DNA from: a virus
Virus record (IMG/VR): IMGVR_UViG_3300042520_000127
Location: 1 to 39,873 of that record
Length of the DNA: 39,873 nucleotides
Direction: 5' to 3' (one strand)
Shown: positions 1 through 39,873 of the stretch, in pieces
Position numbering within the stretch: the first letter of the stretch is position 1
Layout of the letters: each line of letters begins with the position of its first letter
Program-made: the position numbers and the translations under genes
Notes under the pieces: generated by a model
What the model was told of the DNA's origin: nothing
The model's database searches: none
Seen by the model: the letters and a program-made list of their open reading frames with translations, nothing else

Positions 1-128
1 CCTACGGGATCCCCAGTACAGTAAAATAACCCTGTCCCGAAATCAACCGAAAGGCGAAAACATGGACACAATGATCAAGCACTGCAAGTGCGGTAGTTGG
101 ATTTACGGTAACAATGTTTGCGAAGTAT
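1..128. repeat. terminal direct repeat (left copy)
   Basis: These 128 bases recur at 39746-39873 with one difference, C at position 2 against T at 39747. The exact match runs from position 3 to 128. This fits a circular or circularly permuted genome whose assembled ends overlap. The repeat holds the last codons of the gene ending at 39774 and the start of the gene at 62. The mismatch is in the third position of a Pro codon, so it is silent and could be a population variant or an end error. Confidence 0.93.
15..27 (+). promoter_or_regulatory. candidate promoter -10 region (AGTACARTAAAAT motif)
   Basis: AGTACAGTAAAAT lies about 35 bases before the gene at 62. It matches 12 of 13 bases of a motif at 19164 that also sits just before a gene start. 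TACAGT resembles a -10 box, but no clear -35 box is visible. The motif overlaps the end of the preceding gene in the circular map. It is followed by CCCTGTCCCGA (30-40), whose reverse complement occurs at 31639-31649. Confidence 0.35.
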
Positions 129-151
129 GCAGAAAGTTGGCGAACGGCTGA
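62..151 (+). CDS. small zinc-ribbon-like protein (29 aa)
   Basis: This 29-residue ORF has an ATG preceded by a purine-rich ribosome site (GAAAGGCG). It carries CKC near residues 8-10 and CEVC at 20-23, which suggests a small metal-binding knuckle. The function is unknown. It starts just after a candidate promoter, and its stop lies four bases before the likely start of the transglycosylase gene, so the two are probably translationally coupled. It resembles the other short double-CxxC proteins encoded at 33696, 38470, 38980 and 39374. The same start is repeated at 39807 because of the terminal redundancy. Confidence 0.7.
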   Translation: MDTMIKHCKCGSWIYGNNVCEVCRKLANG

Positions 152-154
152 GCG

Positions 155-559
155 CTGAAGCACGTTGCGCAGATCCTTTTAAGCGCTGCTTTGGCAGTAG
201 GGTTTGTTTTTATCTCCCCAGCACAGGCTCAGGCTCCAACTGATTTTGTTTCTAAGTTAGCGCCTAAACCGTATGCACAGCACAAAGTCAATGCAATTTG
301 GGGCAACACTAAGCAGTTCAGGTGCCTGGCGATTTTGTGGGGCAAAGAGAGTGCGTGGAACCCTAAGGCGTTCAACCCAATCAAGGTTGGGGGACGCAAC
401 GCGGGTGGCATACCTCAGATCTTGGGTTTATCCCCAAATCTGCACCCTCATGTGCAAATTGATCGTGGACTTAAATACATTATCCACAGGTACGACACAC
501 CATGTAAAGCGTGGGAGTTTTGGCAATCAAAAGCAAAGAAGGGCACAGGTTGGTACTGA
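155..559 (+). CDS. secreted lytic transglycosylase-like protein
   Basis: The protein has the core of actinobacterial SLT-like transglycosylases: CLAILWGKESAWNP with the likely catalytic Glu in KES, then AGGIPQIL, then QIDRGLKYI with RYDTPCKAW, and it ends in GTGWY. It should cleave peptidoglycan glycan strands outside the membrane, during entry or lysis. The usual start codons give only TTG at 191, which would cut the signal peptide in half. Reading from CTG at 155 gives KH followed by a hydrophobic stretch and SPAQAQA, a good signal peptide with an AxA cleavage site. I therefore prefer a CTG start coupled to the upstream stop at 149-151. The family call is strong and the start is uncertain. 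Confidence 0.8.
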   Translation: MKHVAQILLSAALAVGFVFISPAQAQAPTDFVSKLAPKPYAQHKVNAIWGNTKQFRCLAILWGKESAWNPKAFNPIKVGGRNAGGIPQILGLSPNLHPHVQIDRGLKYIIHRYDTPCKAWEFWQSKAKKGTGWY

Positions 560-681
560 TGACACGTGAATACATTACAAAAGCGCACTACCCTGACGCG
601 TCACCCTTTGGGCTACCTTTGCGGGTAGACATACCCAACGTGGATCCCGCAGAATGGGAAGATGACGACGACGATGATTGA
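559..681 (+). CDS. small acidic hypothetical protein (40 aa)
   Basis: This 40-residue ORF begins with an ATG overlapping the TGA of the transglycosylase gene (ATGA). It ends in an acidic tail of six Asp after EWE. Its last 20 bases overlap the HNH gene in another frame. Tight packing with both neighbours supports expression. I do not recognise the family. The Asp repeat comes from the same GACGAC bases that encode the Thr-rich start of the next protein. Confidence 0.5.
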   Translation: MTREYITKAHYPDASPFGLPLRVDIPNVDPAEWEDDDDDD

Positions 682-1009
682 CTCAAAGATTGTTGCGCTG
701 GTTGAAGAGCGCGCAAGTTGGTATTGCGAAGTCTGTGGCAAAGTGGCAACTGAGTCAATGGCGTTGCACCACCGCAAACTGAAGTCACGTGGGGGTAAGG
801 ACAGCGCAAGCAACCTGATCCGAGTTCATCATTCCTGTCACAACATGAGTACGGGCAGTATTCACGCGAACCCTGCTTGGGCTGAGGACATGGGGTACAT
901 GGTTGCCTCATGGCAAGAGCCTCATGAAGCGCCTATGCACTTGCCTGACGGCAGAATTGTTTTATTACAAAATGACGGTACAATAATTACATTAGAGGAA
1001 GGCAAATAA
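662..1009 (+). CDS. HNH endonuclease
   Basis: This is a compact HNH nuclease. CEVC at residues 22-25 and a later Cys-His pair form the zinc-binding frame. LHHRKLKSRGG (35-45) carries the catalytic His, followed by SNLIRVHHSCHN (50-61) with the Asn and metal-binding His. HNH nucleases in tailed phages often assist terminase-driven packaging or act in DNA processing. This one lies about 5 kb before the terminase genes and directly before ssb. The start is uncertain: ATG 662 or ATG 674 (beginning MIDSKIV) both keep the whole domain. A GGGAAG sequence lies just upstream. Confidence 0.85.
   Translation: MTTTMIDSKIVALVEERASWYCEVCGKVATESMALHHRKLKSRGGKDSASNLIRVHHSCHNMSTGSIHANPAWAEDMGYMVASWQEPHEAPMHLPDGRIVLLQNDGTIITLEEGK
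957..984 (+). promoter_or_regulatory. candidate sigma70-like promoter for ssb
   Basis: TTGTTT (957-962), a 16-base spacer and TACAAT (979-984) form a reasonable promoter inside the end of the HNH gene, 25 bases before the ssb ATG. An AGAGGAAGG ribosome site lies between. This is a motif match only. Confidence 0.3.
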
Positions 1010-1372
1010 ATGGACATCACGATTAAGGGCAATTTGGGGACGGATCCAGAACTGAAGTTCACCAAGAACAACAAGGCATACGTCAGTTTCAGTTTGGCTT
1101 ACACGCCACGCGTGAAGCAAGGTGAAGCATGGGTGGACGGCGAAACAATTTGGTTCAGAGCAGTGCAGTGGGGTGAGAAGTCAGAAATCCTCATGGACAA
1201 CCTATCCAAAGGCGACACTGTCTTGGTACAGGGATCATGGAAGCCAAGCACCTACACCACCAAAGAGGGCATTGAAAAGACAGGGCTGGAGTTGAACGTG
1301 GCTGAGATTGGTAAAGTCATTAAGGCTGGCGCTCGCGCACCTAGACAACAGACTGAGGCTGCACCGTGGTAG
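1010..1372 (+). CDS. ssb: single-stranded DNA-binding protein
   Basis: This 120-residue OB-fold protein starts MDITIKGNLGTDPELKFT, with VSFSLAYT, WFRAVQWGEKSE, LSKGDTVLVQGSW and GLELNVAEIG following in the order typical of bacterial and phage SSB. It coats single-stranded DNA during replication and recombination. The C-terminus is short (TEAAPW) and lacks the acidic DDDIPF-type tip that recruits host partners in bacterial SSB, so those contacts may be reduced or phage-specific. The ATG directly follows the HNH stop, and the next gene overlaps its end. Confidence 0.92.
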   Translation: MDITIKGNLGTDPELKFTKNNKAYVSFSLAYTPRVKQGEAWVDGETIWFRAVQWGEKSEILMDNLSKGDTVLVQGSWKPSTYTTKEGIEKTGLELNVAEIGKVIKAGARAPRQQTEAAPW

Positions 1373-1572
1373 ATCCAAACTGGCTATCAGCAAATCAAAC
1401 GGCTGAGCGCTTGAACATTACACTCAACCACTTGCGTCAATTACAGTTTCGCAAGCAACTTGTGTGGAAAAGCAAGCAAGGCAAGTCTGTGTTTTACTTA
1501 GATGATGACGTGACAGCCTACGCAGACGCAAAGCGGGTGAAAAATGAAGTTAGACAAAGAAAGAGTGCATGA
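1366..1572 (+). CDS. helix-turn-helix DNA-binding protein (excisionase/MerR-like)
   Basis: This 68-residue protein has the small winged-helix pattern LSANQTAERLNITLNHLRQLQF, then YLDDDVTAYADAKR, as in excisionase-like and helix_turn_helix_17 proteins. It probably binds DNA as a regulator or recombination accessory factor. The GTG start overlaps the end of ssb by seven bases. No integrase is seen, so a true excisionase role is doubtful and regulation is more likely. Confidence 0.65.
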   Translation: MVDPNWLSANQTAERLNITLNHLRQLQFRKQLVWKSKQGKSVFYLDDDVTAYADAKRVKNEVRQRKSA

Positions 1573-1723
1573 CGCGCTGAACCTGTTTGCAGACAGTTTG
1601 AGATCCCGTGGCAAAGAGGATCTTGCGTTCATGATTGAAAATTACGACGTGTTGTTGAAAGAAGAGTGGCAAGCGGAAAACGCGCCAGTAACAAAGAAGC
1701 GCGCACCCCGTAATAAATCGTAG
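1544..1723 (+). CDS. hypothetical protein (59 aa)
   Basis: This 59-residue ORF starts at an ATG inside the end of the HTH gene (29-base overlap) after a GGGTGAAAA purine stretch. The predicted protein is charged and helical (MKLDKERVHDALNLFADSLR) and ends in a basic tail (KKRAPRNKS). I do not recognise it. Its place in the tightly packed run between ssb and the ParB gene supports it as a real gene. Confidence 0.55.
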   Translation: MKLDKERVHDALNLFADSLRSRGKEDLAFMIENYDVLLKEEWQAENAPVTKKRAPRNKS

Positions 1724-1732
1724 TATCTGCTC

Positions 1733-1945
1733 ATGACATTTACGATTGAGCGTGATCTCACTTTGGCTGAAATAGATGAGGCGATTGTTCATGCCTACAA
1801 AATGCTCAAAACAGATGAGTACGGCAACCGCATGGATTGGCGCAAGCGTGAACTATTGAGTGCCAGCATTGACGATCTACTTGACGCAAGATTACAAATC
1901 AGCGTAGAGTTGGCTCATGGAGATAATCAAGGCACAATTAACTGA
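1733..1945 (+). CDS. hypothetical protein (70 aa)
   Basis: This is a 70-residue, mostly helical acidic protein (MTFTIERDLTLAEIDEAIVH, then RELLSASIDDLLDARLQ). No known domain is recognised. It overlaps the start of the ParB-domain gene by 29 bases, so the two may be coupled. It could be an accessory of the modification cluster, but nothing in its sequence shows this. Confidence 0.55.
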   Translation: MTFTIERDLTLAEIDEAIVHAYKMLKTDEYGNRMDWRKRELLSASIDDLLDARLQISVELAHGDNQGTIN

Positions 1946-2588
1946 ATTAAACGAGTATGCAAAAAACCCACGCAAGGGCAACGTGGATCTGATTGCAGAG
2001 TCATTGTCAAAGTACGGTCAATACAAGCCAATCACCGTAAACAAAGACAACAACGAGATCCTTGCAGGCAATCACACCTTTCGCGCAGCAAAGCAGTTGG
2101 GTTGGGACACTATTGACGTGGTTTACGTTGATGTGGACTCAGAGACAGCGGCAAAGATTGTTGCAATAGACAACAGAGCCTCAGACATGGGTGAGTACGA
2201 CAACAAAGTGCTGGCTGATTTGCTTGACAGTATGGGCAACCTTGAAGGATCTGGATACACCTTTGACGAGTACGATGACCTGAAGGCTGAGATACAGGAA
2301 AGAGATTTGCCAACACTTGAACACAAAACACTTTTTGCTGCACTTGAAGTTGGCGAGAGTGGTCAATCAGGCACTCAGTTCATACCAACGCTGAGCGATT
2401 ACGCAGAGCGATACACCAACAAAGCAACACGTATGCTCATGCTGGACTATCACAATGACATCTACGTTTGGATAGTGGACGCGCTGATTGAATACCGCAC
2501 CGCAAACGGATTGACAAGCAACGGTGAAGCGATTTTGAAACTGGTTGAAGAGGCAGTTGATAGGAAGTGTCCACATGAACTTATCTGA
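1917..2588 (+). CDS. ParB/sulfiredoxin-fold domain protein
   Basis: The N-terminal 110 residues form a ParB-like domain: NEYAKNPRKG, then DLIAESLSKYGQYKPITVNK, then EILAGNHTFRAAKQLGW. The GNHTFRA box (51-57) matches the family's GxHRxxA signature, and EYDNKVLADLL follows. The C-terminal 110 residues are unfamiliar. Phage proteins with this domain occur beside DNA-modifying enzymes and may bind DNA or use nucleotides; the chromosome-partition role does not apply, since no ParA is present. It is the first gene of the hypermodification run and overlaps the dioxygenase gene by 14 bases. A targeting or loading role for the modification enzymes is inference. Confidence 0.8.
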   Translation: MEIIKAQLTELNEYAKNPRKGNVDLIAESLSKYGQYKPITVNKDNNEILAGNHTFRAAKQLGWDTIDVVYVDVDSETAAKIVAIDNRASDMGEYDNKVLADLLDSMGNLEGSGYTFDEYDDLKAEIQERDLPTLEHKTLFAALEVGESGQSGTQFIPTLSDYAERYTNKATRMLMLDYHNDIYVWIVDALIEYRTANGLTSNGEAILKLVEEAVDRKCPHELI

Positions 2589-3456
2589 GTTACCCGTACA
2601 CCGTATCAAGCGCGTCATGTCTGAAGAAGATGCAACCGCGCTGGTAGGTACTGTTGTTCCCGATTATGAGCCAAATTGCACTGAGGCTGGGATCTGGATT
2701 GACGACGACACTGAAGAAGTTATTTTTGTTTACTTTCCAATGGAGCAAGAGGTTGAACTGCTGAGAGCGTCTGTGTTGAACATCAACTACGGCACAACAA
2801 TCCGACAATCAACAGGCTTGAAAAACCAATCACGCACCTTTGGCATGGCACCACGCAAGATCTTTCAGAAGCGAGAGAGTTGCAGAGCAACCTCATTAGC
2901 GCATGAACAACCAAATGAACACGCAGTGCTGATTGCGTTTGCTGAGAAGTTTGCGCAGATGTACAAAGAGTTTGCGCCTGATCTTTACGAAGCAGATCGC
3001 AAAGCGCTTGCAGATAACAACGTGGCTGATGAGTGGCGCATGACTGATGACGCACTGTGGACGTCTGGAGTTGTCAATAAAGCCTCAACCCTGCCTTACC
3101 ACCGTGACGGGTTCAACTTTGCCACTTGGTCTGCAATGCCAGTGATCCGCAGAAAGATGAAGGGCGGATACCTGACGCTACCTGAATACAATTTCACTTG
3201 TTCATGTCGTGACGGCTGGGTGACATTCTTTGCAGGATACAAGTACGTGCATGGCGTGACACCAATGACGCCTAGCGCCAAAGACTCATACCGCTATTCA
3301 ATTGTTTACTACGCGTTGCGTGGCATGAAGGATTGCTTCACGTTTGCAGTAGAGACAGCCAAAGCACGTGAGAGCAGAACAAACCGTGAGGACAACATGG
3401 CAAAAGCGCTGAAAGGCGAAATACCTATGCCTCAGATTGGCGGCAAGAGTAAGTGA
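2575..3456 (+). CDS. TET/JBP-family 2-oxoglutarate/Fe(II) dioxygenase
   Basis: This protein of about 293 residues has the double-stranded beta-helix core of TET/JBP enzymes. YHRDGFNF gives the iron-binding His176 and Asp178, GGYLTLPEYN follows, then GYKYVHGVTPM with distal His226, then YRYSIVYYALRGMKDC with the 2-oxoglutarate-binding Arg240. Known family members oxidise the 5-methyl of thymine (JBP) or 5-methylcytosine (TET, phage TET) in DNA to hydroxymethyl. The ATG at 2575 is chosen because AGGAAG precedes it and it overlaps the ParB gene only slightly. The gene is joined to the next by a GTGA overlap. Whether it acts on T or 5mC cannot be decided from sequence. Confidence 0.83.
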   Translation: MNLSELPVHRIKRVMSEEDATALVGTVVPDYEPNCTEAGIWIDDDTEEVIFVYFPMEQEVELLRASVLNINYGTTIRQSTGLKNQSRTFGMAPRKIFQKRESCRATSLAHEQPNEHAVLIAFAEKFAQMYKEFAPDLYEADRKALADNNVADEWRMTDDALWTSGVVNKASTLPYHRDGFNFATWSAMPVIRRKMKGGYLTLPEYNFTCSCRDGWVTFFAGYKYVHGVTPMTPSAKDSYRYSIVYYALRGMKDCFTFAVETAKARESRTNREDNMAKALKGEIPMPQIGGKSK

Positions 3457-4337
3457 GCCTTTGGGCTGATTACACTCAATTCCACGAAGCGCAGACTCAA
3501 TCGCGTGACATGGATCCTGCGTACCCAGTGTTGAAATGGTTTGCTGACTCAATGAACCGTGAAAGCGGATTGTGGCTGACGTTTTTGTTTGTTGGCTACT
3601 ACCACATGGGATCAGCGCTCAAAGCGTTCAGCCTGTATCCAACATTGACCGTTCCAGATGAGGCAACCTTGAAATTGCCTATTGCTCAACCGCGCAGATC
3701 TCACAGAGCAACATTGCGGTTTGCGCAACACCTTGACTCACTATGCGCCAAAGCAGAGCAACACGGTGGCTTGGGGGCTTGGTTGGATAGTGCAAGCACG
3801 TCTGAGGATCCGCTGACAAATTGGAAAACACTTAACGATGAATTGACAACGGTGTACGGCAATGGGCGCTGGGCTGCATACAAAACAGCAGAGATCTTGA
3901 TGAAGTCTCACGGGTTCAACCTTGCAGCACCCGACATGGGCAACGCTAATTCAAGTGGACCACGCAAGGGACTGGGCTTGTTCTTTCCTGGACTACCGCA
4001 AGGCAACTCACCCGCTGAGATTGCATACCTAGATGAACTGAGCCTGAAGGTGGTTGAAAACCTCACAGGCAAAACCTCACAAGTAAGCATTGAAACGGCT
4101 GAAACCTCACTGTGCGATTTCTACGCGCTGAACAAAGGGCGCTACTACGTCGGTATTGACATTGATGAAATGCAGGAACAGTTGTTGCGTGTACCGTCGG
4201 ATCTAACTGCCTTGGCGTTCAAAGCGCGATACGAGACACTGCCACACGCATACTTAGGTGAATTGAACGGCTGGGAAGGCATAGACAAAAAGCGCAAAGG
4301 CGTTTACCGTGACACAAAGCAGATTGCACTGAGATGA
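3453..4337 (+). CDS. amino acid:DNA transferase-like protein (aGPT-PPlase/AADT family)
   Basis: This 294-residue protein resembles the alpha-glutamyl/putrescinyl thymine pyrophosphorylase (aGPT-PPlase, AADT) families, which have a DNA-glycosylase-like helical fold. Seen here are YGNGRWAAYKTAEIL (135-149), APDMGNANSSGPRKGLGLFF (159-178) with a conserved-looking Asp161, and ETAETSLCDFYALNKGRYY (214-232). Characterised members replace the phosphate of a phosphorylated 5-hydroxymethyl pyrimidine in DNA with an amino acid. The GTG start overlaps the dioxygenase stop, and the end overlaps the FAD gene by ATGA, so co-translation is likely. The assignment rests on motif memory and on neighbours, and needs a profile search. 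Confidence 0.72.
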   Translation: MSLWADYTQFHEAQTQSRDMDPAYPVLKWFADSMNRESGLWLTFLFVGYYHMGSALKAFSLYPTLTVPDEATLKLPIAQPRRSHRATLRFAQHLDSLCAKAEQHGGLGAWLDSASTSEDPLTNWKTLNDELTTVYGNGRWAAYKTAEILMKSHGFNLAAPDMGNANSSGPRKGLGLFFPGLPQGNSPAEIAYLDELSLKVVENLTGKTSQVSIETAETSLCDFYALNKGRYYVGIDIDEMQEQLLRVPSDLTALAFKARYETLPHAYLGELNGWEGIDKKRKGVYRDTKQIALR

Positions 4338-5149
4338 AACTAATTGTTATTGGCGCTGGCATTGCAGGATCTTCAACCACGCGTATTGCACGTGATAAAG
4401 GCTGGGACGTAACGCTGATTGACCACGCGCCTGAGCAGTCTGCGTCAAGATCTGCCCTTGCCACGATACGCCCAACATGGTTCGACAAATCCGAGCGTGA
4501 TGACCTTGAAAGATCTTGGGAGTGGTACAGCGCTTGGGGTGCAGCAGGATCCAGAGAAGCGTATGTATCAAATTGGCGCAACCGAGAAGTAAACAAACAA
4601 AAGGATTGGTGGCTGGTAGATCCGATTACGCCATTGGTTGCACCAGATCTCATTGAGCGCGTTGTTGGCGTCTATCCAAACTACGTCACAACTGACTCAG
4701 GACAAATCATTGAGGCTGACGCTATTTTGAATTGCACAGGCGCATACGGGGCAGATCTATCACGTGACGTGACATTGTTTGCGGGTGTCACCTGGATCTC
4801 GCACAACGCTGAATTAGATTATTCACCGTACCGCGTTCATCACCTAAGACCATACAAATCACTCTCAGCAGCACAAATCAACGGCGTGACGCGTGTCGGA
4901 TCTTCAATTGCTGCAACCGCTGACAAGGCAATAGATGACGCAAAAGAGATGTTGATGACGGCGCTTGCATTGGGGATAGTCAAGTCAGGTGATTGGGAGA
5001 TGTCATTAGGCTGGCGAGCAAAGGGCAAAGGCGGCATACCGATTTACCCAGAGTTAGGTGAGCGCAATGCTTATTTCTCAGGATTAGCCAGAAGCGGATA
5101 CGGGCTATCACCTGCTATCGCTGAGAAGTGGATTGATAGTTTGCGTTAA
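4334..5149 (+). CDS. small FAD-dependent oxidoreductase/lyase (DAO-like)
   Basis: This 271-residue flavoprotein has an N-terminal Rossmann dinucleotide site VIGAGIAGSS (GxGxxG at 7-12) with Asp30 closing the second strand (VTLID). An ILNCTGAYG segment (about 131-139) matches the second FAD-contact motif of D-amino-acid-oxidase-like enzymes, and the C-terminus has FSGLARSGYGLSPAIAEKW. It is shorter than cellular DAO enzymes (usually 330-400). In thymidine hypermodification pathways, flavin-dependent lyases process the amino acid placed on the base. That is the likely role here, as the gene overlaps the transferase gene and stands before the kinase gene. Confidence 0.8.
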   Translation: MKLIVIGAGIAGSSTTRIARDKGWDVTLIDHAPEQSASRSALATIRPTWFDKSERDDLERSWEWYSAWGAAGSREAYVSNWRNREVNKQKDWWLVDPITPLVAPDLIERVVGVYPNYVTTDSGQIIEADAILNCTGAYGADLSRDVTLFAGVTWISHNAELDYSPYRVHHLRPYKSLSAAQINGVTRVGSSIAATADKAIDDAKEMLMTALALGIVKSGDWEMSLGWRAKGKGGIPIYPELGERNAYFSGLARSGYGLSPAIAEKWIDSLR

Positions 5150-5211
5150 TTACAAAACACAGTTAGATTACGGCTACTGGCAGGCAACCGCCTGTTGAGT
5201 GCTGGACAACA

Positions 5212-5238
5212 CCTCTATTCAATCTGAGTAGGGGTTTT
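5212..5238 (+). terminator. candidate intrinsic terminator
   Basis: CCTCTATTC and GAGTAGGGG can form a 9-bp stem (two G-U pairs) with loop AATCT, followed by TTTT. A short hairpin (CAGGC/GCCTG, 5181-5194) precedes it. It sits in the 109-base gap between the FAD and kinase genes and may attenuate transcription between them. Confidence 0.45.
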
Positions 5239-5258
5239 GTTCGATAGAGGGGGCAAAA

Positions 5259-5792
5259 ATGAAGATCATTTACTTGATAGGCGCGCCAGGATCAGGCAAA
5301 ACAACTTTGACAGAAGCATTTACACACGATTGGAGAGACCACGCCAAACATGAGCAACCAATCAAATTCAGAACCCACCATACCCCGCATGGCGACGCAC
5401 TCTCACTTGGCTGGCTTAGACCAGCGTTTGGCGGAACAGACACGCTTGGCAATACGGCGATACTTGCGATTGAACCGTGGCTACCCAACATCGCCAAAGA
5501 CTATTCAATCATCTATGGAGAAGGCGACAGACTAGCCAACTCACGTTTTTTTGATTTGTGCAAGGGCATTGGAGAGTTCCACCTGTTCTACTTGAACACT
5601 GAGCCTTCAATTTGCGCTGAACGTCGCGCACAAAGATCCTTATTGACAGGCAAGACACAAAACCCTACTTGGGTTAAAGGCAGAGAGACTAAGCACAGAA
5701 ACCTTGCAAGCACGTACAAGGCGTTTGAAATACCTTCAGGGCTAACACCTCAGGCTGGCGCGGATCTCATGCGTAATGTAATCTTTTCCTGA
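5259..5792 (+). CDS. P-loop kinase, probable 5-hydroxymethylpyrimidine DNA kinase
   Basis: This 177-residue P-loop NTPase has Walker A GAPGSGKTT (8-16), a GGTDTLG segment near 58-64, GEGDRLANSRFF (87-98), which resembles the acceptor/Walker B part of this group, and a basic lid ERRAQRSLLTGKTQNPTWVKG. Phage 5-hmdU DNA kinases of this size phosphorylate the hydroxymethyl group in DNA, activating it for the amino acid transferase. The AGAGGGGG ribosome site before the ATG is strong. A possible terminator lies upstream, so expression may be set apart from the four preceding genes. A generic nucleotide kinase is possible, but the neighbourhood favours DNA base modification. Confidence 0.75.
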   Translation: MKIIYLIGAPGSGKTTLTEAFTHDWRDHAKHEQPIKFRTHHTPHGDALSLGWLRPAFGGTDTLGNTAILAIEPWLPNIAKDYSIIYGEGDRLANSRFFDLCKGIGEFHLFYLNTEPSICAERRAQRSLLTGKTQNPTWVKGRETKHRNLASTYKAFEIPSGLTPQAGADLMRNVIFS

Positions 5793-5808
5793 TGAATAGG
5801 AAACATAG

Positions 5809-6051
5809 ATGAGAAAACATGTTGGTAAGGCAAACAAACCTGCGTCTCTATTTGATTGCGATTTAAACGAGATTAATGAGTTTGCAGATTACGTAAAGAC
5901 TCAAACAACCCTTAAAATAATGCGCACGATTGAAAACAAAATAATTGACCACGTGTTAGATAACTCTTGCTGGCAGTTGTGCGATTACACAGACACATTA
6001 CAAGAGATAGTAAATTTACTATCAACGGAAGTTGAAGCAAAACACACATGA
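5809..6051 (+). CDS. hypothetical protein (80 aa)
   Basis: This 80-residue, mainly helical protein (DLNEINEFADYVKTQTTL, ending LLSTEVEAKHT) has no domain I recognise. It begins 17 bases after the kinase gene with AGGAAACATAG upstream of its ATG, and overlaps the small terminase gene by ATGA. It could belong to either the modification or the packaging group. Confidence 0.6.
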   Translation: MRKHVGKANKPASLFDCDLNEINEFADYVKTQTTLKIMRTIENKIIDHVLDNSCWQLCDYTDTLQEIVNLLSTEVEAKHT

Positions 6052-6530
6052 GAAAGACACCTAAGCCAGAGCAGATAGACAAAGAGATCAAGGTGCTTGA
6101 ACTGAAGCGTTCAGGGGCTACTTGGGACGCTATTGCTGAGGTGGTTGGATACGCAAACGGTTCAGGCGCGTTTAAGGCTTACCAAAGGGCAATGGTGCGC
6201 ACACAACAGCAACCCGCTGATGAACTGCGCAACATGGAGATTGATCGCCTAGACCGATTGCAGAGGGCGCATTGGTTTGACGCGATTGGGACGAAAGACG
6301 TATTACCCAACATCAAGGCAGGCGAGTTTGTATTGAAGTGCATTCAAGAGCGTAGCAAGTTGTTAGGACTTTACGCACCAACAAAGATCCAAGCAGAGGT
6401 GGTCACGTATGACGCAAGTGGAATTGAAGCCGACATTGAGCGAATTGCCCTTAACCTCAGAGGAATGGATCAGGGCGTCACGCTGGCGCTGGAAGCAGGA
6501 ACAGGCGAGACAGGAACAACTACCGCCTGA
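6048..6530 (+). CDS. terS: terminase small subunit
   Basis: This 160-residue protein has an N-terminal helix-turn-helix (KRSGATWDAIAEVVGYANGS) and a helical middle part (MEIDRLDRLQRAHW, then AGEFVLKCIQERSKLLGL) typical of small terminases, which recognise the packaging start on phage DNA and recruit the large subunit. It directly precedes terL and overlaps it by 122 bases in a different frame, so its C-terminal 40 residues are constrained by the start of terL. The identification rests on domain pattern and position. Confidence 0.8.
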   Translation: MRKTPKPEQIDKEIKVLELKRSGATWDAIAEVVGYANGSGAFKAYQRAMVRTQQQPADELRNMEIDRLDRLQRAHWFDAIGTKDVLPNIKAGEFVLKCIQERSKLLGLYAPTKIQAEVVTYDASGIEADIERIALNLRGMDQGVTLALEAGTGETGTTTA

Positions 6531-7779
6531 GGGTGATTGGGCTATTTGGTTGTACATGGCTGGGCGCGGTGCAGGTAAAACACGCACTGCTGCTGAGTGG
6601 CTTGCTTGGGAAGCAATCAGCCAACCCAACACGCGCTGGGCGATAGTTGGACCAACCTACGGTGACGCCAGAGATACCTGCGCTGAGGGCGAGTCAGGCG
6701 TACTCAATGTTCTGAGACGTTACAAGGCGTTGAAGGATTGGAACAGATCTCTTGGTGAGATCCTTTTGCACAACGGATCGCAGATAAAACTATTTTCAGC
6801 AGACAAGCCTGATCGGTTCCGTGGACCACAGCATCACGGCGCGTGGTGTGATGAGTTAGCAGCGTATAGGTACAGTGACGCGTGGGATCAGTTGCAGTTT
6901 GGTATGCGCTTGGGAGATAAACCGCGCATTGTTGTCACCACAACACCTAGACCAACAGCGCTCATCAGAGCATTGGCAGGGCGCAATGACGGATCTGTGG
7001 CTATCACTCGCGGATCTACTTTTGACAACGCCAAAAACCTTGCACCTTCAGCGCTGCTTGAACTTGAAGCCAGATACGCAGGCACCAGATTAGGGCGTCA
7101 GGAACTGTTTGGCGAGATTTTGGACGACGTTGAGGGCGCATTGTGGACTAGGGGACTTATTGAGCGCAATAGGCTCCAGAAGGCTCCAGCGCTGGCAAGA
7201 ATAGTTGTGTCTATCGATCCCGCAGTCACTAATACAAAAGATAGTGATGAGACGGGAATTGTTGTGTTGGGATCTGACGCGCAAGGACACGGATACGTGT
7301 TGGGTGATTATTCTTTCAAGGGATCTCCACTTGATTGGGCAAGCAAAGCGGTTTCAGTTTTTGACGAGTGGAAAGCAGACTCAATCCTGGTTGAAGTCAA
7401 TCAGGGCGGTGACATGGTGAGTGCGGTGTTGAAGCAAATCCGATTAGGGCTACCAATCCGAGAAGTGCGAGCGCACGTGGGTAAGAGATTACGCGCTGAG
7501 CCAGTTGCAGCAATGTATGAGCAGGGACGTATCCACCACATTGGAGAGTTCGCCAAATTAGAGGATCAGATGACCGTGTGGACACCTGACGACCCAGACT
7601 CACCAGATCGCATTGACGCAATGGTGCAGGGGTTTGCCGATCTTTTGGGCACGCAAAACGTAATGAATTACTTTAACGCCATTGCTAACTTTTGCCCTAA
7701 CTGCAATTTGCCTAACCCAAAATCTTCAGCCATGTGCTTGAAGTGTGGAAGCGCTATTATTACGCCAGCAGTCGGATAG
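6409..7779 (+). CDS. terL: terminase large subunit
   Basis: This 456-residue packaging motor has Walker A AGRGAGKTRT (51-60), Walker B ending in CDEL (Asp148, Glu149) and coupling motif TTTP (177-180). The C-terminal nuclease begins at VVSIDP with metal-binding Asp270, and RIDAMVQGFADLL holds a late acidic residue. It cuts concatemeric DNA and pumps it into proheads. The last 30 residues carry an unusual zinc ribbon (CPNC then CLKC). The ATG at 6409 lies inside terS, and the residues before Walker A look like normal TerL N-terminal sequence, so the long overlap seems real. Confidence 0.95.
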   Translation: MTQVELKPTLSELPLTSEEWIRASRWRWKQEQARQEQLPPEGDWAIWLYMAGRGAGKTRTAAEWLAWEAISQPNTRWAIVGPTYGDARDTCAEGESGVLNVLRRYKALKDWNRSLGEILLHNGSQIKLFSADKPDRFRGPQHHGAWCDELAAYRYSDAWDQLQFGMRLGDKPRIVVTTTPRPTALIRALAGRNDGSVAITRGSTFDNAKNLAPSALLELEARYAGTRLGRQELFGEILDDVEGALWTRGLIERNRLQKAPALARIVVSIDPAVTNTKDSDETGIVVLGSDAQGHGYVLGDYSFKGSPLDWASKAVSVFDEWKADSILVEVNQGGDMVSAVLKQIRLGLPIREVRAHVGKRLRAEPVAAMYEQGRIHHIGEFAKLEDQMTVWTPDDPDSPDRIDAMVQGFADLLGTQNVMNYFNAIANFCPNCNLPNPKSSAMCLKCGSAIITPAVG

Positions 7780-7788
7780 GGGACTTTC

Positions 7789-8136
7789 ATGGCATCGGTT
7801 TACAACGCAACTATTGATCAAGGCGCAGATTGGTTTGTTAATTTCACTTATCAAGACAGCAACGGCACACCTATCAACCTCACTGGTTATACCGCTGCAA
7901 TGCAGTTACGCGCGCCTACCGATAGCCTCATTGCTTCATTATCTTTAAGCAGCCCAAGCAACGGCATAACAATCACCGCTGCAACAGGTTTGGTTGCTGT
8001 TCACGCTACTGCTGCTCAAACAGGGGCGTTGATTGACGGTATCTACGAATACGATCTTGAATTGACCTCAGGTTCAGGTGTTGTCACGCGCCTAGTTCAA
8101 GGGCAACTCACTCTTTCACCGCAGGTAACACGATGA
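7789..8136 (+). CDS. putative structural protein (115 aa)
   Basis: This 115-residue beta-rich protein (IDQGADWFVNFTYQDSNGTP, then LTGYTAAMQLR) belongs to a type commonly found beside collagen-like fibre genes in phages, with some likeness to baseplate/BppU N-terminal domains. No catalytic motif is seen. An ATGA overlap with the collagen-like gene suggests the two act together, perhaps as adaptor and fibre. The role is inferred from context. Confidence 0.6.
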   Translation: MASVYNATIDQGADWFVNFTYQDSNGTPINLTGYTAAMQLRAPTDSLIASLSLSSPSNGITITAATGLVAVHATAAQTGALIDGIYEYDLELTSGSGVVTRLVQGQLTLSPQVTR

Positions 8137-8963
8137 GCGACAATGTCGTAATCGTTCAACCAAACACTTCAAACATTGTTGTCACTGAGACGACAAACAA
8201 CATTGAAGTCACTTCACCTGGTCCACAAGGCGCACAAGGCGCACAAGGGGCACAAGGGGCTACTGGCGCTACTGGCGCTACTGGTCCAAAAGGCGATACA
8301 GGTAATACGGGCGCAACAGGGGCAGGCGTACCAGTAGGCGGTGCTGCTGGACAAGTATTAGCAAAGATTGACGCAACAGATTACAACACTCAATGGGTTG
8401 CACAAAGCGGTGGCGGTAGTGCTTTAAACTTTCTTTTGCCTGTGTCTGGCAGAGATTACCCAGCATTAGGAAACTTAGGTTCTGAAACTGGCAATGGAAT
8501 AATAACTGGCAATGTAACTTATTACAATGCATTTTTTGTGCCACAAACCACGACATACACAAGAATTTCAATCCGTTCTGGCACTGGATTTGCTGGTTCA
8601 GGAATTGTAAGACTAGGTATTTATCAAGACACACAAGGACAACCAAGTACGCTTATTTTAGATGCGGGTACCGTTTCAGTAACAGTAGCAAGCACCGTCT
8701 ACTCGGTTACAATTAACCAAGTGCTAACTCCAGGAATTTATTGGTTGGCTGCAAACTCGCAAACTATTGGCTCACCAAACACATACTTTTCAACAAGCGG
8801 TACAGGCGGTGTTTCACCTCTTATGGGGTTTGGTTATCCAGTTGCATTGAACACAACAATAAGCGCTGGCTACCAACAATCGGGCGTAACTGGCGCATTT
8901 GCCAACGCAGTTTCACTAACTCTTGCTAACCCAGTATTTAGAATGACAATGAGGACTGCATAA
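8133..8963 (+). CDS. collagen-like fibre protein
   Basis: This 276-residue protein has an N-terminal beta segment, then about twelve Gly-X-Y triplets (GPQGAQGAQGAQGATGATG, then GPKGDTGNTGATG), then a beta-rich C-terminal domain. Collagen-like repeats form trimeric shafts in phage fibres and C-terminal domains bind surfaces. Its site between terL and the portal gene is unusual for a tail fibre, so it may decorate the head or neck. The repeat DNA is itself a short tandem repeat (GGCGCAACAAGG-like units), which may allow length changes. Confidence 0.75.
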   Translation: MSDNVVIVQPNTSNIVVTETTNNIEVTSPGPQGAQGAQGAQGATGATGATGPKGDTGNTGATGAGVPVGGAAGQVLAKIDATDYNTQWVAQSGGGSALNFLLPVSGRDYPALGNLGSETGNGIITGNVTYYNAFFVPQTTTYTRISIRSGTGFAGSGIVRLGIYQDTQGQPSTLILDAGTVSVTVASTVYSVTINQVLTPGIYWLAANSQTIGSPNTYFSTSGTGGVSPLMGFGYPVALNTTISAGYQQSGVTGAFANAVSLTLANPVFRMTMRTA

Positions 8964-9070
8964 TGAAATCAATTACATACGGGCTAGGCGGTTATGACCC
9001 TTCCAAGCCAAACAACAACATAATTGAGGTTACAGACACCCCTGAGCCTGATACGATTACCGAAGCCTGA
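8963..9070 (+). CDS. short conserved-type phage protein (35 aa)
   Basis: This 35-residue ORF has its ATG overlapping the stop of the fibre gene (TAATG). It begins MKSITYGLGGYDPSKPNNNI and ends in an acidic EPDTITEA tail. Short proteins with the GLGGYDPSKPNNN pattern are, as I recall, found beside phage structural genes. The function is unknown. Confidence 0.5.
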   Translation: MKSITYGLGGYDPSKPNNNIIEVTDTPEPDTITEA

Positions 9071-9101
9071 TTTACAAGGGGCGCAAACAAGGGGGATACA
9101 C

Positions 9102-10925
9102 GTGGGTCGCATAACAGACCGTATCGCAGAGCAGATTGCAGCAGCAATTGAAAAGCGCGCACTGCCAGCAGGTGCAGTAACTATGACCGAACAAGACATG
9201 CGCAATGGATCTATTGGGCAGTCATACGGCAACAACGTACCGCTGGGGCGTGAACAGTTTAAGCCTGTTGCGTTTGGTCCAGGTGTACCGATTACTCCAG
9301 GCGCGATCAACCCATTGCGCGATGACGGGCGACCAGATCCGCGACGCTACGAATACCAAGTAGCACAAAACATCAACATCACTGAAACAAAACTTATCCC
9401 GTTCAAGACATTGCGCTCAGCAGCAGATCAGATCGACATTTTGCGACGTTGCGTTGAAGTCAGCAAAAACAAACTTGTTGGATTGGAATGGGACATTGTC
9501 CTTGGTTCAGACGCGTCTGAAAAGATTGCAGCAGAGTCAGGTGGAGATCATATTCACGCAATGGCTAAGGCGCGCGCAGAGTTCACTGAGGACATTGACC
9601 GATTAAAAACATTTTGGGAAAACCCAGACCGCAGCAACGGTTTGACCTTTTCAGATTGGCTGATGATTGCGGCTGAAGAGATCCTTGTTATTGACGCGTT
9701 AGCAGTATGGCCACAGATGAGCGTGGGTGGAGATCTTTACGGGTTTCAGATCCTAGACGGCTCAACTATCAAGCCAATGTTGGACGACAGAGGTATGCGA
9801 CCACAAGCACCTGACGTTGCTTACCAACAGATCCTTTACGGTTTCCCGCGCGCTGAGTTTACTGCAAACGACGATGACCCAAATGCTGACGGTGAGTTCA
9901 CTGCTGACGATTTGGCGTACATGGTTCGCAACCGTCGCACAACAAGTATTTACGGCTACTCACCAGTTGAGCGCGCACTACCTTTGGCTGACATTTATCT
10001 ACGTCGTCAGCAATGGATCCGCGCTGAATACACTGACGGCGTAATTCCAGATCTAATGTTTACCACGACAGCAGACTGGGGCAATAACCCTGACTTGCTA
10101 CGTGCTTACGAGAACATTCTCAATGATGACCTTGCGGGACAGACAGAGCAACGCAAGCGCGCACGACTATTGCCAACAGGCTTAGTGCCAGTGACCAATG
10201 ACGGCTATGGCGAGAAGTTTAAAGACACGCTTGACGATTACCTTGTGAACTCAATCTGTGGACACTTTGGAGTTCAGCCAAGTGAAATCGGATTTGCGCC
10301 AAAGGGCGGTTTGGGCGGTGCAGGTTTCTCAGAGGGACAAGCAGCAAACGCAGAAGCGCTTGGTATTCAGCCACTAGCAAACTGGATTAGCAAAATGCTG
10401 ACCAACCTTTCATACACCTACTTGGGTATGCCACGTGAACTTGAATTCAAACTCATGACAAGCAAGCGCATGGACGATGAAGCCAATGCCCGTAAAAACC
10501 AGATTGAGATTACCTCAGGCGGTAAGACAATCAATGAGCGTAGATCTGAAATGGGATTGCCTTTACTAGACACTCCACAAGCGGACATGCCTATTTTGGT
10601 TAGCGGTGCAGGTATGTTCTTGTTCAGCCCTGACGGATTGATCAATGCTGCTCAACTCACAACAGCCCCAGCGCTGGAAGGTGCTGAAGCAACAGCAATT
10701 CAAGAGCCAGTTGCAGTTGAAGAGCCTGAAGTTGAAGAGACACCAGTGACGGTTGAGACTGTCAAAGAGGTTCAAGCATTTATGAAGTGGGCTAAGAAAG
10801 GCGACAGGGGACGTGATTTTGAGTTCAAGACAATTGACCCGATAGTTGCTGAAGCGCTCAACCAGTGCGTGTTTGACGGGGACTTAGATACAGCCAAAGC
10901 ATTGGCAAAGGCGTATTTAGCATGA
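9102..10925 (+). CDS. portal protein
   Basis: This protein of about 607 residues has features of phage portals: NITETKLIPFKTLRSAADQ, RRCVEVSKNKLVGLEWDI, a central RNRRTTSIYGYSPVERAL, then EFKLMTSKRMDDEANA and GGKTINERRSEMGLPLLD. It forms the dodecameric ring at the head vertex through which DNA passes. GTG at 9102 is chosen as the start because AGGGGG lies six bases before it; an upstream TTG at 9024 would overlap the previous small gene. The acidic Glu/Pro-rich C-terminus (EPEVEETPVTVET) is typical. It overlaps the MuF gene by four bases. Confidence 0.88.
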   Translation: MGRITDRIAEQIAAAIEKRALPAGAVTMTEQDMRNGSIGQSYGNNVPLGREQFKPVAFGPGVPITPGAINPLRDDGRPDPRRYEYQVAQNINITETKLIPFKTLRSAADQIDILRRCVEVSKNKLVGLEWDIVLGSDASEKIAAESGGDHIHAMAKARAEFTEDIDRLKTFWENPDRSNGLTFSDWLMIAAEEILVIDALAVWPQMSVGGDLYGFQILDGSTIKPMLDDRGMRPQAPDVAYQQILYGFPRAEFTANDDDPNADGEFTADDLAYMVRNRRTTSIYGYSPVERALPLADIYLRRQQWIRAEYTDGVIPDLMFTTTADWGNNPDLLRAYENILNDDLAGQTEQRKRARLLPTGLVPVTNDGYGEKFKDTLDDYLVNSICGHFGVQPSEIGFAPKGGLGGAGFSEGQAANAEALGIQPLANWISKMLTNLSYTYLGMPRELEFKLMTSKRMDDEANARKNQIEITSGGKTINERRSEMGLPLLDTPQADMPILVSGAGMFLFSPDGLINAAQLTTAPALEGAEATAIQEPVAVEEPEVEETPVTVETVKEVQAFMKWAKKGDRGRDFEFKTIDPIVAEALNQCVFDGDLDTAKALAKAYLA

Positions 10926-12481
10926 ACCAAGGCGCACACAACGCAGATGTGCGCATAGCGACAACCAACGCACGTAAGATCCAAGCAGCATTGCGGCAGG
11001 GGATTGACGCTAAGCGGGTGCTTGCTGCATACCGTCTCACTAATCCCGCAGTGTCCAAAAACCCTGTGCAAGATCGCGCCAGAGCCAGAGCATGGGCAAT
11101 GCTCAACATGCGGATCAACAATGAACCGTTGCTTGAAGTGCTGCAAAAGACTTGGGCAGACGGGTTTGTGCTGGGTGAAGCGTTTGGCGACGATCAAATT
11201 GCCAGAGCGCGTGAGGCTAAGAAAGCAGGCTCACCTGATTACGTGGATTGGGACAACTGGAGACCAGGTGACGCAGCAACGGCGACACTATTGCGACCAC
11301 CCAAAGCATTTCAAGAGTTATTAGGCAGAGCAAGAGTCACAATCAAGGATCTTGACCAGACTGGGTACGACAGAGTGGGCACAGCGCTGGCTGACAGCAT
11401 TGCTCAGGGACTATCTGACACGCGCTCAGCCAAACTTATCAATGACGCAATTGGCAACCCTGCGCGAGCGCTATCTATTGCTATCACCGAGACTAACCGC
11501 GCAATGAGTTATGGCGCAATCACTCGCTACCAAGCAGCAAAACTGGAGCAAATGGAGTGGGCAACCTCAGATCCTTGCGACATTTGCAAGAAAAACAATG
11601 GACAAGTCATTGACATAGGCGGCACGTTCAGATCAAACCACACTCAACCGCCTGCTCACCCGCATTGTCGTTGCGTGTTGTTACCTGTCATTCCTGAGTT
11701 TGAGCCAAACGCAAATGGCGTTGTGGACATTGCACCTGCAACGGGTGATTCAATGCCTTACACGCTCAAACCAACCAAAATGGCAAACACTTTTGATGAC
11801 AGGTTTGGCGTGTTGCCAGAGGATCAAAGATTACTGGCTGAGGACATTTTGAACAGATCCTTTGTTGAAATAGCGGAACAACCAGTGCGAATTAACATCA
11901 GTTCAGAGTCGTTGGAAGGCGTTGTCAAGGACGGGCGTTTCAAATCAGCGTTTGAAAAACCAACTTATTCAGAGTACATGGAGCGCAGACTCATGGTGGA
12001 GTCTGAAGCAATGGGTATTCCAAGAGCAGTTTCAAATGCCGAGCGTCCAATTTACGGCAGTGTTTTTGGCGATGCTGACGCTTACGGAAAAATACAAGTT
12101 CAACTCAAAGATAGCGTCAAGGGACGCACAACGATGACCTTAGGCGACTCATTTATTGAACAAAACCCAGTATCCATTTCAGATGTGCTTTCAGGTAACG
12201 TCACGCGCAATGATTTGGCGCAAGCCTCAGCAAATATCAGCACAAACGGGGTAATCGGTAGTAATCGGGGAATGTTTGGTGATTTAAAAAACGGCGTTGA
12301 GCCAAATGTTGTTTTTGAAAGGTTTAAAAACTCTCAGTCATACTGGGAAGTGCAGATACACGGCGGTGTCTCCATTGACGACATTCAAAGTGTAACTTTC
12401 TCGTCTGCGCCTAAGTTTTATGAGGAAGATTTGATAAACCAACTCAAAGCAAAGGGGATACAAATTGTCATCAAAGAATAA
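10922..12481 (+). CDS. MuF-like head morphogenesis protein with toxin-like C-terminal domain
   Basis: The N-terminal 260 residues match phage Mu F/SPP1 gp7 proteins: RALSIAITETNRAMSYGAITRY, then SDPCDICKKNNGQVI and PPAHPHCRCVLLPV with Cys/His metal ligands. They assist head assembly and enter the capsid with DNA. The C-terminal 200 residues are separate. They include RPIYGSVFGDADAYGKIQVQ, GRTTMTLGDSF and SYWEVQIHGGVSIDDIQSV, a pattern like DUF3626/ADP-ribosyltransferase-like toxin domains. MuF proteins with polymorphic toxin C-termini are known in phages. The toxin reading is inference and needs structural comparison. Confidence 0.8.
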   Translation: MNQGAHNADVRIATTNARKIQAALRQGIDAKRVLAAYRLTNPAVSKNPVQDRARARAWAMLNMRINNEPLLEVLQKTWADGFVLGEAFGDDQIARAREAKKAGSPDYVDWDNWRPGDAATATLLRPPKAFQELLGRARVTIKDLDQTGYDRVGTALADSIAQGLSDTRSAKLINDAIGNPARALSIAITETNRAMSYGAITRYQAAKLEQMEWATSDPCDICKKNNGQVIDIGGTFRSNHTQPPAHPHCRCVLLPVIPEFEPNANGVVDIAPATGDSMPYTLKPTKMANTFDDRFGVLPEDQRLLAEDILNRSFVEIAEQPVRINISSESLEGVVKDGRFKSAFEKPTYSEYMERRLMVESEAMGIPRAVSNAERPIYGSVFGDADAYGKIQVQLKDSVKGRTTMTLGDSFIEQNPVSISDVLSGNVTRNDLAQASANISTNGVIGSNRGMFGDLKNGVEPNVVFERFKNSQSYWEVQIHGGVSIDDIQSVTFSSAPKFYEEDLINQLKAKGIQIVIKE

Positions 12482-12713
12482 AACAACAGTAGGCACGCCA
12501 TGGGGCGAGATCTCGTACTCAGGCAAACTTGACGAAAACACTGAGTTGACCATGCCCAACGGTAAGCAGATCCCGTTTTACTCTTTGATTTCGCACACTC
12601 AGGGGGACTGTTTGCCCTACTTTGCCGAACCCAAAGCCGCAGAACCTGCTAAAGTTACGAAGAGCCTTGAAGAAGCCTTGGCTGAGGTTAAATTAGAGTG
12701 GATTGAGGAATAA
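12465..12713 (+). CDS. hypothetical protein (82 aa)
   Basis: This 82-residue protein starts at TTG 12465, supported by AAAGGGG about seven bases upstream, and overlaps the MuF gene by 17 bases. It has TPWGEISYSGKLDENTELT and a charged, helical C-terminus (SLEEALAEVKLEWIEE). The family is not recognised. If the MuF C-terminus is a toxin, this overlapping small acidic protein is a possible immunity partner. That is speculation from position only. Confidence 0.6.
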   Translation: MSSKNKTTVGTPWGEISYSGKLDENTELTMPNGKQIPFYSLISHTQGDCLPYFAEPKAAEPAKVTKSLEEALAEVKLEWIEE

Positions 12714-12714
12714 C

Positions 12715-12996
12715 ATGGCATTTAAGCACATCAACGCAAGCACACTTACAACAGCGTCAATTCTGCACCAAGTAGATAGCAACGCGCGACCAAACACCCC
12801 AATTAACATTCACAACGGGCATAGCGCAGCAATCTTTATTGGCGACGAAACTATTGCTACGTCAGGCGCAACCGTTGGTCGCACACTTGCCGCTAACGCC
12901 AATCAGGTGTTTTACGTAAGCGCTAACGACATTATTTACGGTATCTCAGCAGCAGCCTCAGCAACAGGCGCAATTGTTCTAACTTACTCAGCGTAA
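12715..12996 (+). CDS. small beta-rich structural protein (93 aa)
   Basis: This 93-residue protein with alternating polar and hydrophobic strands (INIHNGHSAAIFIGDET, ending ASATGAIVLTYSA) looks like a small head decoration or fibre-related phage protein. The ATG at 12715 follows a GAGG site and is preferred to an upstream GTG at 12703. It lies between the MuF and protease genes. Confidence 0.6.
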   Translation: MAFKHINASTLTTASILHQVDSNARPNTPINIHNGHSAAIFIGDETIATSGATVGRTLAANANQVFYVSANDIIYGISAAASATGAIVLTYSA

Positions 12997-13007
12997 TAGG
13001 GAGAAAC

Positions 13008-14483
13008 ATGTCTAACTTAACTACCGCGTTTTTTGGTATTGAAAAGGCTGACAAGCACGCTGACGGCACACTGACCGTTTACGGCAAAGCAACCGACGAC
13101 AGCATTGACATTGACCAACAGATCTGTGACGGTGATTGGTTAGACCGCGCAATGCCTCACTGGTTCAAATCAGGTGGCAACATCAGAGAACAACACAGCA
13201 ACATTGCAGCAGGCGTGGCAACAGACTACGAAGCCAAGGCTGACGGTCATTACATTTCTGCACTTGTGGTAGATCCAGTTTCAGTTAAGAAGGTTGAAGC
13301 AGGCGTACTTAAAGGGTTCAGCATTGGAATTAAAAACCCACGTGTCACACGCGATAAGTCAGCAATGAACGGGCGTATTGTGGACGGACAAATTGTTGAG
13401 GTTAGCCTTGTTGATCGTCCAGCCAACCCTAACTGCCAGTTGGTATTGGCTAAGTCAGCCTCAGGCGATGACACAGTGGTTCAAGTTGAGGACTTAATTG
13501 AGTCAGAAGTATTACAATCTGAGGACACATTAGCGAAAGAGGGAAGCCCAGTGGCAACAGAAACTATTTCAGTACCTAAGTCCATTGTGGGCGACATTTT
13601 GAAGTTTGACAAAGTTCAGTTTGAAGCAGCACGCGACGCACTGGCAAACCTTGTTTCAGTTGAAGCAGAAGCAATGAAAGAGGGTCACAACGAGATCCAG
13701 TCAATTGCGCACCTGCTTGAAGCGATCAGTCACCTACACGCCTGGTATGAGGGCGAAGAAGCAGAAGGGGAAGTAATGGAAGAGAGTATTGAATTGGCTG
13801 TAAAGCCTGAAGAAGAAAAATCACATCACAAGGGGGACATGAAACCTGATGCTGACGAGTCAAAAACAGATTTTATGAAGCGTTGCAAAGAAGCAGGTAT
13901 GGACGATGACGCAGCAGATAAATGCTGGAGTAAATATATGTCTGCCGAAAAGTCAGCAACAATGGATAAGTGCTTGGAGTGCGGTTGCCACCGTCCAGAG
14001 GAAACTCACGGACAGTCAGACGTCACAACAGCCGACATGGTTGCACCAAGTGAAACACCTAAGTCTGCTGAAACAGATGAGGTAGTTGCTGAAGAAGCAA
14101 CTGAAGAAGTGACTGAAGAAGTCACACCAGATAATTCCACTGAAGATAATTCAGCGGATCTTAATGCCATAGTAGAGCAAGTGGTAGAAAGCGCAACAAA
14201 AGCACTCAAATCAGAGATTGCTTCGCTAGTTGCTGCAAAAGAGGCAGCACAGGAGAAAGCAATAGGTTTGGAGACTGAGTTAGCACAAGCCAAATCTCTC
14301 GCAGTGGCGGGTGGACCAAAGCGAACAGCACGACCATTAGGGGGAACCTCAAATGATCTCGTGCTCAAAGCAGCCACCTACAAAGCGAAAGCAAATGCAG
14401 CAACAGACCCAGATCTTGCTAAGGGATACAAGGCGCTTGCGGATAAGTTTTACGCAGAAGCAACTGAAACCCTGAACAAGTAA
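13008..14483 (+). CDS. prohead protease-scaffold fusion
   Basis: The N-terminal 150 residues look like a phage prohead serine protease: GNIREQHS with likely catalytic His, LKGFSIGIK with likely nucleophile Ser, and VEVSLVDRPANPNC. The remaining 340 residues are acidic and Ala/Glu-rich with coiled-coil stretches (VEQVVESATKALKSEIASL), as expected of scaffold. A knuckle-like CLECGCHRPEETH lies near residue 326. Protease and scaffold are often fused; the protease matures the capsid and removes the scaffold. The gene sits directly before the capsid gene, as usual. Confidence 0.82.
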   Translation: MSNLTTAFFGIEKADKHADGTLTVYGKATDDSIDIDQQICDGDWLDRAMPHWFKSGGNIREQHSNIAAGVATDYEAKADGHYISALVVDPVSVKKVEAGVLKGFSIGIKNPRVTRDKSAMNGRIVDGQIVEVSLVDRPANPNCQLVLAKSASGDDTVVQVEDLIESEVLQSEDTLAKEGSPVATETISVPKSIVGDILKFDKVQFEAARDALANLVSVEAEAMKEGHNEIQSIAHLLEAISHLHAWYEGEEAEGEVMEESIELAVKPEEEKSHHKGDMKPDADESKTDFMKRCKEAGMDDDAADKCWSKYMSAEKSATMDKCLECGCHRPEETHGQSDVTTADMVAPSETPKSAETDEVVAEEATEEVTEEVTPDNSTEDNSADLNAIVEQVVESATKALKSEIASLVAAKEAAQEKAIGLETELAQAKSLAVAGGPKRTARPLGGTSNDLVLKAATYKAKANAATDPDLAKGYKALADKFYAEATETLNK

Positions 14484-14511
14484 CCAAACCCAACCGAAAG
14501 GAACCACAACT

Positions 14512-16179
14512 ATGGCTGAAATGCCACGCGCTAAGGATCTGTTTGACGGATCTACGCCTGTTGAGGCTGCTGAACGTATGGATCAATACACTGCTGAACT
14601 CAGCAAGTCATTGAACAACGCTTCAACAGTTCCAGGACAAGCACCAGCACCAGACGCTACTTCACAGTTGGAAATGCTTGCAGCAAGCAAGTCACTTTCA
14701 CCTGACGCAGCAGCAGGACTTCAAAACGCATTAGCGGCACAGCGCCTAGCAATGCAGGACATTCAGAAGGACATCACACTAACAAGCCCACTCAGCACAT
14801 CATTTGCTGCGTTTGACTTGGAAGCACCTTCAAAGTTGCTTACACCACGTCCAACACCTCTACGTAACCGTATCCCACGCAAGAAGGGCGTAGGCACATC
14901 ACACCGTGTCAAGCGTATTCTTGGATACACAGGTACAGGTACAGGTGGAGTTGGCAACACATGGCCAGGTATCACAGAAAGCACAACAACTGCTTTTGGT
15001 TCAATCAACTACGAGCGTGGACCAAAGATTTCATACTCTGCTGATGATCTAGTACTGCCATACAACTCATACTCACTATCTGATTCAGTGTCATTTGACG
15101 CTAATTTCTCAGGTTTGGGTTACCAGGATCTACGCCAACTATCATCAACCTCAACTCTATACGCAACAATGCTTATGGAAGAGCGCATGATGCTAATGGC
15201 ACGCGGTACAGCCTCAGGTTACTCAGGCGCACTATCAGCACCTACCTTCGCACTTGCTTCACCAGTGGCAGCAACAGGTCAAACTGCAATTGCCGCAAAC
15301 ACTTACTATGTCAACGTCACAACTGACGCTGGTATCTCAGTAAACGGTTTTGGTGAGTCAATCCTTGGAACAGAAGCCAACACAGTGGTTGCATCAGGTG
15401 ACGTACTAACAGTCACAGTTTCAACAGCAGTCGCAGGCGCACTTGGTTACAACATCTACGTTGGAACAGCAACAGGTAACGCAAACTTGAAGTACCAGGG
15501 AACTCTAAAGGGAACAGGTACATTCACAATTCAGGGCGCTGGCACAACAGGACTAACAGGCAACAACGCTGCTTTGACAACAACTGGCGCTGCTGCAACA
15601 CGTGCTGCTGCTGACACATCTGCGTATGCAACAGGCTACGACGGCATTTTGCCAACAGTGCTTGGACCAAACTCAGGTTTCAACAACGCAATCAACAGCA
15701 CATTCTCTACTTCTAACCCAGGTGTTGAATACCAGGCTGTATTTGCTAACTTGTACCAGAACGTCAAGGCAGATCCAGACATGGTTCTAATGAACGGAAA
15801 TGATCGTAAGCAACTTTCAGACGCGATCAAGAACGGCTCAACAGCAAACTACCGTCTAACAATCGATAACCCAGGAACATCAGGAACCACATACGGTTCT
15901 ATCGTTACTGGACTTCAGAACGAAGTAACAGGTAAGTCAGTGGACATCGTGGTACACCCATGGTTGAACTCAGGCGTATCACCTGTTCTTTCATTCACAC
16001 TTCCAATTCCTGACACAGAGGTATCTGATGTATGGGCGAACTTCTTGGTACAGGACTACATGGGTATCCAGTGGCCAGTAACTCAGTTCACCTACGACTT
16101 CTCAACATACTTCCGTGGTACTTTCTTCTGCACCGCACCAGCATGGAACGGCGCAGTATCAGGAATTATCTCTGCTTAA
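14512..16179 (+). CDS. major capsid protein (HK97-fold) with inserted Ig-like domain
   Basis: This 555-residue protein follows the protease-scaffold gene with an AAAGGAACC ribosome site. It has a helical N-terminal arm (cleavable delta-like region), RNRIPRKKGVGTSHRVKRI, then FSGLGYQDLRQLSSTSTLYA and EERMMLMARGT, and a C-terminal part with DPDMVLMNGNDRKQLSDAI and VQDYMGIQWPVTQFTYDF. Residues about 243-360 (APTFALASPVAATG through GNNAALTT) form a beta-rich Ig/Fn3-like insertion, likely exposed on the capsid surface. Codons here are strongly of one type (many ACA, TCA, GGT), fitting high expression. Confidence 0.88.
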   Translation: MAEMPRAKDLFDGSTPVEAAERMDQYTAELSKSLNNASTVPGQAPAPDATSQLEMLAASKSLSPDAAAGLQNALAAQRLAMQDIQKDITLTSPLSTSFAAFDLEAPSKLLTPRPTPLRNRIPRKKGVGTSHRVKRILGYTGTGTGGVGNTWPGITESTTTAFGSINYERGPKISYSADDLVLPYNSYSLSDSVSFDANFSGLGYQDLRQLSSTSTLYATMLMEERMMLMARGTASGYSGALSAPTFALASPVAATGQTAIAANTYYVNVTTDAGISVNGFGESILGTEANTVVASGDVLTVTVSTAVAGALGYNIYVGTATGNANLKYQGTLKGTGTFTIQGAGTTGLTGNNAALTTTGAAATRAAADTSAYATGYDGILPTVLGPNSGFNNAINSTFSTSNPGVEYQAVFANLYQNVKADPDMVLMNGNDRKQLSDAIKNGSTANYRLTIDNPGTSGTTYGSIVTGLQNEVTGKSVDIVVHPWLNSGVSPVLSFTLPIPDTEVSDVWANFLVQDYMGIQWPVTQFTYDFSTYFRGTFFCTAPAWNGAVSGIISA

Positions 16180-16203
16180 TAACTGAATACAGCAAGGCAA
16201 TGG

Positions 16204-16229
16204 GGGGTGCGTTCTACGGGGCGCACCCC
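16204..16229 (+). terminator. hairpin after the capsid gene
   Basis: GGGGTGCG and CGCACCCC form an 8-bp GC-rich stem around a 10-base loop, 25 bases after the capsid stop. There is no strong T-run, so it may be a partial terminator or an RNA-stabilising hairpin, which is common after capsid genes. Confidence 0.55.
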
Positions 16230-16253
16230 TCACTTAAATAGAGAGGGCAAACA

Positions 16254-16529
16254 ATGGCAAGATTGGTAGCATCAGACAAAGGCGTACGCGAAACTGAAGT
16301 CAATGGGCGTTTATACAAGCCTGATCATGGCGGGATCTACAACGTAGATAGCCCAAGCGCAGCAAGAGCAATGAAGGCTGAAGGATTTTTTGAAGCAACG
16401 CTTACTCCATACTCGCAAGGCGACGCCACAAAAGGTTTTAACTGCGTAGAATGTGGGTTTGGATCTTGGTTTCGCAAATGTTCACGTTGCGGTCACACAA
16501 ACGGGGAACCGCAAAGAGACGGGGAGTAA
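16254..16529 (+). CDS. zinc-ribbon head protein (91 aa)
   Basis: This 91-residue protein starts MARLVASDKGVRETEVNGR and ends in a zinc ribbon (CVECGFGSWFRKCSRCG). A segment YKPDHGGIYNVDSPSAARAM resembles small phage proteins found after capsid genes. It is probably a minor head protein or an assembly factor, judged by position. AGAGGG precedes the ATG. Confidence 0.65.
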   Translation: MARLVASDKGVRETEVNGRLYKPDHGGIYNVDSPSAARAMKAEGFFEATLTPYSQGDATKGFNCVECGFGSWFRKCSRCGHTNGEPQRDGE

Positions 16530-16532
16530 CAA

Positions 16533-17423
16533 ATGGCAGTGGGTATTACGGCTGACACGATTGATGACGAGAGTGCCTACCTGACCGTTGCAGAGTTCAA
16601 AAACGCGCCTACCTCACTGGACATCAACAACCTTGTCTCAGGCGGTAATCAAGCCGCACAGGACGCGGAGTTGGCAAACATCATTTTGCGCGCTTCATCG
16701 TACATGAACGAGTATTTGAACCAAAACCTTGTGGCAAAGCGAAACACAGAGACTCAACGAGTGCGCATGACCAGCCAAGGTTTCATTTCACTGCACCCAA
16801 ACAACAACCCTGTAATTGCGTTAGAGTCATTTCAATATGGACCAACGCCAAACAACCTTCAAACCCTGACAGATCCTTCACAGTGCTGGTTTGAGTCTCA
16901 ACAGGTGATTGTGCCTTTGTCGCAGATGAGCGCAACCTACTCCAGCGCTGGTCCACTTTCATTTGGATCTTACGCGCCAAATCAACAGTTGTTCACCAAA
17001 TACACCTACGTTGCAGGCTACGTTAATACCGCGATTGTGACGGCTGTGGCTGCTGCAACCTCATTGACCGTTGCCAGCAGTGCAGGCATTGTTGCGGGTA
17101 TGTCATTGCGAATTTACGACGGCGCTTTGTCTGAAACAGTTACAGTTGCCTCAACCTACACCTACGGTTCTACCACTGTTCCCTTGACCTCAGCGCTGGT
17201 TTTTACGCACGTTGCGGGTGTTGCCATAGGAAATCTACCTAATGCGATTAAACAGGCTGCAATCCTGCTTACAACGGCGTTTATACGTATTCGTGGAGAC
17301 AAGTCAAACACAATGAGTATTACCACGCGCGCTCAGGGCAGTGAGATCCAAGGCGCAACGCGCTACGGCAGTGACATCCAGTTAGCCCTAGACATGGTGA
17401 ACCTCTACCGCAGGATACGTTAA
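16533..17423 (+). CDS. head-tail connector (gp6-like) with beta insertion
   Basis: This 296-residue protein is helical at the N-terminus (SAYLTVAEFKNAP, ANIILRASSYMNEYLNQNL) and C-terminus (AIKQAAILLTTAFIRIRG, IQLALDMVNLYRRIR), like the gp6/gp15 head-completion adaptors that bind the portal ring. Residues about 165-235 (AATSLTVASSAGIVAG through LVFTHVAGVAIG) form a beta-rich insertion of a kind seen in other phage connectors. It overlaps the next gene by a TAATG junction. Confidence 0.72.
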   Translation: MAVGITADTIDDESAYLTVAEFKNAPTSLDINNLVSGGNQAAQDAELANIILRASSYMNEYLNQNLVAKRNTETQRVRMTSQGFISLHPNNNPVIALESFQYGPTPNNLQTLTDPSQCWFESQQVIVPLSQMSATYSSAGPLSFGSYAPNQQLFTKYTYVAGYVNTAIVTAVAAATSLTVASSAGIVAGMSLRIYDGALSETVTVASTYTYGSTTVPLTSALVFTHVAGVAIGNLPNAIKQAAILLTTAFIRIRGDKSNTMSITTRAQGSEIQGATRYGSDIQLALDMVNLYRRIR

Positions 17424-17911
17424 TGGCAGGGCGCACAGGGGTACGCGCGACAATCTACTCATTTTTGTCTGTGCAACCAATTCCAAACCTCAACCAAATC
17501 TTCACGTCATTTCCCAAGCGCATTGATTTCAACGTCAATTCAACACCTGGATCTGACACACGGGCTGCTGCAATTATCTTTATTGCGTCAGAGACTGAGA
17601 GCAGAGTTGCTATTGGCGGTGCAACCAACGGTATCAAGCGCGTTGATTACACAGTCATTTTGCAGATCTATCAGCACTCATTTGAGCGAAACGCAGAAGC
17701 AGCAATGACCAGTTTTGATACGCTTATCGACGCAATCAAAACACGCCTGCGTTCAGATCACCGATTTGGGGACGTGAACGGCACTTTGGTTTGGCAGGGC
17801 GCTGAACCGCGTATTACTACGCGCTACGGCGAACCTTCAACGGCTGAAGAAGGCATGACGGAAACGTATGCTGAGGTAGAATTTGAAGTCACGGAAATGA
17901 TCAACGCATAG
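17423..17911 (+). CDS. tail terminator/completion-like protein
   Basis: This 162-residue protein has VDYTVILQIYQHSFERNAEA, FDTLIDAIKTRLRSDHRFG and TYAEVEFEVTEMI, the alternating pattern of tail-terminator (gpU-like) and tail-completion proteins that cap the tail tube where it meets the head. Its place between the connector and tail-tube genes agrees with this. No motif fixes the family. Confidence 0.65.
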   Translation: MAGRTGVRATIYSFLSVQPIPNLNQIFTSFPKRIDFNVNSTPGSDTRAAAIIFIASETESRVAIGGATNGIKRVDYTVILQIYQHSFERNAEAAMTSFDTLIDAIKTRLRSDHRFGDVNGTLVWQGAEPRITTRYGEPSTAEEGMTETYAEVEFEVTEMINA

Positions 17912-17920
17912 GGAGAAAGC

Positions 17921-18100
17921 ATGAAATACAAGTACAACGGAACAGATGAACGCGTGTTCCCTACGTTGGGGATCACCGTGAAACCAGGCGACGAGTTTGA
18001 AGCGCCTGAGAAGTTTGACGTGCCTAATGTAGTACCAGCAGGCGCACACAAATCAACACCAGCAACGTCTGCCGCGTCAGACCCAACATTAGGAGAGTGA
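17921..18100 (+). CDS. hypothetical protein (59 aa)
   Basis: This 59-residue ORF follows a GGGAGAAAGC ribosome site. It starts MKYKYNGTDERVFPTLGITV, then KPGDEFEAPE and VPNVVPAGA. Small proteins of this sort, resembling a short beta-barrel of virion adaptors, are often found just before the tail-tube gene. The function is unknown. Its stop is one base before the tail-tube ATG. Confidence 0.62.
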   Translation: MKYKYNGTDERVFPTLGITVKPGDEFEAPEKFDVPNVVPAGAHKSTPATSAASDPTLGE

Positions 18101-18101
18101 A

Positions 18102-19088
18102 ATGCCAGGACAAAATAGCGTACGCAGTTACATAGGTATTGCGAAAGAAGTAACCAAGGGAACTGCAGTTGCACCAACAGATTATCTAATGGTGATGGCT
18201 GATAGCGTCAAGCCAGCAGACATCATTGATCCACTGTACGACAAGGGACTACGTGGTTCGCTTGTTGAGAACTACAACTACCTTCCAGGGCGTGAGTATT
18301 CAACCTTTGATTTCAGTTCAGCAGCGTTCGCTGACGGAATTGGTTACGCGCTAACTGGTTTGTTAGGTGCTTGCGCCACAACAGGCGCTTCAGCACCTTT
18401 CACTCACACAATCGCGCTCAAAAACTCTCTTGCAGCAGCAGCAGACGCTCAGCCATTGTCTTACACAATCACTGATTTCTATGCAGCAGCAGTGCGTCAA
18501 TACCCAGGCATTCAATTCACTGATTTCTCGTTGAAGTTCAGTGCTGACGGGTTGCTTGAATACGACGCCAAGACAACTGGTTTCCAATCAGCAACGGTTG
18601 CTGCTCCAACACCTACTTTCAGCACAGTGTTGCCAACTCCAGTTTGGACAGGTACTGTCTCTATCGGTGGTTCAGCGGTTTCAAACACCGTGTCAGGAAA
18701 CATCGACATGAAGCGCCCAGTGACACCTATCTTTGGTATCTCAAACACTCAGAACCCATACGCAGTATTTGTGGGTGCTTTGGAGACAACAGGTAAATTC
18801 ACATTTGTCATGGAAAACGACACAGAACTTACACGTTTCCTAACTAACACTCAACCAGCAATCGTGCTGAACTGGGCTCAGGGCGCAGGTGCAACAGCAA
18901 CTCAGATCCAAGCAACACTCACAAAGGGTGCGTACACCGCAGCAGTGATTGAGCGTGGACAAGATTACGTACAGGTCACAGTTGACTTGAACGCTCAGGG
19001 TAATGCAACTGATGCTGGTGTCTCAGGTGGCTTTAGCAACATCAAGTGGGTGCTGCAAAACGCAAAGCCTGCTGCAACATACATCTAA
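18102..19088 (+). CDS. major tail (tube) protein
   Basis: This 328-residue protein has SYIGIAKEVTKGTAVAPTDY, LRGSLVENYNYLPGREYSTF, FTDFSLKFSADGLLEYDAKT and MKRPVTPIFGISNTQNPYAV, matching phage tail-tube proteins. It stacks in rings to build the tail tube. An AGGAGAGTGAA site precedes the ATG. Like the capsid gene it has a uniform, high-expression codon pattern, and a large stem-loop follows it, as expected for an abundant protein. Confidence 0.82.
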   Translation: MPGQNSVRSYIGIAKEVTKGTAVAPTDYLMVMADSVKPADIIDPLYDKGLRGSLVENYNYLPGREYSTFDFSSAAFADGIGYALTGLLGACATTGASAPFTHTIALKNSLAAAADAQPLSYTITDFYAAAVRQYPGIQFTDFSLKFSADGLLEYDAKTTGFQSATVAAPTPTFSTVLPTPVWTGTVSIGGSAVSNTVSGNIDMKRPVTPIFGISNTQNPYAVFVGALETTGKFTFVMENDTELTRFLTNTQPAIVLNWAQGAGATATQIQATLTKGAYTAAVIERGQDYVQVTVDLNAQGNATDAGVSGGFSNIKWVLQNAKPAATYI

Positions 19089-19097
19089 TAGAACCAA

Positions 19098-19156
19098 GCA
19101 ATGGGGTGGTCAGGTTGATCGTGGAATTGCCTTCCCGCGATCCCGCACCCCATTGC
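19098..19156 (+). terminator. two-tier stem-loop between tail tube and chaperone genes
   Basis: GCAATGGGGTG (19098-19108) pairs perfectly with CACCCCATTGC (19146-19156). Inside, GATCGTGG and CCGCGATC form an 8-bp stem with one G-U pair. No T-run follows. It probably terminates transcription partially or stabilises the upstream mRNA. A promoter-like motif follows at 19164. Confidence 0.6.
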
Positions 19157-19163
19157 CCTATCT

Positions 19164-19176
19164 AGTACAATAAAAT
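19164..19176 (+). promoter_or_regulatory. candidate promoter -10 region (AGTACARTAAAAT motif)
   Basis: AGTACAATAAAAT contains TACAAT, a good -10 match, 31 bases before the chaperone ATG. It matches the motif at 15-27 in 12 of 13 positions. No convincing -35 box is seen. The position, right after a large stem-loop, fits a fresh start for the tail genes. Confidence 0.4.
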
Positions 19177-19202
19177 GAAGGCAAACCTACATGGAGGCAA
19201 AA

Positions 19203-19559
19203 ATGGCTAAGAAAGTAACATTACCGTCAGGCGCAACAGTCACATTCAAGGATCCAAACTCACTGCGCGTTAAGGATCGCAAGCGCGTTATGCGCGTAAC
19301 AGATGAGACTGAGGGTGGAGATCTATCTAAGGCTATGGCGCTGACAGACGCGCTATTGGCAATGCTGATTGAGGATTGGTCATTTGACCTGCTTATCCCG
19401 TCAGTCAAGATTGAAATGCTAGGCGAACTCACAATGGAAGATTATGACTTTCTGGTTGAGGAAACAAAGGAAGCGCAAAAGTCACTGTTCCCAAAGTTGG
19501 GTAAGACAGATGAGACTGAGGCAGACCCAAAAGCCCATACCGACAACTTGAACGCTTAA
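19203..19559 (+). CDS. tail assembly chaperone G
   Basis: This 118-residue protein begins MAKKVTLPSGATVTFKDPN after a GGAGG ribosome site at 19193. It has KDRKRVMRVTDETEG and LLIPSVKIEMLGELTMEDYD, typical of the first of the two overlapping tail assembly chaperones in siphophages, which coat the tape measure during tail assembly. A slippery CCCAAAA near its end allows a -1 shift to the longer GT product. It is followed by the minor tail and tape-measure genes, the normal order. Confidence 0.85.
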   Translation: MAKKVTLPSGATVTFKDPNSLRVKDRKRVMRVTDETEGGDLSKAMALTDALLAMLIEDWSFDLLIPSVKIEMLGELTMEDYDFLVEETKEAQKSLFPKLGKTDETEADPKAHTDNLNA

Positions 19560-19753
19560 AATGGGTAATCAAGGGTGGACAAAGACATGAGGACTTTGAA
19601 TACCCTGATGACCAATGGTATTACTTCCAGTTTGCAGATCGGTTTGGTTGGACGCCTGACCAAGTAGATGAGTTACCTGCTGGCACAGCAGATTGGCTTA
19701 TCTCAATAGCAGCAACAGTGGAAAGCGCAAAAGCAGAAAGGGCAAGTGAGTAA
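19203..19753 (+). CDS. tail assembly chaperone GT (-1 frameshift product)
   Basis: A -1 shift at 19526-19532 joins G to a downstream frame that is open from 19520 to the stop at 19751-19753, giving about 183 residues. The added part includes LKWVIKGGQRHEDFEYP, WYYFQFADRFGWTPDQVDEL and AGTADWLISIAATVESAK, a typical T-domain pattern. The T region has no usable start of its own, since the ATG at 19561 reads into an early stop in another frame. That makes frameshifting the natural explanation. Only a small share of ribosomes normally shift. Confidence 0.82.
19526..19532 (+). promoter_or_regulatory. programmed -1 frameshift site CCCAAAA
   Basis: The heptamer reads C CCA AAA in the G frame, the X XXY YYZ form of -1 slippery sites. 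The -1 frame is open across it (upstream stop at 19517-19519) and G stops 25 bases later (19557-19559). Confidence 0.82.
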
Positions 19754-20187
19754 TGGGTGCAGTAGTCGTACGCAATCTTGCTGAAGTGCTTGCTGGCTTA
19801 GAAGTTCAAGAGGACATGCTTGAACGTGCTGCGCAAACTGCAATTGCCACTGCGGGTTTTGCGATCCAACGTGAAGCACAAAAAAATGCCAACACGGGAA
19901 CTCACAAAAAAGGGACACCGCGTATTGCTGGAAGTGGACCTGGACCAAACGTAGTTACAGGCGCGTTGCGTAGATCTATTAGGACTGACGTGAAATACGG
20001 TTTTGGCAACTACATTGCTGTTGTCGGGGCAAGCACGGAGTATGCTAGGGCTGTTGAATTAGGCTCACCGCGTTGGAAAAGTGGCGTAAAATACCCTTAC
20101 CTAGCGCCTGCTGCTATTGAACTGATCCGCAATGGATCTTTGAATAGGATCTTTACAGCAGCATTTATTAAAGCAGTGAAGGGATAG
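19753..20187 (+). CDS. HK97 gp10-like minor tail/head-tail protein
   Basis: This 144-residue protein starts helical (LERAAQTAIATAGFAIQREA), then PNVVTGALRRSIRTDVKYG, VVGASTEYARAVELGSP and YPYLAPAAIELI, the pattern of HK97-gp10-like proteins (VTGxLRxSI, YAxxVExG, PxLxPA). That family usually serves head-tail joining or tail completion. Here it is placed between the GT chaperone and the tape-measure gene, a little later than usual. The ATG overlaps the T stop (TAATG). Confidence 0.8.
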   Translation: MGAVVVRNLAEVLAGLEVQEDMLERAAQTAIATAGFAIQREAQKNANTGTHKKGTPRIAGSGPGPNVVTGALRRSIRTDVKYGFGNYIAVVGASTEYARAVELGSPRWKSGVKYPYLAPAAIELIRNGSLNRIFTAAFIKAVKG

Positions 20188-20188
20188 C

Positions 20189-23023
20189 ATGAGCAACGCG
20201 ATCCCACCAATTCTGGTTCAAATTGCAGCAGACGTATCTCAACTGAAGGCTGGCTTGGCTCAGGCTGAAGCAGGCATTAAAAACATGAACGGCAGTGTTG
20301 CTACCGCCAATACTGGTATGCAAAACATGCTTGGCACTGCAAAGAAAATGGCAAGCACTTTGGGAGTGGCTTTTGCTGCAACTCAGATTGTTCAATTTGG
20401 TAAAGACACAATCATGGCTGCTTCAAGCATGGCTGAGTCTGTGTCAAAGGTCAAAGTTGTTTTTGGTGAGAGCGCAGACGGCATACTGAAGTTTGGCGAG
20501 AAGTCTGCCAGCGCGTTAGGTATCGGATCTCAGAAGGCGTTAGAAGCAGCAGGTACATACGGAAATCTATTTCAAGCGTTAGGTGTGGGACGACCAGCCG
20601 CAACAGAAATGTCCACAAGCCTGGTGCAACTAGCAGCAGACCTTGCCTCATTTAACAACACATCTATTGACGACGCGTTAAACGCATTGCGCTCAGGTTT
20701 GTCAGGCGAGACTGAACCATTGAAACGATTTGGTGTGGCGCTCAATGAAGTGACTTTGAAGAACAAAGCAATGGCGATGGGCTTTGGTGAGATTAAGGGC
20801 GTCATGGATCCAGCAATCAAGGCGCAAGTTACTTATGCGTTGGTTATGGAACAGACTACGTTGGCACAAGGCGATTATGCGCGAACCGCTGACGGCACTG
20901 CAAACACAATGAAATCTTTGGCAGCAGAGTTTGAAAACGCCAAGGTGGCTGTTGGTGAGATCCTTATGCCAGCGTTCAAGGCAATTCTTGGCGTGTTGAA
21001 AGTGCTTGTGCCAGTCATCACCACAATAACAAAACTTTTCAAAGACAACGCAGACGCAATAAAAATGCTTGCAATACTTGTCGCTACTGCGACAGTGGCG
21101 TTTTACGCGTACAGAGCAGCAATTCTTGCAACAACACTGGTAAGCAAAGCGTACGTAGCAATTATGGCAGCAAAGGCAAAAGGGTTCACCCTTGCTCAAA
21201 TTGCTGCATTCAATCTCAAATTAGCAATCATGCTGCTCAACAATGCAATGCGCGCCAACCCTATTGGGTTGATTGTGACTGCACTTGGCTTGCTTGCAGC
21301 AGGCTTTGTCGTAGCGTGGAAAAAATCTGAGACGTTCAGAGGTGTTGTAATTAAGGGCGTTCAAGTAATTTTGAACGGGTTTGCCTTGTTGGTTCAAAGC
21401 ATTGGTAAATTTGTCGGTGCGCTCGCAAAGATCCCAGGCATGGGCTGGGCAAAGGGAATTGCCGACGGCGCAAACAAAGCGTCAGAGTCAATTAAGACAA
21501 CGGCAAAGAATTTGGCAGACCTGAAGAAAGCCAACGCAGGATACGGTGAAGGCGCGTTTACCTACGGCTCAGGCTTAGGATCTGGCGGGGGCGCTGGCGG
21601 GGGTGCTGGTGGCGGTGGCGGTGGTGCTGCTGAAGCCAAAAAGAAGGCTGACGAGATTAAGAAAACACTGACTGCTGTTGCCAAGGTCTACAAAGACATG
21701 AACAAGGTCATTGCAGACTCACAAGAGAAGGTTGCTGAAGCAACCAAACGACGCGATGAGGACACCGCTAAGGCTCACAAGCAGTACAACGAGTCAATAG
21801 CCAAGGCTGACAAGACACTACTTGAAGCCACTGCTGCTGCGTACAAGCGCAACAAAGAGCAAATTGATGCTGCAAATAAAGAGTACGCCAAACGCTCATT
21901 GGATCTTGAAACCAAACTTCAAGAGAAAATTAAAGATTTGCGCGAGAAGGCTGCCGACAAATCTACTGACCTCATCAAGAAGGCTGCTGACAAGCAGCAA
22001 GACATTATTCAAAAGTCAGTAGACCGTTTGCGCAATGCGTTTGCTTCCAAAACAGGGTTCAGTTTGGCTGATGCGTTTGGCATGGAAGAATTTGGTGGCA
22101 AGGCAACTGGCGCTCAGATACTTGGTTCATTGCAACAAAGAATTGCAGACGCCAAAAACCTTGCAGAGAAAGCGGCATTTCTTCAGGCTAACGGGTTCAC
22201 TCAGACTTTTATTGAACAAGTTGTTGCTGCTGGTCCAGCGGTGGGCAATGAATTGGCTGATGCAATTCTCAATGCCTCACCAGAAACAATCAGCGCGCTC
22301 AACGCTTCATTTGTCGAAATGGAAAAGGTTTCAAATACAGGCTTAGACGTTTTGGCAAAGTCAATGAACACAGGGGCTAATCTAGCAACCGACGAATTGC
22401 GCACTGCATACGCTCAGGTTGCTATTGATCTTAAAACTTCATTGGCTGAAGTAAATAGCGATTTGACCAAAGCGCTGGCTGAGGCAAATTCAGATTACAG
22501 CAAGGCAATGATTGAGGCTCAGGCTGAGCGTGATGACAAACTGGCTGAGGCTGCAAAGGATCTCAAAGAGGCACTTGCTGAAGCAGACAAGAATTACAAA
22601 GAGTCAGTTGCTGAGGCTCAAAAGACTCTTGCTGAGTCTTTGGCTGACGTGCAGAAAACCTACAATGAAGCGTTAGACCAAATCGCCAAGGACACCCAAG
22701 AGCGCATTGATGATCTCAAAGAAAAGTTGACTGAATTGGCAAAGACTCTTACAGAGTTGGGAGCAAAGCAGGCTGCTGTCAATGCAATAAAAAATGCGCC
22801 TGTTTACACCCCTGTTATGCCAACAATGCCAAATAACAATGGCGGTTATGTAAACACAAACACCATTGCAGGTATCAACGCAGCATCAGGTTTCAATCTA
22901 ACTCAAAACATCTCATACCCAACTGCTAGCGCAAGCGAAATCTCAGCGCAGACTATGAGTGCAATCAAATTCGGGACAGCAACACTGCCCCTTAGCCAAA
23001 GAGGGGCGCGGGTGGACATCTAA
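20189..23023 (+). CDS. tape measure protein
   Basis: This 944-residue protein sets tail length; at about 1.5 angstrom per residue the tail would be near 140 nm. It has the tape-measure core SMAESVSKVKVVFGESADGI, LFQALGVGRPAATEMS and LNALRSGLSGETEPLKRFG, then hydrophobic segments (about 285-320 and 350-375), a Gly-rich linker (SGGGAGGGAGGGGGGAAE, near 470), and long Ala/Lys/Glu/Asp coiled coils. A repeated AEAxxDxxKAxAEAxxxY-type heptad array lies near 745-850. It is the longest gene in the window. Confidence 0.93.
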   Translation: MSNAIPPILVQIAADVSQLKAGLAQAEAGIKNMNGSVATANTGMQNMLGTAKKMASTLGVAFAATQIVQFGKDTIMAASSMAESVSKVKVVFGESADGILKFGEKSASALGIGSQKALEAAGTYGNLFQALGVGRPAATEMSTSLVQLAADLASFNNTSIDDALNALRSGLSGETEPLKRFGVALNEVTLKNKAMAMGFGEIKGVMDPAIKAQVTYALVMEQTTLAQGDYARTADGTANTMKSLAAEFENAKVAVGEILMPAFKAILGVLKVLVPVITTITKLFKDNADAIKMLAILVATATVAFYAYRAAILATTLVSKAYVAIMAAKAKGFTLAQIAAFNLKLAIMLLNNAMRANPIGLIVTALGLLAAGFVVAWKKSETFRGVVIKGVQVILNGFALLVQSIGKFVGALAKIPGMGWAKGIADGANKASESIKTTAKNLADLKKANAGYGEGAFTYGSGLGSGGGAGGGAGGGGGGAAEAKKKADEIKKTLTAVAKVYKDMNKVIADSQEKVAEATKRRDEDTAKAHKQYNESIAKADKTLLEATAAAYKRNKEQIDAANKEYAKRSLDLETKLQEKIKDLREKAADKSTDLIKKAADKQQDIIQKSVDRLRNAFASKTGFSLADAFGMEEFGGKATGAQILGSLQQRIADAKNLAEKAAFLQANGFTQTFIEQVVAAGPAVGNELADAILNASPETISALNASFVEMEKVSNTGLDVLAKSMNTGANLATDELRTAYAQVAIDLKTSLAEVNSDLTKALAEANSDYSKAMIEAQAERDDKLAEAAKDLKEALAEADKNYKESVAEAQKTLAESLADVQKTYNEALDQIAKDTQERIDDLKEKLTELAKTLTELGAKQAAVNAIKNAPVYTPVMPTMPNNNGGYVNTNTIAGINAASGFNLTQNISYPTASASEISAQTMSAIKFGTATLPLSQRGARVDI

Positions 23024-23877
23024 TGCCTGTTGTAACAAATGATTATCAATTCTCTTTTGCTGGTTTGTCTTTTGGCGGTGCTGGATCTCCATACCAAATC
23101 TTGTCTGTAGACGGCTTAGAGGGACTGCCTGGGATCCGCAACCAAGATGACAACCGTGGCTACGCTGACGGTATGTTCTCAGGGCGCGACTTTCTGGGTG
23201 GTCGCACAATCTCGATTACCTTTCAGACTTTTGGCTCAGGTGCAACCTCAGCACAAGCCAATTTCAACACAATTCAAGCCAAGTTGCTGCCTCAGACCTC
23301 AGGCACCACACCTTTGTATTTCATTTTGCCACCGTCAGGGGAACAGTTTGTCAATGCGCGTGTTCGCGTTTTGCGTACCTCAGTAGATCCGAATTACACC
23401 TACGGTATGATTACGTCTCAGGTTGAGTTTTTTTGCCCTGACCCAAATTACTATAACTCAACCCTGCAAACTGCCTCATTGTCCGTGTCTGCTGCTCCAG
23501 GGCGCACGTATGACCGCACATACAACCTTGTTTACGGGTTTGGTTCATACACAAGCCTTACCAACATAGTCAATAGTGGCTGGGCTACGACTTACCCAAC
23601 AATCACGATCACTGGACCAATTACAAATCCGACTTTGGGTAACGTAACCACGGGTGAATACCTGAACCTATCGGGAACAATCACAAACACCGATACCCTT
23701 GTCATTGATCTGCAAAACCGACTCATCACGCTCAACGGCGTATCTGCTCGCAATTTGCTATCAACAGGCACTTGGTTTGATGCACCACCAGGAACTTCGC
23801 AGTATTATTTGACAGGATCTACAACCACCGCAGGGGTCACTACGGCTACTGTAACTTGGTACAACGCATTTATTTAG
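23023..23877 (+). CDS. distal tail protein (Dit-like)
   Basis: This 284-residue protein has DYQFSFAGLSFGGAGSPYQI, then GLEGLPGIRNQDDNRGYADG, FLGGRTISITFQTF and TYGMITSQVEFFCPDPNYY, the pattern of siphovirus distal tail proteins, which form the ring linking tube and baseplate. It directly follows the tape-measure gene, as expected. The C-terminal 130 residues are beta-rich (TITNTDTLVIDLQNRLITLN) like the Dit galectin-like domain. Confidence 0.8.
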   Translation: MPVVTNDYQFSFAGLSFGGAGSPYQILSVDGLEGLPGIRNQDDNRGYADGMFSGRDFLGGRTISITFQTFGSGATSAQANFNTIQAKLLPQTSGTTPLYFILPPSGEQFVNARVRVLRTSVDPNYTYGMITSQVEFFCPDPNYYNSTLQTASLSVSAAPGRTYDRTYNLVYGFGSYTSLTNIVNSGWATTYPTITITGPITNPTLGNVTTGEYLNLSGTITNTDTLVIDLQNRLITLNGVSARNLLSTGTWFDAPPGTSQYYLTGSTTTAGVTTATVTWYNAFI

Positions 23878-23886
23878 GAGACAGAC

Positions 23887-24933
23887 ATGGCATTACGCAA
23901 TCCACCGAGTTGGTTACAAAACGGATCTCACCCAGCCGAAAATGACCGTTTATCCACGCAAGCAATTTACGCCACATCAGGAATTGTTGGTTCATCGTCT
24001 CTTGCAGTAACTCAGGCTGCTGTACCTGCCATGGCGGTTCAAGTTGCAGCAGGTTGGGGCGCATTGGTTGGAAACTTCACAACCAACATGGGCGCGTATC
24101 AATTCTACAACGATGCTGCGACTCAACTTACCGTCACTACCGCAAACCCTTCAAACCCTAGAATTGATCGCGTTGTTGTTACAGTCAATGACGCTTTCTA
24201 CACAGGCGCTTCAAACAACGTCACTTTTCAAGTTATCGCAGGTACGCCTGCTGGATCTCCAGTGGCGCCAGCCACGCCATTGATGTCTTTATCTTTGGCA
24301 ACTATTGCAGTTGCAGCAGGCGCAACCTCAATCACCAACGCCAACATTACTGACACACGCGTAAACGTCACAACCAATTTGCCTGTTGGAGATCTAACTG
24401 AGGTTCAAGGCGGCACAGGTATCCTTGTTGCCTCTGGAACTGGACCAATTCCTGTTGTTTCAGTAGATGCTACTATTCCAGTAGGTTACGCAACAACGGC
24501 AACCGCTGGTGGAACAACAACGCTTACCGCTGCAAGCGCACACACACAATTCTTCACAGGCACATTGACGCAAACAGTCGTGCTACCAGTCACTTCCACA
24601 TTGGTTTTAGGTGAAGCGTTTACAATTCACAACAACAGCACAGGCGCGGTCACAGTCCAATCATCGGGATTAAACACCGTTGTAACAATCCCGTCAGGAA
24701 ATACATTTTTATGCACTTGTATTTTAACCTCAGGAACCACTGCTGCTTCATGGGACGCTGATTTTGACGGTACAACCTCAACTACGGGAACAGGCGCAAA
24801 TGTTTTGGCTATTAGCCCTACCCTAACTGGTACAGTTACACTAGGCACGGCAGCAAATTTGACGCAAACAGGCACAAATAGCGTAGGATCTATTACAGAT
24901 AACATTTTTATTGACTTGATGGGAGCATGGTAA
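23887..24933 (+). CDS. tail fibre/baseplate protein
   Basis: This 348-residue protein starts MALRNPPSWLQNGSHPAEND and has a first domain (about 1-165, with NPRIDRVVVTVNDAFYTG) like upper-baseplate or fibre attachment modules. A beta-rich Thr/Ala-rich C-terminal part (TTATAGGTTTLTAASAHTQF, VQSSGLNTVVTIPSG) follows. It is probably a structural fibre component at the tail tip. AGGAGACAG precedes the ATG. Confidence 0.65.
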   Translation: MALRNPPSWLQNGSHPAENDRLSTQAIYATSGIVGSSSLAVTQAAVPAMAVQVAAGWGALVGNFTTNMGAYQFYNDAATQLTVTTANPSNPRIDRVVVTVNDAFYTGASNNVTFQVIAGTPAGSPVAPATPLMSLSLATIAVAAGATSITNANITDTRVNVTTNLPVGDLTEVQGGTGILVASGTGPIPVVSVDATIPVGYATTATAGGTTTLTAASAHTQFFTGTLTQTVVLPVTSTLVLGEAFTIHNNSTGAVTVQSSGLNTVVTIPSGNTFLCTCILTSGTTAASWDADFDGTTSTTGTGANVLAISPTLTGTVTLGTAANLTQTGTNSVGSITDNIFIDLMGAW

Positions 24934-25251
24934 ATGGCAGCAACACCGAAACCGTTATTTAGAGGTGCAGCAACGCTCACCACTACAACTGTGCTTTACA
25001 CAGTGCCAGCCTCAACCACTACTATCGTAAGCAACATTGCTATTACTAACACTGCTGCTACTGCTGCAACGTTCACTCTTGGCATGGGTACTGCTGGTTC
25101 AAATACTGCATTGCAAACAACGACAGCAATTGCGGCAAACGCAACTATTTACATTGACTTGAAGCAAGCATTGACAGCAACTCAGACAATCACAGGTGGC
25201 GCAAGCGCAGTAACAGTTTCATTCCACATTTCAGGCGTAGAAATCGTATAA
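24934..25251 (+). CDS. small beta-rich tail protein (105 aa)
   Basis: This 105-residue protein, rich in Thr and Ala (LYTVPASTTTIVSNIAITNT, then ISGVEIV at the end), is built of alternating strands. Such proteins appear among phage tail fibre genes as small tip or adaptor domains. It starts one base after the previous stop. Confidence 0.6.
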   Translation: MAATPKPLFRGAATLTTTTVLYTVPASTTTIVSNIAITNTAATAATFTLGMGTAGSNTALQTTTAIAANATIYIDLKQALTATQTITGGASAVTVSFHISGVEIV

Positions 25252-25261
25252 GGGGTAAATC

Positions 25262-26152
25262 ATGGGTTCATCACAAGTACCTGCCGCTGGCGGAACACCT
25301 GTTTTAGCGCTTCAACAAACAATAACTTCTACTGGAACTTTTACAATTCCTGCAACCGCTAAAACAAATTATCTTTATGTTCTTGGCGGTGGCGGGTCGG
25401 GTGGTTCTGACCCTAACAACGGAGTTTACAACACAGGTAGCGGTGGTGGCGGTGCTGGAACTTTACTTAAAATTGAAAATCTTAATCCTGGAACTTATAC
25501 TTGCACTATCGGAGCAGGTGGAGTGGCAGTTACAGGCGCAACTGGTAATGGTGGCGGAACAACATCGATAACCAACATTTGTCTTGCTGTTGGCGGTGGC
25601 GGTGGTGCTTCTGGCAATAATGTTGCTGGTCAGACTGCAGTCACTAATAGATATTTTAGCCCCAATGTATTTTTATTAGGCGGTGGCGGTGCAGGCGGTG
25701 GCGGTGGTGGACGACAAGGTGCTTCTGGCGGTGGCTCTAGTACTCCACCAACATTTAACACCTTTTCTCGTGTTGGCGATATAAATGGCGGTACTGGTGG
25801 TGCTAGCGCTGGTGTAGGACAGGCTGGCGGTGGTGGCGGTGGTGGCGCTGGAATACAAGCAAATGGTTCAAATGGAACTGCAGGAGTTGGTACAACAGGC
25901 GGTGGTGGCGGTGCTGGCGGTGCTGGCGGTGGCGGTGGTTCTGGTGGCGCACAAAGCGGTACTGGTTCAAGCGGTTCTACTTATACCGTGGATACAGGTT
26001 GCGTTATTACAGGCGGTGCTGGCGGTGCTGGCGGTGCGGCTGGAACGGCTGGTACAAATGGCGGTGGTGGTGGCGCTGGCGGTGGCGCTAACAATGCTAG
26101 TTCTGCAATTAGTGGTGCAGGTGGTGCTGGTCTTATTTGGATTTGGTACTAA
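25262..26152 (+). CDS. glycine-rich tail tip / receptor-binding protein
   Basis: This 296-residue protein has an N-terminal beta domain (TSTGTFTIPATAKTNYLYVL), then a strongly glycine-rich body with many GGGG and GGxGG runs (GGGGGASGN, GGGGAGGGGGG, GGAGGAAGTAGTNGGGG) and a short end IWIWY. Similar Gly-rich domains, possibly polyglycine-II sandwiches, serve as receptor-binding tips in phages. The DNA repeats GGYGGTGG units, so recombination could change host range. A third-frame ORF across it is a by-product of the repeats. Confidence 0.75.
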   Translation: MGSSQVPAAGGTPVLALQQTITSTGTFTIPATAKTNYLYVLGGGGSGGSDPNNGVYNTGSGGGGAGTLLKIENLNPGTYTCTIGAGGVAVTGATGNGGGTTSITNICLAVGGGGGASGNNVAGQTAVTNRYFSPNVFLLGGGGAGGGGGGRQGASGGGSSTPPTFNTFSRVGDINGGTGGASAGVGQAGGGGGGGAGIQANGSNGTAGVGTTGGGGGAGGAGGGGGSGGAQSGTGSSGSTYTVDTGCVITGGAGGAGGAAGTAGTNGGGGGAGGGANNASSAISGAGGAGLIWIWY

Positions 26153-26172
26153 ACTAAAAGAAAGGTAACAAA

Positions 26173-26376
26173 ATGGCTACTTACGCAGTTATTGACAACG
26201 GCATTGTTGAAAATATTATTATTGCCGACTCTAAAAAAGTTGCAGAAATAGTTACAGAAAAACTTTGCGTAGAATACACAGACGAAAATCCTGCTGGTAT
26301 TGGCTGGACTTACGACGGAACAAAGTTCATTGCACCTGAACCAACAACGGAGTCAGACACCGACACAGTAGAGTAA
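26173..26376 (+). CDS. small tail-associated protein (67 aa)
   Basis: This 67-residue protein starts MATYAVIDNGIVENIIIADS, a pattern common in small phage proteins beside fibre genes, and has GIGWTYDGTKFIAPEP and an acidic end. It could be a tail-fibre assembly factor or a small tip protein. AAAGGTAAC precedes the ATG. Confidence 0.65.
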   Translation: MATYAVIDNGIVENIIIADSKKVAEIVTEKLCVEYTDENPAGIGWTYDGTKFIAPEPTTESDTDTVE

Positions 26377-26380
26377 CGGC

Positions 26381-27502
26381 ATGACAACCTCATACCGATA
26401 CCTGTTTGCAGATTTGCTGACCAATACGATCATTGCTGAATTGCCTTTGACGGGCGTGGCGTTTGGATCTCAACTCAACCAAGCAGGCACATTTCAAGGG
26501 CGCATACTTTTGTCTGGCATTGACACAGTAGGTTTCAACATTGCCAACGCAACCATACCTGGCAAGTGTGCAATTTACGTTGATCGCAACGGGGTGTTGG
26601 TGTGGGGTGGAGTGATTTGGAACCGCGCATACCAATCTGCAAGCCAAACTCTAAGCCTGAATGCTCGTGAATTTGAGTCATACTTTGAACGGCGCAGAAT
26701 TACCTCAAATCAAGCGTTCAACAACGTAGATCAGTTGAGCATTGCGCAAAACTTGATTTCACTGGCTCAGGGCGTACCGTACGGCAACATTGGAGTGCAG
26801 GTAGGTGTTGAGACTTCAGGCGTGTTGATTTCAAGAGTGTATTACGGGTATGAAAAGAAAACATACTATTCAGCGTTGCAGGATCTTTCACGCGCTGAAA
26901 ACGGGTTTGACTTTAACATTGACGTGGCTTACGACGGTTCAGGCGCACCTTCCAAAACACTTAATTTGGGCTATCCAAGAATTGGCACAGTGTATTCAGC
27001 GACCAACCCAAGTGCTTTGTTGTTTGAGTTTCCTGCTGGCAACGTAGTTGAATACGAGTATCCTGAGGACGGCTCACTTGCTGCAAATACGATTTACGCG
27101 TTAGGCGCAGGATCCAATGAAGGTAAATTGGAAGCCACATTTCAAGATCCAACATACCTCAGCGTTGGTTGGCCATTGCTTGAAGAACAAGCAAACTATT
27201 CAGATGTAACTGACGCAACCTACCTTGCTGAACTGGCTCAGGGGCAGACTCAGGCTGTGTCTTATCCGCCTACTGTCATCAAGATTGTTGTACCTGCTTA
27301 CGTAGATCCAGTTTACGGATCTTATGCAATAGGCGATGACGCAAGATTACGCATAACAGATGAGCGTTTTCCTGCTACGGGCACAGGTACTTCAGTGCAA
27401 GCGGGATTAGATGAGGTTTATCGAATTGTGGGCGTTGAGGTGCAACCTGGCGAAGATGGACCAGAGCGCGTAACATTGACCCTAACTCAAACAACGAACT
27501 GA
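26381..27502 (+). CDS. baseplate hub / minor tail protein (gp27-like)
   Basis: This 373-residue protein has FADLLTNTIIAELPLTGVAF, FQGRILLSGIDTVG and GVLVWGGVIWNRAYQSASQT, then LNAREFESYFERRRI. The second half has YALGAGSNEGKLEATFQDP and GLDEVYRIVGVEVQPGEDGP. This pattern fits siphophage hub proteins (a gp27-like fold around the tail channel). The separation from Dit by four fibre genes is a little unusual. Confidence 0.75.
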   Translation: MTTSYRYLFADLLTNTIIAELPLTGVAFGSQLNQAGTFQGRILLSGIDTVGFNIANATIPGKCAIYVDRNGVLVWGGVIWNRAYQSASQTLSLNAREFESYFERRRITSNQAFNNVDQLSIAQNLISLAQGVPYGNIGVQVGVETSGVLISRVYYGYEKKTYYSALQDLSRAENGFDFNIDVAYDGSGAPSKTLNLGYPRIGTVYSATNPSALLFEFPAGNVVEYEYPEDGSLAANTIYALGAGSNEGKLEATFQDPTYLSVGWPLLEEQANYSDVTDATYLAELAQGQTQAVSYPPTVIKIVVPAYVDPVYGSYAIGDDARLRITDERFPATGTGTSVQAGLDEVYRIVGVEVQPGEDGPERVTLTLTQTTN

Positions 27503-27508
27503 GGCGTC

Positions 27509-27724
27509 ATGGCTTACATTAATCAACCACCTGATTTGCGCGTGTTGTTTTCAGATCTCGAACGCAGATTACGCCTACTTGAAACTGCAACACGGTTTAC
27601 CTTTCCTGTTGTAACATCAGACCCTAGTAATCCACGCAGAGGCGACGCATGGTTGAACTCAACAACCAACCAAGCCAAGATTGTGGACGCTACTGGATCT
27701 GTACGCATACTGACTTGGACATAA
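27509..27724 (+). CDS. small tail protein (71 aa)
   Basis: This 71-residue protein has an N-terminal coiled-coil (LRVLFSDLERRLRLLETATR) and a beta part (PRRGDAWLNSTTNQAKIVDA, ending RILTWT) that resembles the head-binding or needle segments of phage tip proteins. It closes the tail gene set. The function is inferred. Confidence 0.65.
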   Translation: MAYINQPPDLRVLFSDLERRLRLLETATRFTFPVVTSDPSNPRRGDAWLNSTTNQAKIVDATGSVRILTWT

Positions 27725-27725
27725 A

Positions 27726-27944
27726 ATGACTATTGAACAATGGGTTGGGCTGAGCGTAGGTGTGACCACTTTGATTGGCGCAGCAGCAATGGGCGTAAGA
27801 CATCTGGTTAAGTATTACCTTGCAGAATTGAAACCCAACTCAGGATCAAGCATGAGGGACGAACAAACACGTCAAGGTGAGTCAATCAAGCGTCTGGAGA
27901 ATAGGGTTGATGAAATTTATCGCCTGTTGCTTAATCGCGCTTAG
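27726..27944 (+). CDS. small membrane protein with coiled coil (holin-like)
   Basis: This 72-residue protein has one hydrophobic segment (about 6-30, WVGLSVGVTTLIGAAAMGV) and a C-terminal coiled coil (IKRLENRVDEIYRLLLNRA). Many phage lysis cassettes carry such single-span proteins. It starts one base after the previous gene's stop, and its end overlaps the lipoprotein gene by 35 bases. It may be a holin or a lysis accessory. Confidence 0.6.
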   Translation: MTIEQWVGLSVGVTTLIGAAAMGVRHLVKYYLAELKPNSGSSMRDEQTRQGESIKRLENRVDEIYRLLLNRA

Positions 27945-28095
27945 CCTTAGCGGGTGCGGGTATCAGGGATACACGCGCTATCCTTGTCAAGAATTTGAAA
28001 ACTGGTCAAAAGCCGAATGCCTACCACCTCAATGTGAGGCAATAGGACAATGTACAAAGGATCTGTTACCTGATGTGGACACGCAAAATGAGTAG
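27910..28095 (+). CDS. small lipoprotein
   Basis: This 61-residue protein has a lipoprotein signal (MKFIACCLIALSLSGCGYQ) with lipobox LSGC, so Cys16 would be lipidated. The mature part is Cys-rich (YPCQEF, AECLPPQC, GQCTKDLL), which suggests disulfides outside the membrane. The ATG at 27910 is preferred to an upstream GTG because it places the signal at the N-terminus. The gene overlaps both neighbours in the lysis cassette. Possible roles are lysis help or superinfection exclusion at the cell surface; neither is proven. Confidence 0.75.
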   Translation: MKFIACCLIALSLSGCGYQGYTRYPCQEFENWSKAECLPPQCEAIGQCTKDLLPDVDTQNE

Positions 28096-28366
28096 ACGTA
28101 AATTTACGCCTGAAGAATTGCACGCGCGCCTGATTGTTACAATCGGCATACTGCTGGCGTTGGTATTTGCTGGATCGGTATTTGCCATGCTGTACGCGCT
28201 GGTATTTGTGACTCAGCCTATGGCGCAAGCGCCTAATGACGCTGCTTTCATAGATCTCGTATCAACCTTGTGCGTGTTTCTTACTGGTACGCTATCAGGC
28301 ATACTTTCTGCCAATGGTTTGAAGTCCAAGCCAAAGCCGATTGAAGATAAGGAAGGCGACAAATGA
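28088..28366 (+). CDS. putative holin (two membrane segments)
   Basis: This protein of about 92 residues begins MSRRKFTPEELHARLIVTIG. It has a first hydrophobic span (ILLALVFAGSVFAMLYALVF) and a second (LVSTLCVFLTGTLSGILSA), then a charged tail. Two spans plus a charged C-terminus next to an endolysin gene fits a holin. ATG 28073 is an alternative start adding five residues. It overlaps the endolysin gene by ATGA. Confidence 0.72.
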   Translation: MSRRKFTPEELHARLIVTIGILLALVFAGSVFAMLYALVFVTQPMAQAPNDAAFIDLVSTLCVFLTGTLSGILSANGLKSKPKPIEDKEGDK

Positions 28367-28815
28367 TTGTTATTGACGCAGCCAAAAATGAACTTGGCTA
28401 TCAAGAGACAGGCAACAACGACACAAAGTACGGCAAGTGGTACGGGTTGAACAACCAGCCATGGTGCGCAATGTTTGTGTCATGGTGCTTCAAAGAGGCA
28501 AACCTGTCCCACTTGATTGCAGCGCAAACCAAAAAGGGATTTGCTTCATGCGACGCTGGGTTGAAATGGTTTGCCAAAAAAGGCAAGATTGTCCCAGTGG
28601 GTCAGGCTCAACCAGGTGACATAGCATTTTTTCAGTTTGACGCTGACGCACAGGCGGATCACGTTGGCATTGTAGTTAAGAATGACGGCAAAAAGTTCCT
28701 GTGGTGCATTGAGGGCAATACTTCAGGCGACACCAAAGGATCGCAATCAAACGGGGACGGCGTGTACACAAAGAAACGCGCCTATTCACTAATCATGGGC
28801 GTTGCACGTCCATAA
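28363..28815 (+). CDS. CHAP-domain endolysin
   Basis: This 150-residue amidase or endopeptidase is made of a CHAP domain alone: QPWCAMFVSWCF gives the nucleophile Cys35, PGDIAFFQFD follows, then ADHVGIVV with His100, and CIEGNTS with the third catalytic residue near Glu117/Asn119. It cleaves peptide cross-links of peptidoglycan at the end of infection. No cell-wall-binding domain is attached. A second peptidoglycan enzyme, the secreted transglycosylase at 155, is coded far away. Confidence 0.9.
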   Translation: MIVIDAAKNELGYQETGNNDTKYGKWYGLNNQPWCAMFVSWCFKEANLSHLIAAQTKKGFASCDAGLKWFAKKGKIVPVGQAQPGDIAFFQFDADAQADHVGIVVKNDGKKFLWCIEGNTSGDTKGSQSNGDGVYTKKRAYSLIMGVARP

Positions 28816-28825
28816 GGGGGAAACA

Positions 28826-29062
28826 ATGGAACAAAAGCACATCAACATGATCAAATCTGCACTACGCCACTTTGCTATCACTGCTGGCGCGCTATACGCA
28901 GCAGGGGTTCAGGATCTCAGCGCGCTTGCGTTTGCCACAGCAGCAGCGGTGGTTGGTCCAGCCATACGTGGTATTGACAAGACTGATCCTGCGTTTGGTT
29001 TGATTGCTGACGCAGTAACCAAAAAAATCAACAAAGTGGCTAAGGCAAGCAAAAAGAAGTAG
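28826..29062 (+). CDS. small membrane protein (second holin candidate)
   Basis: This 78-residue protein has a hydrophobic part (about 15-50: FAITAGALYAAGVQD, LAFATAAAVVGPAI) and a very basic C-terminus (ITKK-type, ending VAKASKKK). It resembles small phage holins. The ATG at 28826 follows AAGGGGGAAAC and is preferred to an upstream GTG. It is the last gene before a strong terminator. Confidence 0.68.
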   Translation: MEQKHINMIKSALRHFAITAGALYAAGVQDLSALAFATAAAVVGPAIRGIDKTDPAFGLIADAVTKKINKVAKASKKK

Positions 29063-29074
29063 CACAAATAGATC

Positions 29075-29114
29075 CAACCGCCAGCGTGTCGTATGTTGGC
29101 GGTTGTTTCTTTTT
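29075..29114 (+). terminator. strong intrinsic terminator after the late genes
   Basis: CAACCGCCA and TGGCGGTTG form a perfect 9-bp stem (29075-29083 with 29097-29105), followed by TTTCTTTTT. It stands 12 bases after the last lysis gene and ends the head-tail-lysis transcription unit. Confidence 0.88.
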
Positions 29115-29124
29115 GCGTTACGAT
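29096..29124 (+). promoter_or_regulatory. candidate sigma70-like promoter
   Basis: TTGGCG, a 17-base spacer and TACGAT form a possible promoter that overlaps the descending arm and T-run of the terminator. It would start transcription of the genes from 29148 onward. Confidence 0.35.
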
Positions 29125-29147
29125 TTGGCGTGGAAAGGCAAACCCCT

Positions 29148-29372
29148 ATGACACTTGCAGATCAATACAAAAAAGCGATTTTTACTGAACCTTGTCCATA
29201 CATGCTAACAGTCAATTCAATGACGCCTGACGATCAAAAAACCCTTGCGGAGATGTGGGCAAACGGATTATCTCAAAGAACAATCCTGCGTTTATTGCGC
29301 GCTGAAGGATACAAGACAAGCAATGAAGCAATCATGGCTCACAGAACTGGCACGTGTAGATGTCCAAAGTAG
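29148..29372 (+). CDS. hypothetical protein, possible HTH (74 aa)
   Basis: This 74-residue protein contains LAEMWANGLSQRTILRLLRA then EGYKTSNEAIMAHR, which could be a helix-turn-helix, and ends with CRCPK. It is the first gene after the late terminator, so it may be an early regulator. The ATG at 29148 has GGAAAGGC upstream. The family is not recognised. The end overlaps the next gene by 13 bases. Confidence 0.62.
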   Translation: MTLADQYKKAIFTEPCPYMLTVNSMTPDDQKTLAEMWANGLSQRTILRLLRAEGYKTSNEAIMAHRTGTCRCPK

Positions 29373-29614
29373 ATAACGTGTTAAACGACAGAGAGATTGA
29401 ATACGGCTCAGCCCACAAAAACTTTGCTCAGGTAGGCAGGGGGTGGGGCGCATTGTTAGGTATAGACGACATACCTGCTTGGCAAGTTGCGTTGATGATG
29501 GATTTTTTTAAGTCTGTGCGGTGTTCAGTAAACCCAGCGCATGAGGATAGTTGGATAGACAAACAGGGATACACCCAACACGGGCTAGAGATTGCGATGA
29601 CAGATGAGCCTTGA
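29360..29614 (+). CDS. DUF6378-like protein
   Basis: This 84-residue protein has DREIEYGSAHKNFAQVGRGW, VALMMDFFKSVRCSVNPAHE and DSWIDKQGYTQHGLEIA. The order (RxxxYG, KxxR, DSWxDxxGY) matches a widespread phage family of unknown function (DUF6378-like). It overlaps both neighbours and so is likely co-translated. Confidence 0.7.
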   Translation: MSKVDNVLNDREIEYGSAHKNFAQVGRGWGALLGIDDIPAWQVALMMDFFKSVRCSVNPAHEDSWIDKQGYTQHGLEIAMTDEP

Positions 29615-30638
29615 AGATCAGTTTAAGAATTTGCCGCCTGAAATTGAAAGTGCAGACGTGAAAGAATTGCGTCAAGCGCTCATGCGGTTGCAGAAACAGT
29701 TGCGTCAATCTAAAGAGCGCACCCAAGATCTAGTTGAAGCCTCACATCAAGCAGCCTACGACGCAATGCTGACAATGGGCAAGATCGAACCTGTCGCAAT
29801 ACCCGTTGCAGACAAACGCAAAGCAAAAGGTGAAGTGGCTTTGTGGCACATGACAGATTGGCAAGGCGCAAAGCGCACTACGTCGTACAACAGTGAGATT
29901 ATGCGCAAGCGTGTTTTGGAGTTTTGCGAGAAAGCAGTGCGCATTACCGAAATCCAAAGAGCAGATCACCCAGTCAAAGAGGTAACAATCTGTTTTGGCG
30001 GGGACATGGTTGAGGGTTTATTCAACTTTCCAACCCAAGCATTTGAAGTAGACGCAACGCTGTTTGAGCAATACGTCAATGTATCTCGACTTTGCGTAGA
30101 CGTAGTGCGGTATGCGTTGGCTAATTACGAGAAGGTCACAGTCATTGCAGAGTGGGGTAATCATGGTCGCATTGGATCCAAGCGCGACAACGTACCGCGC
30201 TCAGACAACTTTGACCGTATGTGCTATGAACTTGCCCGTCAGTTGCTTCAGGGGGAGAAGCGACTGACGTGGCAGGATTGTCCTGAGGACATCCAACGCA
30301 TTGAAATCGGGAACTACCGCGCATTGCTTATTCACGGCGATGAAGTAGGTAGAAATGGATTTGCTTCACCTGGCGCGATTGTTCAACACGCAAACAAATG
30401 GCGCTCAGGATCTTATCCGTGGGACTTCAGAGATGTTTACATTGGTCACTACCACACTCACTCAGAGTGGGCTATGGCTAACGGTCAAGGATCTGTTTAC
30501 CAAACTGGATCTACCGAGTCAGACAACCGATACGCAGGTGTCATGCTTGCCGCGAGTGCAACACCGTCTCAGCGATTACATTTCATTGACCCAGTTAAGG
30601 GCAGAGTGACGGCGGTGTATAAAGTATGGCTGGATTAA
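29604..30638 (+). CDS. calcineurin-like metallophosphoesterase
   Basis: This 344-residue protein has an N-terminal coiled coil (LRQALMRLQKQLRQSKERTQ) and then a metallophosphoesterase core: HMTDWQ (His82, Asp85), GGDMVEG (Asp134), WGNHGR (Asn186, His187), LIHGDE (His244) and GHYHTH (282, 284). These are the metal ligands of the two-metal site. Phage members of this type may be nucleases (Mre11/SbcD-like) in DNA processing. No partner SbcC-like ATPase is present. It overlaps the genes on both sides. Confidence 0.85.
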   Translation: MSLEDQFKNLPPEIESADVKELRQALMRLQKQLRQSKERTQDLVEASHQAAYDAMLTMGKIEPVAIPVADKRKAKGEVALWHMTDWQGAKRTTSYNSEIMRKRVLEFCEKAVRITEIQRADHPVKEVTICFGGDMVEGLFNFPTQAFEVDATLFEQYVNVSRLCVDVVRYALANYEKVTVIAEWGNHGRIGSKRDNVPRSDNFDRMCYELARQLLQGEKRLTWQDCPEDIQRIEIGNYRALLIHGDEVGRNGFASPGAIVQHANKWRSGSYPWDFRDVYIGHYHTHSEWAMANGQGSVYQTGSTESDNRYAGVMLAASATPSQRLHFIDPVKGRVTAVYKVWLD

Positions 30639-31327
30639 GACCTGCAACGCTGTTGTCGTCCAACAGTGAATTGCGACCTGACGGGATTTACAACTGGAGC
30701 ATACCTGCGCTCGCAGCAAAACTCAGCAACGGCACCAACGTCAAAACCTGTCCCAATGCTGGCGCTTGCGCAACGGTTTGCTACGCTCGCAACGGCACAT
30801 ACAATTTCAGCAACGTCAAGGGGCGTCACGTCAGAAACCTTGAATACATACTTGAAGATCCACAAGGTTGGTTTGCGCAGATGCTTGAAGAAGTGTCCAA
30901 GCCAAAAATGCGTGGCAAGCACGTACGGATCCATGACGCTGGAGATTTTTTTTCAGAGGACTACCTACGAATGTGGCTTAAACTGGCGACGCTTGTACCT
31001 GAGGTGACTTTCTACTGCTATACCAAAGAAGTGTCCATGTTCAAACGAGTTTTGTCAGAGGGCTGTCCTAACAACTTTAAATACCTATTCAGCATGGGCG
31101 GTAAAGAGGATCACCTGATTGACAAAGAGAATGACCGTCACGCTGAGGTGTTTCCTGATGACGCTGCAATACTGGACGCGGGATACATGAACCAATCAGC
31201 CTCAGATTTGCTTGCGATTACTTTGCCAACAAACAAAGTGGGCATACCTCAAAACAACATACCGCAGTTTAGAAAGCGGTTAGCGGGTAAGACATTTGGC
31301 GAGTTGCAGATTGAGCGTGAGTCTTAA
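30626..31327 (+). CDS. gene product 88 (GP88) family protein
   Basis: This 233-residue protein has SSNSELRPDGIYNWSIPALA, then CPNAGACATVCYARNGTYNF, RIHDAGDFFSEDYLRMWLKL and FYCYTKEVSMFKRVLS. It matches the GP88 family known from mycobacteriophages, whose Cys cluster recalls iron-sulfur enzymes; the role is not established. It ends against the only minus-strand gene, with which it shares TTAA at the two stops. Confidence 0.8.
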   Translation: MAGLRPATLLSSNSELRPDGIYNWSIPALAAKLSNGTNVKTCPNAGACATVCYARNGTYNFSNVKGRHVRNLEYILEDPQGWFAQMLEEVSKPKMRGKHVRIHDAGDFFSEDYLRMWLKLATLVPEVTFYCYTKEVSMFKRVLSEGCPNNFKYLFSMGGKEDHLIDKENDRHAEVFPDDAAILDAGYMNQSASDLLAITLPTNKVGIPQNNIPQFRKRLAGKTFGELQIERES

Positions 31328-31551
31328 TCCTCATCGTCCTCGTCACCGTCAAAAATGTACGGATCGTTAGCGCGAATGTCCATGCCCACCTCTTTGCAGT
31401 GGTTGAGAGCAGCCTTAAACAATTCAAGAGCGCGGTTGCTTAGATCTGAAAGTTGATCTGGGTACGACGACTCATGCTCAACCTCAACCCACAATTGGTG
31501 CAGGCTGATAACAATCTTGCCACTTGGCGGGGTATCGGGTGTTTTGGACAT
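31324..31551 (-). CDS. acidic hypothetical protein on the minus strand (75 aa)
   Basis: This is the only convincing gene on the minus strand. The 75-residue product has SGKIVISLHQLWVEVEHESS, a helical DLSNRALELFKAALNHCKEV and an acidic end DGDEDDED. It converges on the GP88 gene with overlapping stops. Upstream, on its own strand, lies a GGCGCGTCG box with T-run (31570-31596) that also occurs before the genes at 36576 and 38157, which supports a real promoter. It could be a small regulator, though no DNA-binding motif is seen. Confidence 0.68.
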   Translation of the reverse strand: MSKTPDTPPSGKIVISLHQLWVEVEHESSYPDQLSDLSNRALELFKAALNHCKEVGMDIRANDPYIFDGDEDDED

Positions 31552-31680
31552 ACTCCAAGTTTGCCATTGGTTACAAAAAAAATCTTACGACGCGCCAGGG
31601 TTCAATCCCGCGTTTTTGTAATTTGTGGCTCATAATTATCGGGACAGGGCAAAAACTGCCCCCAAACGAAAGGTAAGCGC
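31552..31680. promoter_or_regulatory. divergent promoter/operator region
   Basis: This 129-base gap separates divergent genes. On the minus strand it has GGCGCGTCGTAAGA plus a T-run and GTAAC (31570-31596). On the plus strand TTTTTGTAATTTGTGGCTCA with ATAATT (31613-31637) matches 21 of 25 bases of the leader at 38085-38109. TCGGGACAGGG (31639-31649) is the exact reverse complement of 30-40, and a small GGGCA/TGCCC hairpin follows. This is a probable control point for the early genes. Confidence 0.6.
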
Positions 31681-32244
31681 ATGGCAGGTAAGTTTGATCT
31701 TGAAGCGTATGAGACGGTTGAACTCAGATTACGCAGACTGTACGGCAAGTTTCCAGAAGCCAGAGTGATGACGGATCTGGTATTTCATGATGATCGTAGG
31801 TTTATCGTCAAGGCTGAGATTTATTTGGATCGCGACGACATGACCCCAGTTGCAACGGGATACGCTGAAGAAATTGTTGGCGCGTCACCCGTGAACCGCA
31901 CCTCAGCCTTAGAAAACGGAGAAACCTCAGCAATTGGGCGCGCAATTAGCAATTCAGTGCTTTGTCTTGAAGCACCTATTGGCGCACGTCCAAGTCAGCA
32001 GGAAATGCAAAAGGTTGAGCGATACAAGGCTGAACCGCGTATGCCTGCAACCAAAGCAAGAGTGTGGACAGTAGATGAAGAAAAAAATGCAGGTAAGGCA
32101 ATTCAGGCTGCAACTCTTAGCGTGAGCGTAGATGAGTTGAAGGCGATTTGGGAAGCCAATAAAGATGTTGCTGACCTTGAAATCAACGGCATGACCTTGA
32201 AATCAACGGTCAATCAAAAGAAGGCTGAGTTTGACGGTGAGTAA
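31681..32244 (+). CDS. putative single-strand annealing protein (Sak3/Erf-like)
   Basis: This 187-residue protein has ARVMTDLVFHDDRRFIVKAE, VATGYAEEIVGASPVNRTSA, then LENGETSAIGRAISNSVLCL and APIGARPSQQEMQKVE. The ENxETSAIGRAI block with the preceding GYAEE is typical of a phage family linked to Sak3-type single-strand annealing recombinases. SSB and a RecB-like nuclease are also encoded, a set that fits phage recombination. The family call is tentative. An AAAGGTAAGCGC site precedes the ATG. Confidence 0.6.
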   Translation: MAGKFDLEAYETVELRLRRLYGKFPEARVMTDLVFHDDRRFIVKAEIYLDRDDMTPVATGYAEEIVGASPVNRTSALENGETSAIGRAISNSVLCLEAPIGARPSQQEMQKVERYKAEPRMPATKARVWTVDEEKNAGKAIQAATLSVSVDELKAIWEANKDVADLEINGMTLKSTVNQKKAEFDGE

Positions 32245-32674
32245 CATCGAACTGCAACTGCCACTTACTCCATACGCAGGCACAATGGGCTGGGACGGAT
32301 CTGGGGCAACCAGCCTCAACCAGTCTCTCACTCTCAATCACGTTAGAGCGCAAGGTGAACGCGGTTTAACATGGTTTGAATTGGCTGAAATTATGAACTG
32401 GCACCATGGCACTGCCTCAGGTCAGTTATCAGTTTTGGACAAGGTTGGATTGATCAGACGCTTGAAAGAGAAGCGCGGTAGATCCTCAGTTTACGTGTTG
32501 GCGCAGTACGTGAACGGCAGGGAACTTGCCAAGCGCCGACAAGGCAAACTAACGTTGGTTATAGATCTTGCAGAAGGCGTTGACCGTCAAATCATCATTG
32601 ACTATCTCAATTGCGTTGCCCTATGCAAACTTGAAGAGGACAACAAAGAGATCATTGGTTGGGAGTGGAAATGA
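32231..32674 (+). CDS. winged-helix DNA-binding protein
   Basis: This 147-residue protein has RGLTWFELAEIMNWHHGTAS, GQLSVLDKVGLIRRLKEKRG and RSSVYVLAQYVNG, a classic MarR-like winged helix (recognition helix, then wing). It probably acts as a transcription regulator or replication accessory. The TTG at 32231 is spaced well from AAGAAGG; GTG 32237 is an alternative. It overlaps the annealing-protein gene by 14 bases. Confidence 0.72.
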   Translation: MTVSNIELQLPLTPYAGTMGWDGSGATSLNQSLTLNHVRAQGERGLTWFELAEIMNWHHGTASGQLSVLDKVGLIRRLKEKRGRSSVYVLAQYVNGRELAKRRQGKLTLVIDLAEGVDRQIIIDYLNCVALCKLEEDNKEIIGWEWK

Positions 32675-32868
32675 ACAAGATTGAACTACTGAGCACCATA
32701 GCCAAAGTCAATAAGGCGTTAGAAAGCAACGATTACGGACAACTGGCGCTGGCGTTAGGCATGACAAAAGCAATGGTTGAAGAAATGTCAATAAACGACA
32801 TTATGGAAGCAATGACAGTACGCATGGCAGACCTCAACAGAGAATTGGAGAAAGTGTTAAACAAATGA
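32671..32868 (+). CDS. hypothetical helical protein (65 aa)
   Basis: This 65-residue protein (MNKIELLSTIAKVNKALESN, then VRMADLNRELEKVLNK) is wholly helical and may form a coiled coil. ATG 32671 overlaps the preceding stop (ATGA) and has GGGAGTGG upstream. The function is unknown. Confidence 0.6.
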   Translation: MNKIELLSTIAKVNKALESNDYGQLALALGMTKAMVEEMSINDIMEAMTVRMADLNRELEKVLNK

Positions 32869-33122
32869 GCAATCAAAAGAAATTCAAAGCACCGCAGGGC
32901 TGGGTGACAGCAGTTCACATCAACGCAATTGGCATTACTGAAGTTGCCAAGCGCTTGGACATTTTGCCTAGCAAACTGGCTCAGGCATTGGAAGAAAGCG
33001 GTTTCCAAATGCTTCCTGACCCAATGGATCTGAGCGCAGACACCGCAAAGGTAATGCTGATTGAAGAAAAGAAAACCAGTGGCACACCTGATCTGCAAGT
33101 AGTGGAGAACCCAGATGCTTAA
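32865..33122 (+). CDS. hypothetical protein, HTH-like (85 aa)
   Basis: This 85-residue protein has WVTAVHINAIGITEVAKRLD then LPSKLAQALEESGFQML, which could be a small helix-turn-helix. It ends in VVENPDA. The ATG overlaps the previous stop. The family is not recognised. Confidence 0.58.
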   Translation: MSNQKKFKAPQGWVTAVHINAIGITEVAKRLDILPSKLAQALEESGFQMLPDPMDLSADTAKVMLIEEKKTSGTPDLQVVENPDA

Positions 33123-33207
33123 ATGGATCGCAATTTGGGCGGTTGCAGTTTTTGTCATTCTCGCGTTCAACTATGGCGCACACGTAAATGACGGTGATAA
33201 CGAATGA
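33115..33207 (+). CDS. single-span membrane peptide (30 aa)
   Basis: This 30-residue ORF has one hydrophobic helix (LKWIAIWAVAVFVILAF) and a short acidic tail. It overlaps both neighbours (8 and 4 bases), the usual style in this genome, which supports translation. It could be a small inner-membrane effector. The function is unknown. Confidence 0.5.
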   Translation: MLKWIAIWAVAVFVILAFNYGAHVNDGDNE

Positions 33208-33563
33208 GCCAAATAGTCACACCGCAGATGATTGAACAAAAACTACGGGCGCTATCGCACGAAGTAGATCAGTCTCACAAGGATCTTGCTGACGCTGAAC
33301 ACCTTTATTACACAACCAAAGCCAAGTATGAATTGGCGCTGGCTCACGGGCGCTTGTCACTCTCAGGCAAGCAAGATACAAAACTTACAGTGTCAGACAA
33401 GGCAGATTTGGCGCTGGTATCGGCTGAGGATCTTCATTTGAAAATGGCTATCGCTGAAGCAACAGTGCGCGCAGCAAGATCCAATGCCTCACGCATACGC
33501 ACCCAAGTAGACATTGCTAGATCAGTTGGCACATCAGTGCGAACAAGTATGGAGTTGTCATGA
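33204..33563 (+). CDS. coiled-coil hypothetical protein (119 aa)
   Basis: This 119-residue helical protein (KLRALSHEVDQSHKDLADAE, then LYYTTKAKYELALAHGRL, and ATVRAARSNASRIRTQVDIA) resembles short phage coiled-coil proteins that occur in early operons. No catalytic site is seen. ATG overlaps the preceding stop; the end overlaps the next ATG. Confidence 0.65.
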   Translation: MSQIVTPQMIEQKLRALSHEVDQSHKDLADAEHLYYTTKAKYELALAHGRLSLSGKQDTKLTVSDKADLALVSAEDLHLKMAIAEATVRAARSNASRIRTQVDIARSVGTSVRTSMELS

Positions 33564-33703
33564 CAAATGAAGATCGATTTTCACTCACACCGCTGGGGCA
33601 ATCAGTGTTTTTTGCTTACGTTGAGGCGTACGCCAAGAAGCACAACATCACAAGGGACGAAGCAATTATTCAACTGAGCAATGGAGATACTGAAAATGAG
33701 TGA
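33560..33703 (+). CDS. hypothetical protein (47 aa)
   Basis: This 47-residue ORF (MTNEDRFSLTPLGQSVFFAY, then HNITRDEAIIQLSNG) joins its upstream neighbour by ATGA and overlaps the next small gene by eight bases. The function is unknown. Confidence 0.5.
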   Translation: MTNEDRFSLTPLGQSVFFAYVEAYAKKHNITRDEAIIQLSNGDTENE

Positions 33704-33782
33704 AGGCGAATGCAGCACATGCGGATCTGCTTGCGAGATCTGCCAACTAACACAAGAAGCAAATGAGGAAAACAGTGATTGA
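33696..33782 (+). CDS. Cys-rich micro-protein (28 aa)
   Basis: This 28-residue ORF has ECSTCGSACEICQ, i.e. two CxxC pairs three residues apart, which could bind one zinc. It overlaps the genes on both sides. The function is unknown. Confidence 0.5.
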   Translation: MSEGECSTCGSACEICQLTQEANEENSD

Positions 33783-34446
33783 TCTCAATGAAATGCTTGT
33801 TAAGTCTCTTAATGCTTTCGACGCCAGCAGGTCACGCTCACTTCAAGTTGAGGTTGGACCAAGCAGTATTGGCGGGTGTCGCAGACGCGTTTGGCATGAG
33901 TTAAAACAAACGCCTGAAACCAACCCTAACACCGAGTCTCTTGCAGCAATTCTGGGTACGTTTATTCACGCAGGGATCGAGAAGGCGATTAGGCGTGAAG
34001 ATCCTTTTGGTGACAATTTCATTATTGAAGGTGAGTTCAAGTCAGGTGATCTCAAAGGTCACGTGGATTTATTCATCAAGGACATTGGCTTGGTAGTGGA
34101 TTGGAAAACAACCAAGGTCAAGTCACTGCGGTACTTCCCGTCACAGCAACAACGCTGGCAGGTTCAGATCTACGGTTGGTTGCTTGAACAAAATGGGCAC
34201 ACAGTCAATGAGGTTGCACTTGTGGCAATTCCACGTGACGGTGAAATGGCAGACATACGTGTTCACAAAGAACCTTACGACGCGCCAACAGCATTAGCGG
34301 GGATTGAGTGGTTGGAAGGCATAAAGTTTATTGTTGAAAACAATGAGCCAGCACCGTTGCCTGAAGAGTCACCATTCTTTTGCACCAAATACTGCTCGTA
34401 TTACGATCAGACAGGAGAAGTAGGTTGCCCAAGTACGCAGAAATAA
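33763..34446 (+). CDS. RecB/Cas4-like PD-(D/E)XK exonuclease with Fe-S cysteines
   Basis: This 227-residue nuclease has FIHAG (His68), GHVDLFIKDIGLVVDWKTTK with catalytic Asp101, Asp112 and Lys114, and QVQIY (Gln132, Tyr136). One Cys near the N-terminus (Cys39, in IGGCRRR) and three near the C-terminus (Cys206, 210, 221) match the 1+3 arrangement of the 4Fe-4S cluster in Cas4 and AddB nucleases. It probably resects DNA ends for recombination with the annealing protein and SSB. No cas genes are near. It overlaps whiB by 22 bases. Confidence 0.85.
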   Translation: MRKTVIDLNEMLVKSLNAFDASRSRSLQVEVGPSSIGGCRRRVWHELKQTPETNPNTESLAAILGTFIHAGIEKAIRREDPFGDNFIIEGEFKSGDLKGHVDLFIKDIGLVVDWKTTKVKSLRYFPSQQQRWQVQIYGWLLEQNGHTVNEVALVAIPRDGEMADIRVHKEPYDAPTALAGIEWLEGIKFIVENNEPAPLPEESPFFCTKYCSYYDQTGEVGCPSTQK

Positions 34447-34784
34447 ATTGGGAATTGGCTGAGTGTCGCGGTATGTACACCGATCTGTTCTACCGCATTG
34501 AGGAAGAGCGCAGTGCTGACGCATACGTGTTTATCAACGCGGTCAGAGAAGTATGCGCACGTTGTCCTCTTTGGCAACAGTGTTTTCAGTATGCGTATGA
34601 ATACGAACGGTACGGAGTATGGGGTGGTATGACGTCGCTGGAGAGGGCGTCATTCCACTCACCCAACAAGTACCCAAATCAGCGCCAGAGGGCGCTCATG
34701 TCATTATCCGAGTTTGGCATTACATTAGAGAACATTAGGAGAGCAATTGAGCATACGTCTCATGTCGGAAGTGTGGCTGACTAA
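34425..34784 (+). CDS. whiB: WhiB-family transcription factor
   Basis: This protein of about 119 residues has the WhiB signature: Cys14 (LAEC), then CARCPLWQQC (Cys44, 47, 53), binding a 4Fe-4S cluster, and GVWGG at 64-68, the turn that contacts the host sigma factor. WhiB proteins are found only in Actinobacteria and their phages; in mycobacteriophage TM4 a WhiB protein blocks host WhiB2 and affects septation and superinfection. The TTG start at 34425 has AGGAG seven bases upstream and keeps Cys14; a farther start would lie deep inside the nuclease gene. Confidence 0.92.
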   Translation: MPKYAEINWELAECRGMYTDLFYRIEEERSADAYVFINAVREVCARCPLWQQCFQYAYEYERYGVWGGMTSLERASFHSPNKYPNQRQRALMSLSEFGITLENIRRAIEHTSHVGSVAD

Positions 34785-35601
34785 GTTACCGCTGACTGAA
34801 AAAATGGTGTTGCTTGTCATTGCAGATCACGCAAGTGACGACGGCACTGAGGCTTGGCCAAGCCAAGTCACGATAGGCAACAAGGCAAGCGTGAGTGTGC
34901 GCACAGTTCAGCGCTCAGTCAATTCACTGGTTGCCAAAGGTTACATACGCATGCAAAAGGGCGCTGGTGGATCTGCAAACTGCCGAGAGGATCGCAGACC
35001 GCATAAATACACAATCAACCTTGCTGTGCTACGGGGCGACGTTCAGACTACCCGTAAGCGACGGGGCGACGATAGCGACGTGGACGGGGCGACTCTTACG
35101 CCTACCACGGGGCGACTTTCACGACCTATGAACCTTCCTAAAGAACCGTCCATAGAACCACCCGTTACTCGCACAATTAGGACTGACGAAGGGATCATCA
35201 AAGCCAATACACCTTTTGATCTGTTTTGGAAGGTTTACCCATTGAAGGTTGGCAAGGCAGCAGCAAAGAAAGCATGGGACAAGGCAGTTGAGTCTGACGA
35301 CAGGGATCTGATCATCACTGGAGCATTGCGGTACGCGCAGGATCCCAACCGTCACCCGTCGTACACCGCCTACCCTGCAACTTGGTTGAACGCTGGACGC
35401 TGGGCAGATGAGCCTTTGCCACCGCGAGAGATCAGCGCTGAAGAAAAGAAAGCACAAGAGGTTGAGTCAGCACGACTCAAGTTTGAACGGGATCGCAAGG
35501 CAAATGAGGCTTGGTTTGCAGAGCAGGAAGCCCAGCGCGCAAAGTCTGTGCCAATGCCTGAGTCAATTAAAGATGTGCTCAGAAAGCGTGTCGGCAAGTA
35601 G
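34747..35601 (+). CDS. winged-helix replication initiator-like protein
   Basis: This 284-residue protein has an N-terminal winged helix (LTEKMVLLVIADHASDDGTE, PSQVTIGNKASVSVRTVQRS, VAKGYIRMQKG), a linker, and a C-terminal FDLFWKVYPLKVGKAAAKKA block with YPATWLNAGRW, seen in phage replication proteins of the O/DnaD type. It likely binds the phage origin and loads host replication proteins, as no phage helicase or polymerase is seen. TTG 34747 has AGGAG five bases upstream, so I use it over ATG 34762. The linker holds near-repeats of GGGGCGAC in DNA (35030-35110), possible iterons. Confidence 0.75.
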   Translation: MSIRLMSEVWLTKLPLTEKMVLLVIADHASDDGTEAWPSQVTIGNKASVSVRTVQRSVNSLVAKGYIRMQKGAGGSANCREDRRPHKYTINLAVLRGDVQTTRKRRGDDSDVDGATLTPTTGRLSRPMNLPKEPSIEPPVTRTIRTDEGIIKANTPFDLFWKVYPLKVGKAAAKKAWDKAVESDDRDLIITGALRYAQDPNRHPSYTAYPATWLNAGRWADEPLPPREISAEEKKAQEVESARLKFERDRKANEAWFAEQEAQRAKSVPMPESIKDVLRKRVGK

Positions 35602-35603
35602 TC

Positions 35604-35864
35604 ATGAGTCAATACAAACAAGCCATGCTCAAAGCCAAGTTGGCTGAGCGCATGCTTGAAGCGGAAGCGGAAATGGCTGACTGGCTTGCAGAAATGGAGC
35701 AGATTTATCTTGACCGACATGAAAGCCTAGTAAGGCTCATGCAAGCACCCAGCGGGGCTGGAGAACGCTGCAAAAGGCGTACGTCAGAGTCAGAGTTGGA
35801 CATTGACGCAACTGCCTTAAAACAGCACTCAGAGCCTTATTTGGGTGGCACAGATCACTTGTAA
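35604..35864 (+). CDS. hypothetical protein (86 aa)
   Basis: This 86-residue protein is helical and charged at the N-terminus (AMLKAKLAERMLEAEAEMAD) with a polar C-terminal half (TSESELDIDATALKQHSEP). It starts two bases after the replication gene's stop. The function is unknown. Confidence 0.6.
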   Translation: MSQYKQAMLKAKLAERMLEAEAEMADWLAEMEQIYLDRHESLVRLMQAPSGAGERCKRRTSESELDIDATALKQHSEPYLGGTDHL

Positions 35865-35905
35865 GCATTACACTTTATGTAACCATTACAGACAGGGAGT
35901 GACAG

Positions 35906-36097
35906 TTGCCAAAAACAACCGTTGTTCAACCAATGCACCTCAACATGGGCGACCACGTTGTAATCAATAATCAAGAAATGACAGTTAAGTATGTTGACGC
36001 GCCTGATCGAATTGGCACTTGCGATCTATACGTGATAGACCAGCAGGGACGCGACCAGCATGCAATTGTTACAGGATTGGTTACTATTATCGTGTGA
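35906..36097 (+). CDS. small beta-barrel-like hypothetical protein (63 aa)
   Basis: This 63-residue protein (MNMGDHVVINNQEMTVKYVD-like pattern, then CDLYVIDQQGRDQHAI) looks like a small SH3- or OB-like barrel. TTG start 35906 is supported by GGGAG six bases upstream. It joins the RusA gene by a GTGA overlap. The function is unknown. Confidence 0.62.
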   Translation: MPKTTVVQPMHLNMGDHVVINNQEMTVKYVDAPDRIGTCDLYVIDQQGRDQHAIVTGLVTIIV

Positions 36098-36465
36098 TCC
36101 AATTCAGAGTTGACGGTAAACCCATACCACAAGGGTCAATGTCGGCTGTCAATGGACACATTTTTCACTCGCAAGGCTCAGCGCTAGCAACATGGCGCGC
36201 TTCAATTGCGATTGCAGCAAGGCACGCTGGCGCTCAACCGTCGGCAAAACCGATTTCAATGACAATGGTATTTATCTTTCAAAAACCAAAAACCGTTACA
36301 CGCGCTGAACCGACAGTGCCGCCTGATTTGGATAAGTTGATACGCGCGGTATTAGACGGATTGACGGCGATAGCGTACAAAGATGACGCCCAAGTTACCG
36401 AAATTAGGGCTATCAAGATCTACGGCGAAAGACCTGGAGTTGAGATCCAGATTGTTGAAAAATAA
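36094..36465 (+). CDS. rusA: RusA-family Holliday junction resolvase
   Basis: This protein of about 123 residues has FRVDGKPIPQGSM at the start and PPDLDKLIRAVLDGL with Asp78, Asp80 and Asp88, followed by YKDDAQVTEI with Asp97/98, the metal-binding acidic residues of RusA. It resolves four-way junctions in replicating phage DNA before packaging. The GTG at 36094 overlaps the previous stop; an upstream GTG (36019) would add unrelated sequence. It is the last gene before the first duplicated leader. Confidence 0.88.
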   Translation: MIQFRVDGKPIPQGSMSAVNGHIFHSQGSALATWRASIAIAARHAGAQPSAKPISMTMVFIFQKPKTVTRAEPTVPPDLDKLIRAVLDGLTAIAYKDDAQVTEIRAIKIYGERPGVEIQIVEK

Positions 36466-36613
36466 ATAAAAAAAAGTTAAAAAAAGTTTGGCGCGTCGTA
36501 GACTTTTTTTGTTTTGTCCCAGAAGATTATCTTATTGAGACCAAATCGGTTTCTACTAAATCGCTGGAGGCAAAAATGCTAGATCAAAAAAAGACAGTAA
36601 ATACAAGCGAATT
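36461..36613 (+). repeat. duplicated promoter/leader cassette, copy A
   Basis: This stretch is closely similar to 38041-38194. It runs from the stop of RusA through an A-rich tract, a TTTGGCGCGTCG box (from 36487), a T-run, an AT-rich promoter-like part (GATTATCTTATTGAG), TCTACTA, a GGAGGC ribosome site, and the first 13 codons (LDQKKTVNTSEF) of the next gene. AAAAAAAGT and ACTTTTTTT flank the box and could pair. Confidence 0.8.
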
Positions 36614-37070
36614 CAACTCAACCGTTGGTCGCACTATCCCAGTACCAACCGACTCTTTCAATTCAGATTGGTTTGAAAAGTACGCTCACATTGCAGATCA
36701 GGACATTCAAGTTGGAGATCCAGCGACGTACTCATGCGGTTCAGACTCTTACGCTGACGTGGTTACAAGCGTTGTACGTTTCAAAGAGGGCAAGCGCGCT
36801 GGACAGGTCAAGTACATCACACTAAAGCATGGCGACAAGTTCAATGCTTACCCAATTAAGTGCACAGAACACGCAACACCAAAGATTACTCAGACTGCAC
36901 CTGAAGTTGTTGAGACACCTTGGGGCGGAACAATCGTTCACAAGTCAAACATCTGCATCAAGTGCTGGTTGCAAGCGCACAACGCGCTTCACTTTACAAC
37001 AAACGCTGACACCTACTGGGTCAGTGTTCGCGTCGGTTCACAGAACCCTTACCTTGATCCACACTTCTAA
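36576..37070 (+). CDS. hypothetical protein (164 aa)
   Basis: This 164-residue protein shares its first residues (LDQKKTVNTSEF) with the product at 38157 and then diverges. It has VGDPATYSCGSDSYADVVTS, KRAGQVKYITLKHGDKF, and SNICIKCWLQAHNALHF near the C-terminus. The Cys and His residues may bind metal. The family is not recognised. It has a strong GGAGG site and its own promoter-like leader, so it is likely well expressed, perhaps early. Confidence 0.68.
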   Translation: MLDQKKTVNTSEFNSTVGRTIPVPTDSFNSDWFEKYAHIADQDIQVGDPATYSCGSDSYADVVTSVVRFKEGKRAGQVKYITLKHGDKFNAYPIKCTEHATPKITQTAPEVVETPWGGTIVHKSNICIKCWLQAHNALHFTTNADTYWVSVRVGSQNPYLDPHF

Positions 37071-37083
37071 GGGGGGCGGGAAC

Positions 37084-37380
37084 ATGGCAAGCAACCGCAT
37101 TAAAGACTTGGTAATTGACCTTGGCGATCTGTATGAGCAGATCGCTGAGGCGATTGAAGAGACAATCAACAACATAAGCATTGAAGGCATTGGCGACGAT
37201 CAGAACACAAACTTTGATTTGGAAGATGTCTCAGTCAGATTTCATGAGGGGCAGTTCATTGCCAACATTGATTTTCAACGCACAGAAGGCAAGTTTTGCA
37301 GCAATGCAGACTTAGAAGATGCTGTCATTTCAGAAATAGGCAATCAAACAATTACAGTCACAGTTCAAATACAGGCATAG
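37084..37380 (+). CDS. hypothetical protein (98 aa)
   Basis: This acidic 98-residue protein (MASNRIKDLVIDLGDLYEQI, then FDLEDVSVRFHEGQFIANID, ending TITVTVQIQA) has a helix followed by beta strands. ATG 37084 follows AAGGGGGGCGGGAAC; upstream codons in this frame lie inside the previous gene. The function is unknown. Confidence 0.66.
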   Translation: MASNRIKDLVIDLGDLYEQIAEAIEETINNISIEGIGDDQNTNFDLEDVSVRFHEGQFIANIDFQRTEGKFCSNADLEDAVISEIGNQTITVTVQIQA

Positions 37381-37392
37381 GGGGCAAATAAC

Positions 37393-37779
37393 ATGGCAAC
37401 AAGATCAATTATTGCGGTATGGGGTTCAGCGGGATACGAGATTGAACCCAACATCAAGGTCACATCAACTCACGAGTGGTTTGGGCGTTACTGTCACTGG
37501 GACGGATACCCAGAGCACATGATCCCAGCGTTGCAGTCAATCATCAAGCAGTTTGGAGTGGTTGAAGCCAAGCGCAGACTCATGTCCACGTCATGGTCAA
37601 GTATCGGCATTGACCCAGTAGACCTTGGAATTGGCAAGTTAAACCCTGAGCGCGATCCATTTATTGTTGCTGGTGGCGACGATTGGGGGACTGAGTTCAG
37701 GTACGTGATTTCTGACGCTGGCGTAATTTCAGCGTACACGTCTGAGGGCGAATTGGTAACTGAAGTGAGCGCAGCATGA
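37393..37779 (+). CDS. conserved-type phage protein (128 aa)
   Basis: This 128-residue protein starts MATRSIIAVWGSAGYEIEPN and has WFGRYCHWDGYPEHMIPALQ, IDPVDLGIGKLNP and DDWGTEFRYVISDAGVISAY. The RYxHWDGYP pattern is frequent in actinophage proteins of unknown role. It is linked to the next gene by an ATGA overlap. Confidence 0.7.
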   Translation: MATRSIIAVWGSAGYEIEPNIKVTSTHEWFGRYCHWDGYPEHMIPALQSIIKQFGVVEAKRRLMSTSWSSIGIDPVDLGIGKLNPERDPFIVAGGDDWGTEFRYVISDAGVISAYTSEGELVTEVSAA

Positions 37780-38045
37780 AGTTAGATGAGTCTGACTTTG
37801 AAATGTTGTACACAACGTCAATGGCTTGGGGCGTTCAATGGATCTTGCAACAAACCCGATTTGCCAGCAAGCAACCAATTCACTACGACCACAAATGGGC
37901 GTATTGGTTCAAGGACTACTCAGCGTATTTATTTGCGCGTACATTTCTGGACGGGATCCGAACCGACTATCAAGAATTGATTGATGAGGCTACGGGCGAT
38001 TTTGTATTGCTCAGTAATTACACCGCGCTCACTTGGCAAAAATAA
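37776..38045 (+). CDS. hypothetical protein (89 aa)
   Basis: This 89-residue protein (MKLDESDFEMLYTTSMAWGV, then YAYWFKDYSAYLFARTF-like aromatic helices) has no domain I recognise. It ends inside the second copy of the duplicated leader, where its last codons and stop (AAAAATAA) correspond to the end of rusA. Confidence 0.63.
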   Translation: MKLDESDFEMLYTTSMAWGVQWILQQTRFASKQPIHYDHKWAYWFKDYSAYLFARTFLDGIRTDYQELIDEATGDFVLLSNYTALTWQK

Positions 38046-38194
38046 ATAAAAAAAAGTTAAAAAAACTTTGGCGCGTCGGTAGATTTTTTGTAATTTATAG
38101 GTCATGATTTCTTTATTGAGTTCAGAGTGGACTCTACTAGATCGAAAGGCAAACAAGTGTTAGATCAAAAAGAGACAGTAAATACAAGCGAATT
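38041..38194 (+). repeat. duplicated promoter/leader cassette, copy B
   Basis: Copy of 36461-36613: the A-rich tract, CTTTGGCGCGTCG box, T-run, then TTTTTGTAATTTATAGGTCA (a near match to the divergent region at 31613), TTTATTGAG, TCTACTAGATCGAAAGGC and codons for LDQKETVNTSEF. The two copies flank three complete genes and part of a fourth. Confidence 0.8.
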
Positions 38195-38309
38195 TGCTAC
38201 CCGTAAGCCTTGGAGCAATGACGCGTTTCAATCACTTTGCGAAATGTACCAAAACGGTCAAATCAGTTTATCTCAGTTTTGCGCGTTGATCGAAGGGGGT
38301 GCTTGCTAA
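38157..38309 (+). CDS. hypothetical protein (50 aa)
   Basis: This 50-residue protein starts at GTG in place of the ATG of its partial paralogue at 36576. The first 13 residues (LDQKETVNTSEF) are shared and the rest is new (KPWSNDAFQSLCEMYQNGQI, then SQFCALIEGGAC). The start region thus looks captured by duplication and fused to a different body. GAAAGGC precedes the GTG. The function is unknown. Confidence 0.62.
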   Translation: MLDQKETVNTSEFATRKPWSNDAFQSLCEMYQNGQISLSQFCALIEGGAC

Positions 38310-38467
38310 TGAACGCACTTGACCGCAAGATTGACTCAATGATTAAGGACTTTGATCAGTACGATCAAATCAAAGTTTCAATAGACGCGCTTGTTGCAGT
38401 TTCTCACCGCGCAGGCGCAATCAAGTTTCTAAAGTACGCAATCAATTTAACGAAGGCAGGTAACTAA
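38309..38467 (+). CDS. hypothetical protein (52 aa)
   Basis: This 52-residue helical protein (MNALDRKIDSMIKDFDQYDQ, then HRAGAIKFLKYAINLTKAGN) starts by a TAATG overlap with the previous stop and follows GAAGGGGGTGC. The function is unknown. Confidence 0.58.
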   Translation: MNALDRKIDSMIKDFDQYDQIKVSIDALVAVSHRAGAIKFLKYAINLTKAGN

Positions 38468-38469
38468 TT

Positions 38470-38628
38470 ATGAGCAACAAAGTATTTATTTGCGCAGGTT
38501 GCAGCAAAACTGAAGATGTATTGGCAATGTTTCCTAACAACCTTTGCTTGGTGTGCTACGCAATGACGCCTGAAGCAAACCGACCAATGAGCGCACGTGA
38601 GTTGGCTCAGATGTGGGGTGGCAAGTGA
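38470..38628 (+). CDS. small zinc-finger-like protein (52 aa)
   Basis: This 52-residue ORF has CAGC at residues 8-11 and CLVC at 26-29, a likely zinc ribbon, then SARELAQMWGGK. It joins the next gene by a GTGA overlap. The function is unknown. Confidence 0.58.
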   Translation: MSNKVFICAGCSKTEDVLAMFPNNLCLVCYAMTPEANRPMSARELAQMWGGK

Positions 38629-38789
38629 TTACCAAGCGTGGCAAGCGCGTACGCGCAGTAGCAATTCTTGTTGGACTTTGGTTGGTATGGCAGATCGCAA
38701 CCAACGTGTGGTGGGTTGGCATTGGCGCGCCAACAGCAGATTTTCTTGGCTGGTGCTTTGACGGCATGACCGAATGCGTGGTGTTGTAA
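38625..38789 (+). CDS. small membrane protein (54 aa)
   Basis: This 54-residue ORF has a basic start (TKRGKRVR) and one hydrophobic helix (AVAILVGLWLVWQIA) followed by NVWWVGIGAPTADFLGW and two Cys. The GTG start and the stop both overlap neighbours. It is likely an inner-membrane protein of unknown role. Confidence 0.55.
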   Translation: MITKRGKRVRAVAILVGLWLVWQIATNVWWVGIGAPTADFLGWCFDGMTECVVL

Positions 38790-38983
38790 TGACAAAGTTC
38801 AGAGTTGAGATCCTGCTTGACATTGAAACAGAATTGACGCAGTTTATTGGACGCGAGACAACTACAAGCAAGTCACTGCTGGTTGGTTTGGCTAAAGATC
38901 AGATTTGGCTAGACGTCAATGACGCAATACGCCTGTACGGGATCCAAGGCTACGTGACCAACGTAGCAAAGGTGCAGTCATGA
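38789..38983 (+). CDS. hypothetical protein (64 aa)
   Basis: This 64-residue protein (MTKFRVEILLDIETELTQFI, then LVGLAKDQIWLDVNDAIRLY) starts at ATG 38789 by a TAATG overlap. It has a mixed helix and strand pattern with no recognised family. It overlaps the next ATG. Confidence 0.58.
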   Translation: MTKFRVEILLDIETELTQFIGRETTTSKSLLVGLAKDQIWLDVNDAIRLYGIQGYVTNVAKVQS

Positions 38984-39123
38984 TTACCTGTGAGATGTGC
39001 GCCAAGTCAGCCAGAGTGCTTGTGTACCGCTGGCGTGAATACCACCGTGTGCAGACGCGCATACTGGTTTGTTTGAAGTGCGCAGACGTGCATGACATGA
39101 CTTTGAAGGGACAGCCAGTATGA
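38980..39123 (+). CDS. small zinc-ribbon protein (47 aa)
   Basis: This 47-residue ORF has CEMC (4-7) and CLKC (31-34) with basic residues between (RVLVYRWREYHRVQTR), a simple zinc ribbon. Both ends overlap neighbours. The function is unknown. Confidence 0.58.
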   Translation: MITCEMCAKSARVLVYRWREYHRVQTRILVCLKCADVHDMTLKGQPV

Positions 39124-39374
39124 CTGAATACAACGGTTGGAAGAACCGCCAAACATGGAATGTTGCCTTGTGGCTGGGGTCTGATGAGTATTTATACAGA
39201 GCAGCGGTGAAGTTCATGGAGAAGCGCACACACCCAAAGGCAAACAATCACTACGCACGATTTATCAAAGAGCAAGGGCTGGCAGATGAGCGCACAGGCG
39301 ACAAAATTAAATGGCTTGGATCTCGTTTGGATTACAAGGCGCTGGACGACATGATGAAAGAGTTGGTGGCGTAA
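39120..39374 (+). CDS. conserved phage protein (DUF7249-like)
   Basis: This 84-residue protein begins MTEYNGWKNRQTWNVALWLG, a very common phage pattern (NGWKNRxTWNVALW) of the DUF7249 type, and has KIKWLGSRLDYKALDDMMKE at the end. The function is not known. It starts by an ATGA overlap and ends by TAATG. Confidence 0.72.
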   Translation: MTEYNGWKNRQTWNVALWLGSDEYLYRAAVKFMEKRTHPKANNHYARFIKEQGLADERTGDKIKWLGSRLDYKALDDMMKELVA

Positions 39375-39514
39375 TGGCTACCCACGTTGTTATGTGTCAA
39401 GCGTGTGAAACTGAAAACGCTGAGTATGAGGATCGCGACGGCACATACTGGTTTACCTGCGTGAACAAAAACTGTGAATACGACAATGAGGTGGTTCATT
39501 CCCCATGGAAATGA
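39374..39514 (+). CDS. small zinc-ribbon protein (46 aa)
   Basis: This 46-residue ORF has CQAC (8-11) and, after an acidic stretch and YWFTC, CVNKNC spacing typical of a zinc ribbon, ending VVHSPWK. It lies in the row of small metal-binding proteins. The function is unknown. Confidence 0.6.
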   Translation: MATHVVMCQACETENAEYEDRDGTYWFTCVNKNCEYDNEVVHSPWK

Positions 39515-39558
39515 CAATACAAGAGACAACAACAACTATCGTTAGGAAGGCGCGCAAA

Positions 39559-39774
39559 ATGGAGTATCAATTCATGTTACAGATAATCACTGACGGGTCT
39601 GTAACTTATAGCAAGAAGTACGACAATGCCATTGACGCAGTGAAGGCGTATGAGCGTGTGGTGGATTACGGATTTGCTCATTACTGGCTTGAAGCGGTTC
39701 TGGTTGAACCCAGCGGAAAGGCTCACAGCAAGACCTTTCAGACACCTTACGGGATCCCCAGTACAGTAAAATAA
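39559..39774 (+). CDS. hypothetical protein (71 aa)
   Basis: This 71-residue protein (MEYQFMLQIITDGSVTYSKK, then AVKAYERVVDYGFAHYWLEA) uses ATG 39559, eight bases after AGGAAGG. An upstream ATG (39505) would overlap the preceding gene and has no ribosome site. Its end holds the AGTACAGTAAAAT promoter-like motif, and its last codons recur at positions 3-29. The function is unknown. Confidence 0.6.
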   Translation: MEYQFMLQIITDGSVTYSKKYDNAIDAVKAYERVVDYGFAHYWLEAVLVEPSGKAHSKTFQTPYGIPSTVK

Positions 39775-39873
39775 CCCTGTCCCGAAATCAACCGAAAGGC
39801 GAAAACATGGACACAATGATCAAGCACTGCAAGTGCGGTAGTTGGATTTACGGTAACAATGTTTGCGAAGTAT
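39746..39873. repeat. terminal direct repeat (right copy)
   Basis: Second copy of 1-128, with T at 39747 where the left copy has C. Both codons encode Pro. It joins the two ends of the window into one circular map. Confidence 0.93.
39807..39873 (+). CDS. start of the small zinc-ribbon gene (partial, duplicate of 62-151)
   Basis: This is the first 22 codons of the 29-residue protein that is complete at 62-151, cut off by the window end. It is present twice only because of the terminal redundancy and is not a separate gene. Confidence 0.75.
   Translation, partial: MDTMIKHCKCGSWIYGNNVCEV

Follow-up and report, generated by a model that had tools for sequence, protein, structure and literature searches.

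Do five genes lying in a row near the left end of a viral genome build a hypermodified base into the phage's DNA and, if so, which base do they start from? The window, by which we mean the whole stretch of 39,873 nucleotides that was analysed, carries a perfect direct repeat of 126 bp at its two ends (3..128, with the other copy at 39748-39873), and the genome is therefore complete. It encodes a WhiB-family protein (34380..34784, plus strand; PF02467, 2.6e-13), and its close relatives are all actinobacterial; on these grounds, the host is probably an actinobacterium, as a preliminary description of the locus had proposed.

The gene row reported in that description is confirmed: all five reading frames are open on the plus strand where it had placed them, and each of the five proteins exceeds the Pfam curated cut-off in profile searches. 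The row begins with a protein of 223 amino acids with a ParB N-terminal domain (1917..2588; ParB_N PF02195, E 4.7e-7; phrog_723, 1.1e-47), whose role is perhaps DNA binding or loading; a ParB gene lies upstream in 103 of 107 TET loci. There follow a TET/JBP 2OG-Fe(II) dioxygenase (2575..3456, the frame being open from TTG 2545; Tet_JBP PF12851, E 3.3e-12, 46.4 bits against a curated cut-off of 34.9), an amino acid:DNA transferase (ADDT, or AADT; 3453..4337; PF18724, E 4.9e-17, 62.9 bits against 26.2), a FAD enzyme of the phage flavin-dependent-lyase family (4334..5149; DAO PF01266, E 6.3e-15) and a P-loop kinase (5259..5792; Ploopntkinase3 PF18751, E 1.9e-25). The first four genes do have overlapping ends, by 14 bases between ParB and TET (with TET starting at ATG 2575) and by 4 bases each for TET/ADDT and ADDT/FAD, and a gap of 109 bases separates the FAD gene from the kinase gene. 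Numbered from TTG 2545, the Fe-binding HxD...H residues and the 2OG-binding Arg of the TET are H186/D188/H236/R250, the same residues previously listed as His176/Asp178/His226/Arg240, and they are invariant in 10 aligned homologues. A single-sequence PDB search with the TET gave weak matches, and the NCBIfam search matched no ADDT or TET model. The name "queuine tRNA-ribosyltransferase" for the TET was rejected as a propagated label. A chance gene row is excluded by far, since cultured phages and numerous separate viral loci have the same families arranged in the same way.

We consider it quite probable that the cluster acts on phage DNA after replication and leaves a hypermodified thymine there, by a route leading from the TET through the kinase and the ADDT to the FAD enzyme. 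Behind this stand the family assignments of the proteins, the co-occurrence of their genes, the mutual exclusions and the swapping of modules, and from these observations we infer a substrate base, an amino acid, an order of steps, a product and a protective role. The TET/JBP enzyme would be a thymine hydroxylase acting on DNA and turn thymine into 5-hydroxymethyl-uracil; the kinase would phosphorylate the hydroxymethyl base in DNA, giving 5-phosphomethyl-U; the ADDT would exchange the phosphate for an amino acid, with glycine as the likeliest, so that N-alpha-glycinyl-thymidine forms; and the FAD enzyme, as a lyase, would cut the carboxymethyl part off this adduct so that an aminomethyl group remains, yielding 5-aminomethyl-deoxyuridine. 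Our best guess for the final base is thus 5-aminomethyl-uracil. The ParB protein may bring the modification enzymes to the phage DNA. Such base modifications usually protect a phage genome against the DNA-cutting defences of the host, and the predicted base may do the same.

The preliminary description had left open which methyl-bearing base is the starting point; thymine is favoured here over 5-methylcytosine. Of the 60 viral records with an ADDT, 37 carry a TET only and 23 only a gene of thymidylate-synthase type (TS-type; dUMP hydroxymethylase), with none carrying both and none neither, a split on which a Fisher test is nominal as the records are related. In M6-type phages, the product of the TS-type gene makes 5-hydroxymethyl-uracil, and because the two genes are mutually exclusive, the TET seems to replace that step, which points to thymine and not to 5-methylcytosine. 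The complete window genome contains no TS-type gene (PF00303). It would be rather surprising, given this exact swap, if the TET instead oxidised host-made 5-methylcytosine to 5hmC and the kinase, ADDT and FAD enzymes built an amino-modified cytosine: neither the window, itself a complete genome, nor any of 10 complete genomes from cultured TET-bearing actinophages has a C5-cytosine methyltransferase (PF00145), and, to our knowledge, the ADDT, kinase and lyase families solved or assigned so far all work on thymidine derivatives. On the other hand, the phage TETs tested so far reportedly act on 5mC (Burke et al. 2021), the host could supply that base, and 8 of 49 records match a C5-methyltransferase model at E<=0.001, some of which, such as G029 and G031, have the match next to the same module.

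With thymine as the favoured base, the next question is where the route ends. The identities of the ADDT and FAD proteins against the PDB were resolved by family profiles; single-sequence searches were uninformative for the ADDT and the kinase and weak for the FAD protein. The ADDT family profile matches the solved phage transferases 25qc (2.5e-14) and 8z2m (1.9e-8) as well as M6 gp051 (3.2e-18), in line with the family proposed earlier for the protein at 3453. The PDB label of 8z2m is glycinyltransferase. The ADDT subtype follows the downstream enzyme, with 11 label changes against 31.8 in shuffles. Among solved structures, the FAD family profile matches the phage flavin-dependent lyase 8z2o/8z79 best (E 3.5e-13; runner-up, 4.1e-6), in keeping with the flavin-dependent trimming that had been suggested. 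This match stands far ahead of the amino-acid oxidases, and the order of ADDT and then FAD gene is found across diverse viruses; an enzyme that is instead an amino-acid oxidase of housekeeping type with no link to DNA, leaving a glycinyl or other amino-acid adduct as the final base, is accordingly improbable, even though the protein has a DAO-type fold and seven loci have ADDT and kinase without a FAD gene. In the three searched records of these seven (G023-G025), no FAD gene was found elsewhere, so that in close relatives the route can end with an adduct. Counts of FAD genes are approximate, 53 of the 60 so labelled matching the strict FAD-lyase profile and 7 belonging to a remote Rossmann family. 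For the window, trimming by the lyase remains our preferred last step.

The kinase belongs to phrog_800, as does M6 gp054, a member of the 5-hmdU kinase family, and has a conserved Walker A motif, GxPGxGK(S/T)T, which agrees with the P-loop kinase predicted at 5259. Its family profile matches M6 gp054 weakly and in the P-loop region only (E 0.0054), and the 5-hmdU kinase model PF18748 (HMUDK_HMUD1) is not among the Pfam families matched by the window kinase. The gene is present in all 43 loci with TET, ADDT and TerL and in none of the 14 glycosyltransferase loci. About 300 Mycobacterium phage records have a relative of the kinase and no detected relative of the TET, and UncleHowie has the kinase and lacks TET, ADDT and TS-type gene; the family may therefore have another role. 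More doubtful than either alternative above is that the kinase serves DNA packaging outside the modification pathway: it adjoins the large terminase in many phages, the TET-less Mycobacterium records would fit, and PHROG 800 is labelled head-and-packaging, but M6 gp054 has that same label, a separate gene lies between kinase and TerL in the window and in Arthrobacter phage Kharcho, and the kinase is absent exactly where a glycosyltransferase is present and TerL retained. In the window, that separate gene (6048..6530, plus strand; phrog_645, 8.2e-27) is by its position a probable small terminase, its relatives lying directly upstream of TerL in many related loci, and this speaks against the kinase being the small terminase. 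The phrog_645 label reads "Rnase E", and a Pfam search with the product gave no match. The large terminase follows (6409..7779, plus strand; PF03237, 4.7e-28; PF17289, 2.5e-13). The name "terminase small subunit" for the kinase was rejected as a propagated label.

Closely related TETs are followed by ADDT, FAD gene and kinase, by ADDT, PLP enzyme and kinase, by ADDT and kinase, by the kinase alone or by a glycosyltransferase. Stinger and KayaCho are cultured phages with TET and kinase only. At 64 loci, 49 have the kinase only, 14 the glycosyltransferase only, none both and one neither. Since TETs 62-79% identical to that of the window also precede other modules, the product cannot be read from the TET alone. 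The cluster has no PLP or radical SAM enzyme beside it, as had been remarked, but the suggestion of a minimal version is not borne out, ADDT with FAD gene and kinase being the commonest module form in the loci sampled. In relatives, the same core is extended by a GNAT acetyltransferase, by an amidoligase, or by PLP and radical-SAM enzymes, extensions that match the branches of thymidine hypermodification reportedly described by Lee et al. in 2018 and 2022. Two families at the glycosyltransferase position have predicted folds resembling DNA or sugar glycosyltransferases, including T4 BGT/AGT, the second model being of low confidence (pLDDT 64); PDB profile (sequence) searches with these families gave no match.

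Pseudomonas phages M6 and PaMx11 have a homologous ADDT and a P-loop kinase in the same PHROG, and the PDB flavin-dependent lyase and glycinyltransferase, which we take to come from PaMx11, are homologous to the FAD and ADDT proteins of the window. M6, however, has a TS-type gene and no TET, and it has separate radical-SAM, PLP and HMUDK_hel genes, whereas the window cluster has a TET and lacks all of these. In the phage cytosine hypermodification that Burke et al. reportedly described in 2021, a TET/JBP enzyme likewise makes a hydroxymethyl handle for further enzymes; that system is said to need a phage C5-cytosine methyltransferase, which the window lacks. Mycobacterium phages Phelemich and Reprobate, although of a different lineage, have at their left end the five genes in identical order before the terminase (ADDT 46% and FAD 33% identical to those of the window). 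The annotations of their clusters go no further than hypothetical protein, oxidoreductase and adenylate kinase. In Rhodococcus phage Tonitrus, a five-gene thymine hypermodification system has already been named, as a prediction (PMC11955845); as in the window, genes for ParB, a TET-like protein, ADDT (aGPT-Pplase2) and a kinase lie at the left end together with one more, but the kinase precedes this last gene, whose product belongs to a divergent Rossmann family only remotely related to the FAD lyase (hhalign 96%), and there are extra small genes.

Overall, the family matches of the ADDT, the FAD protein and the kinase largely support the interpretation first put forward. For the wider group, we lean towards TETs that are JBP-type thymine-DNA hydroxylases, making 5hmU in finished DNA, having independently taken the place of the nucleotide-level route, and feeding swappable modules, with 5-aminomethyl-uracil in uncultivated actinophages; the tailoring set would comprise an amino acid with flavin trimming, an amino acid with a PLP enzyme, acetylation, phosphate only and glycosylation. 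Because Phelemich, Kozie, Wooper and Tonitrus, all of them in culture, have the same cluster, the prediction is testable at once. The natural swaps beside related TETs would be enzyme sets for writing amino, sugar and phosphate groups onto DNA thymine, and they could be used to test which restriction systems each group blocks. The window starts with a TET/JBP-type oxygenase and the better-studied phages with a nucleotide-making enzyme; should thymine be the substrate of the TET, then DNA thymine hydroxylases comparable to the JBP enzymes of trypanosomes exist in bacteriophages, and hypermodification chemistry has two interchangeable starts, at the nucleotide or at the DNA.

All five genes of the cluster were found on the plus strand of the window where the preliminary description had placed them: ParB (1917–2588), the TET/JBP dioxygenase (TET; 2575–3456), the amino acid:DNA transferase (ADDT; 3453–4337), the FAD protein (4334–5149) and the kinase (5259–5792). 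The row of five holds, each protein matching a Pfam family above its curated cut-off (ParB_N, Tet_JBP, ADDT, DAO and Ploopntkinase3, respectively), and so do the overlapping ends of the first four genes, with 14 bases at ParB/TET, given the TET start at ATG 2575, and 4 bases each at TET/ADDT and ADDT/FAD; a gap of 109 bases precedes the kinase gene. In the longer reading frame, the four TET residues singled out earlier (His176, Asp178, His226 and Arg240) are numbered H186, D188, H236 and R250; they are invariant in 10 of 10 phage homologues. A ParB gene lies upstream of TET in 103 of the 107 TET loci.

The record carries a perfect 126-bp direct repeat at both ends and thus appears to be a complete genome, which makes gene absences in it informative. 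The right arm contains a diverged duplicate (36458–36613 and 38038–38194; 52 nt at 88% and 116 nt at 72%) with the motif TTTGGCGCGTCG, possibly regulatory. Three observations make the actinobacterial host proposed earlier likely: the genome encodes a WhiB protein (PF02467, 2.6e-13), and this family is characteristic of actinobacteria and the phages that infect them; ADDT relatives occur in cultured phages of Mycobacterium, Gordonia, Microbacterium and Rhodococcus; and the bacterial genome collection yielded just two relatives, one on a Streptomyces contig, the other in an Actinomycetes MAG. The relatives of the large terminase (TerL) are mixed and do not settle the host. The window also encodes a protein of GP88, a mycobacteriophage gene family (30626–31327; PF17338, 1.8e-49).

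The identity proposed for the protein at 3453 is supported by its Pfam ADDT match and by an eight-relative profile, which matches the solved phage amino acid:DNA transferase 25qc (2.5e-14), the solved phage glycinyltransferase 8z2m (1.9e-8) and gp051 of Pseudomonas phage M6 (3.2e-18), itself an ADDT. By profile comparison, the FAD gene belongs with phage flavin-dependent lyases, an assignment newly added here: the single sequence matches the solved lyase weakly (E 0.012), and a seven-sequence profile does so at 3.5e-13, above every amino-acid oxidase, in keeping with the link drawn in the preliminary description. The P-loop kinase stands as such, matching Ploopntkinase3 and sharing PHROG 800 with M6 gp054, but the Pfam model for 5-hmdU DNA kinases, which gp054 matches, gave no match to the window kinase in the Pfam search. 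In RefSeq phage records, the PHROG 800 label "terminase small subunit" has been carried onto base-modification kinases, and the PHROG 6059 label "queuine tRNA-ribosyltransferase" onto TET proteins.

For the target base, the 49 records behind the loci were searched for TET, the thymidylate-synthase superfamily, C5-cytosine methyltransferase and ADDT, and a second set of 20 records, each bearing an M6-type ADDT, for the first two of these. Among 60 ADDT-bearing records, 37 have TET without a thymidylate-synthase-type gene and 23 the reverse, with none having both or neither (nominal Fisher 4e-17, which overstates independence, the records being related and the 20 chosen by similarity to the M6 ADDT). 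The thymidylate-synthase-type enzyme of M6-type phages produces the 5-hydroxymethyl-uracil (5hmU) nucleotide; so exact a trade suggests TET as the source of hydroxymethyl-uracil in the other records, though made on DNA. Profile searches found no C5-methyltransferase in the window genome or in ten complete cultured actinophages with TET and, together with the trade, this favours thymine over 5-methylcytosine as the target.

A second exclusion concerns the kinase. Loci with TET and TerL carry a kinase only (49), a glycosyltransferase only (14) or neither (1), never both, and the kinase is present in 43 of 43 loci with TET, ADDT and TerL. Among the glycosyltransferase-position families, the predicted fold of one matches GT-B enzymes including T4 alpha-glucosyltransferase, and the top match of the other, a lower-confidence model, is T4 beta-glucosyltransferase. 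Such GT-B-like proteins, with no Pfam match and one with a HAD-like partner, follow TET in related loci (L128, 8450–9903; L162, 1526–2506; and relatives), which are likely glycosylated-base systems. A hydroxymethyl base can take up a sugar directly but must be activated by phosphorylation before an amino acid can be attached; the exclusion is therefore consistent with a kinase step between those of TET and ADDT. In the window and in phage Kharcho, another gene lies between the kinase gene and TerL, which argues against the kinase itself being the small terminase. What does not fit the proposed pathway is the kinase without TET: about 300 Mycobacterium phage records have a kinase relative and no detected TET relative. 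In UncleHowie (L031, 1–567) the kinase adjoins TerL and keeps all conserved kinase positions; a search of that record found no TET, ADDT or thymidylate-synthase-type gene. Here the kinase could be a relic, could draw its hydroxymethyl bases from elsewhere or could serve a second function.

The enzyme families and their linkage are established; base, amino acid, step order and product are inferred. Most likely, TET would convert T to 5hmU, the kinase 5hmU to 5-phosphomethyl-U, ADDT this to N-alpha-glycinyl-T and the FAD lyase the latter to 5-aminomethyl-U. The last step would parallel MnmC in tRNA, where flavin cleavage turns a carboxymethylaminomethyl into an aminomethyl group (PMC9626948), and some relatives have an acetyltransferase gene placed between those for ADDT and FAD, which agrees with a free amine as the product. 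The gene arrangement itself is no discovery, and the cluster would work like the thymidine hypermodification pathway of M6 and PaMx11, though without that pathway's defining first step; our analysis adds the two exclusions, the FAD lyase assignment and a module map of TET loci.

For that map, loci were gathered via ADDT, TET and FAD, overlapping ones grouped, and 114 neighbourhoods compared. The core is ParB-TET, followed by one of several modules: ADDT, FAD and kinase (45 neighbourhoods), this set plus a GNAT acetyltransferase (6) or plus an amidoligase (2), ADDT, kinase and a PLP-type enzyme (12), ADDT and kinase but no FAD (7), the kinase on its own (10), a glycosyltransferase-like gene, either paired with a HAD-like protein (9) or unaccompanied (6), and less common ones with radical-SAM or Asp-hydroxylase-like proteins. 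The PLP reading (protein cluster c3) rests on a PHROG shared with a threonine-dehydratase-like protein and on inspection, the HAD reading (c5) on inspection. In phages Stinger, KayaCho and MementoMori, which have TET and kinase with no further module enzyme, the putative end product would be a phosphomethyl base. In the TET clusters of L072 (9833–10696) and L086, an amidoligase-like gene (PF12224) separates ADDT from FAD, suggesting that a further group is ligated onto the base. The FAD slot of LilMcDreamy (L006, 2656–3759) and L105 holds an aspartyl/asparaginyl hydroxylase-like domain protein (PF05118, 1.5e-10 in L006), which makes it another 2OG oxygenase in addition to TET; its substrate may be the amino-acid adduct. 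Wooper and Tonitrus (L002, 3054–3926; L004, 3761–4642) have unannotated Rossmann-type proteins that are distant relatives of the FAD lyase (hhalign 96%, E 2.4e-9).

Closely related TETs precede different modules, with 77–87% identity to the window TET before ADDT and kinase without FAD, 62–79% before ADDT and PLP, and 63–76% before glycosyltransferases. In the ADDT tree, lineage tracks the partner enzyme (11 label changes vs 31.8 in shuffles), and the FAD-less group sits nested next to ADDTs that have FAD, which looks like loss of the FAD gene; that gene was not found elsewhere in the three FAD-less records searched. Together, these relationships fit a view in which TET installs one shared handle and the enzymes acting after it determine the product.
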